Positions 1-64,000 of a stretch of 64,000 bases of DNA are shown one piece after another. Below the pieces are notes generated by a model that did no database searches, was not told the DNA's origin, and saw only the letters and a program-made list of their open reading frames with translations. The position numbers and the translations under genes are program-made. The DNA is from Thiohalobacter sp. (GTDB lineage: Bacteria > Pseudomonadota > Gammaproteobacteria > Thiohalobacterales > Thiohalobacteraceae). Positions within the stretch are counted from its first letter, which is position 1, and each line of letters opens with the position of its first letter. The stretch spans positions 1 through 64,000 of the forward strand of contig NZ_JALTON010000058.1 in the NCBI RefSeq assembly GCF_027000115.1, in the 5' to 3' direction.

Positions 1-159
1 GTGCGCGACTTCACCATCAGGGCCCGGGCGGGCAACAGACCGCCCATATCACAGAGGCCGAATATATGCAGGCAACCGACCCCACCTGTCTTCCGGCGTC
101 TTGCAAAACGGGGGAGTCCATATATGTCTTCCGTGGCGCTCTTTCTTCCGGCGCCCGGC
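1..159. other. Window edge, no gene recognised
   Basis: This stretch lies downstream of pgi and runs to the window edge. I see no gene, RNA or convincing terminator in it. The plus-strand reading frame that crosses it is the antisense shadow of pgi. Confidence 0.5.
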
Positions 160-1821
<1,662 letters not shown>

Positions 1822-1834
1822 TCATGGCTGCGGA

Positions 1835-3319
1835 TCAGGCCGGGCTGTCGTCGAGGGTATTGCGCCAGCGCTGGTCGTCACGGATGAAAAGACGATTTGC
1901 CTCGGGCGGCCCCCAGCTCCCGGCCGGGTAGGTGTGGATGTAGTCGCGCTCCACCGACCAGACCTTGAGGATGGGATCGACCACCTTCCAGGCCCAGTTG
2001 ACCTCGTCGTAACGCAGGAACAGCGAGCGGTCACCGTCGATCACGTCCAGCAGCAGCGCCTCGTAGGCATCGAGCCCGTAGGCAGCGATCCCGCAGCTTG
2101 CTGCGTCAAGGCGTTGGGTCTGGGTGCGCATTTCCAGCCCCGTTTCCTTGACCTGGAGTTCGATGCGCACGCACTCGTTGGGCTGGATGTTGAGCAACAG
2201 CCAGTTGGGTTCCAGTCGCTCGATGTGGGTCTCCCGGAACAGTTGCTGCGGCGGGTGCTTGAAACGGATGCTGACCATGGAGTTGGCCTGGGCCATGCGC
2301 TTGCCGGTGCGCAGGTAGAAGGGCACGTTCCGCCAGCGCCAGTTGTCGATGAACAGCTTGAGCGCGCAATAGGTCTCCGTCGAACTGTCCGCGGGCACGC
2401 CCTCCTCTTCCAGGTAACCGGGCACCTTCTCGCCATCGACCACGCCCGCCGCGTACTGGGCGCGGAAGGCGTGGGCGTGCACCGCATTCTGCGGAATCGG
2501 TCGGATGGAGCGCAGCACCTTGACCTTCTCGTCGCGCAGCGACTCGGCATCCAGATTGGCCGGCGGCTCCATGGCCACCAGGGTCAGCATCTGCAGGAGG
2601 TGACTCTGCACCATGTCGCGCAGCGCACCGGCACCGTCATAGTAGCCGGCGCGCCCCTCGATGCCGCGCGACTCGGCATGGCTGATCTGCACATGGTCGA
2701 TGTAGTTGCGGTTCCACAGCGGCTCGAGCATCAGATTGGCGAAGCGGAACACCAGGATGTTCTGGACCGTGCCCTTGCCCAGATAGTGATCGATGCGGTA
2801 GAGCTGCTGCTCGGTCCAGTCCCGGTGCAGGCGCTGATGCAGGATCTCGGCGCTCTCCAGGTCGTAGCCGAAGGGCTTTTCGATGACCACCCGGCGCCAG
2901 CCGCCATCCTCGACATTGAGCCCGACGGCAGCCAGCGAGCGGCTGACCACGCCGAAGTCGGCAGGGCTGATGGACATGTAGAAGGCGATGTTGAGCGAGA
3001 ATTCCGGCCCGTTCTCCAGCCGCGCGCGCAGCCCGCTGTACATGGCGTCGTCGGTGAGATCGCCGGCAAAGAAGTACAGCCGGTCGCGGAACCGCGGCCA
3101 GACCTCGGGGTCCAGGCCGCCGCGCGCGCGCGGCGACAGCATCTGCTCGACCTCGTCACGCCAGCGGGCATCGTCCCAGTCCCGCCGGCCGATACCCAGG
3201 ATGTGCGTGCCCTCCGGCAGGCGCCCGGCCTGATCCAGGTGATAGAGCGCGGGCAACAGCTTGTTGCGCGCCAGATTGCCGGTGGCGCCGAAGATGACAA
3301 AGGTGCAGGGGTCGGCCAT
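1835..3319 (-). CDS. zwf: Glucose-6-phosphate 1-dehydrogenase
   Basis: First enzyme of the oxidative pentose phosphate pathway, oxidising glucose-6-phosphate to 6-phosphogluconolactone with NADP. The frame stays open 99 codons upstream into gnd, but the family N-terminus begins at [17 protein letters not shown], so I take the ATG at 3319, giving 494 residues as usual. The nucleotide-binding loop GATGNLA is at residues 11-17, and the active-site signature RIDHYLGKG lies near residues 173-182. The start lies 20 bases after the gnd stop, so the two are probably co-transcribed. No 6-phosphogluconolactonase gene is seen nearby. Confidence 0.96.
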
Positions 3320-3339
3320 GGATGCTCCCGGGGCAGAAT

Positions 3340-4248
3340 TCAGCGCCTGACAATGCCGTGGCCGCCGAAGGCCTTGCGCATCATGGCCAGCAGACGATTG
3401 GCATAGCCTTCCTGGTCCTGGCTGGCGAAGCGCATGGCCAGTGCCATGCTGATCACCGGCAGCGCCACGCCTTGGTCGATGGCCTCGACGGCGGTCCAGC
3501 GACCCTCGCCGGAATCGGCCACCACCGGCGCGACATCGGCCAGTTCCTGGTCCTCGGCCAGGGCCTCGGCGGTCAGGTCCAGCAGCCAGCTTCGCACCAC
3601 CGAGCCGTGCCGCCACAGCTCGCTGATCTGGGCCAGGTCCAGGCCGTACTCGTCCTTGCCGCGCAACAGCGCAAGCCCCTCGGCCAGCGCCTGCATCATG
3701 CCGTACTCGATGCCGTTGTGGACCATCTTGGTGAAGTGACCGGAGCCGATGGGACCCACGTGCGCCCAGCCGCGGTCGGGCGCGGGCGCCAGCACCCGCA
3801 GCGCCGGTTCCAGCAGCGACACGGCGGCGTCGCTGCCGCCCACCATCAGGCAGTAGCCATTGTCCAGACCCCAGATGCCGCCGGAGGTGCCGGCGTCGAC
3901 GAACTCGATGCCGGCCTCGCCCAGCCAGGCGCCGCGCCGCTCGCTGTCGTGATAGTTGGCGTTGCCACCGTCCACGACCAGATCACCGGCATCGAGCAGC
4001 TCGCGCAGCCGCACCAGGTGGCTCTCGGTGACCTCGCCCGCCGGCAGCATCACCCAGACCACGCGCGGCGCGGACAACCTGCCGACCAGGTCCTCGACCG
4101 AGTCCGCCGGCTCCAGGCCTTCCTCGCGTGCCAGCGTCTGCACGATTTCCGGACTGCGATTGTAGCCGACCACCTCGATGCCACCACGCCGCAGGCGCCG
4201 TGCCATGTTGGCACCCATGCGACCCAACCCGATCATCCCCATGCGCAT
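3340..4248 (-). CDS. gnd: 6-phosphogluconate dehydrogenase, short (GndA/YqeC) type
   Basis: Oxidatively decarboxylates 6-phosphogluconate to ribulose-5-phosphate. I choose the ATG at 4248, which puts the dinucleotide-binding loop GLGRMGANM at residues 7-15. The open frame reaches 25 codons further up without family similarity. At 302 residues it belongs to the short class, often NAD-preferring, and not to the 470-residue E. coli type. Substrate motifs [25 protein letters not shown] and [17 protein letters not shown], with the catalytic lysine, are intact. It heads the gnd-zwf-pgi cluster and diverges from glgA across 131 bases. Cofactor preference is inferred from length only. Confidence 0.93.
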
Positions 4249-4379
4249 CTTGGCTCTCCCTGGTCCGCCGCTCCGGGCACCAGTATAGAACGCCTCGTCG
4301 TCCGACGTCAGACGACCGGGCATCTTGACCCCGCTGACCCGCTCGCGCAGGCTTGCGCCTTTACCCCGATGGATGCCAC

Positions 4380-5843
4380 ATGAAGATCCTGTTCGCCAGC
4401 AGCGAGGCCGTACCCCTGGTCAAGACCGGTGGCCTGGCCGACGTCTCCGGCGCCCTGCCCCAGGCCCTGCGCCGGCAGCATCAGGACGTGCGCCTGGTGC
4501 TGCCGGCCTACCGCAGCGTGCTGGACAGGGTCGGGGATTGCAGTACAGTCGCGCGACTGGTGGTCCACGGCCAGCCAGTGGACCTGCTGGAAACCCGGCT
4601 CGATGACAGCCGCGTGCCGGTCTATCTGGTGCATACGCCCGCCCTCTATGACCGACCCGGCAATCCGTACGTGGGCGCGGACGGCCAGGACTGGCCGGAC
4701 AATGCCGACCGTTTCGCCCATCTCGCACGGGTGGTGGTCGAAATCGCCACCGATCGCGCGGGACTGCGCTGGCAGCCCGAACTGGTGCACTGCAACGATT
4801 GGCAGACGGCGCTCGCACCGGCGCTGCTCAGCCGCGAGGTCAAGCGCCCGGCGACCCTGTTCACCATCCACAATCTTGCCTACCAGGGCCTGTTCGACTG
4901 GCCTACCCTGCAGCGGCTCGGCCTGCCCGAGGAATGGTGGTCCTGGCAGGCACTGGAGTTCCACGGGCACCTGTCGTTCATCAAGGGCGGGCTGGCCTTT
5001 GCCGACTGGATCAGCACCGTGAGTCCGACCTATGCCCGCGAAATCCGCACGCCCCGGTTCGGCTATGGCCTCGAGGGCCTGCTGGAGCACCGTGCCGATC
5101 GTCTCGGCGGCATCCTCAATGGCGTCGACTACAGTGTCTGGGACCCCCGCCACGATCCGCTGTTGCCGGCTACCTACAACGGCCGCTCGCTGGCCGGCAA
5201 GCGCCGCTGCCGGGAGGCATTGCAGCAGCGCTTCGACCTGGATACGAACGCCGCGGCGCCCCTGTTCGCCCATATCGGCCGGCTGGTCGAACAGAAGGGC
5301 GTCGACCTGATCCTCGACTGCCTGCCGAAGCTGCTGGCCGAGGGCGCGCAACTGGTGGTGCTGGGCAGCGGTGATGCGCGCCTGGAGGCGGCCCTGCGCG
5401 CGGCGGCGACGAAGACACCCGGCCGGGTCGGCGTACACATCGGATACGACGAAGCGCTGGCCCACCTCATCGAGGCCGGCGCCGACAGCTTCCTCATGCC
5501 TTCGCGCTTCGAGCCCTGCGGCCTCAACCAGCTCTACAGCCTGCGCTACGGCACCGTGCCGGTGGTGCATCGCACCGGTGGCCTGGCCGACTCGGTGGTC
5601 GACACCACGGAGGAGACGCTGGCCGCAGGCAGCGCGACCGGCTTCCAGTTCGACATGCCAACCGCCGAGGCCCTCGCCGGCGCGCTGGAGCGGGCACTGG
5701 ATGCCTGGCGCCAGCCAAAGCTGTGGCGGCAACTGGTCGCGTCCGGCATGCGCCAGGACTTCAGCTGGACGCGCAGCGCGCGCAGCTACCTGGAACTCTA
5801 TCACCGCATCCTGTCGTCGCCGCGACACCCGGCGCCGGCCTGA
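4380..5843 (+). CDS. glgA: Glycogen synthase (ADP-glucose)
   Basis: Starch-synthase type GT5 glucosyltransferase that extends alpha-1,4-glucan from ADP-glucose. The ATG at 4380 gives 487 residues beginning MKILFASSEAVPLVKTGG, with the ADP-glucose-binding KTGGLADV motif at residues 15-22. Upstream in-frame codons are rejected because they precede this canonical start. The C-terminal half carries GT-B motifs such as HIGRLVEQKGVD and the nucleotide-sugar loop PSRFEPCGLNQLY. No other glg gene is in the window, so glgA stands alone between the divergent gnd operon and ppc. Confidence 0.96.
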   Translation: MKILFASSEAVPLVKTGGLADVSGALPQALRRQHQDVRLVLPAYRSVLDRVGDCSTVARLVVHGQPVDLLETRLDDSRVPVYLVHTPALYDRPGNPYVGADGQDWPDNADRFAHLARVVVEIATDRAGLRWQPELVHCNDWQTALAPALLSREVKRPATLFTIHNLAYQGLFDWPTLQRLGLPEEWWSWQALEFHGHLSFIKGGLAFADWISTVSPTYAREIRTPRFGYGLEGLLEHRADRLGGILNGVDYSVWDPRHDPLLPATYNGRSLAGKRRCREALQQRFDLDTNAAAPLFAHIGRLVEQKGVDLILDCLPKLLAEGAQLVVLGSGDARLEAALRAAATKTPGRVGVHIGYDEALAHLIEAGADSFLMPSRFEPCGLNQLYSLRYGTVPVVHRTGGLADSVVDTTEETLAAGSATGFQFDMPTAEALAGALERALDAWRQPKLWRQLVASGMRQDFSWTRSARSYLELYHRILSSPRHPAPA

Positions 5844-5897
5844 CAACGCCCTGATCCGGTGCGCCGGGTGCAGGATTACTCGGCTTCCAAGCTGGGC

Positions 5898-5903
5898 TAT
5901 AAT
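5898..5903 (+). promoter_or_regulatory. Candidate -10 box of ppc
   Basis: A perfect TATAAT lies 47 bases before the ppc ATG in the glgA-ppc gap. No good -35 box is visible at the right spacing, so only the -10 element is supported. Confidence 0.4.
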
Positions 5904-5949
5904 GCGCGCTCTTTGCCCGGGCTCGGGCGCCGATTCGCCGTGCAACCCC

Positions 5950-8745
<2,796 letters not shown>

Positions 8746-8758
8746 TTGCAGAACGCCC

Positions 8759-8810
8759 CATCCCGGGCCGCCGGGATGGCGCGCGAGTGGCATCCGGGCG
8801 AAACCCGGAT
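8759..8810. terminator. Double hairpin between convergent ppc and panD
   Basis: Two inverted repeats fill the 66-base gap between the convergent genes: CATCCCGG/CCGGGATG at 8759-8778, and ATCCGGG/CCCGGAT with a CGAAA loop at 8792-8810. No long T tract follows on either strand. They probably act as a bidirectional terminator or mRNA end-stabilising hairpins. Confidence 0.55.
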
Positions 8811-8811
8811 A

Positions 8812-9195
8812 TCAGGAAACCGCCTGAACAGGGATGCTGTCGCCGATGCGGGTGATGCGGTTGTCGGCATCCAGATACACCAGCGTGGGACGAAAGTTCG
8901 CCGCCTCCTGCTCGTCCAGCATGGCGTAGGCGCAGATGATCACCCGGTCGCCCGGCGCGGCCCGGTGCGCCGCGGCACCATTGACCGAAATGATCCCGGA
9001 ATGGGCCTGGGCGCGGATGGCATAGGTGGAAAAACGTTCGCCATTCGCGAGGTTGTAGATCTCGATGCGCTCGTATTCACGGATGCCGGCGGCGTCCAGC
9101 AGGGCGCTGTCGATGGCGCAGGACCCCTCGTACTCGAGTTCCGAGTGAGTGACGTGCGCCTTGTGGAGCTTGGCCTTGAGGAGAGTGAGCTGCAT
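8812..9195 (-). CDS. panD: Aspartate 1-decarboxylase, pyruvoyl-dependent
   Basis: Makes beta-alanine from aspartate for pantothenate synthesis. The 127-residue zymogen has the self-cleavage site Gly24-Ser25 (YEGSCAID); cleavage turns Ser25 into the pyruvoyl cofactor. Lys9 and the GERFSTY segment of the active site are present. It is the last gene of the pcnB-folK-kinase-panB-panC-panD series, starting 73 bases after panC ends. Its product feeds directly into PanC. Confidence 0.96.
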
Positions 9196-9268
9196 GCCGG
9201 ATCACCTGCCTGTGGGGACGGCGAATTATCCCCAATCGCCCCCGGATTGGCAAGGTTAGCGCGTTAAA

Positions 9269-10129
9269 TCAACTGCTTACCACGGGGATATTGTCGATCA
9301 GGCGGGTCCGCTCACCGAGCCAGGCGGCGGCCAGCAGGCGAAAGGCGCGATCGGCCGCGGTCGGCGGCTCCAGATCCGGGCGGCGGATGCTGAGGTAGTC
9401 GGGGCGGAAGCCGGCCTCGGCCAATGTCTGCACGCCCTCCGCCTCCAGGACGGCGAAGTCCCGTCGTCCGGCCTGCAGGGCCTCGCCGAGCCGGCACAGG
9501 GTCCGGTACAGCAGGGGCGCCCGCGCCCGCTCCTCTGCGCTGAGGTACTGGTTGCGCGAACTCATGGCCAGGCCGTTCGGCTCGCGGCAGACCGGGGCAC
9601 CGATGATCGCCACCGGGAAGTCCAGGTCCTCGACCATGCGCCGGATCACCAGCAGTTGCTGGTAGTCCTTCTCCCCGAACACGGCCAGGTCCGGCTGCAC
9701 GATGTGGAACAGCTTGGCGACCACGGTCGCCACCCCGGTGAAGAAGCCGGGCCGCGAGGCCCCGCACAGGATGTCACCCAGGCCGGGCACCGTGATCCGC
9801 GTGGTGGCCTCGCGCGGCCGCGGATAGAAACTCGCCTCGTCGGGTGCGAACAGCAGGTCTACGCCCAGCTCCGTGAGCGCCGCCCGATCCGCATCCAGGG
9901 TGCGCGGGTAGCTGTCGAAGTCCTCGTTGGGCCCGAACTGCAGCGGGTTCACGAACACGCTCACCACCACCCGGTCGGCACGCGCCTGCGCCATCCGCAC
10001 CAGCGACAGATGCCCCTCGTGCAGGTTGCCCATGGTGGGCACGAAGCCGATGCGATCGCCGCCCCGCCGCCACTCGGCGATCCGGGCACGGGTCTCGGCG
10101 ACAGTCGCGGTCTCGAGCAGCCGGGTCAT
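9269..10129 (-). CDS. panC: Pantothenate synthetase
   Basis: ATP-dependent condensation of pantoate with beta-alanine, giving pantothenate. The 286-residue protein has the nucleotidyltransferase-fold motif [14 protein letters not shown] at residues 31-44, the [15 protein letters not shown] block and MSSRNQYL. Its ATG overlaps the panB stop by four bases (ATGA), which implies translational coupling and supports the start. Confidence 0.97.
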
Positions 10130-10935
10130 GCGTATGCCTCCTCCGGCCCCGGGAAGTCACCGGCCTTCACCGCCCGCACATAGGCCGTGAGGGCGGCCGG
10201 AACGCTGTCCCGGCCGGCGAGAAAGTCGCGCACGAAACGCGGCCGGCGGCCGGGGGTGATGCCCAGCAGGTCATGCAGCACCAGCACCTGGCCGTCGCAG
10301 TCGGCGCCGGCGCCGATGCCGATGGTGGGCACGGCAAGATCCCGGCTGATTGCCGCGGCCAGCGGCGCGGGAATGCACTCCAGTACCAGCAGCCCGATGC
10401 CGGCCTCGGCCAGCACCTCGGCATCGGCGCGGATGCGTGCCGCCTGTTCCGGTTCCCGACCCTGCACCCGATAGCCGCCCAGCCGCCGTACCGACTGCGG
10501 CAACAAGCCGAGGTGGCCGCACACCGGGATGCCGGCGGCCAGCAGCGCCCGAATCACGGGCAGCATCTCCGAGCCACCCTCCAGCTTGACCATCTGTGCG
10601 CCGCCGTCCTCGACCAGCCGCCGGGCGTTGGCGACGGCCTGCTCGACGCTGGCATAGCTCGCGTGCGGCATATCCACGACCCGCAGCATGGGACCGGCGG
10701 CACGGGCCACCGCGCGGGCATGGTAGATCATGTCAGCCAGGCTCACCGGGAGGGTACTGTCCTGGCCCTGCACCACCATGCCCAGGGAATCGCCGACCAG
10801 CACCACGTCCACTCCGGCCTCCGCGAGGCGTGCGGCGAAGCTGGCATCGTAGGCGGTCAGGCAGGCAATCTTCTCGCCCGCCGCCTTCATGGCCTGCAGA
10901 CCTGCCAGGGTCACCTCCGGCCGCGCTTCGTTCAC
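10126..10935 (-). CDS. panB: 3-methyl-2-oxobutanoate hydroxymethyltransferase
   Basis: Transfers a hydroxymethyl group from methylenetetrahydrofolate to ketoisovalerate to make ketopantoate. The frame is open further upstream, but those codons overlap the preceding kinase gene. I choose the GTG at 10935, preceded by a GAGGA ribosome-binding site, giving 269 residues against 264 in E. coli. The metal and substrate motif [10 protein letters not shown] is at residues 45-54, and HLGLLPQSV and VKLEGGSE are conserved. It starts seven bases after the kinase stop and overlaps panC by four bases. Confidence 0.95.
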
Positions 10936-10942
10936 GGCATCC

Positions 10943-11593
10943 TCACAGCGCCACCGGCGCCGGATTGAAATAGTGACGGCCGCTGCGCACCCGGCGCACC
11001 TCGCGCAGCAGCGCCTCGTAGTCGGCATCGTTGCCGGCCAGATCGATGTGCGCGGCGTTGACGATCAGCAGCGGCGCGTCGCTGTAGTGGTGGAAAAAGT
11101 GGGCATAGGCATCCGAAAGCCGGCGCAGGTAATCGGGATCGACGCGCTGCTCGAAGTCGCGGCCTCGCTTCTGGATGCGCTGCATGAGCACGTCCACCGG
11201 TGCCTGCAGATAGATCACCAAGTCAGGCCGGGGCGCGTCCAGCGTCATATGCGCATACACCTGCTCATAGAGCCGGAACTCTTCCTCATCGAGCGTGAGT
11301 TCCGCGAACAGCCGGTCCTTCTCGATCAGGAAGTCCGCCACCCGCACCGGCCGGAACAGGTCGGCCTGGCGCAGCGACTGCATCTGCTGCGCGCGCTGCA
11401 GCAGGAAGAACAGCTGCGTGGCCAGCGCCCCCTCGCGCGGATTGCGATAGAAGCGGGCGAGGAAGGGGTTCTCGTCCGCGCCCTCCAGCAGCAGCTCGGT
11501 GCCGAAGGTCTCGGCCAGGCGCCGCGCGAGCGTGGTCTTGCCCACGCCGATCGGGCCCTCGACGACGATGTAACCGGGTTGTTCAGACTTCAT
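10943..11593 (-). CDS. Deoxynucleoside kinase
   Basis: Salvage kinase of the dNK family (deoxyguanosine/deoxyadenosine kinase-like), phosphorylating deoxynucleosides with ATP. The Walker A loop GPIGVGKT is at residues 13-20 and the acceptor-site glutamate is in LLLEGADENPF. The DRLFAELTLDEEE stretch and an arginine-rich lid follow. At 216 residues it is a standard bacterial length. This family is regularly found between folK and panB in gammaproteobacteria, as here. Exact substrate preference cannot be read from the sequence. Confidence 0.9.
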   Translation of the reverse strand: MKSEQPGYIVVEGPIGVGKTTLARRLAETFGTELLLEGADENPFLARFYRNPREGALATQLFFLLQRAQQMQSLRQADLFRPVRVADFLIEKDRLFAELTLDEEEFRLYEQVYAHMTLDAPRPDLVIYLQAPVDVLMQRIQKRGRDFEQRVDPDYLRRLSDAYAHFFHHYSDAPLLIVNAAHIDLAGNDADYEALLREVRRVRSGRHYFNPAPVAL

Positions 11594-11638
11594 GGACTCC
11601 AGACCGGGACGATGGCAGCGACAGCACTGCGCAGGGGC

Positions 11639-12169
11639 TCATGATACCGGATCGGGCCAGCCATCCGGCAGCGGTGGCGGCGCCACCCGCACCAGCCCGC
11701 TGGCGTCCACGGCGGCGGCCAGCGTTGCCACCGGGCGACCGTCGGGCAGCGCCAGCTCCGGCGCGATCTCGACCAGCGGCGCGAGCACGAAGGCGCGCAC
11801 CGCCAGTCCCGGATGCGGCACCTGCAGCCGGGGACTGTCGATGCAACGCGCGCCATACAGCAGCAGATCCAGATCCAGCGTGCGCGGCCCCCAGCGGGTG
11901 CCGTCGCGCAGCCGCCCCTGGGCACGCTCGATGGCCTGCAGGGCATCCAGCAGCGGTTCGGGCTCGAGCCCGGTTTCCAGCAGGGCAACGGCATTCAGAT
12001 AGTCCGGCTGATCCGCCGGACCCATGGGCGGGTTGCGATAGAGCGAGGACACGGCCAGCAGGCGGGATTCGGGCAGGCTGGCCAGCGCCGCCACCGCCTG
12101 GCGCAACTGGCGTTCCGGTTCCCCCAGGTTGCTGCCCAGGCCGATGCAGGCCCTGACCGCGGCGGTCAT
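11639..12169 (-). CDS. folK: 2-amino-4-hydroxy-6-hydroxymethyldihydropteridine pyrophosphokinase
   Basis: Transfers pyrophosphate from ATP to the pterin alcohol in folate synthesis. I choose the ATG at 12169, overlapping the pcnB stop by four bases (ATGA). This gives 176 residues with the N-terminus MTAAVRACIGLGSNLG typical of HPPK; the open frame upstream lies inside pcnB. The magnesium-binding segment RTLDLDLLLYG is present. Folate made here supplies methylenetetrahydrofolate to PanB, which fits the shared operon. Confidence 0.95.
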   Translation of the reverse strand: MTAAVRACIGLGSNLGEPERQLRQAVAALASLPESRLLAVSSLYRNPPMGPADQPDYLNAVALLETGLEPEPLLDALQAIERAQGRLRDGTRWGPRTLDLDLLLYGARCIDSPRLQVPHPGLAVRAFVLAPLVEIAPELALPDGRPVATLAAAVDASGLVRVAPPPLPDGWPDPVS

Positions 12170-13500
12170 GAATCGGGCTTGCGCTGCCGCCTGCGACGGC
12201 GCCGACGGCGGCCGCTGCGCGGCTCGGGCGTGACCATGCCGGCCTGCTCCTCCGGGTTCCGTTGCTGGAACTCGGTCCACCAGTCACACAGCGCCTGGTC
12301 CACCTCGCCGGCCTGCCCCCTCAGCAGCAGGAAGTCGTAGGCGGCACGAAAGCGCGGATGTGCCAGCAGTCGCTGTGGCCGGCGGCCATTGCGATTGAGG
12401 AACCGCGGCTGCAGGGTCCAGATCTCGCGCATGGGCTGGCTGAACCGGCGCGGAATGGAGGTATGGCGCGCCTGCTCGGCGATGATCTCGCCGGCGGCGA
12501 TCTGGATGGCCTGGATCTCGCTCATGCCGGGCACGTCGTAGTCGGGCATGCGGCGACGCATGGCTTCCCACAGAAAGGCCGCAAAGAGGAAGGCCGGTGT
12601 CACCGGCTTGCCGGCCGCGATGCGCTCGTCGGTGTTGCGCAGGGCATGGACCACCAGCATGTGCGGGAAATGGTCTGTCTCCTCTTCCTCGCCCAGAACC
12701 TCTTCGGTGAAGGGAAACAGCTTGCCGAACAGGTCGTAGTGGCGCAGCAGTTCAAAGGTTTCCAGCGCCTCGCCACCCAGGAACAGCTTGAGGACCTCCT
12801 CGAACAGCCGCGCCGGTGCGATGTCGAACAGCAGCGGCGACAGCTCGGTGATCGGCGCCTCGCTGGGCGGGTCGATGCGGAAGCCGAGCTTGGCTGCAAA
12901 ACGCGCCGCCCGCAGCATGCGTACCGGATCCTCACGGTAGCGGGCCTCGGGATCGCCGATCAGGCGCAGCCGCCCGGCCTGGATGTCGGCCATGCCACCG
13001 ACGTAGTCGATGACCGAGAAGTCGGCGATGTCATAGTAGAGCGCGTTGACGGTGAAATCGCGCCGCCAGGCATCCTCCTCGATGGTCCCGTAGACGTTGT
13101 CGCGGAGGATGCGGCCCTCGTCGCTGAGCGCCGCCGCCCCGGTCTCCGCCTCGGGTGCGGCGCGGAAGGTGGCCACCTCGATCACCTCGCGGCCGAAGAT
13201 GACATGGGCCAGGCGGAAGCGCCGGCCGATCAGCCGGCAGTTGCGGAACAGGGCGCGGATCTCCTCCGGATGGGCGTCGGTGGCCACGTCGAAGTCCTTG
13301 GGTTCGCGCCCGAGCAGCAGGTCACGCACGCCGCCGCCCACCAGACAGGCCCGGAAACCGGCATCGCGCAGCCGGTAGAGCACCTTGAGCGCATTGGGGC
13401 TGATGTCCGCCCGCGAGATGTTGTGTTCGGCGCGGGGAATCACCACCGGGGCAGGGGCAGCGGGTGGATTGGGGATGTCGCCGGGCAAGTCGGTTTCCAA
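12166..13500 (-). CDS. pcnB: Poly(A) polymerase I
   Basis: Adds 3' poly(A) tails that mark RNA for decay. Nucleotidyltransferase motif LVGGGVRDLLLG is at about residues 53-64, with the two metal aspartates in KDFDVATD (69 and 71). A strongly basic tail of consecutive arginines closes the protein. The open frame runs up through tRNA-Glu on the other strand, which cannot be coding. The likely start is the TTG at 13500 (444 residues); a GTG about 18 codons later, just before VIPRAEHNISRADIS, is also possible. Neither has a clear ribosome-binding site. It heads the operon ending in panD. Confidence 0.88.
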   Translation of the reverse strand: METDLPGDIPNPPAAPAPVVIPRAEHNISRADISPNALKVLYRLRDAGFRACLVGGGVRDLLLGREPKDFDVATDAHPEEIRALFRNCRLIGRRFRLAHVIFGREVIEVATFRAAPEAETGAAALSDEGRILRDNVYGTIEEDAWRRDFTVNALYYDIADFSVIDYVGGMADIQAGRLRLIGDPEARYREDPVRMLRAARFAAKLGFRIDPPSEAPITELSPLLFDIAPARLFEEVLKLFLGGEALETFELLRHYDLFGKLFPFTEEVLGEEEETDHFPHMLVVHALRNTDERIAAGKPVTPAFLFAAFLWEAMRRRMPDYDVPGMSEIQAIQIAAGEIIAEQARHTSIPRRFSQPMREIWTLQPRFLNRNGRRPQRLLAHPRFRAAYDFLLLRGQAGEVDQALCDWWTEFQQRNPEEQAGMVTPEPRSGRRRRRRRRQRKPDS

Positions 13501-13513
13501 CGCAAAGGGTCGC

Positions 13514-13541
13514 TTGTGCGGAAAAAAGGTCGGCGTATAAT
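13514..13541 (+). promoter_or_regulatory. Promoter of tRNA-Glu
   Basis: A perfect TATAAT at 13536-13541 sits 19 bases before the mature tRNA 5' end. A TTGTGC at 13514-13519 is a half-matching -35 box with a 16-base spacer. Confidence 0.55.
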
Positions 13542-13560
13542 ACCACGCCGTTCCACCCCC

Positions 13561-13636
13561 GCTCCCTTCGTCTAGCGGCCTAGGACACCGGCCTCTCACG
13601 CCGGCGACAGGGGTTCGATTCCCCTAGGGAGCGCCA
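13561..13636 (+). tRNA. tRNA-Glu (anticodon CTC)
   Basis: A 76-base cloverleaf. The acceptor stem is GCTCCCT (13561-13567) paired with AGGGAGC (13626-13632), with discriminator G and encoded CCA (13634-13636). The anticodon stem is CCGGC/GCCGG with loop CTCTCAC, so the anticodon is CTC at 13595-13597. The T loop GTTCGATTC is canonical. It reads GAG only; most genomes also need a TTC isoacceptor, which would lie elsewhere. Confidence 0.96.
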
Positions 13637-13682
13637 TCTTTCCCGCTGTCTGATCGTGGCGGACCTGGTGCAGTGAATTTGC

Positions 13683-13771
13683 AGGATGGGCAAAGGAGCG
13701 CAGCGACGTGCCCATCAGCATCCCGTGACCGTCATGATGGGCACGGCCCTTCGGGCCTTTGCCCATCCTAC
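13683..13771. repeat. Inverted pair of GATGGGCA repeat elements
   Basis: Two copies of a roughly 35-base imperfect palindrome lie in opposite orientation at 13683-13717 and 13736-13771, between tRNA-Glu and the first DUF2173 gene. Each has GATGGGCA at one end and TGCCCATC at the other. The same family recurs at 26258, 27041, 35271 and 36040. Confidence 0.8.
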
Positions 13772-13830
13772 AAATTCACAGGACTTCCATGTTCAGACAA
13801 TTGTGAGAGGACTAATATCGACACTGGCGC

Positions 13831-14163
13831 TCAGTAGGTCGACGCCAGCTTCAGCTCTTCCATGACCTCGTTGAGCCGTGCCTCGCGGGTGTCGACCATG
13901 GCCGCCAGGTTGCCCACGCTGCACACGGTGCCCTGGGCGGCGCGGACAATCCAGCCGCCGGGCGGGGTCCAGCCACGCATCTGGGTGAACATGGACAACT
14001 GGTCGGCGTTGCCCTGCACCATGCGCTTGTACTCCAGCGCGAAACGCGCCAGGCGCTGCATCTGGGCATCATCCAGCATGCCATAACCCTCCACGAAGGC
14101 ACCGTCATCCCGAAACTGGCAGACGGCAAATACGCCATCGAGTGCCAAAAGTCGCTTCAGCAT
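13831..14163 (-). CDS. DUF2173 (roadblock/LC7-like) protein 1
   Basis: A 110-residue soluble protein, third of three adjacent paralogues. The shared pattern is an N-terminal LLxLDGVxAxxxFxDDG segment, a central helix with Met and Ala residues, and RGWTPPGGWIV followed by a strand. I recognise it as the DUF2173/COG4831 type, which has a roadblock/LC7-like fold; proteins of that fold usually dimerise and act as small regulators of GTPases or scaffolds. No signal peptide or membrane segment. It starts nine bases after the middle paralogue ends, so the three are one operon. Function unknown. Confidence 0.75.
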   Translation of the reverse strand: MLKRLLALDGVFAVCQFRDDGAFVEGYGMLDDAQMQRLARFALEYKRMVQGNADQLSMFTQMRGWTPPGGWIVRAAQGTVCSVGNLAAMVDTREARLNEVMEELKLASTY

Positions 14164-14172
14164 GCAGCCTCC

Positions 14173-14511
14173 TCAGGCACCCAGGGCCGCATAGGCCGCG
14201 TCGTAATCGGCCTTGTCATTGTCCAGCACCACGCCCATGTTGCCATTGGCCACTGCCGACCACTCGAAACCGACCATGGTGAAACCCTCGATGGGGTAGA
14301 AGCCGCCCTGGCCGGTCAGTTTCTCCCAGCCGCGCGCCTGCATGGTCGCGATGGCCATGTTCGCCACCACGACATGCGCAAGCAGGTCCAGGGTATCGGC
14401 ATCCAGCGGCGTATCCGCCGCGGCCCGATGATCCTCGAGTTCCCCGCGGTCGTTGAAACGAAACGCCGCCACGGCGCCATCGAGCTGCATGAGACTTTCC
14501 AGATCAGCCAT
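14173..14511 (-). CDS. DUF2173 (roadblock/LC7-like) protein 2
   Basis: A 112-residue middle paralogue beginning MADLESLMQLDGAVAAFRFNDRG. It shares the LDGxVAAFRFNDRGEL opening with its downstream neighbour and the ARGWEKLTGQGGFYPIEGFTMVG segment where the neighbours have RGWTPPGGW and RGWAVRGPQ. Acidic and soluble. It lies 36 bases after the upstream paralogue. No catalytic motif is visible; a role as a small dimeric adaptor is an inference from the fold. Confidence 0.72.
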   Translation of the reverse strand: MADLESLMQLDGAVAAFRFNDRGELEDHRAAADTPLDADTLDLLAHVVVANMAIATMQARGWEKLTGQGGFYPIEGFTMVGFEWSAVANGNMGVVLDNDKADYDAAYAALGA

Positions 14512-14547
14512 GCGTACATCCCCCTTGCACTGTTCGTCCCTGCTGGT

Positions 14548-14904
14548 TCAGATGAGATCTTCCGTGGCATCAGCCAGCCGCTCGCGCATCAGCTTCATCA
14601 CCCGGTTCAGGACCCCGGGCTCGTTGCGCAAGAAGCAGAACACGTTGGCGATCACGCAGACCGTCATCTGCGGGCCCCGCACCGCCCAGCCGCGCGCCGG
14701 CGCCACGCCGCTGTCCTCGCGGAAGCTGGCCATGATGTCGGTCTGCATGTGAACACCCATGGTATTGGCCCGGCACATGATGGAAGCCATGCGTGCCAGG
14801 TCTTCGTTGAGTTGCCCCTTGTAGGAAAATCGATCGCCGCGGTAGGAATACTCGCCGGCTGCGATCACACCTTCCTGATCTGCCAGCTCTCCGATCAATG
14901 ACAT
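14548..14904 (-). CDS. DUF2173 (roadblock/LC7-like) protein 3
   Basis: The first gene of the trio. I choose the ATG at 14904 (MSLIGELADQEGVIAAGEYSYRG), preceded by GAGGGGGCG, giving 118 residues. The longer open frame has no similarity upstream. It is the most divergent copy, with three cysteines in the C-terminal half (SIMCRANT, VCVIANVFCFLRN) that the others lack at these positions. Two direct repeats about 110-140 bases upstream may be its operator. Confidence 0.72.
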   Translation of the reverse strand: MSLIGELADQEGVIAAGEYSYRGDRFSYKGQLNEDLARMASIMCRANTMGVHMQTDIMASFREDSGVAPARGWAVRGPQMTVCVIANVFCFLRNEPGVLNRVMKLMRERLADATEDLI

Positions 14905-15013
14905 CGCCCCCTCTCCTCTGGTGACCCGCCGTCTTTGTTGCTGTTCTGTGCCCAGCGCCTGGGAACAAGGGCTATACCTGAGCATTTAGGAAAACTATTT
15001 ACACAACCCATCC

Positions 15014-15044
15014 CCCTTTGTCACGGTTGCGTCACCCCTTGTCA
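15014..15044. promoter_or_regulatory. Direct repeat, possible operator of the DUF2173 operon
   Basis: CCCTTTGTCA (15014-15023) and CCCCTTGTCA (15035-15044) lie exactly 21 bases apart, two helical turns, in the gap between the DUF2173 operon and the divergent RDD gene. This spacing suits a tandem activator or repressor site. No matching regulator is identified. Confidence 0.25.
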
Positions 15045-15079
15045 TCTGGTACGAAGGTGTATTGACCCGACGGGCCGCC

Positions 15080-15526
15080 ATGAAACGTCCACCGATTCCC
15101 TCACCCGCCACCGGCCTGCCGCGCGCAGGGCTGCTGCGCCGACTGGGCGCCATGTTCTATGACACGCTGCTGGTGCTGGCTCTGTTATTCGTTGCCACCG
15201 CGGCCGCCATGCCCTTCGGTGGCGGCGCGCGCATCGCACATGACAACCCGCTGTTCCCGGCCTATCTGCTGGCCGTGATCTACCTGTTCTTCGCCTGGTT
15301 CTGGATCCATGGCGGCCAGACACTGGGCATGCGCGCCTGGAAGCTGCGGGTACAGCGCATGGACGGCCGGCCGCTGGGCTGGCTGCAAAGCCTTTTGCGC
15401 TTCATGGCCGCCATCGCCGCGCTGCTGCCGCTGGGCCTCGGCCTGTGGTGGCTGCTGTTCGACCGCGAGGGCCTGGCCTGGCACGACCGCTTTTCGGAGT
15501 CGGAGGTGGTGGTACTGCCGAACTGA
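15080..15526 (+). CDS. RDD family membrane protein
   Basis: A 148-residue inner-membrane protein. The ATG at 15080 gives MKRPPIPSPATGLPRAGLLRRLGAMFYDTLLV, where the R...D pair before the first membrane helix is the RDD signature. Three hydrophobic helices are seen (about residues 28-48, 60-80 and 113-135). The family is widespread, with proposed transport roles that remain uncertain. It converges with lptG across a hairpin. Confidence 0.85.
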   Translation: MKRPPIPSPATGLPRAGLLRRLGAMFYDTLLVLALLFVATAAAMPFGGGARIAHDNPLFPAYLLAVIYLFFAWFWIHGGQTLGMRAWKLRVQRMDGRPLGWLQSLLRFMAAIAALLPLGLGLWWLLFDREGLAWHDRFSESEVVVLPN

Positions 15527-15556
15527 CGTCCCCGGATTCCGCTACGCCGTATCCGG

Positions 15557-15602
15557 GCTAGCCCGCATATTGCTGCGGCCCTGGTGCAACATGCGGGCTA
15601 GC
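15557..15602. terminator. Long-loop inverted repeat between RDD gene and lptG
   Basis: GCTAGCCCGCAT (15557-15568) and ATGCGGGCTAGC (15591-15602) form a perfect 12-base inverted repeat with nested complementarity inside. It overlaps the lptG stop codon, in the gap between two convergent genes, and is probably a bidirectional terminator. No T tract is present. Confidence 0.45.
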
Positions 15603-16662
15603 GCCGCAGATGCAGCATCCAGCCGCCGAAGGCAGCAAACAGGAGCGACGGCAACGCTGCGCTGGCGAGCGGCGGAAAACCGTATACCTGTCCGAGATGA
15701 CCAAGAAACTGGTTGATCAGGTAGAACGCAAGCCCGAGCAGGATGCCGATCAGCAGCCGCTGTCCCACCCCGCCGCTGCGCTGCTGGACAAAGACGAACG
15801 GCAGTGCGACGTAGAGCATGACCAGCGCCGCGACCGGCGCCATGACACGCTGCCAGAAGGCCAGCTCGTAGCGGCCGGTATCGAGCCGGTTCTCGCGCAG
15901 ATAGCCGATGTAGCGGCGCAGATCGCGCGCCGAAAGGCTGGCGGGCTCCAGTGCCACCACGCTCAGCAGTTCCGGATCGAGCACGGAATCCCAACGCATC
16001 TCGTCGAAGGGCTCCAGCGAGAAGCCGTCCTCGGCCAGGGTCGCCGCGCGCCCCTTGTACACCACCCAGCCGCGTTCGTCGAAGGCGGCGGTCTTGGCCT
16101 GCAGGATGCGCCGCAGCGCGCCGCGGTCGTCGGTTTCGTAAATCTCCACGCCACCGAGCCGGCCATCGGGGAAAACCTCGAGAATGCGCACGAATCGGTT
16201 GCCGTCGCGTGCCCAGATGCCGTACTCGCTGCGATAGGTCACCCGCTGCGACTGCGCCGTGGCGCGCAGGTTCTCGGCCATGTGCTGCGCCGGCGGCGCC
16301 ACGAACTCGCCCACCGCCACCACCACGGCCAGCATCAGCAGCCCCGCGCGCAGCACCGACAGCGCAATGCGGTTGATGGACACCCCGGCCGCGCGCAGCA
16401 CCACCAGTTCCGACTGCGCCGCCAGCGCACCGAGTCCCAGCAACGCGCCCAGCAGGGCCGATACGGGAAACAGCTCGTGGATCCGCCCGGGCACGGTCAG
16501 CGCGACATAGAGGATCACCTCGCGCAGGCCATAGCGGCCGCGGCCGATCTCCTGCACCTCGTTGAGGAAGGCAAAGAAGACATCGATGGCCACCAGCACC
16601 AGCAGCGCCATACCGGTGCCCAGCACAACCGTGCGCCCCAGATAGCGGTCGATGATCTTCAT
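15598..16662 (-). CDS. lptG: LPS export ABC permease LptG
   Basis: Inner-membrane permease of the LptB2FG complex that extracts lipopolysaccharide and feeds it to the LptC-A-D bridge. I use the ATG at 16662 ([17 protein letters not shown]), which overlaps the lptF stop by four bases (ATGA); upstream codons lie in lptF. The 354 residues show three N-terminal and three C-terminal membrane helices around a periplasmic beta-jellyroll domain. The motif AAQSELVVLRAAGVS matches the coupling-helix region of the family. Confidence 0.95.
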   Translation of the reverse strand: MKIIDRYLGRTVVLGTGMALLVLVAIDVFFAFLNEVQEIGRGRYGLREVILYVALTVPGRIHELFPVSALLGALLGLGALAAQSELVVLRAAGVSINRIALSVLRAGLLMLAVVVAVGEFVAPPAQHMAENLRATAQSQRVTYRSEYGIWARDGNRFVRILEVFPDGRLGGVEIYETDDRGALRRILQAKTAAFDERGWVVYKGRAATLAEDGFSLEPFDEMRWDSVLDPELLSVVALEPASLSARDLRRYIGYLRENRLDTGRYELAFWQRVMAPVAALVMLYVALPFVFVQQRSGGVGQRLLIGILLGLAFYLINQFLGHLGQVYGFPPLASAALPSLLFAAFGGWMLHLRR

Positions 16663-17738
16663 GTCCGCACGCGCCCGGGCCGCGGACGCGCCCGCCACCA
16701 CAGCAGACCACCCAGCAGCAGTGGCAGGGCATGCACCCACCAGACGCCGGGCAGGGGCGGCAGCAGGCCGCGTTCCACCCAGACCTGGGCGGTGCCAAGG
16801 AGGTTGTAGTAGACGACGAACACCAGCACAGCGATGAACAGCCGGCCCCAGCGTCCGTCACGCGGCCGTGCGCGGGCCAGTGGCAGCGCCAGCCAGGTCA
16901 GCATCACTGCGGCCAGAGGCAGCGACAGTCGCCACTGCAGCTCGGCAATGTCCTTGGCGCTCGCCGAGGCCAGCAGTGCCGGCGTGGGCCGCGCGTCCTG
17001 CTTGTCCGGAACCGTCACCGTGCCGCTGTACTCGACGCGCAGCCCATGACGCTCGAAGCGCATGATGCGGAACGCCGGATCCCCCGGCAGGCCCTGATAG
17101 CGCCAGCCGTCCTCCAGCACCAGGAAGCGATCTCCGGTCTCGGGATGGGGCGCCACCTCGGCGCGACGGGCGGTGACGATCAGCGGCGGATCGTTGCGCA
17201 GATCGCGCACGAAAACATTTTCCATTGCCTGGCCGCCGGAGACCCGCTCGGCGTAGAAGATCAGCCGGCCCTCGCGGGCCTCCTGGAAGCGGCCCGCGAC
17301 CACGCCACCGATGTCGGTGGCGGCCTCGGCCTGCGCGCGCAGCTCATAGCCGAGCGCCGCGGTCCGGGGCGCCACCTCCAGCGCCAGCAGCGCCAGCAAC
17401 AGCGCAACCACGCCGGCCAATGCCAGAAGCGGCCGATACAGGGTGGCGGGACCCACGCCACAGGCAGCCAGCGCGACCATTTCACTGTCGCGATACAGGC
17501 GGCCCAGCGCCAGCAACACGCCCAGGAACAGCGCCAGAGGCAACAGCGTGGTGAGATAGCTGATGGACTTGAGGCCCAACAGGGTCATGATGACCGAGGC
17601 GGGAATCTCGCCGGCGGCCGCCTCGCCCAGGTAGCGGACCAGGCGGTTGACCACCACGATGGCCCACAGCACCAGGGTCACGGCCAGCCAGCTGGCCAGC
17701 ACCTCGCGCAGCAGATATCGATCCAGGACTCGAAGCAC
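16659..17738 (-). CDS. lptF: LPS export ABC permease LptF
   Basis: Partner permease of LptG in lipopolysaccharide export. The 359 residues start from the GTG at 17738 ([17 protein letters not shown]), matching the family N-terminus. The coupling motif [19 protein letters not shown] is clear, and the topology is again six helices with a central periplasmic domain. It diverges from pepA, the usual arrangement in gammaproteobacteria. Confidence 0.95.
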
Positions 17739-17896
17739 CCGCGTACCCGTCCACCCATCTGGAAAAGGCCGGCGAAACCGGTAGACTAGCCGCCAAGTTG
17801 CGCCGGGCCGCGGCGCGGGCGGAAAGCCGCAGTGTACACCCTGCCCGCCGCGCTTTTCGAGTCGCTGCCCCCCTCACGCTTGCACAGGAGTCCCCC

Positions 17897-19390
17897 ATGA
17901 AATTCACCGTCAAGAGTGGCAATCCCGAAAAGCAGCGATCCGCCTGCCTGGTGCTGGGCGTGTTCGAAAACCGCCGCCTCTCGGCACCGGCGCGCTCGGT
18001 GGACAAGGCTTCGCACGGCTTCATCGGCGGCGTGCTGCGCCGCGGCGATCTGCCCGGCCAGCCAGGCCAGACGCTGCTGCTGCACAATGTCCCCGGCGTG
18101 CTGGCCGACCGCGTGCTGCTGGTGGGCTGCGGCAAGGAACGCGAGTTCGACGAGACCAAGTTCCAGACCGCCGTGAGCGCCGCCGCGCGCTATCTGAACG
18201 ATACCGGCGCCACCGAGGCGGTGAATTGCCTGACCGAGTTGCCGATCAAGGGCCGCGACCTGTACTGGAACCTGCGCCAGGCCGTGATCGCCACCGAGGA
18301 CGCCCTGTACCGCTTCGAGCAGTGCAAGAGCGAGGTGCAGAAGGTCCGCAAGCCACTCAAGCGCATGACCCTGAGCGTGCCCAGCCGCCGCAACCTCGAC
18401 CATGGCGAGGCCGCGGTGCGCGAGGGGACGGCCATTGCCGCCGGCATGAACCTGGCCAAGGACCTCGGCAACCTGCCCGGAAATATCTGTACCCCCACCT
18501 ATCTCGCCGATACCGCCCGCGAGCTGGCCCGCAAGTCGCGCAAGGCAAAGGTGACGGTGCTGGATGAGAAGGCCATGGAAAAGCTGGGCATGGGTGCCCT
18601 GCTGTCGGTGGCACGCGGCAGCCGCGAGCCGGCCCGGCTGATCACGCTGGAATACCGCGGCGGCCGCAAGGACCGCAAGCCGGTGGTGCTGGTCGGCAAG
18701 GGCGTGACCTTCGACTCCGGCGGCATCTCGCTCAAGCCGGGCCAGTCCATGGACGAAATGAAGTTCGACATGTGCGGCGCGGCCAGCGTGCTCGGCACGC
18801 TGAGGACGGTGATCGAGCTGGAGCTGCCGATCAATGTCGTCGGCATCATCCCGGCCACCGAAAACCTGCCCGACGGCCAGGCCACCAAGCCCGGCGACAT
18901 CGTCACCAGCATGTCCGGACAGACCATCGAGATCCTCAACACCGATGCCGAAGGACGCCTGATCCTGTGCGATGCCCTCACCTATGCCGGGCGCTACGAG
19001 CCGGACGCGGTCATCGACATCGCCACCCTCACCGGCGCCTGCGTGATCGCGCTGGGCAGCCATGCCGCCGGCCTGCTCACCAACCACGCGCCACTCGGCA
19101 ACGAGCTGCTGAACGCCGGCCGCGCCGCGCGCGACCGCGCCTGGGAGCTGCCGCTGTGGGACGACTACCAGCAGCAGCTCGAAAGCAACTTCGCCGACAT
19201 GCAGAACATCGGCGGCCGCGAGGCCGGCACCATCACCGCCGCCTGTTTCCTCTCCCGCTTCACCCGCGACTACCGCTGGGCGCACCTCGACATCGCCGGC
19301 GTGGCCTGGAAGCAGGGCAAGGAAAAGGGTGCCACCGGCCGCCCCGTGCCGCTGCTGACCCAGTACCTGCTGCACAAGGCGGGCCACTGA
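17897..19390 (+). CDS. pepA: Leucyl aminopeptidase (M17)
   Basis: Cytosolic di-zinc aminopeptidase; in E. coli PepA also binds DNA as a recombination and pyrimidine-operon accessory factor. The ATG at 17897 follows an AGGAG site and gives 497 residues. The M17 signature NTDAEGRL is intact, as are the metal and catalytic residues in [16 protein letters not shown] and [12 protein letters not shown]. It leads the pepA-holC-valS series. Confidence 0.96.
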
Positions 19391-19406
19391 GCCGCCGGAC
19401 CCCGGC

Positions 19407-19850
19407 ATGACGCGGGTCGACTTCTACGTTCTCCCCGGCAGCGACCGCCGCGAGCGCGAGCTGCTCGCCTGCCGCATCGCCGAGAAGGCCTATGCCGCCG
19501 GCCACCGGGTCTATGTGCATGCCGCCAGCGCCGCCGAGGTGCAGGCACTGGACCAGCTGCTGTGGACCTTCCGCGCCGGCAGCTTCGTGCCCCATGTCTG
19601 TCACCCGGATCCCGAGGCCGCGCACACGCCCGTCCTGCTCGGCCACGACCACGAGCCCGACACCCACACCGACGTGCTGATCAACTTTGCCCAGGAAGTC
19701 CCCCTGTTCTTCGGCCGCTTCGAGCGCGTGGTGGAACTGGTCGACCAGCAGCCGGAATGGCTGGAGGCCGCCCGCGCCCGCTATCGCTTCTACCGTGAAC
19801 GCGGCTACCCGCTGGCATCGCACAAGCTGGGCGAGGACAGTCGGAAATGA
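19407..19850 (+). CDS. holC: DNA polymerase III chi subunit
   Basis: Clamp-loader accessory subunit that links the replicase to single-strand-binding protein. The 147 residues are the expected size. The N-terminal strand MTRVDFYVLPGS, the LLACRIAEKAYAAGHRVYVHA helix-strand unit and the DQLLWTFRAGSFVPH loop match HolC. It starts 16 bases after pepA and precedes valS, the classical arrangement. Confidence 0.93.
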   Translation: MTRVDFYVLPGSDRRERELLACRIAEKAYAAGHRVYVHAASAAEVQALDQLLWTFRAGSFVPHVCHPDPEAAHTPVLLGHDHEPDTHTDVLINFAQEVPLFFGRFERVVELVDQQPEWLEAARARYRFYRERGYPLASHKLGEDSRK

Positions 19851-19860
19851 GGCGCTGACA

Positions 19861-19885
19861 ACGCAGAGGTCGCAGAGGCGCAGAG
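19861..19885. repeat. Short tandem CGCAGAG repeat
   Basis: CGCAGAG occurs three times at 19862, 19871 and 19879 in the holC-valS gap. It resembles low-complexity intergenic repeats common in bacterial genomes. No function is evident. Confidence 0.6.
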
Positions 19886-19981
19886 CACGCCGAGAAGAAA
19901 GGGATGCCCGCCCGGCACGGCACGGCACCCACCGTGCCCCGCGCCCTGCCCTCACGCCTCACGCCCCACCCCTCACTCCGC

Positions 19982-19987
19982 TATAAT
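19982..19987 (+). promoter_or_regulatory. Candidate -10 box of valS
   Basis: A perfect TATAAT lies 38 bases before the valS ATG. There is no convincing -35 box, so valS may have its own weak or activated promoter in addition to readthrough from holC. Confidence 0.4.
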
Positions 19988-20025
19988 GCGCCCTCCGCAT
20001 CGCAGCCCCCGGAGCCCCTGGCCTG

Positions 20026-22788
20026 ATGGACAAGACCTACGATCCCCACGCCATCGAGCAGCGCTGGTACGAAACCTGGGAATCCCGCGGCTGGTTCGCG
20101 CCACGTGGCGAGGGCAGGCCCTACTGCATCATGATCCCGCCGCCGAACGTCACCGGCAGCCTGCACATGGGGCATGCCTTCCAGGACACCATCATGGACG
20201 CGCTGATCCGCTACCACCGCATGCGGGGCGACAACACCCTGTGGCAGCCGGGCACCGACCATGCCGGCATTGCCACCCAGATGGTGGTGGAGCGCCAGCT
20301 CGAGGCCGAGGGCCTGACGCGGCACGATCTGGGCCGCGAGCAGTTCATCGAGCGGGTCTGGCAGTGGAAAGCCGAGTCCGGCGGCACCATTACCCGCCAG
20401 TTGCGACGCATGGGCGCCTCGCTGGACTGGTCGCGCGAACGTTTCACCATGGACGAGGGCCTGTCGGCGGCGGTGCGCGAGGTCTTCGTCAAGCTGTACG
20501 AGGACGGCCTCATCTACCGCGGCAAGCGGCTGGTGAACTGGGACCCGGTGCTGCACACCGCGGTATCCGATCTGGAAGTGGTGTCCGAGGAGGAATCCGG
20601 GCACCTGTGGCACATGCGCTATCCGCTGGCCGATGGCTCCGGCCATCTGGTGGTCGCCACCACCCGTCCCGAGACCCTGCTCGGCGACACCGCCGTGGCC
20701 GTGCACCCCGATGACGAACGCTACCGCGACCTGGTCGGCAGGACGGTGAGGCTGCCGCTGGCCGACCGCGAGATTCCGATCATCGCCGACGAATACGTCG
20801 ACCCCGAGTTCGGCACCGGCGTGGTGAAGATCACCCCGGCGCACGACTTCAACGACTATGCCGTGGGCCAGCGCCACAAGCTGCCCATGATCAACGTGTT
20901 CACGGTCGATGCGGCCATGAACGACCAGGTCCCGGAGAAGTATCGCGGGCTGGACCGCTACGAGGCGCGCGATGTCATCGTGCACGACCTGCAGGCACTC
21001 GGCCTGCTGGAGAAGGTCGAGGACCACCGGCTGATGGTGCCGCGCGGCGACCGCTCCGGCGCGGTCATCGAGCCCTTCCTCACCGACCAGTGGTTCGTCC
21101 GCGCCGAGCCGCTGGCGAAGCCCGCCATCGAGGCAGTGGAAACCGGCCGCATCCGCTTCGTGCCGGACAACTGGAAGAACACCTATTTCGAGTGGATGCG
21201 CAACATCCAGGACTGGTGCATCTCGCGCCAGATCTGGTGGGGCCACCGCATCCCGGCCTGGTACGACGAGGCCGGCAATGTCTACGTCGGCCGCAGCGAG
21301 AAAGAGGTCAGGGAGAAGCACGGCCTGGGCGACACCCCGCTGCGCCAGGACGAGGACGTGCTGGACACCTGGTTCAGCTCCGCGCTCTGGCCCTTCTCCA
21401 CCCTGGGCTGGCCCGAACAGACCCCGGAACTCGAAACCTTCTATCCCACCAGCGTGCTGGTCACCGGCTTCGACATCATCTTCTTCTGGGTGGCCCGCAT
21501 GATCATGATGGGCCTGAAGTTCATGGGCGACGTGCCCTTCCGCGAGGTCTACATCCATGGCCTGGTGCGCGACGCCCACGGCCAGAAGATGTCCAAGTCC
21601 AAGGGCAATGTACTCGATCCCATCGATCTCATCGACGGCATCGATCTCGAATCGCTGATCCGCAAGCGCACCTCGGGACTGATGCAGCCGCAGATGGCTA
21701 AGAAGATCGAGCAGCAGACGCGCAAGGATTTCCCCGACGGCATCCCCGCCTTCGGCACCGACGCCCTGCGCTTCACCTTCGCCGCGCTGGCTTCCACCGG
21801 CCGCGACATCAACTTCGACCTGGGCCGCATCGAGGGCTACCGCAACTTCTGCAACAAGATCTGGAATGCCGCGCGCTACGTGCTGATGAACACCGAGGGC
21901 CGGGACTGCGGCATCGACGGCGGCGACATGGTGTTCAGTGTCGCCGACCACTGGATCCGCTCGCGGCTGGCGCAGGCCACGGCCCGGGTGCGCGAGGCCG
22001 TCGACGGCTACCGCCTCGACCTGGCCGCCCAGGCCATCTACGAGTTCACCTGGAACCAGTACTGCGACTGGTACCTGGAACTGTCCAAGAGCGTGCTCAG
22101 CGACGAGGCCGCCAGCCCGGAGGCGCAGCGCGGCACGCGCCATACCCTGATCACCGTGCTCGAGAGCCTGCTGCGGCTGACGCACCCGCTGATGCCCTTC
22201 ATCACCGAGGAAATCTGGCAGCGCGTCGCGCCGCTGGCGGGTCGTGGCGGGGAAACCATCATGCTCGCGCCCTATCCCGAGGCGGATGAAAGTCAAATAA
22301 ATGACGCGGCCATCGCCGAAATGGAATGGGTGATGACATTCATCCTCGGTGTACGCAAGATCCGCTCCGGCATGAACATCGATCCGCGCAAAAAGCTGCC
22401 GGTGATCGTCGATCCGGCCGGCGAGGAAGACAGAAAGATTCTGGAAAGGAACCGCCAGTACTTGATTAATCTCGGAAGAGTGGCGAGTATAGAGATCCTC
22501 GCCGAGGGCGGGGAGGCGCCCGAGTCCGCCACGGCCCTGGTCGGGAAGACCCGACTGTTCATCCCGATGGCCGGGCTGATCGACAAGGAAGCGGAACTGG
22601 CGCGCCTGAAGAAGGAACTGGACAAGCACCGTACGGAGTGGGAGAGGGCCGAGAAGAAACTCGCCAATCCCGGCTTCGTGGAAAAGGCTCCGGAGGCCGT
22701 GGTGGCCAGGGAACGGGAAAAACTCGAACGGCTGACCACCACCATCCGCGAGCTCAAGGAACAGCTGGCCAGGATCGAGCGCATCTGA
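20026..22788 (+). CDS. valS: Valyl-tRNA synthetase
   Basis: Charges tRNA-Val. The 920-residue class I synthetase has its HIGH motif as HMGH in [14 protein letters not shown] near residues 40-53 and KMSKS in [14 protein letters not shown] near residue 522. An editing domain with [13 protein letters not shown] lies between them. The C-terminal tail from about residue 850 is a charged, heptad-rich coiled coil of the kind that contacts tRNA. It is complete and of normal length. Confidence 0.98.
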
Positions 22789-22815
22789 GGCCGGGGGCAG
22801 TCTCAGCGTCCCTGA

Positions 22816-22842
22816 CCCGGATCACGAATCGCGAAATCCGGG
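22816..22842. terminator. Inverted repeat after valS
   Basis: CCCGGAT (22816-22822) and ATCCGGG (22836-22842) form a hairpin with a 13-base loop, 28 bases after the valS stop. No T tract. It may stop or trim the valS transcript. Confidence 0.35.
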
Positions 22843-22843
22843 C

Positions 22844-22871
22844 TAAAGTTGTACGGACTGCCGGCCGATAG
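22844..22871 (+). promoter_or_regulatory. Candidate sigma-28 (FliA) promoter
   Basis: TAAAGTT at 22844-22850 and GCCGATAG at 22864-22871 match the FliA consensus TAAAGTTT and GCCGATAA. The gap after TAAA is 16 bases and not the usual 15. It lies about 180 bases upstream of the HD-GYP gene at 23048. If active, it would tie that gene to flagellar expression. Confidence 0.4.
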
Positions 22872-23047
22872 GCACCCTTGTCTGTCGGGAAAGCCGGGCA
22901 CGAGGACCACGCGCAGAATGCGGTCCCGAGTCCGGTGACACGGAAAGAAACACCGGCAGCCGGTTGGAACCACCGACACGCGAAGGACAGGGAGGAACAA
23001 GAAGCTCCGCGTGCCGCCCAAGGGAACGAGGGACGATTGGGGGCCCG

Positions 23048-24133
<1,086 letters not shown>

Positions 24134-24205
24134 GCCGCGTACCCGCGCGCGCCCTGATCGGATACACTGGAGCTATCCAGGCCACACCCCGTATCCGAAT
24201 CCTCC

Positions 24206-25300
24206 ATGCCCCGTTTTCTCGGCAGCCCCGACTTTGCCCACGACCTGCCCGACCGGCTGGGCGTGCTGGTCACCAACCTCGGCACGCCGGATGCGCCGAC
24301 AGCGGCCGCCGTCCGCCGCTATCTGGCCGAGTTCCTGTGGGATCCGCGCGTGGTCGAATTCCCGCGGCCGCTGTGGTGGCTGGTACTCAACGGCATCATC
24401 CTGCGCGTGCGCCCGCGCAAGGTGGCGAAGAGCTACGCCGCCATCTGGACCGACGCCGGCGCCCCGCTGCTCGACATCGCCCGCCGGCAACAGGCGGCCC
24501 TGCAGGCCGAACTCGAACGCACCCTGCCCGGCCCGGTGGTGGTTGCGCTGGGCATGCGCTACGGCAACCCCTCCATCGCCTCGGCCCTGCGCCGGTTGCA
24601 CGAGGCCGGCGTGCGGCGGCTGCTGGTGCTGCCGCTGTATCCGCAGTACTCGGCGACCACCACCGGCTCCACCTTCGATGCCGTGGCCGAGGAACTGCGC
24701 CAGTGGCGCTGGCTGCCGGAACTGCGCATGGTCACTCACTACCACGACGATCCCGGCTACATCGACGCGCTGGCCAACAGCATCCGCGAGCAGCGCGATC
24801 CCGAGGCGCGGCTGCTGATGTCCTTTCATGGCGTGCCGCGCCGCTATCTGGATGCGGGCGATCCCTACCATTGTGAATGTCACAAGACCGCCCGCCTGCT
24901 CGCCGAACGCCTCGGGCTGGCCGACGACGAGTGGCAGATCGGCTTTCAGTCGCGCTTCGGCCGCGAGGAATGGCTCAAGCCCTACACCGACCACCTGCTG
25001 CGTGACTGGGCGCGCGAAGGCGTGCGCAAGGTACAGGTGGTCTGCCCGGGCTTCTCGGCCGATTGCCTGGAGACACTGGAAGAGATCGCGGAACAGAACC
25101 ACGACCTCTTCCTGACCCATGGCGGCGAATCTCTGCACTACATTCCGGCGCTCAATGACCGCGCCGACCACATCGCCGCGCTGGCCGACATCGTCCGCCG
25201 CAGCATCGCCGACTGGCCCGAGGCGCGCGCCGGCCACGACGCCGCCACCGAGGCCACCGCCCGCGCCGAACGCGCGCGCGCCCTCGGAGCACCGCGTTGA
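24206..25300 (+). CDS. hemH: Ferrochelatase
   Basis: Inserts ferrous iron into protoporphyrin IX, the last step of haem synthesis. The 364 residues begin with GVLVTNLGTPDAP, the family N-terminal strand. The metal-binding histidine is in SFHGVPRRYLDAGDPYHCEC, and the catalytic glutamate lies in CPGFSADCLETLEEI. The cysteines of DPYHCECH are of interest because some ferrochelatases carry a [2Fe-2S] cluster, but this is not established here. Its stop overlaps the TTG start of the next gene. Confidence 0.96.
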   Translation: MPRFLGSPDFAHDLPDRLGVLVTNLGTPDAPTAAAVRRYLAEFLWDPRVVEFPRPLWWLVLNGIILRVRPRKVAKSYAAIWTDAGAPLLDIARRQQAALQAELERTLPGPVVVALGMRYGNPSIASALRRLHEAGVRRLLVLPLYPQYSATTTGSTFDAVAEELRQWRWLPELRMVTHYHDDPGYIDALANSIREQRDPEARLLMSFHGVPRRYLDAGDPYHCECHKTARLLAERLGLADDEWQIGFQSRFGREEWLKPYTDHLLRDWAREGVRKVQVVCPGFSADCLETLEEIAEQNHDLFLTHGGESLHYIPALNDRADHIAALADIVRRSIADWPEARAGHDAATEATARAERARALGAPR

Positions 25301-26250
25301 GCGCACGGCAAAGCCCCATCCGCATCGGCATCTCCAGCTGCCTGCTCGGCGAGCGGGTGCGCTGGGACGGCGATCACAAGCAGGACAGCTACATCCGGCG
25401 CACGCTGGGCGAGCTGTTCGAGTTCGTTCCCGTGTGCCCCGAGGTCGGGATCGGCCTCGGTGTGCCCCGCCCGCCCATCCGCCTGGTCGGCGATCCCGAA
25501 GCTCCGCGGCTGGTGGGCGTCGAGGATGCCGATCTCGACGTGACCGGGGCCATGCAGCGCTTCGGCCGCCGCCAGGCCCGCCACTTGGGCGACCTGGACG
25601 GGTACATCTTCAAATCGAAGTCGCCCAGTTGCGGCATGAAGGGCGTCAAGCTGCATACCGACCAGGGCATGAAACGTCAGGGTGTGGGGCTCTATGCCCG
25701 GGAATTCATGGCCGCCAATCCACTCATTCCCTGCGAGGAGGACGACCGCCTCGGCGATCCCGCCCTGCGCGACAACTGGCTGGAACGCGTGTTCACCTGG
25801 CATCGCTGGCGCCAGCTCCGCCGGCGGCGGCTCACCGCGCGGCGACTGGCGGATTTCCATGCTCGCCACAGACTCGCCATCATGACCCACGGCCAGGCAT
25901 CCTGCCGTGCCCTTGACGATCTGATTGCGCGCATCGGTACTCACCCCCTGCCCGAACTCGCCGACCGCTACATCGTCCTGCTCATGGAAACCCTCAAACG
26001 GCGCGCAACGCCCAGGCGTCATAGCAACGTCCTGCATCGCCTCATGGGCCATCTCAAGCGCGCGCTCTCGCCCGAGGACAGGCAGGAACTGCTGGAGCTC
26101 ACCGACGCCTACTGCCTCGGCAAGGTGCCGCGGACCGTCCCGCTGGCGCTGCTGAAACACCACTTCCGCAAGCACCCGCATCCCGACGTCACCGACCAGA
26201 CCTACCTCAATCCCGGGCCCGCCGAACTCAGGCTGCGGAGCTTTTACTAG
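25297..26250 (+). CDS. DUF523 (TudS-like)-DUF1722 (YbgA) fusion protein
   Basis: A 317-residue protein with an N-terminal DUF523 domain (about 1-155) and a C-terminal DUF1722/YbgA domain (about 175-310). DUF523 includes TudS, an iron-sulfur thiouracil desulfidase; here the three family cysteines are in SSCLLGERVRWDG, VCPEVGIGLGVPRPP and KSPSCGMKG. The YbgA domain has unknown function and is often fused to DUF523 or found near photolyase genes. The TTG start at 25297 overlaps the hemH stop, implying coupling; there is no nearby ATG. Confidence 0.87.
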   Translation: MSARQSPIRIGISSCLLGERVRWDGDHKQDSYIRRTLGELFEFVPVCPEVGIGLGVPRPPIRLVGDPEAPRLVGVEDADLDVTGAMQRFGRRQARHLGDLDGYIFKSKSPSCGMKGVKLHTDQGMKRQGVGLYAREFMAANPLIPCEEDDRLGDPALRDNWLERVFTWHRWRQLRRRRLTARRLADFHARHRLAIMTHGQASCRALDDLIARIGTHPLPELADRYIVLLMETLKRRATPRRHSNVLHRLMGHLKRALSPEDRQELLELTDAYCLGKVPRTVPLALLKHHFRKHPHPDVTDQTYLNPGPAELRLRSFY

Positions 26251-26257
26251 TGCTCCC

Positions 26258-26404
26258 GATGGGCACGCTGCGCTTTGCCCATCCTACCTCTCGCAGCGGT
26301 GGTGACGTAGGATGGGCAAAGGCCCGCTGGGCCGTGCCCATCGGCATGTTCAAACCATTCCCGCGGCAGTGCCGGTAGGATAAGCAAAGCGGAGCGTGCC
26401 CATC
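26258..26404. repeat. Triplet of GATGGGCA repeats, left flank of RAYT
   Basis: Three elements lie at 26258-26287 (GATGGGCA...CATCCTAC), 26307-26342 (opposite orientation) and 26375-26404 (opposite to the first). The whole block of about 150 bases, including the spacers CTCTCGCAGCGGTGGTGACG and CATGTTCAA, is repeated nearly identically after the RAYT gene at 27041-27187. Confidence 0.88.
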
Positions 26405-26505
26405 ACAACAACTTTACCGCCCCCCACCCTTTGCCCTACCCTTTGGCCCTCTGGGCGAGAAGAATTTCGCCCGTTGGTCGTCCGAGAAAGGATCAGGGAG
26501 GATCC

Positions 26506-27030
26506 ATGAACTACCGTCGCGCACGCCAGGCTGGCGGCTGTTTCTTCTTTACCGTCGTCACCCACCACCGGCAACCCCTGCTCGTCGAGCACATCGACCG
26601 GCTTCGCCAGGCATTCCGTCGGGTCATCCACCGACACCCCTTTCGCATCGATGCCATCGTGGTCATGCCCGATCATCTCCATGCCATGTGGACACTCCCG
26701 GAATCCGACACTGACTATTCCACGCGTTGGGCACTGATCAAGCGCGGATTTTCGATCGGGCTTCCGGCACGCGCGGACTCGGTGTCCCGGATTTCGAAAC
26801 GGGAAAAGGGCATCTGGCAACGCCGTTTCTGGGAACACCGGATTCGTGACCAGGCAGACTGGGAAAGGCATCTGGATTACATCCACTTCAATCCTGTGAA
26901 GCACGGACTGGTCCCGAGTGCAGGCGACTGGCCGTACAGTTCCTTTCATCGCCTGGTGGCGAGAGGCTGGTATCCAGAAGACTGGGGGCGGGAGGAACCC
27001 GCGCGAATTGCCGGGCTGGACTTTGAATAG
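26506..27030 (+). CDS. REP-associated tyrosine transposase (RAYT)
   Basis: A Y1/HUH-type single-strand nuclease of the RAYT family (Transposase_17, IS200-like). ATG at 26506 with a GGGAGG site just upstream gives 174 residues; the open frame above it is not conserved. The N-terminus MNYRRARQAGGCFFFTVVT and the metal-binding HUH motif in MPDHLHAMWTLPESD are typical. The catalytic tyrosine is in HLDYIHFNPVKHGLV. RAYTs act on REP hairpins, and this gene lies between two copies of a GATGGGCA repeat block, which are its likely substrates. Confidence 0.93.
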   Translation: MNYRRARQAGGCFFFTVVTHHRQPLLVEHIDRLRQAFRRVIHRHPFRIDAIVVMPDHLHAMWTLPESDTDYSTRWALIKRGFSIGLPARADSVSRISKREKGIWQRRFWEHRIRDQADWERHLDYIHFNPVKHGLVPSAGDWPYSSFHRLVARGWYPEDWGREEPARIAGLDFE

Positions 27031-27040
27031 GCAGGCTTTT

Positions 27041-27187
27041 GATGGGCACGCTTCGCTTTGCCCATCCTACCTCTCGCAGCGGTGGTGACGTAGGATGGGC
27101 AAAGGCCTGCAGGGCCGTGCCCATCGACATGTTCAAGCCGTTCCCGCCGCCAGCGAGGCAGGATGGGCAAAGCGCAGCGTGCCCATC
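27041..27187. repeat. Triplet of GATGGGCA repeats, right flank of RAYT
   Basis: Elements lie at 27041-27070, 27090-27125 and 27159-27187, in the same order and orientation as the block at 26258-26404. The two blocks form direct repeats of about 150 bases on either side of the transposase gene. Confidence 0.88.
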
Positions 27188-27198
27188 ACGGCAACCCA

Positions 27199-28152
27199 TC
27201 AACCCTGCGTCGATGCCCGCTTCTCCAGCAGCGCCAGAAAGAACCCGCCCTGCTCCGCCCCGGGCAGCACCCGGACCGCGTGCTCAAGCGCCGGGGCAAA
27301 GGCCTTGCCGCGCCATTCCCGCAAGCCCGGTCGCGACGGCAGCGGCACCGACACCGGCACCAGCGCCAGCGCCTCGCCGAACACACGCAACGCACGGTCG
27401 ACCACGGCCTCGTTCTCTTCCGGCGCGAAGGAACAGGTCGCGTAGAGCAGCCGTCCGCCGGGCCTGAGTGCCTGCACTGCGGAATAGAGCAGGCGCCCCT
27501 GCTTGCGGCTCATGTCGCGCAGCTTCTTCGGGCTCCAGTAGCGCAGGCTGTCCGGGGCATCGAGGTGCATGCGCGCCTCACTGGAACAGGGCGCGTCCAG
27601 CATCACCCGGTCAAAGCGTTCCGGCACCTTGCGCCAGACCTTCGCACCATCGGCCAGATAGGTCTGCACACAGGTCGCGCCCTGCGCTTCGAGATTGGCG
27701 CGCAGCCGGAAGAAGCGGGAGCGTACCGCCTCCACCGCCGCAATGCGGCCGCGGTTCGCCATCATGGCGGCCATCTGCAGCGTCTTGCCCCCGGGCGCGG
27801 CGGCGAGATCCAGCACTTCCTCGCCCGGCTGCGGGTCCAGCAGCCAGGGCGCGAGCTGGCTGGACAGGCCCTGAACATAGATCTCGCCCCGCTGTGCAGG
27901 CGCGCTCTCGGTGAGGCGGCGCTTGTCGGCCGCGGGCAACAGAAAGGCATCGGGTTTCCAGTCGACGGAGCGCGGCGCGATACCCAGGCGGACAAGCTCG
28001 GCGATGACGGGTTCGACTTCCGCCTTCAGCCTGTTGACGCGAAAACAGACGAAGCGGGGCGCGGAGAAGGCCTCGAGCAGCGCGGCTGCCTCGTCCTCGC
28101 CATGGATCTCGGTGAAACGATCGACGAACTCGGGTGGCAACCGTGCGGACAT
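27199..28152 (-). CDS. RNA m5C methyltransferase (NOL1/NOP2/Sun family)
   Basis: SAM-dependent cytosine-5 methyltransferase, probably acting on rRNA or tRNA. ATG at 28152 (MSARLPPEFVDRFTEIHG) gives 317 residues; upstream codons run through a palindrome and are not conserved. The SAM site DLAAAPGGKT is clear. Both family cysteines are present: motif IV in DAPCSSEAR and motif VI in YATCSFAPEENE. It resembles the catalytic core of RsmF without the C-terminal extension, and lacks the NusB-like domain of RsmB. The exact target base is not predictable from the sequence. Confidence 0.9.
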   Translation of the reverse strand: MSARLPPEFVDRFTEIHGEDEAAALLEAFSAPRFVCFRVNRLKAEVEPVIAELVRLGIAPRSVDWKPDAFLLPAADKRRLTESAPAQRGEIYVQGLSSQLAPWLLDPQPGEEVLDLAAAPGGKTLQMAAMMANRGRIAAVEAVRSRFFRLRANLEAQGATCVQTYLADGAKVWRKVPERFDRVMLDAPCSSEARMHLDAPDSLRYWSPKKLRDMSRKQGRLLYSAVQALRPGGRLLYATCSFAPEENEAVVDRALRVFGEALALVPVSVPLPSRPGLREWRGKAFAPALEHAVRVLPGAEQGGFFLALLEKRASTQG

Positions 28153-28221
28153 GGGCGGGGAATATACCCAATTGCACCAGAAGCGCCCAGCTTGCGTCAC
28201 GCAGGGGCTCTCTGCCATGTT

Positions 28222-28301
28222 ATTCACCCAGCAACCAAATATGCCCTGTTCAGAGGCTTTCTCTGTATCCTGAACACGACATATTCGGTTGCCGGGTGAA
28301 T
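28222..28301. repeat. 80-base imperfect palindrome
   Basis: The left arm starts ATTCACCC(A)GCAACC(A)AATATG at 28222; the right arm reads CATATTCGGTTGC(C)GGGTGAAT, ending at 28301. Inside these, TGTTCAG pairs with CTGAACA. Only a few positions mismatch and one arm carries a 5-base insertion. It lies between two divergent genes, so it is not a simple 3' terminator. It could be an operator-rich region or a small mobile-repeat remnant. Confidence 0.7.
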
Positions 28302-28307
28302 AGACAG

Positions 28308-29543
28308 ATGCCGTCACTGCCAAATCTTCTCCTGCTGCTGGCCTTGCTCTGCATGGCACTGCCCGCGCATGCCGAGCTTCAGGTACAAATGCCCCGCTAC
28401 CGGCTGCAGCCGTCGGAGCTGGCGGTTGTTATCAACGACGAGGACCCGCTCAGCCTGCGCATCGCGGACTACTACCGCGAGCGGCGGGGCCTCGATCCGC
28501 AACAGTTCATCCACGTGCGCCTGAACCCGGAACGCCGGCAGCTACCGCCGAAACAGTTCGAGCGCATCCGCCGCACGGTCATGGACCGCTTACCGCCGGG
28601 CACCCGCGCGCTGGCTCTGACCTGGGCCCGGCCCTACCGCGTCGGCTGCATGTCCATCACCACGGCCTTTGCCGCCGGCTTCGACCGCGCCTGGTGCTCG
28701 AAGCAGCGCTGCGCCCCCACCCGCCGCAATCCGCGCTATGGCGGCGACCTGTCCGCGCCGGGCGCTGCGGCCATCCTGCCCACCATGGCCATTGCCGCGC
28801 GCGACTTCGACCAGGCAAGGGCCCTGATAGACCGCGGGCTTGCCGCCGAGGACCGCTGGCCGCAGGGCCGCGCCTACCTTCTGGTTACATCCGACAAGGC
28901 GCGCAATGTGCGCAAGGTGTTCTTTCCGGCCATCCGCGAACGGCTGGCACCACTGATCGACATCAAGATCATCGAGGCGGATGCCCTGCATGACGTGCGC
29001 GACATCCTGTTCTACTTCACCGGCCGGGCCCAGGTGGACGGCCTCGACAGTCTCGGCTTCCTGCCCGGCGCCGTGGCCGACCACCTGACCTCGGCGGGCG
29101 GCCAGCTCACCGACTCGAAACAGATGAGCGCGCTGCGCTGGCTGGAGGCAGGCGCCACCGGCAGCTATGGCACCGTGGTCGAGCCCTGCAACCTGCTCGG
29201 CAAGTTCCCCCATCCGGGCGTGGTGATGGCGCGCTACCTGCACGGCGCGCGGCTGGTCGAGGCCTACTGGGACAGCGTGGCCATGCCCGGCGAAGGCATC
29301 TTCATCGGCGATCCGCTGGCCAGCCCATTCGGTGGCCACCGTATCGAGCACACGCCCGAGGGCCCCGTGCTGGTCACCCGCGCCCTCACACCCGGCCGCT
29401 ACGCCCTGTTCCTGGCCGGCAGCCCCATCGGCCCCTTCCGGCCCATCGGCACCTTCGGTGCACGGCTGGGCCAGACCCGCTATCCGCTGCCGGACGTCGA
29501 CGGCGTGCTGCGACTCCAGCCCATCCTGGAACAGCCGCAATGA
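28308..29543 (+). CDS. TIGR03790 family exported protein
   Basis: A protein of 411 residues with a clear signal peptide (MPSLPNLLLLLALLCMALPAHA). I recognise the TIGR03790 pattern: an early LAVVINDEDPLSLRIADYYRERRG segment, TWARPYRVGCMSITTAFAAG and a late GIFIGDPLASPFG. The function of this family is unknown; it is exported and presumably periplasmic. A GTG four codons earlier (VNRQ) is an alternative start. It overlaps the following zinc-ribbon gene by four bases, so the two are translationally coupled. Confidence 0.82.
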   Translation: MPSLPNLLLLLALLCMALPAHAELQVQMPRYRLQPSELAVVINDEDPLSLRIADYYRERRGLDPQQFIHVRLNPERRQLPPKQFERIRRTVMDRLPPGTRALALTWARPYRVGCMSITTAFAAGFDRAWCSKQRCAPTRRNPRYGGDLSAPGAAAILPTMAIAARDFDQARALIDRGLAAEDRWPQGRAYLLVTSDKARNVRKVFFPAIRERLAPLIDIKIIEADALHDVRDILFYFTGRAQVDGLDSLGFLPGAVADHLTSAGGQLTDSKQMSALRWLEAGATGSYGTVVEPCNLLGKFPHPGVVMARYLHGARLVEAYWDSVAMPGEGIFIGDPLASPFGGHRIEHTPEGPVLVTRALTPGRYALFLAGSPIGPFRPIGTFGARLGQTRYPLPDVDGVLRLQPILEQPQ

Positions 29544-29866
29544 TCCGCCTGTACTCGGCCCCGGACCTCATCGCCCTGCAACCGGCGCGCGATCTGCTGG
29601 ATGCCGCCGGCATCCCCTACCTGGTGCGCAACGAGTTCCTGTCCGGGGCGCTGGGCGAACTGCCCGCGCAGGAGATCTGGCCGCAGATCTGGGTCGCCGA
29701 GGCCGATATCGACCGTGCCCGGACCGCTCTGCAACCCCTGAAATCCGCACCGGCGAGGGACAAGGGCAGCCCCTGGACCTGTCCCCGCTGCGGCGAGGAA
29801 AACGACGCAAGCTTCGAGATCTGCTGGCAGTGCGGGCAGCCGCGCGACGAGCGCCGGCAGGATTGA
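29540..29866 (+). CDS. DUF2007 domain protein with C-terminal zinc ribbon
   Basis: A 108-residue cytosolic protein. Residues 1-65 match DUF2007 (MIRLYSAPDLIALQPARDLLDAAGI...LPAQEIWPQIWVAEADIDRA), a signal-transducing-type alpha-beta fold of unknown role. The tail carries a RanBP2-like zinc ribbon with two CxxC pairs, CPRC and CWQC, 14 residues apart. Its ATG overlaps the stop of the TIGR03790 gene (ATGA). Confidence 0.85.
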   Translation: MIRLYSAPDLIALQPARDLLDAAGIPYLVRNEFLSGALGELPAQEIWPQIWVAEADIDRARTALQPLKSAPARDKGSPWTCPRCGEENDASFEICWQCGQPRDERRQD

Positions 29867-29956
29867 GAGGCACGGCAGCCCGTCCCCGTCCATGCGACCG
29901 GCCGCAGCGCTGCCCGCGGACCCACCCGCTGCCCATCGCCGGAACAGCAGCACGGC

Positions 29957-29984
29957 TTGAAAGCCACACATGCCCCATTAGAAT
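29957..29984 (+). promoter_or_regulatory. Sigma-70-type promoter of the CsgG-like lipoprotein
   Basis: TTGAAA at 29957-29962 and TAGAAT at 29979-29984, separated by 16 bases, each match the consensus at five of six positions. It would give a leader of about 140 bases to the gene at 30135. Confidence 0.6.
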
Positions 29985-30134
29985 GGAACACGGATTCACC
30001 CCGGCATCAGCCGGCGCGGCGGAAAACCAACCGAATCTGCGGGATGCGTACAGGCGACGTGGACCACGAGCCCGGAATGCCCCGCAGACCGGCGAGCGAC
30101 TTCTCAGCGAACAGCAGGCAGAGGGAGATGCACC

Positions 30135-31082
30135 ATGAAAAACATCACAAGATCAGGGCTCGCGGTATTGATGGGGCTGGCATTGTCCGGCTGCGTCGCC
30201 AACCAGACGCGGCTCGGCGAAGGCTCCACCATGGTCACGGGCTCCGGCGGCAACGCCGGCGCCGATGGCGAGGCCCGGCAGTTGATCAAGTGCGCGCGGC
30301 CGATCGGCACCGCCGCGCTGCTCGAACCGGAGAACGCCAATTACGCGCAGTACGGGCTGACGAGCCCCGTCCCGCTGATCCGTCTCATCATGGCCCAGAG
30401 CCGCTGCTTCCGGGTAGTCGATCGCGGCGCCGCTTCCTCGGCGCTCCAGCGCGAACGGGCACTCGCCGCAGGCGGCCAGTTGCAGAAGGGCAGCCAGATG
30501 GGTGGCGGGCAGATGGTCGCCGCCGATTACATCATCACGCCCAGTATCATCTTCCAGGATGCCAACTCAGGCGGCGGATTCGGCGGCCTGGGCGCCCTGC
30601 TGCCGGGTGTCGCCGGCGCGGTCGCCGCCGGCATCAAGACCACGAACCTGGAAGCACAGGTCATGCTGGCGGTGACCAACGTGCGCACCGGCGTGCAGGA
30701 AGCCGTTGCCGAAGGCAGCGCCAAGAAACGTGATATCGGCTTTGGCGGGCTGGCATTCGCCGGTGGCGTCGCCGGCGCGGGCGGCGCCTACGAAAGTACG
30801 GATATCGGCAAGATCACGGCCGCAGCATTCCTGGATGCCCACAACAAGCTGGTCACCCAGCTCGGCGCAACGCCGGCCGCGGCAACACAACCGGATCAGG
30901 CCGGCTACATGACCAGCGCCAGGGTCAACTTCCGTTCCGGCCCCTCCACCAGCGCGCCCATCCTGAAATCCCTTGCACGCGGAACGCCCGTCACGCCGAC
31001 CGGCCAGAAACAGGGAAGCTGGTGGGAAGTGGAAGCGGAGGGCCTGACCGGCTGGCTGCATTCCAACTACATCACCCGCTGA
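30135..31082 (+). CDS. CsgG/HfaB-like lipoprotein with SH3b domain
   Basis: A 315-residue predicted outer-membrane lipoprotein. The lipobox LSGC puts the lipidated cysteine at residue 20. The next 230 residues resemble the CsgG family: IRLIMAQSRCFRVVDRG, then AADYIITPSIIF, then glycine-rich stretches, and a final helix AFLDAHNKLVTQL. CsgG forms export pores for curli. No csg operon is present here, and a stand-alone role is unknown. Residues from about 265 form a bacterial SH3 domain (ARVNFRSGPSTSAPIL, WWEVEAEGLTGWLHSNYI) that may bind peptidoglycan. An ATG at 30135 follows GGGAG. Confidence 0.78.
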   Translation: MKNITRSGLAVLMGLALSGCVANQTRLGEGSTMVTGSGGNAGADGEARQLIKCARPIGTAALLEPENANYAQYGLTSPVPLIRLIMAQSRCFRVVDRGAASSALQRERALAAGGQLQKGSQMGGGQMVAADYIITPSIIFQDANSGGGFGGLGALLPGVAGAVAAGIKTTNLEAQVMLAVTNVRTGVQEAVAEGSAKKRDIGFGGLAFAGGVAGAGGAYESTDIGKITAAAFLDAHNKLVTQLGATPAAATQPDQAGYMTSARVNFRSGPSTSAPILKSLARGTPVTPTGQKQGSWWEVEAEGLTGWLHSNYITR

Positions 31083-31121
31083 CAACCCGCCTGTTTGCGA
31101 CCTGGCGTCGGCGCGGGGCGG

Positions 31122-31790
31122 CTATGCCCCCGCCGGCACCAGGTCCGCGTACAGGAATCCGTCCCGCTCCACAACCTCGCCCGGCTCAACCGAGACCGGC
31201 GCGCTGAACATCGGACCATCCCACACAAAACTGTGGAACTCCCCGCGCTCCCCGCAGGGATCGACACCCTCGGGCAGCTCCGCAAGCAAGGCCGCATCGA
31301 ACGCACGCCCCGCCAGCGCGGCAGGCGCCTGGCGGGGATCGACACAGGTCAGCACCGCGCGCAGACCGGCCGCAATCATCTCCCGCGCCAGCGCCCCGGT
31401 CGGTTCGCCCCACAGGGGAAACACCGGCGCGATGCCGCTGCCCTCGAGCTGCCGCTCGCGATAGGCGCGCACGTCCTCCAGAAACAGGTCCCCAAAGGCG
31501 AATGCCCCGATACCCTGCCCCCGCGCCTTCTCCACGAAGGCACCCATGATGCGCTCGTAGGCGGCATTGCTGCAGGGAAAGGGCAGCTCGATGACCTCCA
31601 GCGGCAGGCCCAGGCGCGCCGCCTGCGCGCGCAGCAGCGTGATGCGCACACCATGCATGGCCACCCGCCCGAAGGCGCGATTGACGGTACAGAACAGCCC
31701 GACCACCTCGTATCGCGCGTCCTGACGCAGGCGATGCAGCGCCCAGGCGCTGTCCTTGCCGCTGCTCCATGAAACCAGCGCCCGCGTCAT
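31122..31790 (-). CDS. Dph6-related ATP pyrophosphatase (DUF71)
   Basis: Cytosolic adenine-nucleotide alpha-hydrolase of 222 residues. The PP-loop SWSSGKDSAWAL at residues 7-18 is the hallmark. The GAFAFGDLFLEDVRAYRE and ERGEFHSFVWDGPMF segments match the DUF71/COG2102 family, whose eukaryotic member Dph6 amidates diphthine. Bacteria lack diphthamide, so the bacterial substrate is unknown. It stands alone, with its promoter region shared with the cold-shock gene upstream. Confidence 0.88.
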   Translation of the reverse strand: MTRALVSWSSGKDSAWALHRLRQDARYEVVGLFCTVNRAFGRVAMHGVRITLLRAQAARLGLPLEVIELPFPCSNAAYERIMGAFVEKARGQGIGAFAFGDLFLEDVRAYRERQLEGSGIAPVFPLWGEPTGALAREMIAAGLRAVLTCVDPRQAPAALAGRAFDAALLAELPEGVDPCGERGEFHSFVWDGPMFSAPVSVEPGEVVERDGFLYADLVPAGA

Positions 31791-31897
31791 CTCAGCCCCC
31801 TCGTTTCCACTTCACGGGTAATACCGACCTGCAGGCGGACACAACTCACCGAGTCTCGGATCCCGAAAGCAAAATCGATCAACCAAGCAAATTTCTG

Positions 31898-31925
31898 TTG
31901 CCATCCGCCCATTTTCCTGTACACT
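31898..31925 (+). promoter_or_regulatory. Promoter of the cold-shock gene
   Basis: TTGCCA at 31898-31903 and TACACT at 31920-31925 with a 16-base spacer. Transcription from here would give a 5' untranslated leader of about 160 bases, the length typical of temperature-sensing cspA leaders. Confidence 0.5.
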
Positions 31926-32091
31926 GAGTCTGTCCCTCAACAAGGCGATACCCGAAACGGGCATCCAGGGGCAAACACAGCGTTCCGATTGCACATCCTC
32001 AAGGTCTGTTCAGCAAGCATCCCCGCGGTATCTTCTGTATTACCTTCAGCGTTTTGCAACCGAACCGTTCATCAAATCTGTAAAGAAGGTA

Positions 32092-32301
32092 ATGAAAATG
32101 GCAACAGGTACCGTCAAGTGGTTCAACGAATCCAAGGGCTTCGGCTTCATCTCTCCCGCCGAGGGCGGTGACGACGTGTTCGTCCACTTCTCCGCCATCC
32201 AGGGCGGCGGGTTCAAGACCCTCGCCGAAGGCCAGCAGGTCAGCTTCGAAGTTGAGCGCGGCCCCAAGGGGCTGCAGGCAGCGAGCGTTACTGCGCTCTG
32301 A
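32092..32301 (+). CDS. Cold-shock domain protein (CspA family)
   Basis: A 69-residue single cold-shock domain, an RNA/DNA-binding chaperone. RNP1 is KGFGFISP and RNP2 is VFVHFSAI, both intact. The first ATG is at 32092; a second in-frame ATG two codons later ([10 protein letters not shown]) matches most family starts and is equally likely. An AAGG site lies just upstream. A long leader and a strong terminator frame it as a single-gene transcript. Confidence 0.96.
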
Positions 32302-32327
32302 AGCCCGCGACAATCTGCTGAAAGAGG

Positions 32328-32355
32328 AACCCCCGCGAAAGCGGGGTTTCTTTTT
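32328..32355 (+). terminator. Intrinsic terminator of the cold-shock gene
   Basis: Stem CCCCGC (32331-32336), tetraloop GAAA, GCGGGG (32341-32346), followed by TTTCTTTTT. A textbook Rho-independent terminator 29 bases after the stop. The integron cassette array ends about 50 bases beyond it. Confidence 0.93.
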
Positions 32356-32400
32356 GGGCGACTCACGTTTTTTATGCCTTCTCTATCCAAATCGCTCGAT

Positions 32401-32472
32401 GGCTAACGACCAAGCTGTGCGGCGCAAACGGAGCGCAGCGTAGTTTGCGTCCGAACGAGCGTATTGTTATGT
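32401..32472 (-). other. attC site of cassette 3
   Basis: A 72-base site. On the plus strand it runs from GGCTAAC (32401-32407) to GTTATGT (32466-32472). Between them lies an imperfect palindrome containing GCGCAAAC...GTTTGCG. The interior differs from the attC of cassette 1 at very few positions, as expected for a chromosomal integron lineage. Confidence 0.9.
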
Positions 32473-32994
32473 GTTTTCATCTCGTTCCGCTATAATTTCT
32501 TTTACAGACTCAAGACTAAGCTTGGACCTAACCTTTTTTATCCTGCTTTCTAGGCGCTCAATGTCTTTACTGGTTAGCTCAGAGAGTTGATCGTAAAATA
32601 GCTTCACGCCTAACTTGATATTGTCAATTTCATTTTTGGTCAATCCCGAGATCCCGTGCAGTATCTTAGTTCCGTCTTCAAATATTTCGATAAGATTCTC
32701 TTTGACGGTTTTATAGTTGACTAGGACGAACGCAAGAGCACCCAACCATATGTTATCAACTACTATCGTGATTTCTGGCGGAGAGCTTACGCGAAAGCCA
32801 ATAAGCCTAGCGCCTTCAATTTCTTTATATTCTTTCCTTCGAAAATCTATCTTTCGCGTTTGACGGATTACTTCAGGCCTCGACATTAATCGGTATATCT
32901 CATCCACTACTACCAGCGCCTCTGTTAGACGATTAAGCTCAGAAAAATCGTCTACGGATTTGGTGGATTTTATTGTGATACGGCTCGTCGGCAC
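32467..32994 (-). CDS. Integron cassette 3 protein, unknown function
   Basis: A 175-residue soluble protein I do not recognise. It is rich in Lys, Glu and Ile, with a basic beta-type N-terminus (MPTSRITIKSTKSVDDFSEL), a central hydrophobic stretch ITIVVDNIWLGALAFVLVNY and a charged helical C-terminus ending EIIAERDENT. The stop codon lies inside the attC R'' box, common for cassette genes. Base composition is far more AT-rich than the flanking chromosome. Expression would rely on readthrough from the attI side, or a promoter within cassette 2. Confidence 0.75.
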   Translation of the reverse strand: MPTSRITIKSTKSVDDFSELNRLTEALVVVDEIYRLMSRPEVIRQTRKIDFRRKEYKEIEGARLIGFRVSSPPEITIVVDNIWLGALAFVLVNYKTVKENLIEIFEDGTKILHGISGLTKNEIDNIKLGVKLFYDQLSELTSKDIERLESRIKKVRSKLSLESVKEIIAERDENT

Positions 32995-33014
32995 CTATCT
33001 CTCCATTCCTTTAC

Positions 33015-33102
33015 ACATAACGGTTTGGGTAAGACGCGCCAACACCGGACTTTCCTAAGAGCCGCCGACAGTTACAGCGTCGGCTTGACCCAATGGTTAT
33101 AC
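33015..33102 (-). other. attC site of cassette 2
   Basis: An 88-base site from ACATAAC (33015-33021) to GTTATAC (33096-33102) on the plus strand. The outer arms GGTTTGGGTAAG and CTTGACCCAATGG are complementary with short bulges, and GCCGACAG/CAGCGTCGGC sits inside. Its interior is unrelated to the other two attC sites. Confidence 0.85.
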
Positions 33103-33117
33103 GCCTATCACTGATGG

Positions 33118-33468
33118 TTGTTTGGAATGCCATACGCTCTGCTGCCACCTCTTCCGTTGAATGACAACTCTACGCCGCCTTTAAACTCCATGCCAGATTT
33201 CAAAACAGCCTTTCTGAAACAAAAACAACACGGGTACGGTACCCGAGACCACTGTGGCCAAATTACTCGCCGCGCATCAAACGGACAAGATCGGCCTGGT
33301 GGAACCGATAAACTTTGCAGTGATGCAGACTCACTGAAGCCAATGACCGCAACGCTGTACTGCTTACCCCCTCAAAACAACCACGAAATTCTGGGCTGGA
33401 AAATGCACTGGGCTTTCAGGCTCAATCCCTCATATGTCTTTTGGCTTCATGACGCGTATAACGATTAA
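33118..33468 (+). CDS. Possible reverse-oriented ORF in cassette 2
   Basis: Cassette 2 (33021-33461) has no open frame of useful length in the normal cassette sense. The only frame spanning it runs the other way: 116 codons from a TTG at 33118 (or ATG at 33127), ending just inside attC1 at the TAA in ACGATTAA. The predicted peptide (proline-rich start, then TAFLKQKQHGYGTRDHCGQ and AFRLNPSYVFWLHDAYND) matches nothing I know. It could be a real antisense cassette gene, or the cassette may be non-coding. Confidence 0.25.
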   Translation: MFGMPYALLPPLPLNDNSTPPLNSMPDFKTAFLKQKQHGYGTRDHCGQITRRASNGQDRPGGTDKLCSDADSLKPMTATLYCLPPQNNHEILGWKMHWAFRLNPSYVFWLHDAYND

Positions 33469-33527
33469 GCTGTGCGGCGCAAACGAAGCGCAGCGTAGTT
33501 TGCGTCCGAACGAGCGCCTTGTTAGGC
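33456..33527 (-). other. attC site of cassette 1
   Basis: A 72-base site from GTATAAC (33456-33462) to GTTAGGC (33521-33527) on the plus strand. GTTAGGC is a perfect core box. The interior AAGCTGTGCGGCGCAAACG...GTTTGCGTCCGAACGAGCG nearly repeats attC3. Confidence 0.93.
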
Positions 33528-33533
33528 GATAGA

Positions 33534-33962
33534 TTAGCCATATAACTTTTTCACTACAGGACGCCTACCCGCTACATATAAACGCATATATATCTTTCGT
33601 CCCTTAAGCGTTTTTAAACCCCAATCAAAATAATTTTCTTCAGCGAATGTGAATGTTTTACTTGAATGAGGATCAATCCTTATATCACATGCATCTGGCC
33701 CAGGCGATTCGATCTCCTCAAGTTTTCGAAAAGGCCATTTGCCTGATCCGTATAACAACTCCCAGTAACTCAAAATTATTGGTTTTGAACTAAGGTTTCG
33801 AACAAATATTTCATTTCCTATATCTGGTGCCCCTGTAAAGTTATAGCCAATATCGATGCGGAATCGATCATTCCATAATTCCCATAACTTCACCAATGCC
33901 AGAAATGTAGAGAGAAGCGCACCCCACCAGGCAATAATGTTAATATCGTGTGTTTCCTGCAT
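33534..33962 (-). CDS. Integron cassette 1 protein, membrane-anchored, unknown function
   Basis: A 142-residue protein. An N-terminal hydrophobic segment (about residues 8-28, IIAWWGALLSTFLALVKLW) suggests a single membrane anchor, followed by a soluble domain rich in aromatic residues (ILSYWELLYGSGKWPF, KTFTFAEENYFDW) ending VAGRRPVVKKLYG. I do not recognise the family, though small anchored proteins of this kind are frequent in cassettes. The ATG lies only about 16 bases after the attI crossover. It is the first cassette and so the best expressed from any attI-side promoter. Strongly AT-rich. Confidence 0.78.
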   Translation of the reverse strand: MQETHDINIIAWWGALLSTFLALVKLWELWNDRFRIDIGYNFTGAPDIGNEIFVRNLSSKPIILSYWELLYGSGKWPFRKLEEIESPGPDACDIRIDPHSSKTFTFAEENYFDWGLKTLKGRKIYMRLYVAGRRPVVKKLYG

Positions 33963-33972
33963 TTGTATTTTC

Positions 33973-34034
33973 GCCTAACAGTGATTAGACGGCCGCAGGC
34001 CGCAATACAAACACGGCCACCCGCCGTCTAACCC
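33973..34034 (-). other. attI region
   Basis: The plus-strand box GCCTAAC (33973-33979) is the reverse of the core GTTAGGC and marks the attI-cassette 1 junction. Next to it GTGATTAGACGGCCG (33981-33995) and CCGCCGTCTAA (34021-34031) form an inverted pair, likely integrase-binding sequences. Exact attI limits cannot be set from sequence alone. Confidence 0.7.
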
Positions 34035-34152
34035 ATCTCCCGGCTAGCACCGCCCGCTGTTCTTTTCTCCAAAACCTAGCGCAGATCCCCCATCCCAGCA
34101 AGCGTTTACAGGGCCTCGTTCCCTCGGCACCCGTGTCTCCGGATGCCGGGAT

Positions 34153-34191
34153 GGTGTGATAGGCGGCCGACACTCGGCCGTCTATCACACC
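34153..34191. promoter_or_regulatory. Near-perfect 18-base inverted repeat upstream of intI
   Basis: Left arm GGTGTGATAGGCGGCCGA (34153-34170), loop CAC, right arm TCGGCCGTCTATCACACC (34174-34191), with one mismatch. The arm core GTGATAGACGGCCG resembles the attI-side repeat GTGATTAGACGGCCG at 33981. It sits immediately before the intI -35 box, so it may be an integrase-binding or operator site, or insulate intI from cassette transcription. Confidence 0.7.
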
Positions 34192-34193
34192 CC

Positions 34194-34222
34194 TTGCAAG
34201 ACTCGCCCATATACTATATAAA
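34194..34222 (+). promoter_or_regulatory. Promoter of intI
   Basis: TTGCAA at 34194-34199 and TATAAA at 34217-34222 with a 17-base spacer. The -10 box lies within a LexA-like palindrome. Transcription would start about 25 bases before the intI ATG. Confidence 0.6.
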
Positions 34223-34229
34223 AATACAG
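34214..34229. promoter_or_regulatory. LexA (SOS) box over the intI promoter
   Basis: CTAT-ATAAAAAT-ACAG matches the gammaproteobacterial consensus CTGT-N8-ACAG with one mismatch and exact spacing. Control of intI by LexA is established for other integrons. Its position across the -10 box would allow repression. Confidence 0.6.
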
Positions 34230-34254
34230 TCCCTGTTGCCAGGGAAGGCAGATC

Positions 34255-35268
34255 ATGGGACGGAAACCCTCCCCCTTTCTGGAGCAAGTGCGTCGCGCCT
34301 GCCGCGTCCGGCACTACAGCTATCGCACCGAGCAGGCCTACGTGGACTGGATCAGGCGCTTCATTCTGTTTCACGGCAAGCGGCACCCGGAAGTTCTGCG
34401 GGAACGCGAGGTTGCTGACTTCCTGAGCTGGCTCGCGGTAGAGCGGCACGTATCTACCAGCACGCAGAATCAGGCCCTGAACGCGCTGGTGTTTCTGTAC
34501 CGCTGCGTACTCGAACGTCCCCTGGGGGATATCGGTGCCGTGGCCCGGGCGCGGCGGCCGCGTCGCATCCCAGTGGTACTGAGCCGGGCCGAGGTGCAAC
34601 GCTTGCTGGCGGAGCTTCGTGGTACGCCCTGGCTGGTGGCGGGGCTTCTGTACGGCTCCGGACTGCGACTGATGGAGGCGCTGCGGCTGCGGGTAAAGGA
34701 CTTGGATTTCGAACACCTGGCCATCCTGGTACGCGCCGGTAAGGGCAACAAGGACCGGGTGGTGACTCTGCCCGAACCCCTCGTCGAGCCGCTGCAGCGC
34801 CAGCTTCGAACGGTACGCAACATCCACGAGCAGAATCTCGCCGAAGGATTTGGCGATGTCGCCCTGCCGCACGCGCTGGCACGGAAATACCCGGGCGCAG
34901 CGAAGTCACTGGCCTGGCAGTATCTGTTCCCGGCCTCGCGGCGCAGCCGGGACCCGCGCTCGGACCGGACCGGCCGGCATCATCTCGACCCCACAGTGAT
35001 ACAGAAGGCCGTGCGCGGTGCCTTGCGGCGGGCAGGCATTTTCAAGCCGGCGAGTTGCCATACGCTGCGGCATTCGTTCGCCACTCATTTGCTGGAGCGG
35101 GGCATGGACATTAGAACGGTGCAGGAGCAATTGGGTCACAAGGATGTCAAGACAACCCAGATCTATACCCATGTGCTTTCGCGTGGGGGATCAGCAGTGG
35201 TCAGTCCGCTGGAGGAGACGCTGAGGTCTGACGATGAGCGGCGTTCGGTTGCCAGCCAGGTGGGTTGA
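34255..35268 (+). CDS. intI: Integron integrase IntI
   Basis: Site-specific tyrosine recombinase that captures and shuffles cassettes between attI and attC. It has 337 residues. The N-terminal SAM-like domain contains [18 protein letters not shown]. The catalytic residues are visible: Arg in [13 protein letters not shown], HxxR in [10 protein letters not shown], His in LGHKDVKTT and Tyr in TQIYTHV. The IntI-specific insert with [22 protein letters not shown] separates it from XerC/D. An AGGGAAGG site precedes the ATG at 34255. The gene looks intact, and GC-rich unlike the cassettes, so it is probably long resident. Confidence 0.97.
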
Positions 35269-35270
35269 TT

Positions 35271-35354
35271 GATGGGCACGCTTCGCTTTGCCCATCCTAC
35301 GGGATACGTTGCTTTGGAGGTTCCCGATGGGCACGCTTCGCTTTGCCCATCCTG
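35271..35354. repeat. Two GATGGGCA repeats after intI
   Basis: Two copies of GATGGGCACGCTTCGC followed by TTTGCCCATCCT, in direct orientation at 35271-35300 and 35326-35354, between intI and the SYLF gene. Confidence 0.85.
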
Positions 35355-35441
35355 CCAGGCTACCGGGCGGGGGCGGGACTCAATTCGGGCGCATGACGGC
35401 CGATAACCGGGGATGAGCTGTGCCAACCCGGGAGATTTACC

Positions 35442-36008
35442 GTGAAATCCTTGAGAATGTTTGCCCTGACTACCCTGCTGGCAGGCCTGACGCTGGGCGG
35501 CCCGGCGCCAGCGGGATGGAACCCGCTGGCGAAGGAGCAGGCCAGCGACCAGAAGGCGGCGTCGGACGATGCCCGCGAGGCCATTGCGGCCTTCCGCAAC
35601 AAGGATCCGAGCATGAAGGTGTTCTTCGACCGTGCCTACGGCTATGCGGTGTTCCCCACCGTGGCCAAGGGCGGCATGGGCATCGGCGGCGCCTATGGCA
35701 AGGGCGAGGTCTACGAGCGCGGGCGCCTGGTGGGCCGCTCCAGCCTCACCCAGGTCACCATCGGTTTCCAGCTCGGCGGCCAGGCCTATAGCGAGATCAT
35801 TTTCTTCAAGGACAAGGCGACGCTGGATGATTTCAGGTCCGGCAACTTCGAGTTCAGCGCCCAGGCCTCGGCCGTGGCAGCAACGGCCGGCGCTTCGGCG
35901 GATGCGGACTACAGCAATGGCGTGGCCATCTTCACCCTGGCCAAGGGTGGGTTGATGTACGAGGCCAGTGTCGGCGGGCAGAAGTTCAGTTTTACGCCGC
36001 TGCGGTAG
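35442..36008 (+). CDS. SYLF-domain (Ysc84/DUF500) exported protein
   Basis: A 188-residue protein with an N-terminal signal peptide (cleavage near AGWN, residue 25). The SYLF domain fills the rest: FFDRAYGYAVFPTVAKGGMGIGGAYGKGEVY, then GFQLGGQAYSEIIFF, then a final GLMYEASVGGQKFSF. In eukaryotes this domain binds phosphoinositides; bacterial members are periplasmic and of unclear role. The GTG start at 35442 follows CGGGAG and is preferred over the internal ATG. Confidence 0.88.
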   Translation: MKSLRMFALTTLLAGLTLGGPAPAGWNPLAKEQASDQKAASDDAREAIAAFRNKDPSMKVFFDRAYGYAVFPTVAKGGMGIGGAYGKGEVYERGRLVGRSSLTQVTIGFQLGGQAYSEIIFFKDKATLDDFRSGNFEFSAQASAVAATAGASADADYSNGVAIFTLAKGGLMYEASVGGQKFSFTPLR

Positions 36009-36039
36009 GGAGCGGAGGTCGCGTGTTGATTGGGGTGGT

Positions 36040-36225
36040 GATGGGCACGCTTCGCTTTGCCCATCCTACCTGTGAACCTCTCGTAGGATGGGCAAAGGCC
36101 CGGAGGGCCGTGCCCATCGGGGTCCGGTTCCTGCCGGACATTCGCTGATGGGCACGCTTCGCTTTGCCCATCCTACCTGTGAATCTCTCGCAGGATGGGC
36201 AAAGGCGCATGGCGCCGTGCCCATC
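36040..36225. repeat. Array of four GATGGGCA repeats
   Basis: Elements at 36040-36069, 36083-36118, 36147-36176 and 36191-36225 alternate in orientation. They form two tandem copies of one inverted pair, separated by CTGTGAACCTCTC and CTGTGAATCTCTC spacers. They occupy the gap between the convergent SYLF and DsrC-like genes. Confidence 0.88.
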
Positions 36226-36241
36226 GGGGTTGCTGTCCTGC

Positions 36242-36577
36242 TCAGACATCCAGCATCAGCTTGAGCGGCTTGCGCATGCCGGCGATCTTGCAGGCCTGCT
36301 GGCCATAACCCCATGGAAACAGGCTGTAGATGTAGCGGCGGGTGGCGCGCGCCTTGCCGTGGCGCTCGCGCAGGCGCTTCAATATCATTCTCGCCTCGGG
36401 CACTACCTGGTGCGATTCGAAATGTTCCCGCACCAGTTCCACGATCTCCCAGCGCTCCGGGGTCATTTCCAGGCCAAGTTCTTCCGCAAGGCGTTCCGCG
36501 ACCTGGGGCGACCAGTCGGCGGGGTCGATCAGGAAGCCTTCGTTGTCACGGGCGATCTCCAGATCGTTCAGGCTCAT
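36242..36577 (-). CDS. DsrC/TusE-family protein lacking the terminal cysteine
   Basis: A 111-residue DsrC-fold protein (MSLNDLEIARDNEGFLIDPADWSPQVAERLAEE, then RWEIVELVREHFE). DsrC proteins relay sulfur through a C-terminal arm with two cysteines; TusE keeps only the last. Here the arm reads YGQQACKIAGMRKPLKLMLDV: the upstream Cys is kept but the penultimate C-terminal Cys is replaced by LMLDV. It therefore cannot form the usual intramolecular disulfide or trisulfide, and may be regulatory or a single-thiol carrier. It is the last gene of the nitrate-assimilation operon, 12 bases after nasA. Confidence 0.85.
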   Translation of the reverse strand: MSLNDLEIARDNEGFLIDPADWSPQVAERLAEELGLEMTPERWEIVELVREHFESHQVVPEARMILKRLRERHGKARATRRYIYSLFPWGYGQQACKIAGMRKPLKLMLDV

Positions 36578-36588
36578 GGATGTATCCT

Positions 36589-39270
36589 CTATCGGTTTTC
36601 CGCAGCCGCATGCCCATGGGCTTCGAGCAGGGCGTGCAGTTCGGGAATGCAGGAACCACAGTTGGTGCCGGCCTTGAGCAGGGCGCCGATGGCCTCGACG
36701 CTGTCCACCTTGCCCGCGCGAATGGCCTCGACGAGGGTGTTCTCGCCGACATTGAAACAGGCGCAGACCACGCGGCCGGCATCGGTCCGGCCCTTGCCGG
36801 GGCGGCCGGTGAGCAGGCTCATGCGTGCGTCGTCGTCGAGAGCCGGCTCGGCGAACAGCGCGGCCAGCCAGTCGCGGGACGGCAGCCGGGGATCCGGGCC
36901 GATGAAGATGCAGCTTTCCAGCCGCCCGTCGACCAGCCGCGCGGCACGATAGCGGTTGCGCGCGGAATCGAAATATTCCAGCCAGTCGACCTGCTCCTCG
37001 GCGCTACAGAGCAGGTCCCGGGCACAGGCCGCCCAGTCGCGTGGCGGCTGGTCGCCGGCGATCTCGTAGCGCCAGTAGCCGTTGCCCCGGGCACAGCTCC
37101 AGTAGCGGGCATGGCGCATGGGCAGGCGCCGGCGTGACAGAAGGAAACCGTGCCAGGCCGCAGCAAAGGCACGGATGCGCACCGGCGTGTGCTTGAACTC
37201 GGGCTGACCGGAGAGCGGGTCACGGTCGGGGTTCACCAGCAGGTCGATACTGGGCAGGCTGGAAAAGCGGCTGTTCCAGTGCATGGGCACGAACACCGAG
37301 CCGGGACGCTGGCCGTCGCTGACCCGCGCGCGGAGCAGGGCGCTGCCCCAGCGGCTCTCGATCTCCACCAGTCCGCCGTCGGCGACCCCGGCGGCCTCGG
37401 CATCGTCGGGATGCAGCTCGCAATAGGGCTCGACGATGTGACCGGACAGGCGCGGCGACTTGCCGGTGCGGGTGAGCGTGTGCCAGTGGTCGCGCACCCG
37501 GCCGGTGTTGAGCACCAGCGGATAGTCGGCGCCCGGCGCATGCGCGGGCGCCCGCTCGCCCACGGCCACGAAGCGCGCGCGGCCGCTGTCGGTGAAGAAG
37601 CGGCCATCATCGAACAGCCGCGCCCTGCCCTGCCCCGCACCCTTCGGCACCGGCCACTGAATGGGTTCGAGCAGGGCATAGCCGGCGTCGGACAGCTCGG
37701 CCAGGTCGCCGATGTCGAAGTCGCGCCGGCCGTCGTTCTCCCAGGCAGAGAGCGCGGCATGCTCACGGAACACGTCGGCCGCCGAGGCATAGGGGAAGGC
37801 CTCGGCGAAGCCCATGCGCCGCGCGACCTCGGTAACGATCCACCAGTCGGGACGCGCCTCCCCGGGGCTGGGCAGGAAGGCGCGCTGGCGCGAGATGCGG
37901 CGCTCGGAGTTGGTCACCGTGCCTTCCTTCTCGCCCCAGGCCTGCGCCGGCAGCAGCACGCGCGCGTACTGCGTGGTGTCGGTGTCACGCACGCAGTCGG
38001 ACACCACCAGCAGCTCGCAGGCGGCCAGCGCCTCGCGCACTCGGGCGCTGTCGGGCAGGCTCACCGCGGGATTGGTGCCCATGATCCACAGCGCCCGCAC
38101 GCGCCCCTCGGATACGGCCTCGAACAGGTCCACCGCCATCAGCCCGGGACGGTCCGCGATCACCGGCGCGTGCCAGAAGCGCTGCACGCGTTCGCGGTCC
38201 TCCGCGCTGCCCAGCTCCATGTGCGCGGCGAGCTGGTTGGCCAGCCCGCCGACCTCCCGCCCACCCATGGCATTGGGCTGGCCGGTCAGCGAGAAGGGGC
38301 CCATCCCCGGGCGGCCGATGCGCCCGGTGAGCAGGTGGCAGTTGATCAGGGCATTGACCTTGTCGGTGCCGTAGGAAAACTGGTTGAGGCCCTGCGAGAA
38401 CAGGCTGACCACCCGCTCGGTGCGCGCGAACAGGCGATAGAAGTCGATCAGCGCGGCCTCCTCCAGCCCGCAGGCCACGGCGACGCGGGCGGGATCGCCG
38501 ACCTGCGCGCGCGCAGCCTCCAGCGCCGCGTCCAGGCCCTCGGTGGCCTGCGCGGTGAATAGCGCGTGCGTCTCGCCCTGGTCGTGCAGCCAGCACAGGA
38601 GGCCGTTGAACAGCAGGTGGTCGGTGCCCGGTGCCAGGGGCAGATGGCGGTCGGCGATATCGCAGGTCGCGGTGCGCCGCGGGTCGATGACCACCACCAT
38701 GAGGTCCGGGTTGTTCCGCTTTGCCTGTCGCAACCTCTGGAACAGCACCGGATGACACCAGGCCAGGTTGGACCCGGCAATGACCACCAGCTTGGCGCGT
38801 TCCAGATCCTCGTAGCAGCCGGGCACGGTGTCGCTGCCGAAGGCCCGCTTGTGCGCGGCCACGGCCGAGGACATGCACAGGCGGGAGTTGGTGTCGATGT
38901 TGGCGGCGCCGATGAAGCCCTTCATCAGTTTGTTGGCAACGTAGTAGTCCTCGGTGAGCAGTTGCCCGGAGACGTAGAAGGCCACCGATTCCGGGCCCGT
39001 CTCGGCAATGATGCGCGAGAACTCGCCGGCCACGTGATCAAGCGCGCGGCCCCAGTCGGTGCGTTCGCCGTCGATCTCCGGAAACAGCAGCCGGTCCTCC
39101 AGCCCCACCGTCTCGCCCAGCGCCGCGCCCTTGGAACAGAGCCGCCCGTAATTGGCGGGGTGCTCCGAATCGCCGGCCACGCGCACATTCATCGCCTCGT
39201 CCACGGTGGCCAGTACGCCGCAGCCGGTGCCGCAGTAGGGGCAGGTGGTTCTGACTGTCTGCTCGGACAT
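36589..39270 (-). CDS. nasA: Assimilatory nitrate reductase catalytic subunit (NasA type)
   Basis: Cytosolic Mo-bis-MGD enzyme reducing nitrate to nitrite. The 893 residues carry an N-terminal [4Fe-4S] site (C10, C13, C17 in TTCPYCGTGCGV and C45 in GRLCSKG). MopB domains follow (AANIDTNSRLCMSSAVAAHK, AMGGREVGGLANQLAAHM). A C-terminal BFD-like [2Fe-2S] domain has VVCACFNVGENT and GTNCGSCIPEL near 830-880. That domain is typical of NADH- or flavodoxin-linked NasA. It follows a small membrane protein by 21 bases in the nirBD operon. Confidence 0.92.
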   Translation of the reverse strand: MSEQTVRTTCPYCGTGCGVLATVDEAMNVRVAGDSEHPANYGRLCSKGAALGETVGLEDRLLFPEIDGERTDWGRALDHVAGEFSRIIAETGPESVAFYVSGQLLTEDYYVANKLMKGFIGAANIDTNSRLCMSSAVAAHKRAFGSDTVPGCYEDLERAKLVVIAGSNLAWCHPVLFQRLRQAKRNNPDLMVVVIDPRRTATCDIADRHLPLAPGTDHLLFNGLLCWLHDQGETHALFTAQATEGLDAALEAARAQVGDPARVAVACGLEEAALIDFYRLFARTERVVSLFSQGLNQFSYGTDKVNALINCHLLTGRIGRPGMGPFSLTGQPNAMGGREVGGLANQLAAHMELGSAEDRERVQRFWHAPVIADRPGLMAVDLFEAVSEGRVRALWIMGTNPAVSLPDSARVREALAACELLVVSDCVRDTDTTQYARVLLPAQAWGEKEGTVTNSERRISRQRAFLPSPGEARPDWWIVTEVARRMGFAEAFPYASAADVFREHAALSAWENDGRRDFDIGDLAELSDAGYALLEPIQWPVPKGAGQGRARLFDDGRFFTDSGRARFVAVGERAPAHAPGADYPLVLNTGRVRDHWHTLTRTGKSPRLSGHIVEPYCELHPDDAEAAGVADGGLVEIESRWGSALLRARVSDGQRPGSVFVPMHWNSRFSSLPSIDLLVNPDRDPLSGQPEFKHTPVRIRAFAAAWHGFLLSRRRLPMRHARYWSCARGNGYWRYEIAGDQPPRDWAACARDLLCSAEEQVDWLEYFDSARNRYRAARLVDGRLESCIFIGPDPRLPSRDWLAALFAEPALDDDARMSLLTGRPGKGRTDAGRVVCACFNVGENTLVEAIRAGKVDSVEAIGALLKAGTNCGSCIPELHALLEAHGHAAAENR

Positions 39271-39291
39271 GAATTTTCCCGCCGGGGCGCT

Positions 39292-39624
39292 TCAGAGAAC
39301 ATTTCGGAACAGGCTCCGGTCGTGCAACCGGCCCCGAACGAAGCGATTGTAGTCGTCACGGATGGACCCGAGAATGTAGCGGCGGAATGCAAGCAGGGCC
39401 AGTACCCCAAGCAGCACCCGCAGACCATCCCACCAGCCGGGCAGATCCAGGAACAGGATGAGCACCAGCGGCCAGACATACAGCAGCCCGCGCAGCCCGT
39501 GACGCGCCAGGATCAGGCCGCCGGCCGTCAGCCGCAACAGGCGCTGGCCGGGGCGCCGGTATTGTACCTGGAATACGGCGGCTTCGAGCGGGTTGTCGAT
39601 GTCGTCGAGGGAGCGGGCTCTCAT
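39292..39624 (-). CDS. Small membrane protein of the nitrate operon
   Basis: The likely start is the ATG at 39624 (MRARSLDDIDNPLEAAVFQVQY), giving 110 residues; the longer open frame overlaps the upstream fusion gene and is rejected. Two hydrophobic stretches follow a basic segment (GLLYVWPLVLILFLDLPGWW and GLRVLLGVLALLAF), then a basic tail FRRYILGSIRDDYNRF. It probably sits in the inner membrane with the DmsC-like anchor. I do not recognise a family. Confidence 0.65.
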   Translation of the reverse strand: MRARSLDDIDNPLEAAVFQVQYRRPGQRLLRLTAGGLILARHGLRGLLYVWPLVLILFLDLPGWWDGLRVLLGVLALLAFRRYILGSIRDDYNRFVRGRLHDRSLFRNVL

Positions 39625-39649
39625 GCGGTCATCCAGCCCATCGCGACGA

Positions 39650-41524
39650 TCAGTGATGCGCCACCTGGACGCCGACCTGCGGCATCTCCGCCAGGCCTGC
39701 CTCGCGGGCATGCGCCTGGAACCCGGGATTGCGCCAGAAGAAGGCACCGGGCAGGGTGGTCGGGATCACCAGCACATAGAAAAGTGCCCGCCCCAGCAGC
39801 TCCGCGGCCAGCACCAGCACCCCGCCCAGCGCCCAGAGCAGCGCCGTACCGATACCGCCCTGCCCGCTCAGCGCCACCGCCGCAAGCGCCACCGCGGCGG
39901 CACCCGTCAGGCCCCAGCGCAACAGGTCCACACGGCGGAACCGGGTGCGTAACACCCCGAGCGCGGCCTCGCCTTCGCCGCCGATGGCCCGCAGATGCAG
40001 AACATGCCGCCAGGCACCGAACGCCGTGAGCAGGATCCCGGCCAGCATGGGCAAGGCGAGTCCCCGCAACAGCGTACCGCTGGGCTCGCCCGCGGCGGCC
40101 GCGACCGGCACGAACACCAGCCCGGCGAACAGGGGACCCAGAACAAGCATGCTGCCGTAGAAACTGCTGAGCACCTGCCAGTGGTTCCAGTAGGGCCGCG
40201 CGGGGATGCGGTAGATGCGGTGCATGAACCACAACGCCAGTGGCCCCGCGATGACCGCCAGCCAGCCCGAGGCCGTGGCCAGCCCGCCGGCGACCCCGGC
40301 CGGCACCAGCTCCGTGACCTGCGGCAACACCGAGAACAGGGCATGGGCGCCGAGCAGGTTGTAGAACAACGCCACCGCGGCGACTTCCCGGCTCACCGGC
40401 GAGTATCGAAGATTGTTGAAGGCGCGGTAGAAGCGGTGCGGGCGCCCCAGGTGCAGGGTGGATATCACCAGGCCGAAGGTCTGCAAGGCGATCAGCCCGA
40501 ACAGGGTCACAGGATAGGCGACCGGATGCGCCGCCGGCGACAGCATCTCCAGTCCGAACAGCGGACCGAGGAACAGCATCAGGAAAGCTCCGACCACGCC
40601 CTGAGTAATGAGGGTGAACAGCACCAGCGGGTCCTCGCGCGAACGCAGGGCCTTCAGGTTCCAGCCCGTATCCGACTCGCTGACCGGAAGGGGCGCGGGC
40701 CGGTAGCCGGTGTGATGGCCGCTCTTGACGCCCGGATCGGGACGCGCGTTCTGGTCATCGCGCACATAGCGCAGTGGCACGCTGTCCACCCGCCGCATCT
40801 CCCGCGGCAGGCTGCGCATCTGCTGGAAACGGATATTGGGGTGGGTGATCGAGGGATCCGGGAACCCCGGTATGCGCGTCTCCAGCTGGCTGCGCCCCTC
40901 GGGCGTCGTCTCGATGATGCCGAAGTCCAGCGCACCGCCCAGGCAGGCCGCCGCGCAGGCGGGCTTCAACCCCACTTCCAGCCGGTCGATGCACATGTTG
41001 CACTTGGACACGTGCCCAGCCTCGGTATCGAGCTGCGGCGCATTGTAGGGGCAGACCCAGGTGCAGTAGCCACAACCGAAACAGATGTCCGGGTCCTGCA
41101 ACACGGCGCCGTATTCCGCGAACTTGGTATAGGCGCGCGTCGGGCAGCCCTTGAGGCACACCGGATTGTCGCAGTGGTTGCAAGCCATGGAAATGTTCAG
41201 GCGCTGTACCGCCGGATAGCTGCCGCCTTCGAGATACCCGACGGAGCGGAATGCGAGGTGCGGCGGTGTATTGTTCTTTTCAGCGCAGGCCGCCTCGCAG
41301 GCATGGCAGGCGATGCAGTTGTCGGCGTTGAAATAGAAGCCGTGCTGCTTGTAGCGGTTGGGATTGTCGCCAATGCCGCTGTCGCCATTGATGTTCAGGC
41401 TCTTGCCGGCCAGCGGATCGTTCTCGTCCACCAGTTGCACGGGCTTGCCATAGCGGTTTCTTTCCGGGTGCTCTACATCCGGAATGAAGGCATATTTCGG
41501 CTCGTCTTTTCTTACCTTGTACAT
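39650..41524 (-). CDS. Fused DmsB-like ferredoxin and DmsC-like membrane anchor
   Basis: A 624-residue fusion. Residues 60-200 form a four-cluster ferredoxin: C70/73/76/80, C115/118/123/127, C148/151/154/158 and C175/178/190/194. Residues from about 305 form a DmsC-type quinol-oxidising anchor with eight or so membrane helices (VLFTLITQGVVGAFLMLFLGP onward). In dimethyl sulfoxide reductase these are two separate subunits. Here the fusion lies next to two Mo enzymes of nitrate-reductase type. It probably takes electrons from quinol to one of them, most likely the 726-residue protein directly upstream. Confidence 0.88.
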   Translation of the reverse strand: MYKVRKDEPKYAFIPDVEHPERNRYGKPVQLVDENDPLAGKSLNINGDSGIGDNPNRYKQHGFYFNADNCIACHACEAACAEKNNTPPHLAFRSVGYLEGGSYPAVQRLNISMACNHCDNPVCLKGCPTRAYTKFAEYGAVLQDPDICFGCGYCTWVCPYNAPQLDTEAGHVSKCNMCIDRLEVGLKPACAAACLGGALDFGIIETTPEGRSQLETRIPGFPDPSITHPNIRFQQMRSLPREMRRVDSVPLRYVRDDQNARPDPGVKSGHHTGYRPAPLPVSESDTGWNLKALRSREDPLVLFTLITQGVVGAFLMLFLGPLFGLEMLSPAAHPVAYPVTLFGLIALQTFGLVISTLHLGRPHRFYRAFNNLRYSPVSREVAAVALFYNLLGAHALFSVLPQVTELVPAGVAGGLATASGWLAVIAGPLALWFMHRIYRIPARPYWNHWQVLSSFYGSMLVLGPLFAGLVFVPVAAAAGEPSGTLLRGLALPMLAGILLTAFGAWRHVLHLRAIGGEGEAALGVLRTRFRRVDLLRWGLTGAAAVALAAVALSGQGGIGTALLWALGGVLVLAAELLGRALFYVLVIPTTLPGAFFWRNPGFQAHAREAGLAEMPQVGVQVAHH

Positions 41525-41567
41525 GGCGGCGGTTTATCCTTCAAATCAATGGCCACGAAATCCATGT

Positions 41568-41782
41568 GATAGCCACGGAATCCGCGGAAACACATGATTG
41601 CTTGATTTCATAGCCACGTGAGCACACTGACATTGGTGAGAATGGTCCGCTGCTCGACCCTGAACCCAAAATACAGAATCCGGAATGTCACAAACCATGA
41701 ATGTTGTTTTGCTCTTCTGGATTCTGGCTTCTGAATTCCTGAACAATTGATTGCTGTGGGTTCCGTGGATTCCGTGGCTATC
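41568..41782. repeat. Inverted pair of GATAGCCACGG repeats
   Basis: GATAGCCACGGAATCC (41568-41583) and its exact complement GGATTCCGTGGCTATC (41767-41782) flank 183 bases in the gap between the Mo-oxidoreductase and the fused DmsBC gene. The enclosed DNA has no gene. A related pair is at 59635-59760. Confidence 0.8.
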
Positions 41783-41786
41783 ATCG

Positions 41787-43967
41787 TCAATAGGCGCGTG
41801 CAGCGAGATTGAGTTTCGCAGCCGCGGCCTGGTCCTCGATCCTTTCCACCCGAACCGCGCACTGCTTGTAGGCCGGCTGGCGGGAATGTGGATCGAGCAG
41901 ACCCAGGCTGACGCGATTCACGCACTCGTGGTAATGAAAGGGGATGAAGATCATGTTGCGCGGCACGCGCTGGGTCGGCTGTGCCATGACCACGGCATCC
42001 CCCCGACGCGACACCACGCGTGCATACTCGCCGCCCCGGATGCCCAGTTCCGCGGCCGTATCCGGGTTGATCTCCATGTAGGGCGTGGGACTGAACTTGT
42101 TCTGGTTGCCGATCTTGCCCGTGCGGGTCCGGGTATGGAAATGTTCGACCACCCGGCCGCTGTTCAGCCACAGCGGATAATCCTCGTCCGGCCGCTCGTT
42201 GTTGTCCACGAAGGGCAGGGGTATCAGCTTCGCCCGGCCGTCCGCGTGCTGGAACACGCCATCGGTATACAGGCGCGGAGCACCCCGCTCCGCGCCGTCC
42301 GGGCAGGGCCACTGCAGGCCCCGGGCCTGCTCGATCTTCTCGTAGCTCATGCCCGATATGTCGAGCATGCGCCCGCGCGACAGCGCCTTCATTTCCTCGA
42401 ATACCTGCTCGGTGGTTTCGGGGAAATTCGGCTTCCTCTCCCTGTCGAAGCGCTTGGCCATCTGGTTGAAGATCCAGAAGTCGGGACGCGAATCGCCGTG
42501 CGGCGGCACCACGTTGCGCACCAGGTTGACGCGGCGCTCGGTATTGGTGAAACAGCCCTGCTTCTCCGCCCACAGGGCCGCGGGCAGATACACGTGGCTG
42601 TATTCGTTGGTCTCGACGTCGGCGTAGGCATCCTGAACCACCAGGAACTCCAGCTTCTCCAGGGTGCGGCGGATGCGCGCGGTGTTGGGCATGGAGGTCA
42701 TGGGATTGGTGGCGATCAGCCACAGGCCCTTGATCTGCCCGGTCTCGATGGCGGGCAGGATGTCGGTCATGAACATGCCGCGCCGTGTGGGCAGGAAGTC
42801 CTCGTCGATGCCCCAGAACTCGGCGATCTCGCGCCGGTCCTCGGGATTCTCCAGGTAACGGTAACCGGGCAGGCCGGAGGCCGAGGACCATTCTCGCGTG
42901 CCCATGGCATTGGACTGGCCGGTGATCGACAGCGGCGCCGCTCCCGGCCGGCCGATGTTGCCGGTGATCAGGTGCAGGTTGTTGATGGCCACCACGCCAT
43001 CGGACCCGTGAGTGGACTGGTTGATGCCCATGGTCCAGATGGTCATGGCAGCGCCGGTGCGTCCGAACAGGCGCGCGACATTGCGGATGGTGTCCTCGTC
43101 GATGCCGCAGATGCGCGAGGCCGTATAGGGATCGTACTGCTCGACCAGCGCGCGGAACGCCTCGAAGCCGCTGGTATGCCGGGCGATGTAGTCCGCGTCC
43201 TCCAGACCCTCGGCCAGGATGACGTGTGCCAGCGCATTGAGCAGCACCACGTCGGTACCCGGATTGATCGCCAGGTGCATGTCGGCGTTCTGCGCCAGCA
43301 TGGTCACACGCGGATCCACGACGATCAGCGGGAAGCGGCGGCGTTCGCGTTCCTCGCGCATGCGCCAGTAGATCACCGGGTGCTGCTCGGGAAGGTTGGA
43401 CCCGAAGGCGAGCAGGCAGTCGGTGTGCGCAAAGTCGTCATAACAGCCCGGCGGGCCATCGGAACCGAACGAACGCTTGTAGCCGGATACCGCGGAGGCC
43501 ATGCACAGCGTGGTGTTGCCGTCATAGTTGTTGGTGCCGATCACACCCCGCACCAGTTTCCCCAGCGTATAGAACTCCTCGGTCATGATCTGGCCGGTGG
43601 AAATGACAGAGAAGGCATCCCTGCCGTACTGCGCCTGTATGCGCTGGATCTCCGCCGCGGTTCTGTCGAGAGCCGTGTCCCAGTCCGTCTCCCGGAAGGG
43701 TTCGTGAATGCCCTCCCGGATCAGCGGTACCCGGCCGCGCCCCGACGTGGTGAACAGCTCATGTTCGAGTATGCCCTTGATGCACAGCTTGCCGCGGTTG
43801 ACATCGGCACCACCGACACCGCGCGAGCTGACGGCCCTGCCCTCCCTGTCCAGCCCGACCTCGATGGAACAGCCGGTGGAACAATAGCCGCAGGTGGTAT
43901 AGCGCCACTCGACCACACCCTTGTCGGGGAGCTTGATGGGATTCTTTTTCTTGCGTCCGAAGAGCAT
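41787..43967 (-). CDS. Molybdopterin oxidoreductase, nitrate reductase-like
   Basis: A 726-residue Mo-bis-MGD enzyme without a BFD tail. The N-terminal [4Fe-4S] ligands are C26, C29 and C33 (TTCGYCSTGCSI) and C62 (GKLCIKG). MopB blocks include TNNYDGNTTLCMASAVSGYK, SNAMGTREWSSASGLPGYR and NSGRVVEHFHTRTRTGKIG. No Tat signal is seen, so it is cytosolic. It resembles assimilatory nitrate reductases and formate dehydrogenase-like enzymes. The location between nirD and a DmsBC fusion suggests a quinol-linked nitrate reductase. It is only distantly similar to nasA in the same operon, so the roles of the two are unresolved. Confidence 0.82.
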   Translation of the reverse strand: MLFGRKKKNPIKLPDKGVVEWRYTTCGYCSTGCSIEVGLDREGRAVSSRGVGGADVNRGKLCIKGILEHELFTTSGRGRVPLIREGIHEPFRETDWDTALDRTAAEIQRIQAQYGRDAFSVISTGQIMTEEFYTLGKLVRGVIGTNNYDGNTTLCMASAVSGYKRSFGSDGPPGCYDDFAHTDCLLAFGSNLPEQHPVIYWRMREERERRRFPLIVVDPRVTMLAQNADMHLAINPGTDVVLLNALAHVILAEGLEDADYIARHTSGFEAFRALVEQYDPYTASRICGIDEDTIRNVARLFGRTGAAMTIWTMGINQSTHGSDGVVAINNLHLITGNIGRPGAAPLSITGQSNAMGTREWSSASGLPGYRYLENPEDRREIAEFWGIDEDFLPTRRGMFMTDILPAIETGQIKGLWLIATNPMTSMPNTARIRRTLEKLEFLVVQDAYADVETNEYSHVYLPAALWAEKQGCFTNTERRVNLVRNVVPPHGDSRPDFWIFNQMAKRFDRERKPNFPETTEQVFEEMKALSRGRMLDISGMSYEKIEQARGLQWPCPDGAERGAPRLYTDGVFQHADGRAKLIPLPFVDNNERPDEDYPLWLNSGRVVEHFHTRTRTGKIGNQNKFSPTPYMEINPDTAAELGIRGGEYARVVSRRGDAVVMAQPTQRVPRNMIFIPFHYHECVNRVSLGLLDPHSRQPAYKQCAVRVERIEDQAAAAKLNLAARAY

Positions 43968-44034
43968 CTGTATCCACCTCGGTGAGAAGCAAGGAGAAAG
44001 ATCCCCGACCGCACCTCACCTCGTCATGCGCCAT

Positions 44035-44391
44035 TTATCGATTCGGGCAGCCTTCATCGGGGGTCAGGGAAAGAAAGATCACATCCTCCCGCACTTCCAC
44101 CGGGAAACGCGCGGCACAGCCTTCATCCGGTGCAACCGCTTCCCCGCTGTCGAGATGGATCTTCCAATCGTGCAGCGGGCAGGCCACCCTGTGGCCATGG
44201 ACGATGCCCTGGGACAGGGGCCCGCCCTTGTGGGGGCAACGGTCCCGGAGCGCGAACACCTGGTCGTCCAGGGTCCGGAATACGGCGATGTCGCCATCGG
44301 CCGTGCGCACCACCCGCGCACCCTGGCGCGGGACGCTGTCGAGCGGACCAACTTCAATCCAGTTTTCGGTGTTGACGTTCTCTGCCTGCAT
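44035..44391 (-). CDS. nirD: Nitrite reductase small subunit (Rieske)
   Basis: Small subunit of NADH-dependent assimilatory nitrite reductase, 118 residues. It has a complete Rieske [2Fe-2S] site: C52-x-H54 in RCPHKGGPL and C71-x2-H74 in ACPLHDW. Many NirD proteins, such as that of E. coli, lack these ligands, so this one can carry a real cluster. It starts nine bases after nirB ends. Confidence 0.94.
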   Translation of the reverse strand: MQAENVNTENWIEVGPLDSVPRQGARVVRTADGDIAVFRTLDDQVFALRDRCPHKGGPLSQGIVHGHRVACPLHDWKIHLDSGEAVAPDEGCAARFPVEVREDVIFLSLTPDEGCPNR

Positions 44392-44400
44392 CGTCCTCTC

Positions 44401-46842
44401 CTAGCCCACCTGTCGGATGGGGGTGAATTCGTGAGCGTCCGTGCCCTCGGCACGTGCCTTCCAGGGATCGACCTGGGCATGCTTCTGCGATTCCAGGAAG
44501 CGCTCGGCCAGGGCCTTGCGACCCTCCGGGTCCTCGACCACGCGTTCCTTGACGTAGGACAGCCCGACCCTTTCCAGCCAGGGCGCCGTGCGCTCCAGAT
44601 AGTGCGCCTCCTCGCGGTAGAGCTGGATGAAGGCAGCGCAGTATTCCAGCACCTCCTCCGGTGTCTTGACGTGGCAGAGAAAATCGGTGGCCCGCACCTT
44701 GACGCCACCGTTGCCGCCGACGTGCAGCTCGTAACCGGAATCCACGCAGACCACGCCGAAGTCCTTGATGGTGGCCTCCGCACAATTGCGCGGACAGCCG
44801 GATACCGCGGACTTGAACTTGTGCGGCATCCAGGCACCCCAGGTCATCTTTTCGATCTCTATGCCCATGCGGGTCGAATCCTGCGTGCCGAAACGGCACC
44901 ACTCCTTGCCCACGCAGGTCTTGACCGTGCGCATGGCCTTGCCATAGGCATGCCCCGACACGAACCCGGCAGCGGACAGGTCGCCCCAGATGCCCGGCAG
45001 GTCTTCCTTCTTCACGCCCAGCAGGTCGATCCGCTGGCCGCCGGTGACATGCACGGTGGGCACCTTGTACTTCTCCGCGATCTCGGCAATGGCCTTGAGT
45101 TCGGCCGGGGTCGTTTCGCCGCCCCACATGCGCGGGACCACCGAGTAGGTGCCGTCCTTCTGGATGTTCGCGTGCACCCGTTCGTTGATGAAGCGGGACT
45201 GGTTGTCGTCCTGGTACTCGCCCGGCCAGGCGCAGAGCAGGTAGTAGTTCAGGGCCGGCCGGCACTTGGAGCAACCATCCGGAGTCTTCCATTCGAAGAA
45301 CTGCTGCACTGCCGGAATCGTCTTGAGTTCATGCTCGCGGATGCCGCGGCGCACCTCGTCGTGCGTATGCTCGGTACAACCGCACAGCGGCTTCAGATGC
45401 GGCGCGACCGAGTAGTCGCCACCCACCACATGCGCCAGCAGCGCCTCCACCAGCCCGGTACAGGACCCGCAGGAGCTGGAGGCCTTGGTATGGGCGCGCA
45501 CTTCCTCCAGGGTGAACAGTTTCTTGTCGGTAATGGCCTTGACGATCTCGCCCTTGCACACGCCGTTGCAGCCGCAGATCTCGGCGCTGTCCGCCATGGC
45601 CGCCACCCGGGTGTCCTCGCCATGCCCGGAATCCCCGAGATGCGCCTGACCGAACAACAGGTTGTCACGGATGTCCGAGACGTCGGTATGGTCGCGCATC
45701 AGCTCGAAGTACCAGGCCCCGTCGATGGTGTCTCCGTACATCACGGCACCGACGATCCGGTTGTCACGCAGGACGACCTTCTTGTACACACCGCGCCCCG
45801 GATCCTGCAGCACCAGCGACTCGGTCGTCTCGTCGCCGATGAAGTCGCCGGCGGAGAACAGGTCGATGCCGGTGACCTTGAGCTTGGTAGAGGTCACGGA
45901 GCCTTCGTAGCGGGCGATGCCGATCTTCGCCAGGTGGTTTGCCGCCACCTTGGCCATCTCGAACAGGGGCGCGACCAGGCCATAGGTCACGCCGCGATGC
46001 TGGACGCATTCGCCGACGGCATAGATCCGGGGGTCGAAGGTCTGCAGGGTATCGTTGACCACCACGCCGCGCTCGCAGTGCAGACCGGCGCGCTGCGCCA
46101 GCTCGACGTTGGGGCGGATGCCGACGGCCATCACCACCAGGTCGGCGGGAATCTCCAGGCCATCCTTGAGGCGGACACCTTCGACATGGTCCTTGCCGAG
46201 TATGGCCTCGGTCTGGGCTTCGAGCAGGAACTTGAGCCCGCGCTCTTCCAGAGAAGCCTTCAGCAGCGCAGCGGCCGGCTTGTCGAGCTGGCGCTCCATC
46301 AGGGAATCCATCAGGTGAACGACGGTTACGTCCATGCCCTGTTTCATGAGGCCGTTGGCGGCCTCCAGGCCCAGCAGCCCGCCACCGATCACGACGGCCT
46401 GGCCGCCCTTGCGGCTGTGCGCGGCGGCCAGCATGGCATCGACATCGGCGATGTCGCGGAAGGCCACCACGCCCCTGAGCTCATTGCCGGGCACCGGAAT
46501 GATGAAGGGATTCGATCCGGTTGCCAGGATCAACCGGTCATAGGACGCCTCAGTCCCGTCCTCGGCCCTGACCACCCGGCGCACGCGGTCGATCTCGGTC
46601 ACCCACTTGCCCTTGTGCAGGGTGATGCCGTTGTCCGCGTACCATTGCTCGTCGTTGAGCATGATCTCGTCGACGGTCTTCTCGCCGGCAAGCACCGGTG
46701 AAAGCATGATGCGGTTGTAGTTGCCGTAGGGCTCGCCGCCGAACACCGTGATGTCGTACATCTCCGGCGCCAGCTTCAGGAGTTCTTCCAGGGCGCGCAC
46801 CCCGGCCATGCCGTTGCCGATCAGAACCAGTTTTTCCTTCAT
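44401..46842 (-). CDS. nirB: Nitrite reductase (NADH) large subunit
   Basis: Reduces nitrite to ammonia in the cytosol. The 813 residues hold an N-terminal FAD/NADH oxidoreductase domain ([38 protein letters not shown]). A BFD-like [2Fe-2S] segment follows ([29 protein letters not shown]), then the sirohaem and [4Fe-4S] domain with CVGKEWC and CPRNC ligands. It heads the minus-strand operon. A sigma-54 promoter is placed 38-53 bases before the ATG, facing this gene. Confidence 0.96.
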
Positions 46843-46879
46843 GGGTCTTCACTCGATGAAATCAGTCGTACCCCCCTTG

Positions 46880-46895
46880 AGCAGAAAGCGTGCCA
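46880..46895 (-). promoter_or_regulatory. Sigma-54 promoter of the nirB operon
   Basis: On the minus strand TGGCACG-CTTT-CTGCT reads from 46895 to 46880. It keeps the essential GG and GC dinucleotides with exactly ten bases between them. The nirB start codon is about 38 bases downstream. Confidence 0.72.
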
Positions 46896-46927
46896 ATCGC
46901 GGATGCTCATGTAACGCGTTGAGCTTC

Positions 46928-46956
46928 TTGACGATTCACAATACCCGAGCGATAAA
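46928..46956 (+). promoter_or_regulatory. Possible sigma-70 promoter towards narK
   Basis: TTGACG at 46928-46933 and GATAAA at 46951-46956 with a 17-base spacer. It could give basal expression of narK in addition to the sigma-54 promoter. The leader would be nearly 280 bases. Confidence 0.3.
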
Positions 46957-46979
46957 GCCCGGAATCCGCACCGCGAACG

Positions 46980-46996
46980 TGCACCATGATGGTGCA
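46980..46996. promoter_or_regulatory. NtrC-binding site
   Basis: TGCACCATGATGGTGCA is a perfect 17-base palindrome and an exact match to the NtrC enhancer consensus TGCACC-N5-GGTGCA. It lies roughly 110 bases upstream of the expected nirB transcription start and 180 bases upstream of that of narK, normal distances for a sigma-54 enhancer. Confidence 0.82.
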
Positions 46997-47025
46997 GACC
47001 GGGCGCCCTCCGCTGCAGCACAGTG

Positions 47026-47099
47026 CGAAATTACCCCTGCATTCTGCACCGGAATGGCACAGGCCCGGCCCGCGGCCCCGCAGCAATCCGGTAATTTCG
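47026..47099. promoter_or_regulatory. Second NtrC-like site within a 10-base inverted repeat
   Basis: TGCACC-GGAAT-GGCACA at 47045-47061 keeps the left half of the NtrC consensus and part of the right. It is enclosed by CGAAATTACC (47026-47035) and its exact complement GGTAATTTCG (47090-47099). Confidence 0.45.
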
Positions 47100-47148
47100 A
47101 CAGGGACTCAAGCGCTTGCAGCGGCCAGGGGCATGAATCCGCCATTGC

Positions 47149-47164
47149 TGGCACAGCCATTGCT
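47149..47164 (+). promoter_or_regulatory. Sigma-54 promoter of narK
   Basis: TGGCAC-AGCCA-TTGCT fully matches the -24/-12 consensus, with GG and GC ten bases apart. The transcription start is expected near 47175, about 60 bases before the narK ATG. Confidence 0.8.
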
Positions 47165-47236
47165 CTATGGCATGCAGCGACCGGAAACGGATCCGGTCTG
47201 TCAGGGCGCAGCGCTGCGCGTACAGGAGTCGTTTCA

Positions 47237-48706
47237 ATGAGTGACGGGCGTTTCAATCTGTTTTCGTTTTCGGGCCGGATGCGCATCCTGCATCTCACCT
47301 GGTTTGCCTTCTTCCTGAGCTTCTTCGTCTGGTTCAACATGGCGCCGCTGCTGGGCATGATGCGCGAGACACTGGGTCTCAGCGACCAGCAGGTGAAGGC
47401 CCTGCTGATTCTCAACGTGGCCCTGACCATTCCCGCCCGTATCGTGGTCGGCATGCTGGTCGACCATTTCGGCCCCCGGCGCATGTACTCGCTGCTGCTC
47501 GCCATCGGCGCCTTCCTGTGTTTCGCCTTCGCCATGGCCGATGACTACGAACAACTGGCGCTGACACGCTTCCTGCTCGGCTTCGTCGGCGCGGGCTTCG
47601 TCATCGGCATCCGCATGGTGAGCGAATGGTTTCCGGCAAAACAGGTCGGCGTGGCAGAAGGCATCTACGGCGGCTGGGGCAACTTCGGTTCCGCAGCCGC
47701 GGCCATGATCCTGCCCAGCGTGGCGCTGATGTTCGGCGGCGATGACGGCTGGCGCTACGCCATTGCCCTGACCGGTGCCATCGCGCTGGTCTACTCTCTG
47801 GTCTACTTCTTCTCGGTCAGCGACACGCCCAAGGGCTCGACCTACTTCAAGCCCAGGAAGACCGGCGCCATGGAGATCACCAGCCGCGGGGACTATTTTC
47901 TCTACCTGGTCATGAACCTGCCCATGTACGGCGCACTGGCCCTGCTGGCCTGGAAGCTCGGGCCGGACAACCTGGGCATGATCGGGGAAACCGCAACCTG
48001 GCTGATCTACGCGACCCTGGCCGGCATCTACCTCTTCCAGGCCGTGCGCATACACCAGATCAACCACCATGTGTTCACGGAGGAAGTCCCGGAAATCGAA
48101 CGCTACAAGTTCAAGCAGGTGGCCGTGCTGGACCTGGCCTACCTGGTGACCTTCGGCTCGGAGCTGGCCGTGGTTTCCATGCTGCCCCTGTTCTTCCTGG
48201 ACACCTTCGACCTGGATCCGCGCCTGGCCGGCCTGCTGGCCTCGGGCTATGCCTTCATGAACCTGCTGGCGCGGCCGGGCGGCGGCCTGTTCAGCGACCG
48301 CTTCGGCCGCAAGCGCACCCTGCTCATCCTGCTCGGGGGACTCACCGCAGGCTACTTCCTGCTCGGCAACATCACCGGCACCTGGCCGGTATGGCTGGCG
48401 GTGGTTGCCACCATGGCCTGCTCCTTCTTCGTACAGGCGGGCGAGGGCGCCGTGTTCGCCATGGTGCCACTGGTCAAGCGCCGGTTGACCGGACAGATCG
48501 CGGGCATGGCGGGGGCCTACGGCAACGTCGGCGCCGTACTGTTCCTGACCGTGCTCTCCTTCGTCTCGCCGCAGACCTTCTTCTTCGTCATCGCCGGCGC
48601 GGCCCTGCTGGTGCTGGTGATCACGGCACTGTTCCTGGAAGAACCGCGCGGGCACATGGCCGAGATCCTGCCCGACGGCACGGTGCAGATGATCAAGGTA
48701 CACTGA
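47237..48706 (+). CDS. narK: Nitrate/nitrite transporter, NarK family (MFS)
   Basis: Inner-membrane major facilitator transporter, presumably nitrate uptake for assimilation. The ATG at 47237 follows CAGGAG and gives 489 residues with about 12 helices. It has the family pattern with [20 protein letters not shown] in helix 1 and the glycine-rich [22 protein letters not shown] and [12 protein letters not shown] segments of nitrate-nitrite porters. The much longer open frame upstream covers the divergent control region and is not coding. Control by sigma-54 and NtrC is indicated by sites upstream. Confidence 0.93.
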
Positions 48707-48707
48707 G

Positions 48708-48740
48708 CGGAAGGCCACGGCGCGGTGCCGTGGCCTTCCG
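48708..48740 (+). terminator. 14-base perfect hairpin after narK
   Basis: CGGAAGGCCACGGC (48708-48721) and GCCGTGGCCTTCCG (48727-48740) with a 5-base loop, two bases after the narK stop. No T tract follows. It may reduce readthrough into the kinase gene or stabilise the narK message. Confidence 0.55.
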
Positions 48741-48761
48741 TTCGGCCGCCGGAACCCAGGC

Positions 48762-50468
48762 ATGACCCAGCTCAGGCTCTCCGCCGCCCAGCGCTCGGAG
48801 GCCGGCCTCAAGCCGGTCAACGAGGACTCGGTCGGCATACAGATCCCCGACCCGCCCCTGCTGACCAGCAAGGGTGCCGCGGCGGTCATTGCCGACGGCA
48901 TGAGCGGCAGCGAAGGGGGACGCGAGGCGGCCGAGGCCTGCGTGACAGGCTTCCTGTCCGACTATTTCAGTACCCCGGAATCCTGGTCCGTGGAGACCTC
49001 CGGGGAGAAGATACTGGGCGCCCTGAACCGCTGGCTGTACGGGCAAGGGCAGCAACGCTTCGGCAACAGCCGCGGCCTGGTGACCACGCTGAGCGTGCTG
49101 GTGATCAAGTCGCATCTTGCCTGCCTGTTCCATGTCGGCGACACCCGCATCTACCGTTTCCGCGACGGCGAGCTGGAACCCCTGACCCAGGATCACAACC
49201 TGGTGGTCGGCGGGGACAAGACCTGCCTCAGCCGGGCCATGGGCGTGGATCCGCACCTGGACATCGACTATTCCTGCCAACCGGTGGAGACCGGCGACCT
49301 CTTCCTCCTCACCACCGACGGCGTCCACGGCTTTCTCCCGGACGCCCGCCTGCGCGAGCTGCTGCAGCGCCATGGCGGCAATCTGGAAACCGCGGCGGAC
49401 CGGATCATCGAGGCCGCGCTGGCCGCAGGCAGCAATGACAATCTGAGCGTCCAACTGCTGCGCATCGATGCCCTGCCCGAAGCCAATGATGCCGAGTTCT
49501 ATCGCCAGCTCACCGCCCTGCCCTTTCCGCCGCCACTGGCGCCGGGCATGAAGCTGGACGGCTTCCGCATCCTGCGCGAGCTGCATGCCAGCAATCGCAC
49601 CCAGGTCTATCTCGCAGAGCGCGAGGGAACCGGCGAGCGGGTCGCTCTGAAGACGCCCTCGGTCAATTTCGAGGACGATCCCCTGTACATCGACCAGTTC
49701 CTGCACGAGGAATGGGCCGGCCGGCGGCTGAACAGCCCGCACCTGCTCAAGGTGCTGCCACCGCCGGACGACCGCCAGTGCCTGTACTCGGTCACCGAAC
49801 TGGTGGAGGGCCAGACGCTGCGCGCCTGGATGGACGACCATCCCCAGCCGCCGCTTTCCGAAGTGCGCGACATTGCCCGCCAGATTGCCCAGGGACTGCG
49901 GGTCATGCACCGCCAGGAGATGATCCACCAGGACCTGAAGCCGGAAAACGTCATGATCGACCGCGACGGCCTGGTGAAGATCATCGACTTCGGCTCCACC
50001 AAGATTGCCGGCATCGCCGAGATCCGCACGCCCCTGGAACGGGACCGGCTACTGGGCACCCGCGACTACACGGCGCCGGAATACCTGCTCGGGCACCCAG
50101 GCAGCAACCGCTCCGACATCTATTCATTGGGCGTGGTGGTCTACGAAATGCTCACCGGGCACCTGCCCTATGCGCACACGCCGACGGCGCGCAATCTCAA
50201 GCGACTTCGCTACCGTTCCGCTCGCCACTTCAATCCGGAGATTCCCGACTGGATGGATGGCGCCCTGCAAAAGGCGGTGCACCCGGATCCCGCGCGCCGC
50301 TATGAGCGGCTGTCCGAGTTCATCCATGACATCAGCCAGCCCAACGACGCGCTGGTTCCCGATGCGCAGCTCCCCCTGATCGAACGCAACCCGCTCGGTT
50401 TCTGGAAGGCGCTGGCGCTGTTGTCACTCGCCGCCAATCTGCTGTTGCTGATACTGCTGGCTTCCTGA
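48762..50468 (+). CDS. PP2C phosphatase-serine/threonine kinase fusion
   Basis: A 568-residue bifunctional signalling protein. Residues 1-235 form a PP2C domain (NEDS at 20-23, ADGMSGSEGG at 44-53, GDTRIYR, TTDGVHGFL, SNDNLS). Residues 262-515 form a Hanks-type kinase (VALKTP lysine, HQDLKPENVMI near 388, DFGSTK near 408). The RD arginine is Gln, so it is a non-RD kinase. A C-terminal helix (ALALLSLAANLLLLILL) anchors it with both domains in the cytosol. This family commonly follows narK in nitrate assimilation loci, suggesting a regulatory role there; its substrate is unknown. Confidence 0.92.
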   Translation: MTQLRLSAAQRSEAGLKPVNEDSVGIQIPDPPLLTSKGAAAVIADGMSGSEGGREAAEACVTGFLSDYFSTPESWSVETSGEKILGALNRWLYGQGQQRFGNSRGLVTTLSVLVIKSHLACLFHVGDTRIYRFRDGELEPLTQDHNLVVGGDKTCLSRAMGVDPHLDIDYSCQPVETGDLFLLTTDGVHGFLPDARLRELLQRHGGNLETAADRIIEAALAAGSNDNLSVQLLRIDALPEANDAEFYRQLTALPFPPPLAPGMKLDGFRILRELHASNRTQVYLAEREGTGERVALKTPSVNFEDDPLYIDQFLHEEWAGRRLNSPHLLKVLPPPDDRQCLYSVTELVEGQTLRAWMDDHPQPPLSEVRDIARQIAQGLRVMHRQEMIHQDLKPENVMIDRDGLVKIIDFGSTKIAGIAEIRTPLERDRLLGTRDYTAPEYLLGHPGSNRSDIYSLGVVVYEMLTGHLPYAHTPTARNLKRLRYRSARHFNPEIPDWMDGALQKAVHPDPARRYERLSEFIHDISQPNDALVPDAQLPLIERNPLGFWKALALLSLAANLLLLILLAS

Positions 50469-50472
50469 AAAG

Positions 50473-52980
50473 TCAGTGCGCGGTAAAGGGCACCACACGT
50501 ACGTCGTCCGCCGTCTGCTCGAACAGGGCAGCCAGGGGGCGGGGACGGGCAATATGGAATCCCTGCAGAAGATCCACGCCCATGCTCTCCAGCATGGTCG
50601 CCGTTGCTGCCGACTCCACGTGCTCGGCCACGGTCTGCTTACCCAGACTGGCGGCAATGTCGCGTACCGACCGCACCATGGTGCGGTCGACCTCACTGTC
50701 GGTGATCCGGCGCACGAAGCTGCCGTCTATCTTGACCATGTCCACGGGCAATTCCTGAAGCAACACGAAGGAAGAGAGCCCACTGCCGAAGTCGTCCAGG
50801 GCAATCCGGCAGCCGCGGGCCTTGACAGCCTGCATGAACTGGGTGGATCGGACCAGATCCGAGGTGGCCACCGACTCGCTGATCTCGAAACACAGTTTCC
50901 GGGCCGGAAAACCGCTGCTGTCGAGCAGTCCCAGCACAAAATCCACGAAGCCCTCGTCGGCGATGGCCGCGGCGGAAAGATTCACGGCACAAAGCTCGGT
51001 TTCTTCCAGGCATTCGCGATGGCGCCCGAACCAGTCCACGACACGACGCAACACCCAGCGATCGATGGGAATGGCCAACCGGTAGCGCTCCGCGGCTGAC
51101 ATGAAGGCGCCGGGAAGTATGACCTCGCCCTCATCCGGGCCGTTCTCCGGCAGGCGCAAAAGAATCTCCAGCCGCCGTCGTCCGTCATCTTCTCCGACTG
51201 CCTGCATGGGCTGGGCATAGAGCCGGAACCCGTCGGCATCCAGTGCTGCCGTCAAGCGCGGTGCCCACTGCATGTCGCCCGCGGGTGCTGCCTTCTCGAG
51301 GCCGCGCTCCACGGGATAGACATAGATGCAGTTGCGGCCCCGTTCCTTGGCCGTGTAGCAGGCCGAGTCGGCATGACTGAGCAGCACCTCGAAGGCAACG
51401 CCGCAATGAAAGGGCACCATGCCGATGCTGACACCGATACTGAACTGGCGCGCATGCCACTGGAAGCGGAACTTCTCCACCGTTTCGCGCATGCGTTCGG
51501 CCAGTGCCTGCGCCTCTTCCAGCGAGGCATTTTCCAATAGCAGCGCAAACTCGTCTCCGCCCACGCGCGCCAGCATGTCACGTGTCCGCACCTGGGCCGA
51601 GAGCAGTGCTGACACCCGCCGCAGCAGCTCGTCGCCGGCGAGATGGCCGCAACTGTCGTTGACCGCCTTGAAGTTATCGAGATCGAGGTAACAGAGCACA
51701 TGCAACTGGTCGGCGTGGTTCTCGCGCTGCGCCAGCAACCGCAGCCGGCGCTCGAACTCGCGGCGGTTGATGAGTCCGGTCAGTCCGTCATGAGTCGCCT
51801 GGTAGGCCAGGCGCTCCTCGAGTTCGCGCCGGTCGGTGATGTCGCGGCAGATGACCAGCAGACGCGGGTTGTCATCGGCGGCCGGGTCCAGGCTGGCGCG
51901 CTGATGCACCCAGAGCACGCTGCCGTCCTTGCGCAGCTTGCGGTACTCGATGCCCTCGTCCGGTTGCGTATTCCGCAGCCGGCCAGCGATGTGTTCCAGC
52001 ACCCGGGCCTGGTCCTCTGGATGGATGACCAGGGTCGCCGACTGGCCGATCAGCTCTGCCGGCTCGTAACCCAGCATGTCCGCACCCACCTTGTTGATGG
52101 AGAGGATGACGCCCTCGGCATCGATGGTTGTATAGATGTCGGGTGCATTCTCGTACAGGGCCTGGTAGCGGGCCTCGGACAGGCGCAACGCGCGCTCGGC
52201 ACGGATGGTATCGGTAACGTTGCGGAATATGCCGCGGGTGGAAATGGGCCGACCATCCTTGAAGATGGACCCGCAGTCTCCCTCCAGATGTACCGTCTCG
52301 CCATCCTTGGTGACGAACTTGAAATCGATGCGATTGAGCGTTTCGCCCTGCTTCAGCCGGCGGAAGCGGTCCTGGCAGCAGATCATGCTGTCCGGATGCA
52401 GCACATCGAGCAGATTGAGTCGCTTGACCTCTTCCTCTGTATAGCCCATGGTCTCGCGCCAGGCACGGTTGACATAGAGGAAGGAGCCGTCCGGCGCCAG
52501 GCACTGAATGAGGTCGCTGGTGTTGTCGAACACATCGAGGTAGCGTTCCCGGCTCTCATGCAGTTCCTCCTCGATGCGCTTGCGGGCGGAGGCCTCGATG
52601 CGACGGCGCCGCAGCAGATCGATGAGCACCGGCAGCCGGCGCAGACTCTCCGGATTCAGGGGCAGGAACTGGTCGATGCCGGCCGACAGGCAGGCCAGCG
52701 CCGTCTCCTCGCCACCGTGCTCCACCAGCAGCACCAGGCGGTCGGCCAGACCCAGGGTTTCACACAGACCGGCCAGTTCCAGGGCCGTGATATCGCCGCA
52801 GGCCAGCTCGGCCAGAATGACATCGGGCGCCCCGTTGCGCAGCGCGCGTTCGACCTCCGCGTGATCGACTGCGTGCGACAGCTCAATGGCCCCTGCGTGG
52901 GCATCCAGTGCCCCCCTGCACAACCGCAGGGCCTCTTCGCCGCCGACCAGGAGCAGCCTTGTGTCGGTTTCTTCCATCAT
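50473..52980 (-). CDS. PAS-PAS-GGDEF-EAL protein with degenerate receiver
   Basis: A cytosolic cyclic di-GMP protein of 835 residues. Residues 1-125 look like a receiver but lack the acid pair (LLLVGGEE) and have Glu where the phosphoacceptor Asp should be (ILAELACGD). Two PAS domains follow (about 140-260 and 265-385), then GGDEF with the signature RVGGDEFALLLE intact. The EAL domain has EIL in place of EAL (RLEILLRL), but keeps CAVNLS, FEISES, DDFGSGLSS and VKIDGSFV. Both enzymatic activities are plausible. It is convergent with the kinase gene and stands alone. Confidence 0.92.
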   Translation of the reverse strand: MMEETDTRLLLVGGEEALRLCRGALDAHAGAIELSHAVDHAEVERALRNGAPDVILAELACGDITALELAGLCETLGLADRLVLLVEHGGEETALACLSAGIDQFLPLNPESLRRLPVLIDLLRRRRIEASARKRIEEELHESRERYLDVFDNTSDLIQCLAPDGSFLYVNRAWRETMGYTEEEVKRLNLLDVLHPDSMICCQDRFRRLKQGETLNRIDFKFVTKDGETVHLEGDCGSIFKDGRPISTRGIFRNVTDTIRAERALRLSEARYQALYENAPDIYTTIDAEGVILSINKVGADMLGYEPAELIGQSATLVIHPEDQARVLEHIAGRLRNTQPDEGIEYRKLRKDGSVLWVHQRASLDPAADDNPRLLVICRDITDRRELEERLAYQATHDGLTGLINRREFERRLRLLAQRENHADQLHVLCYLDLDNFKAVNDSCGHLAGDELLRRVSALLSAQVRTRDMLARVGGDEFALLLENASLEEAQALAERMRETVEKFRFQWHARQFSIGVSIGMVPFHCGVAFEVLLSHADSACYTAKERGRNCIYVYPVERGLEKAAPAGDMQWAPRLTAALDADGFRLYAQPMQAVGEDDGRRRLEILLRLPENGPDEGEVILPGAFMSAAERYRLAIPIDRWVLRRVVDWFGRHRECLEETELCAVNLSAAAIADEGFVDFVLGLLDSSGFPARKLCFEISESVATSDLVRSTQFMQAVKARGCRIALDDFGSGLSSFVLLQELPVDMVKIDGSFVRRITDSEVDRTMVRSVRDIAASLGKQTVAEHVESAATATMLESMGVDLLQGFHIARPRPLAALFEQTADDVRVVPFTAH

Positions 52981-53307
52981 CCATCGCCTCGACCGGTGGC
53001 CGACGGACCGTGCCTTCTGCCGGAGGCGTTCGGTCCCAGCATCGACCGGCAGGGTGCCGGCCCTGCCATCGTCCTGATTGTTCTTGTTTGCCTCCGCTGC
53101 ATTCCCCGACGCGCGAAGTCATGACGGTATCGCCGCCCGCCGAGAGGGCGACACCGGGCGGCCAATTATAGCGCCACCGCCCCCGGAGGGGATCCCCCAA
53201 CCGACGAGTGGTCGTGTTTTGACGGCCGCTGACAACAGCCTGCTCCGTGCTGACGGGACAGAAGCAGGGAATACAGTTGGTTATGTCAGAAGACCCGCAG
53301 ACCCGCG
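52981..53307. other. Gap upstream of the GGDEF-EAL gene
   Basis: These 327 bases between prfC and the GGDEF-EAL gene (both minus strand) contain no gene I can support. A minus-strand TATAAT at 53170-53165 is a candidate -10 box for the GGDEF-EAL gene, without a clear -35. No terminator of prfC is evident. Confidence 0.4.
53165..53170 (-). promoter_or_regulatory. Candidate -10 box of the GGDEF-EAL gene
   Basis: Perfect TATAAT on the minus strand, about 185 bases before the start codon. No -35 match at normal spacing. Confidence 0.3.
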
Positions 53308-54888
<1,581 letters not shown>

Positions 54889-54996
54889 GGCGGGTGATAC
54901 TCGGCGTCGGTCAGGGACTGCAACGGCCGGCCATTGTACCATCCCGTGAAAAAGGCGGCGCAAGCGCCGCCCTTCCCGTTGCCCGGATGCGGGCCC

Positions 54997-55689
54997 TCAG
55001 CGGCGGCGGGCCAGCCCCACCAGGCCGAGCAGCCCGGAGCCGAACAGCCAGACCGCGGCCGGGACCGGGACCGCGGTGGTCGGGGCGCTGGTGTAGAAGG
55101 CACCGGCCAGATTGAGCACCACCGGGTTGCTGCCGCCCTCGACCAGACGCAACTGCATGTCGCCGGCCAGCGCCGCCCCCGCGGCGATCCCGAAATCGGA
55201 CAGATCGACCAGCGCAATGCCCAGGTACTGGTTGTTCAGCGTACTGCCGTTCCAGATCATGCCGTCGAGCACGCACTGGGTGGACGGGCTGCCGCAGCCG
55301 AACAGGGTCGCCGGTGCCAGGCTGGCAGTGGTGCCGTTGATGGTGAGATCGATGGTGTTGCCGGTCTGGTCCCAGGTGAACAGGAAGGCGAGATCGGCGC
55401 CACTGCCGTTGTAGGCGCTGTTGTCGCTGAAGCCGAGGCCCAGCGTCACGTCGTCGTACCCCGGATAGGGCGCGGTGGCATAGAAGGTGGTTGCGTCGAT
55501 GTCGGTCACCGGGCCCGGCGTGCTGGACGGATGGTCGTAGCCGCTGCCGTCGTACATGCCGCTGCCCGTGAAGGAGGTCACAGTATCGACGAAGGCATTG
55601 TCGTCGAAAGTATAGGACCCCAGGGTAACGGCGGCCTGCGCCCCCGTCGTCGCGATCGCCAGGATCGCACTCAGCCAGATCGGTTTCAT
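54997..55689 (-). CDS. Exported protein with VPxPA/PEP-CTERM-type sorting tail
   Basis: A 230-residue protein. Residues 1-19 are a signal peptide (MKPIWLSAILAIATTGAQA). The C-terminal 24 residues begin VPVPAAVWLFGSGLLGLVG and end ARRR: a sorting motif, a membrane helix and a basic tail, the architecture recognised by exosortase (VPLPA/PEP-CTERM class). The middle is rich in Gly, Ser, Thr, Asp and Asn with few charges, as in surface or extracellular-matrix proteins. A single Cys pair lies in FGCGSPSTQC. No exosortase gene is in the window. It follows the proline-rich gene by 84 bases. Confidence 0.87.
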   Translation of the reverse strand: MKPIWLSAILAIATTGAQAAVTLGSYTFDDNAFVDTVTSFTGSGMYDGSGYDHPSSTPGPVTDIDATTFYATAPYPGYDDVTLGLGFSDNSAYNGSGADLAFLFTWDQTGNTIDLTINGTTASLAPATLFGCGSPSTQCVLDGMIWNGSTLNNQYLGIALVDLSDFGIAAGAALAGDMQLRLVEGGSNPVVLNLAGAFYTSAPTTAVPVPAAVWLFGSGLLGLVGLARRR

Positions 55690-55773
55690 GGTGTCTGCTC
55701 CTCGTTACGCCGGCCCGGATCCGCCGGTATGTTCCGGCTCGGCATGTCTCCGGACCGCCCGTGTTCGCTTGCC

Positions 55774-56205
55774 TTAGAGTGCCGCCCCGGGCGGTGGTGG
55801 TGGCGGCGACGGCGGGCCGTTGCCGATGGGCTGGTTCGGGTCCACCGGCACCACGCCCGGCACTCCGGGCGGCGGTGGCGGGGGCGAAGGCGGCCCGCTG
55901 CCCACCGGCTGGGTGGGATCGACGGGGACCACGCCCGGCACCGAGGGCGGACCCGCAGGCGGCGTACCGCCACCACCGCCCGTGGTCTGGATCTGCGGCG
56001 TGAGCTGCTGGCTGTCCTCCGGCCGCAGGTTCACGCCCTGGACGCTCAGTTGCGGCGTCGGGTCGGGCAGGCCACCGGCGGCGGGATTCAGCGTCTCCCA
56101 GCGCCCCCAGCTCAGCACCGAGTCCTGGTCCGGTTGCGTGGCGGCGGATGCCGGCGCGGCGCAGACCGCCGCAAGCAGTAGGCATCCCGAAATTGTGTAT
56201 TTCAT
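55774..56205 (-). CDS. Exported proline-rich repeat protein
   Basis: A 143-residue protein, ATG at 56205 (MKYTISGCLLLAAVCAAPASA), with a signal peptide; the Cys at residue 8 is too early for a standard lipobox. The C-terminal half has two tandem units, each PGVVPVDPxQPxGxGPPS followed by six prolines. Tight sequence identity between the units indicates recent duplication. No domain is recognised. It leads the pair with the PEP-CTERM-type protein and has a sigma-54-like promoter upstream, so the two may share expression and location outside the cell. Confidence 0.72.
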   Translation of the reverse strand: MKYTISGCLLLAAVCAAPASAATQPDQDSVLSWGRWETLNPAAGGLPDPTPQLSVQGVNLRPEDSQQLTPQIQTTGGGGGTPPAGPPSVPGVVPVDPTQPVGSGPPSPPPPPPGVPGVVPVDPNQPIGNGPPSPPPPPPGAAL

Positions 56206-56291
56206 GTGTGTTCGACCCCTTCCGGCCGTGCCTCTGCCAGGCACTTGCTGATTCACCAGGCCCATTCCTTCGGAGTGGCCCATGACCGAAG

Positions 56292-56306
56292 GCAAGTTTC
56301 GCGCCA
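56292..56306 (-). promoter_or_regulatory. Sigma-54 promoter of the PEP-CTERM-type pair
   Basis: On the minus strand TGGCGC-GAAAC-TTGC reads from 56306 to 56292, with GG and GC ten bases apart. It lies 87-101 bases before the start codon at 56205. Sigma-54 control of PEP-CTERM genes through the PrsK/PrsR system is known in other bacteria. Confidence 0.6.
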
Positions 56307-56370
56307 GAACCGGATTCTGTTCCGGACTCAGTCACTTGGCGCAGCCATTGGGGACGCTGAACGAATTTTT

Positions 56371-56388
56371 TGTAAGGAATCCCAGACA
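56371..56388. promoter_or_regulatory. Possible activator site upstream of the PEP-CTERM-type pair
   Basis: TGTAAGGAATCCCAGACA has TGT and ACA at its ends in a weak dyad and lies 65 bases upstream of the sigma-54 promoter, where an enhancer-binding activator would sit. Assignment to a PrsR-like regulator is speculative. Confidence 0.25.
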
Positions 56389-56419
56389 TGCTTTCCCATG
56401 CGGGAAAACAAAAACCTTC

Positions 56420-56439
56420 CTGTTCTCTTTTGAGAACAG
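56420..56439. terminator. Inverted repeat after rimI
   Basis: CTGTTCTC (56420-56427), loop TTTT, GAGAACAG (56432-56439), in the gap after the rimI stop. The stem is short and AT-balanced with no T tract. It may be a terminator of the minus-strand rimI transcript or a protein-binding dyad. Confidence 0.35.
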
Positions 56440-56548
56440 ATAGTTGTGCGTTATTCCATCAATATCCGAACTGTCAGAAATACCGACATGCGGCCAATCA
56501 ATCGTCAAATCCATCGACCCGGCCTTCACCGCCAGGCCGTTTTCCCCG

Positions 56549-57049
56549 TCAAATCCGGCGCTTGCCGTGCGGCCGCCGAACGTTGTCCAGACTGCGCGCA
56601 AGCACCAGCGCGTTCTCGCGCCCGCGTTCGGCGGGATAGTAGTTGCGGCGCTCGCCGATTTCGTTGAAGCCGAGTCCGCGATACAGGGCCAGTGCGGCCT
56701 CGTTGGATGGCCGCACCTCGAGGAACAGGCTGTCGGCGTCCTGCCGGCGGGCGACGTCCATGAGGAACAGCAGCAACCGGCGCCCCAGGCCCTTGCCCTG
56801 GGACTCGGGCCGCACGCAGAGGTTGAGCAGATGGGCCTCGCCCACGGCAATACTCATGACGGCATAGGCCTCGATGATGTGTTCGCGTTCGAACACCCAA
56901 CAGTCGTAGCCGACCCGAAGGCAGTCGCGCAGGATACCCTCGGTCCATGGGAAAGGATAGGCACGGCGTTCGATGTCCATCACCTCATGGACATCGCCCA
57001 GGCCCATGCGCCGGAAGCGGCCGCCAGGCTGGCGCAGCACGGCACTCAT
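56549..57049 (-). CDS. rimI: Ribosomal protein S18 alanine N-acetyltransferase
   Basis: GNAT acetyltransferase of 166 residues that acetylates the N-terminus of S18. It begins with FRRMGLGDVHEVMDIERRAYPFPWTEG, the RimI opening, and has the acetyl-CoA loop RPESQGKGLGRRLL. EVRPSNEAALALYRGLGFNEIGERRNYY and the terminal region with ENALVLARSL complete it. Its ATG overlaps the upstream glycosylase stop by four bases. Confidence 0.93.
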   Translation of the reverse strand: MSAVLRQPGGRFRRMGLGDVHEVMDIERRAYPFPWTEGILRDCLRVGYDCWVFEREHIIEAYAVMSIAVGEAHLLNLCVRPESQGKGLGRRLLLFLMDVARRQDADSLFLEVRPSNEAALALYRGLGFNEIGERRNYYPAERGRENALVLARSLDNVRRPHGKRRI

Positions 57050-57801
57050 GGCGCGGCCTCCGCAACCAGGGAGCGGGCCAGCAACAGGTCGGCCCAGGCC
57101 TTGCGCTTCTCGCCGGGGCTGCGCAGCAGGTAGGCCGGGTGATAGGTCACCACCACCGGGATGCCTTCCGGTTCCAGCCGGTGGACGCGACCCCGCAGGC
57201 GGCCGATGGGGGCGTCGCTGTGCAGCAGGTTCTGGGCGGCGATCCGGCCCACCGCCAGGATCAGTCGCGGCCGGATGAGCTCGATCTGGCGGTTGAGGAA
57301 GCCGGCACAGGCCTCGACCTCGTCCGGCCGCGGATCACGATTGTTCGGCGGGCGACACTTGAGGATGTTGGCGATATAGGCCTGGTTGCGGTCCAGCCCC
57401 ACGGCGCGCAGCATGGCGTCCAGCAGTTGCCCGGCCCGGCCGACGAAGGGCTCGCCGCGCCGGTCCTCCTCGGCCCCGGGCGCCTCGCCGATCACCAGCC
57501 AGTCGGCGTTGCGGTTGCCGACGCCGAATACCGTCTGCGTGCGGCTCTGATGCAGCGGACAGGCGGTGCAGCCGGCCACGGCCGCGGCCAGGCCGTCCCA
57601 GTCGGCCGGTATCACCGGGGCGGTGGCCACTGCGGGCTCGGCGACCGCCTGCGTGGGCCGCTCAGCCGCCGGCCGAGCCGCGGCCGCTGCCGCCGGCACG
57701 GCCGCTTCCGCTGCGGGGGCCGACTGCGCCCCCTTCCCCCGGCGCACCCAGACCTGCACGCCCAGGGCGTCGAGATAGGCCTGTCGCAGCGGGTCCGTCA
57801 T
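57046..57801 (-). CDS. Uracil-DNA glycosylase, family 4 (iron-sulfur)
   Basis: Removes uracil from DNA. The 251 residues have an Ala/Pro-rich linker (about 25-65) after a short N-terminal helix, as in many family 4 proteins. The [4Fe-4S] ligands are CTACPLH and [17 protein letters not shown]. The catalytic loop [17 protein letters not shown] and the terminal TYHPAYLLR motif are intact. It is often annotated as a DNA polymerase-related protein. It is coupled to rimI, a common gene pair. Confidence 0.94.
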
Positions 57802-57804
57802 GCC

Positions 57805-59349
57805 TCAGACATCACCGAGCTGCGGGTGCTCGCGCTCCGGGATCACGATCTTGTTCAGGGCGTTGATGTAGGCCTTGGCCGAAGCGATGACGATATCCGT
57901 ATCCGCACCCTGGCCGTTGACGATGCGCCCGGCCTTCTCCAGCCGTACCGTGACCTCGCCCTGGGCATCGGTGCCGCTGGTGATGTTGTTCACCGAGTAG
58001 AGTTGCAGCTCGGTGCCGCTGTGGGCCACGGCCTCGATGGCGCGAAAGGCGGCGTCGACCGGTCCGCTGCCCGATTCGCGCGCATGCCGCTCCTCGCCGT
58101 CCACGGACAGCGTGATCTCGGCTGTTGGCGTCTCGCCCGTCTCCGAGCAGACCCGCAGCGCCAGCAGCCGGTAACGCTCGTTCTCGGCCTCCAGCGCGGC
58201 CTCGGTGACCAGCGCCTGCAGGTCCTCGTCGTAGATCTCGTGCTTCTTGTCGGCCAGCTCCTTGAACCGGGCGAAGGCCTCGTTCAGCGCCTCTTCCGAG
58301 TCGAACTCGATGCCCAGCTCCCTGAGCCGGGTGCGGAAGGCATTGCGACCGGAATGCTTGCCCAGCACGATGCGGTTGGCGGTCCAGCCCACATCCTCGG
58401 CGCGCATGATTTCGTAGGTCTCGCGGCTCTTGAGCACGCCGTCCTGGTGGATGCCGGACTCGTGCGCAAAGGCATTGGCGCCGACGATGGCCTTGTTGGG
58501 CTGCACCGGAAAGCCGGTGATGCCGGACACCAGGCGCGAACAGGGCACGATCTGGCTGGTATCCAGACCGGTATCGCAGGGGAACACGTCCTGGCGCGTG
58601 CGCACGGCCATGACCACCTCTTCCAGGGCCGCGTTGCCGGCACGCTCGCCGAGGCCGTTGATGGTGCACTCCACCTGGCGCGCACCGTTGAGCACCGCCG
58701 CCAGCGAATTGGCCACCGCCAGTCCGAGGTCGTTGTGGCAGTGCACGGAAAAAACCGCCTTGTCGGCGTTGGGCACCCGCTCGATCAGGGTACGGATCAG
58801 CTCGCCGAACTGCTGCGGCACGTTGTAGCCCACCGTGTCCGGAATGTTCACGGTGCGCGCGCCGGCATCGATCACCGCCTCGATCACCCGGCACAGGAAG
58901 TCGATCTCGGACCGGCCCGCATCCTCGGGCGAGAACTCGACATTGTCGGTGTACTGGCGCGCCCGCTTCACGGCATGCACGGCCTGCTCGACCACCTGGT
59001 CGGGCGACATGCGCAGCTTCATCTTCATGTGGATGGGCGAGGTGGCGATGAAGGTGTGGATGCGGGCGCTGGCCGCGTCCTTGAGGGCCTCGCCGGCGCG
59101 GTCGATGTCGCGGTCCAGGGCGCGTGCCAGGCCGCAGACGGTGCTCTCGCGCACGGCCTGGGCCACCGCCTGCACCGCCTCGAAGTCGCCGGGACTGGCG
59201 ATGGGGAAACCCGCCTCGATCACGTCCACGCGCATGCGTTCCAGCGCCTTGGCGATGCGGACCTTCTCGTCACGGGTCATGGACGCGCCGGGGCTCTGCT
59301 CGCCGTCGCGCAGGGTGGTATCGAAGATGATCAGCTTGTCCTGGTTCAT
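57805..59349 (-). CDS. leuA: 2-isopropylmalate synthase
   Basis: First committed step of leucine synthesis, condensing acetyl-CoA with ketoisovalerate. Start ATG at 59349 ([20 protein letters not shown]), with AGGA five bases upstream, giving 514 residues. The DRE-TIM motif [16 protein letters not shown] and [17 protein letters not shown] are intact, and the C-terminal regulatory domain that binds leucine is complete. A leucine-rich leader peptide gene lies 153 bases upstream. Its substrate ketoisovalerate is also used by PanB, whose gene lies elsewhere in this window. Confidence 0.96.
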
Positions 59350-59502
59350 GTCCTGGCTCCACGGGCCGCGCTGCGCGGCGCCTGCCGTCACCCGGCGTCC
59401 GGAACTATATCAAAGCAGGGACTGGCTCGCCTCGGCCCGGATCCGGGGCATGTGAATAATTAAGGGTGCGTGCGGAGATTGTCGGTGAGATTCGTCTGCC
59501 CC

Positions 59503-59586
59503 TCAGGGCAGCAGCAGGCCGAACAGCAGCAGGCCGCGCCCGGACGGGGCGGCGGTAAGCTCGAATGCTGCAAGGGGCGTGGCCAT
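59503..59586 (-). CDS. leuL: leuA leader peptide (leucine attenuator candidate)
   Basis: A 27-codon frame starting MATPLAAFELTAAPSG and ending RGLLLFGLLLP before TGA. Six of the last nine codons are Leu, all CTG, in two runs of three. It is 153 bases upstream of leuA and directly after a strong promoter, as expected for a leucine-sensing attenuator. There is no ribosome-binding site: the ATG begins only six bases after the -10 box, so the message is probably leaderless. A GGGGCA segment just after the stop could pair with TGCCCC near 59450. I do not see a U-tract terminator. Confidence 0.7.
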   Translation of the reverse strand: MATPLAAFELTAAPSGRGLLLFGLLLP

Positions 59587-59592
59587 GCTTCG

Positions 59593-59621
59593 ACTATAGT
59601 GGCTTGGGGCGGATTTGCCAA
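59593..59621 (-). promoter_or_regulatory. Promoter of the leuL-leuA transcript
   Basis: On the minus strand TTGGCA (59621-59616) and TATAGT (59598-59593) are separated by exactly 17 bases; each matches the consensus at five of six positions. The start point is predicted at or within one base of the leader peptide ATG at 59586. Confidence 0.72.
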
Positions 59622-59634
59622 GCGGTGGGGGATG

Positions 59635-59760
59635 ATGGCCACGGGATCCACTGAATCCACGGAAAGGATACTGGTATCGGCAAACCCGGCCCGGGATCAC
59701 GGCGAAGCATGGCTGCGCCGCCGACAGCCCTTCCGTGGATTCAGTGGATCCCGTGGCTAT
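59635..59760. repeat. Inverted pair of GGATCCACTGAATCC repeats
   Basis: A 30-base arm at 59635-59664 (starting ATGGCCACGGGATCCACTGA) and its near-exact complement at 59731-59760 (one mismatch) flank 66 bases. The outer GATAGCCACGG-type sequence links it to the pair at 41568-41782. The element is between the leuL promoter and the beta-barrel gene. Confidence 0.8.
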
Positions 59761-59787
59761 CCCCCCAGCGAACCGGACGCCACACCC

Positions 59788-61077
59788 TCAGAAATCCCGG
59801 ATCAGCGCCAAGTTGATCTGGGTGCGGCGATAGTCGTACAGGTCCAGGTTCGAGGCATTCAGGGTGCGCAGCAGGTCGCCGTTGAGGCGCCACTTGTCGA
59901 AGGCACCACCCGCGAACTGGTGACTGAAACCGACCAGCAGGCGGCGGTCGCGGTCGTCGCGGGACTGGCTCGTGAGCACGGGATCGGTGCCGTCGTAGTC
60001 CAGATCCCGCTGCGAGATGCGGGCATGGAGCTGGCCGCGCGGCCAGGCACGCCACTGGCCGGCGAGATAGTATTCCGGCCCGCTGCTGCCGTAGCCGGCC
60101 ACGTCGGCCTCGAAGTCATGATGGCGGGCCCCGAGCTGCACGGCGACGCGACGGTTGTCGTAGTAGTGCGCCAGCATCACGCCCAGCTGCCGGTAGTCGC
60201 CCTCGCGCCCGCTGTCGGCATCGTCGTCGTAGTCGCGGCGGCCGACGCTGCCGTCGAGGGTGAACTCGCCGTCGCGGAACTGCCAGGTGACCAGCGGGTT
60301 GAGCGAGGTGAAGCGCGCCAGCGGGCTGCCGCCCAGTTCGATGTAGTCGAGCTGCAGGTTGAGCGCGGCGCGCCAGTGGCGCAGCACCACCAGCGCGGGG
60401 CCGGTGCCGAGGCTGGCGACGGTGAGATCGAACTCGGATTCGTGGTTGTAGCCGCGGTGATAGGCGCTGAGCTGGGTCTGCCACAGGAACTCGGCGGCGC
60501 GCTCGCCGATCATGTGCCGGCTGCCGGGATTGAAGGTGTGGCTGAGCGCGGCCTGCAGGAACAGGCCGTTGTCGCTGCGCGCGGTATTGCCGGGCGCCAG
60601 ACGGAAGGCCTCGGTGACGATCTCGGAGCTGGGTCCGACATTGACGTTGTTGTCGTACAGGCCACCGAGGCCCAGTTGCGCGCGCCAGCTATGGCGCACT
60701 GCCAGCCGCTCGGCATCGGCCTTGACCTGGGCCAGAAAGGCGAGGATGGACACCCGCACCTGCGGCGGCGTGGCGGGGTCGTCGAGCACCTGCTGCGCCA
60801 GCGCCTGCGCCTCGGCGTAGTTGAGCGCCCGGTAGTAGGCCACGGCCAGTTCCAGCCGCGCGCGATGCAGGCTGGGGTCGCTGGCCAGTATGGTCTGGAA
60901 GGCCTCGATGGCGCTGCGCAGGCGGTCTTCCTGCAGCGCCGTCATGCCGTCGCGAAACAGCCGTTCCAGTTCGTTGGCATCCCTGTCGGCTGCCCGGGCA
61001 AGGGGCGAAACCAGTACCGCGAGCAGGGCTGCCACGCGCAGCCAGCCTCCTCTCCCTGATGCGTTCATGTTGCCCAC
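59788..61077 (-). CDS. TPR/beta-barrel outer-membrane protein
   Basis: A 429-residue protein with a signal peptide (MNASGRGGWLRVAALLAVLVSPLARA after a short MGN). Residues 35-130 form TPR-like helical repeats (ELERLFRDGMTALQEDRLRSAIE, ARLELAVAYYRALNYAEAQAL). The rest alternates aromatic and polar residues and ends DYRRTQINLALIRDF, a terminal Phe typical of outer-membrane barrels. The organisation resembles the Slam/DUF560 family of surface lipoprotein assembly modulators, but similarity may only be architectural. It diverges from the lapG-like gene, which fits a shared surface role. Confidence 0.75.
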   Translation of the reverse strand: MGNMNASGRGGWLRVAALLAVLVSPLARAADRDANELERLFRDGMTALQEDRLRSAIEAFQTILASDPSLHRARLELAVAYYRALNYAEAQALAQQVLDDPATPPQVRVSILAFLAQVKADAERLAVRHSWRAQLGLGGLYDNNVNVGPSSEIVTEAFRLAPGNTARSDNGLFLQAALSHTFNPGSRHMIGERAAEFLWQTQLSAYHRGYNHESEFDLTVASLGTGPALVVLRHWRAALNLQLDYIELGGSPLARFTSLNPLVTWQFRDGEFTLDGSVGRRDYDDDADSGREGDYRQLGVMLAHYYDNRRVAVQLGARHHDFEADVAGYGSSGPEYYLAGQWRAWPRGQLHARISQRDLDYDGTDPVLTSQSRDDRDRRLLVGFSHQFAGGAFDKWRLNGDLLRTLNASNLDLYDYRRTQINLALIRDF

Positions 61078-61231
61078 TCCGTCGCGTGGCCCCTGTCAGG
61101 GTGCCTTGTTGTTGGTTCGAAACTGGGAATGTTAGCCCCTTGGCACAGGCAGCTCAAACCCCGCTCGGCGGCTGGCGCCCGATCCGGGCGATTGCTAGAC
61201 TTCGCCCGGGAATACAAAAAGATACCAACCC

Positions 61232-61864
61232 ATGCCCCGATTCGCCGTCATTGTCCTGCTGCTCGCCCTGCTGCCCACTGGAGCAGGCGCGCAGGCGGCG
61301 GAACTGTTCGGCTACCGGGAGCTGCGCCAGTCCGACATCAGCCCCTTCACCCAGTGGCTCTCCGTGCTGGAGCGCCACGTCACCGAGGATGTGCCGGAGG
61401 CGGACTGCTCGGAGCGCCGCTTCAACCGCTGCCACCTGCGGCAGTGGCGTGCTTTCCTGGATGGCTTGCGCGGCCGGCCGCTGACCGAACAGCTTCAGGC
61501 GGTCAACGCCTACGCCAACCGCAAGCCCTACGTGCTCGACATCGACAACTACGGCATCCCCGACTACTGGGCGGTGGCGCGCGAATTTCTCTACAACGGC
61601 GGGGACTGCGAAGACTACGCCATTACCAAGCTGTTCTCGCTGCTGTGGCTGGGGGTGGCGCCGGAACGCATGCGGCTGGTGGTGCTGCAGGATACCAACC
61701 TGCGCATCCCGCACGCCGTGCTGGCGGTATTCACCGACGACGGCCGGACGCTGATCCTCGACAACCAGATCCAGGCGGTGGTGGAGGATCGCAGCATCGT
61801 CCACTATGTGCCCGTGTACTCGATCAACCAGCAGGCGTGGTGGATCCACACCCCGCGTTCCTGA
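61232..61864 (+). CDS. lapG: LapG-like transglutaminase-type cysteine protease
   Basis: A periplasmic bacterial transglutaminase-like cysteine protease of 210 residues with a signal peptide (cleavage near AQAA, residue 23). The catalytic triad is visible: Cys in YNGGDCEDYA, His in RIPHAVLAVF and Asp in LILDNQ. In Pseudomonas, LapG cleaves a surface adhesin unless held by LapD when cyclic di-GMP is high. Here no LapD (GGDEF-EAL) and no large adhesin is adjacent. The next gene, 19 bases on, is a membrane HD-GYP protein that may take the LapD role. Confidence 0.9.
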   Translation: MPRFAVIVLLLALLPTGAGAQAAELFGYRELRQSDISPFTQWLSVLERHVTEDVPEADCSERRFNRCHLRQWRAFLDGLRGRPLTEQLQAVNAYANRKPYVLDIDNYGIPDYWAVAREFLYNGGDCEDYAITKLFSLLWLGVAPERMRLVVLQDTNLRIPHAVLAVFTDDGRTLILDNQIQAVVEDRSIVHYVPVYSINQQAWWIHTPRS

Positions 61865-61883
61865 CCCGCAGCAGGTGGCAACC

Positions 61884-63935
61884 GTGAACCGAAACGCCGT
61901 TCGACCCGTCCTGTTCAGCCTGGCCCTGCTGGTCCTGCTGGTGGCACTGGGCATCTGGGGTCTGTTTGCCTACATCCAGCTCGAACAGCGCCGCGACCTG
62001 GCCGACTGGCAGCAGCGGCTGGGCATGCTGGCCGATGATCGCGTCGCCGACATCGAGGCCTGGGTGCAGGCACAGTTTGCACCGCTGGACGAACTGGCGA
62101 ACAACGCTTCCCTGCAGCTCTACGTCTCGCAGCTCGGACTGGCCGGCACGCCCGAGTCCGGCTCGGTGGAACCGGCCCAGCTCGGCTACCTGCGCAACCT
62201 GATCGTCGCCAGCGCCGAGCGCGCGGGCTACCTGGCGCCAATGCCGCAGGTGCCGGCCAACCTGCCGCCGAGCACCCGTACCGGGCTGGCCGTGCTCGAT
62301 GGCCGCGGCAACCTGCGGGTGGCAACGCCCGGCTTTCCCACCCTCGGAGCCCAGGAACAGGCGCTGGTGGAACGGGTACTGGCCGACAACCGGGCCGCCC
62401 TGCAGGCCCTGCCGGTGGCGACCGACGGCAGCCTGCGCGTCGCCTTCGCCGTGCCCGTGCCCGCGGTGCAGGGCCTGGGCACGCCGGACCGTCCGGTGGG
62501 CGTGCTGCTCGGCATCCGCCGCGCCGACACCGAGCTGCTGCCACGCCTGCAACGGAGCAGCCGGCTGGCGAAGGAAACCCGCAGCCTGCTGGTGACGCTG
62601 GAGGACAATCTGGTGGTACTGCTCGGCCCGCTGGCCGACGGCAGCCGGCCCGGCGAACGACGCCTGGCCCTGGACACGCCGGGTGTGGCGGCGACCGAGC
62701 TGATGCGCAAGCCGGGTGGTTTTGGCCTCTACCGCGACCACCATGGCCACGAGGTACTGGCCACCAGCCGGCCGGTGCCCAGCCTGCCGTGGGTGCTGAT
62801 CCAGCAGACCGACGCGGCAGCCGCCCTGCGCGAGTCCCGCGAGCACGCCCGCTTCCTGTTGTCCGTGTTCGGACTGGCGCTGGCGCTGGTCGCCATCGGC
62901 CTGGTGGCGGCCTGGCGGCACGGCAGTTCCATCCGCGCCCAGGCCATGAACGAGGAACTGCGGCGCAAGAGCCAGGCGCTGGAGACCCAGACCCACCTGC
63001 TGCATGCCGTCACCGACAACATCCAGGACTTCATCTGTCTGCTGGACGAGCAGGGCCGGCTGCTGTTCGCCAACCAGGCCCTGGCACGGACACTGGACGT
63101 GAGTCCCCCGGACCTGCGCGGCAAGGACCTGGCCAGCGTGCTGGGCCCGGATACCGCGCGCCGGCTGGAAGACTGGATGCGGTCGCCGCAGGAGGAAGGG
63201 CAGGTCATCGATCTGGACGTCGCCGGCCGCCGCGGCCGCTACCAGTGCGTGGTGCAAGCCCTGCCCGACCAGCCCGACCTGCGTTCAGCGCGGCTGGTGG
63301 TGCTGCATGACGTCACCGAACTGGAAGAGGCGCAACGCAAGCGCGCGCGCCAGCTCACCCAGTTGGTGCAGGCGCTGATGCGCGCCGTGGACAAGTACGA
63401 CCCCTACTCCGCCGACCACTCGGCGCGCACCGCACGCGTGGCCGTGGCCATTGGCAAGGCACTGGAACTGCCGGCGCGCGACCTGCAGACCCTGGAGCTG
63501 GCCGCCAGCCTGGCCAACGTGGGCAAGATCTTCGTGCCCAAGGAGATCCTCACCAAGACCGGACCCCTCACCCCCGAGGAACAGGCCATCTTGCAGCAAC
63601 ACGTGAAGTACTCGCTGGACATCCTGTCCACCATCGAGTTCGACGGGCCGGTGCTGGAAACCATCGCCCAGAAGCAGGAACACCTCGACGGCAGCGGCTA
63701 TCCCAGGGGACTGACCGGGGACCGGATCCTGCTCACCGCGAAGATCCTGGCCGTGGCCAATGCCTTCGTGGCACTGGTCAGCCCGCGTGCCTACCGCGAT
63801 GCCGTGGACGTGGAGACGGCGCTGTCGCGGCTGCTCGAGGAAAGCGGCAGCAAGTACGACCGGCATGTGGTGGCCGCCCTGTTCCATATCGCGGAGAACC
63901 GCCGCGACGAGCTGGACGCGCAGGGGGAAGGCTGA
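61884..63935 (+). CDS. Membrane PAS/HD-GYP protein with lost catalytic residues
   Basis: A 683-residue protein from the GTG at 61884 (VNRNAVRPVLFSLALL), with an AGGTGG site; the upstream frame overlaps lapG. Helix 1 (about 8-28) and helix 2 (about 322-342) bracket a periplasmic sensor domain. Inside the cell a PAS domain (about 370-480) precedes an HD-GYP domain (about 490-665). The HD pair is replaced by Ala544-Asn545 (SLANVGKI) and the double His by Lys597-Gln598 (AQKQEHLDGSGYP), though GYP remains. It is therefore unlikely to cut cyclic di-GMP and may bind it as a receptor controlling the adjacent protease. Confidence 0.88.
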   Translation: MNRNAVRPVLFSLALLVLLVALGIWGLFAYIQLEQRRDLADWQQRLGMLADDRVADIEAWVQAQFAPLDELANNASLQLYVSQLGLAGTPESGSVEPAQLGYLRNLIVASAERAGYLAPMPQVPANLPPSTRTGLAVLDGRGNLRVATPGFPTLGAQEQALVERVLADNRAALQALPVATDGSLRVAFAVPVPAVQGLGTPDRPVGVLLGIRRADTELLPRLQRSSRLAKETRSLLVTLEDNLVVLLGPLADGSRPGERRLALDTPGVAATELMRKPGGFGLYRDHHGHEVLATSRPVPSLPWVLIQQTDAAAALRESREHARFLLSVFGLALALVAIGLVAAWRHGSSIRAQAMNEELRRKSQALETQTHLLHAVTDNIQDFICLLDEQGRLLFANQALARTLDVSPPDLRGKDLASVLGPDTARRLEDWMRSPQEEGQVIDLDVAGRRGRYQCVVQALPDQPDLRSARLVVLHDVTELEEAQRKRARQLTQLVQALMRAVDKYDPYSADHSARTARVAVAIGKALELPARDLQTLELAASLANVGKIFVPKEILTKTGPLTPEEQAILQQHVKYSLDILSTIEFDGPVLETIAQKQEHLDGSGYPRGLTGDRILLTAKILAVANAFVALVSPRAYRDAVDVETALSRLLEESGSKYDRHVVAALFHIAENRRDELDAQGEG

Positions 63936-64000
63936 ACAGGCCGCGACGCCGCCGGCGGCCTATCCTGGATGTCACGCCTCCGGATTGCGCCGCTGACGAC
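63936..64000. other. Window edge, no gene recognised
   Basis: The last 65 bases follow the HD-GYP gene stop. No start codon with a recognisable protein and no hairpin with a T tract is seen. Confidence 0.5.

Follow-up and report, generated by a model that had tools for sequence, protein, structure and literature searches.

The window, i.e., the whole stretch of 64,000 nucleotides analysed here (Thiohalobacter sp., NCBI RefSeq GCF_027000115.1, contig NZ_JALTON010000058.1), carries a gene for a LapG-type periplasmic protease followed by a gene for a membrane receptor with a degenerate HD-GYP domain. The features of this pair are as follows.

61232..61864, + strand: lapG/dvhG-like periplasmic cysteine protease; Peptidase_C93, signal peptide, C126-H161-D177 triad, Ca site D125/E127/D128.
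61884..63935, + strand: DvhD-like receptor; transmembrane helix (TM), periplasmic dCache domain, TM, PAS domain, degenerate HD-GYP domain; GTG start.
63513..63518, + strand: former HD motif, now A544-N545; metal ligands lost.
63672..63677, + strand: former HH motif, now K597-Q598.
63759..63761, + strand: former metal-ligand Asp, now N626 (VAN); same in DvhD and in every scorable family member.

The protease reading frame encodes 210 amino acids with a start resembling a signal peptide; it matches Peptidase_C93 at 63.3 bits (cut-off 27), LapG of L. pneumophila (4FGO) at E 7e-20, and LapG of P. fluorescens (4U65) at E 3e-18. It is the only C93 protease in the genome. The catalytic triad and Ca residues D125 and D128 are kept in 75/75 aligned relatives, and E127 in 74/75, the remaining one being ambiguous. 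The downstream frame opens at 61806; since alignments with most homologues begin only near residue 27 or further on, the receptor start was set at GTG 61884, 19 bases after the lapG stop. Domain search returned PAS (37.8 bits) and HD_5 (151.9 bits) for the receptor, and no LapD_MoxY_N, HAMP, GGDEF, or EAL. The intact HD, HH, and Asp metal ligands expected of an active HD-GYP phosphodiesterase are absent; GYP is retained and two histidine ligands (H512, H573) are still present.

The preliminary description of this DNA had placed a membrane HD-GYP protein 19 bases downstream of a LapG-type protease, with a periplasmic domain between two TM helices, a PAS domain, and an HD-GYP domain in which HD reads AN, HH reads KQ, and GYP is kept. 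All of these points are confirmed; the further Asp to Asn exchange (N626) went unmentioned there. A separate response-regulator HD-GYP protein (window 22964-24133) has both HD and HH intact and is likely an active phosphodiesterase; together with about 30 GGDEF/EAL matches elsewhere in the genome it reveals a c-di-GMP network.

Receptor family and conservation of the pair

The best PDB match of the receptor is the PAS/HD-GYP part of DvhD (E 4e-58; profile search 2e-85). DvhD from Desulfovibrio vulgaris is a non-catalytic HD-GYP c-di-GMP receptor that controls the LapG-like DvhG (PMC13090378). Its HD motif is changed to SQ and its HH motif to MN; it binds c-di-GMP without metal, hydrolysis is absent in vitro, and DvhG is under its control in a reconstituted system (PMC13090378). 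Structures 9RC0 and 9RBZ represent DvhD PAS/HD-GYP and HD-GYP, respectively, with c-di-GMP (PMC13090378). Because structures, binding, lack of hydrolysis, and reconstitution have all been reported, the concept of a dead HD-GYP receptor for LapG is already published, and the earlier statement that no system of this kind had been described does not hold.

An AlphaFold model of the receptor (built from 28 homologues, mean pLDDT 84) matched 9RC0, 9RBZ, and the periplasmic domain of DvhD, 9RC2 (E 4e-11, target TM 0.79). The DvhD dCache domain gave no match by sequence profile and was found by fold comparison only. An HD-GYP tree (90 domains) joins DvhD with all lapG-linked proteins in one clade (100/98) separate from 15 non-linked proteins; DvhD is on a long branch and the outgroup is small. 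The window pair belongs to the DvhG/DvhD family. As its receptor groups with DvhD, the independent invention of a LapD-like receptor proposed in the preliminary description is not supported, with the caveat of the same long branch and small outgroup. A catalytically dead HD-GYP receptor in the position of LapD, as put forward there, is supported.

Canonical c-di-GMP contacts of DvhD are identical in the window receptor at 6/8 positions (K582Q and M646L differ); among the bridging contacts 1/3 are identical (K520Y and R569E differ). Most of the identical contacts occur in non-linked HD-GYPs as well. The differences (2/8 canonical, 2/3 bridging) count against the reading that we prefer below.

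A DvhD-like gene is present in 13/114 related genomes, always with a C93 gene. A scan of named genomes gave 78 loci (79 with the window locus added) from Thiohalobacter, Thiogranum, Sulfuricella, Azonexus, Rhodocyclaceae, Desulfobulbaceae, and others, many of them MAGs and mutually related. A C93 gene adjoins the receptor on the same strand in 68 of the 78 loci and divergently in four; of the remaining six, four are cut at a contig edge, so that adjacency holds in 72/74 uncut loci. HD is lost in 75/75 scorable loci (mostly AN or CN), HH is intact in none, and Asp is replaced by Asn in 74/74. The pair and its motif losses, which the preliminary description had proposed to survey, do recur, and relatives with an intact catalytic site, which would have spoken otherwise, are absent among the scorable loci. 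As the pair and the losses are kept in tens of genomes, they are not due to chance.

An accidental position beside lapG, with the HD-GYP protein working as a phosphodiesterase or sensing 3'3'-cGAMP, is highly improbable. DvhD can also hold 3'3'-cGAMP (PMC13090378), and H512 and H573 remain in the window receptor, but none of the scorable relatives has kept HD, the HH pair, or the later Asp, DvhD with comparable losses is inactive in vitro (PMC13090378), and lapG adjacency is nearly universal.

Distant DvhD-like proteins in L143, L145, L149, L153, and L154 (Alphaproteobacteria/Rickettsiales-labelled and unclassified MAGs) are without even GYP (GGD, GTP, GKP, GQP); lapG is divergent in four of these loci.

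Slam-like neighbours and WGxW..PAAG proteins

Upstream of the pair the window holds the following features.

59788..61077, - strand: divergent Slam/T11SS-like outer-membrane protein; N-terminal TPR, likely C-terminal beta-barrel.
55774..56205, - strand: candidate LapG substrate; signal peptide, DSVLSWGRWETLNPAAG, Pro-rich tail (short form, no barrel).
56074..56109, - strand: WGRWETLNPAAG motif; PAAG fits the LapG consensus [T/A/P]AAG.
54997..55689, - strand: PEP-CTERM-like secreted protein adjoining the candidate substrate; family in 18/79 loci.

Besides lapG and dvhD, the commonest neighbour is a Slam-like TPR-barrel protein, found in 59/79 loci including the window and usually divergent from lapG. 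TPR_Slam was matched in 29/30 members of this family and SlipAM in 15/30 (E<=0.01). The window protein reaches 28.2 bits for TPR_Slam, under the curated cut-off of 35.2, and has no SlipAM match, which is one of the weakest steps in the substrate and export reading. A Slam-like gene is present in 11/13 DvhD-type vs 1/9 LapD-type genomes; p-values for this co-occurrence are inflated because the genomes are related (10/13 DvhD-type genomes belong to one family).

A second Slam-like TPR-barrel gene of the window genome (G000:C56:23703-25085; L237 8703-10085) adjoins a FecR-domain protein, and a similar pair recurs in relatives. Weak LapA-retention matches in family members adjoin such second Slam-like genes; the two neighbours scanned (L237, L239) are FecR-domain proteins.

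Secreted proteins of one family, encoded beyond the Slam-like gene, have WGxW, 4-5 amino acids, and then [P/A/T]AAG, matching the published LapG site [T/A/P]AAG, which is cut between the alanines and optimally follows a DP element (PMC13090378). The spacing from W to [P/A/T] is 4 or 5 without exception. The strict WGxW..AAG motif was found in 46/79 loci and in 30/1024 predicted genes (0.05 expected from shuffled sequences); seven long cargos carry near-variants, e.g., PAAA or PAAS, and the strict motif is missing from 17/59 Slam loci, some of which are short contigs. In the N-terminal half of the long cargos the invariant columns are S, W, G, W, A, and A of the motif.

Long forms (about 360-480 amino acids) end in a barrel, with TbpB_B_D in 8/19; the barrel matched lactoferrin-binding protein B by profile, and fHbp, TbpB, NHBA, and a haemophore by fold. 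These four are known or typical Slam cargos (PMC8406197), and a TbpB/fHbp-like barrel is a hallmark of Slam cargo. Short forms (about 100-200 amino acids) have a tail rich in proline, and at several loci a PEP-CTERM protein comes next. The window candidate is of the short, Pro-rich kind; its lack of a TbpB-like barrel is another of the weakest steps in the reading. Between it and the Slam-like gene are 3.6 kb that hold leuA and two further genes, and its scissile AA is about 21 residues past the likely signal-peptide cleavage. A frameshifted long cargo was considered and rejected, as the other frames show no barrel. A DNA pattern search of the whole genome for the motif gave 23 matches, four of which have in-frame spacing. 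One of the four is the window site; among the other three, L196 alone is in an open frame, and that frame is of low complexity and without a signal peptide.

WGxW..PAAG might instead be a signal for Slam recognition or some other process, the pair and the Slam module being merely co-inherited. WGxW is indeed kept more strictly than the final G of the motif, and most PAAG proteins, for which cleavage is predicted from sequence, are missing the DP element. Against this, [P/A/T]AAG equals the measured LapG consensus, and no WGxW..AAG protein was found near Slam-like loci without an adjacent lapG (L237-L239). In the LapD-type genome G100, a LapD, a LapG, and a Slam-like protein occur with a 113-amino-acid secreted protein carrying WGHW and ADPSQITEPTAAG, which is a full canonical DP..TAAG site although the WGxW-to-AAG spacing is altered. 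In G004, a PAAG protein stays beside lapG though the Slam-like gene is elsewhere. We consider the recognition-signal explanation quite unlikely.

LapD, adhesins, and export routes

LapD of at least 600 amino acids was found in 9/114 genomes, all with a C93 gene and none with a DvhD-like protein, and LapD_MoxY_N in none of the other family members searched. The preliminary description had named a canonical LapD elsewhere, partnering this LapG, as a finding that would speak against its proposal; in the window genome no intact one was found, and the sole LapD_MoxY_N match (140 bits) is a truncated N-terminal region on contig C37 (G000:C37:92844-93383; L018 about 7731-8393). It shares 49% identity over 180 amino acids with LapD of G032, a genome with a classical LapD/LapG/T1SS/LapA locus (DP..PAAG). 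On its 3' side lie transposase-like remnants and ccm genes. As a working partner it was rejected: the frame stops after TM2 beside these remnants, and no continuation was found.

The retention-module adhesin that had been looked for elsewhere in the genome was likewise not detected; retention_LapA has no match in the window genome and none above the cut-off in the 13 DvhD-type genomes. The LapG substrate in the window genome is likely of another kind than a LapA-type retention-module adhesin. Contig C46 encodes an RTX protein of about 2850 amino acids with a lipase-like N-terminus (G000:C46:18834-33077; L015/L016), beside an LssB-like ABC transporter and HlyD; two paralogous secreted ORFs of 270-290 amino acids lie between it and the transporter genes.

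The pair could thus be a plain copy of the DvhDG/Lap arrangement, controlling a conventional large T1SS adhesin (the C46 RTX protein, or one missed in a draft assembly of 63 contigs), with the Slam-like and PAAG neighbours there for another reason. The transporter, HlyD, and RTX genes do exist in this genome, and both D. vulgaris DvhG (PMC13090378) and the pair of G066 go with large adhesins; in G066 a DvhD-like protein and LapG occur with a cadherin-repeat protein and HlyD-type/TolC-type genes, and no Slam-like gene was found near the pair. The C46 RTX protein with its T1SS still counts against our preferred reading, in that it was set aside as a LapG substrate only on the missing LapA retention-module match, its lipase-like N-terminus having no evident [TAP]AAG site. 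The absence of retention_LapA matches, the distribution of the Slam-like gene between DvhD-type and LapD-type genomes, and the position of the LapG-site motif in the Slam-linked protein all speak against a conventional adhesin, which we regard as unlikely.

In G090 the full set adjoins, with the Slam-like gene split in two frames. As single genomes show either a DvhD-like receptor with a T1SS-type adhesin or LapD with a Slam-like protein and cargo, receptor and export route appear to be exchangeable; the mixed cases (G100, G066, G004, G090) are single genomes, all pointing the same way.

Proposed control of release and comparison with known systems

Building on the gene content, motif losses, conservation, family membership, and Slam and cargo resemblance observed above, the best reading, and to us a fairly probable one, is that through the DvhG/DvhD-family pair c-di-GMP controls the release of a Slam-linked surface protein by LapG. 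By analogy with DvhD, the HD-GYP domain would bind c-di-GMP and no longer hydrolyse it, and the bound state would pass through the PAS domain, the TM helices, and the dCache domain so that LapG is restrained. Upon a drop in c-di-GMP, LapG would cut between the two alanines of PAAG in the secreted protein. A short N-terminal segment (about 20-45 residues, with the invariant WGxW) would stay periplasmic, like the LapA retention module, and the nearby Slam/T11SS-like protein may help to display the PAAG protein. Being displayed at the surface in this proposal, the protein would be released from the cell by cleavage. The control logic is taken from DvhD, and substrate and export route are proposed from sequence; c-di-GMP binding, lack of hydrolysis, and protease control are known only from D. 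vulgaris, and binding is presumed for the window lineage.

DvhG/DvhD (BfsG/BfsD, DVU1019/DVU1020) of Desulfovibrio (Nitratidesulfovibrio) vulgaris (PMC13090378) likewise combines a BTLCP protease with an adjacent dCache-PAS-HD-GYP receptor that has lost HD and HH and has VAN for VAD; the window receptor matches all three DvhD crystal structures and falls in the same clade. The lost motifs differ (AN/KQ in the window, SQ/MN in DvhD), the window protease has a signal peptide whereas DvhG has a TM linker, and the neighbours are Slam/T11SS-like and PAAG proteins instead of a T1SS and an RTX adhesin. A T1SS adhesin with a retention domain belongs to the complete D. vulgaris system rather than to receptor and protease as such, and retention_LapA has no match in the window genome. 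Lineages beyond D. vulgaris include Pseudomonadota and Desulfobulbaceae.

LapG/LapD of Pseudomonas fluorescens shares the protease family, the proposed logic, and the LapG consensus [T/A/P]AAG, but its LapD (LapD_MoxY_N-HAMP-GGDEF-EAL) is not homologous to the window receptor. In P. aeruginosa, LapG also controls a surface protein not exported by a T1SS, CdrA, which uses a two-partner (type Vb) system and LapD (PMC4694147), whereas the window has a Slam-like protein. With Slam/T11SS systems (PMC8406197, PMC12282271) the loci share a gene for a TPR and outer-membrane barrel protein beside secreted proteins, the long forms having a C-terminal TbpB-like barrel; what differs is the N-terminal WGxW..PAAG segment of the secreted proteins and the presence of lapG and a c-di-GMP receptor gene in the locus.

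New here is the distribution of the receptor, and probably also the pairing of a LapG switch with a Slam-like machine as export route. A search of the open literature turned up no paper that connects LapG with Slam/T11SS; the supplementary neighbourhoods of 78 homologues (PMC13090378) might already show such a link. The range of the DvhD receptor class, so far sulfate reducers, now takes in many sulfur-oxidising and other proteobacteria; the loci also supply a large number of naturally occurring dead HD-GYP receptors to align, and concrete candidate substrates. If the proposed substrate is correct, this would be, within the open literature searched, the first case of a Slam/T11SS-type protein being released under the control of a second messenger, and it would suggest a function for environmental T11SS-like proteins of unknown cargo. 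We give somewhat better than even chances to the broader view that a third export route (Slam/T11SS) has come under LapG control after T1SS and two-partner adhesins, that receptor (LapD or DvhD-like) and export route are exchangeable modules, and that a short WGxW peptide takes over the anchoring from a folded retention module.

Other gene orders occur among the loci. In L088 (2133-12034; Sulfuricella sp. T08) and L148 (2261-12034; a marine MAG), a single Slam-like gene and a single PAAG cargo gene lie between two lapG-dvhD pairs in divergent orientation. In L095, L100, L102, L106, L107, and L117 (mostly Desulfobulbaceae), histidine kinase-like and NtrC-like regulator genes precede lapG-dvhD, and where a Slam-like gene was seen it is on the same strand, further downstream.
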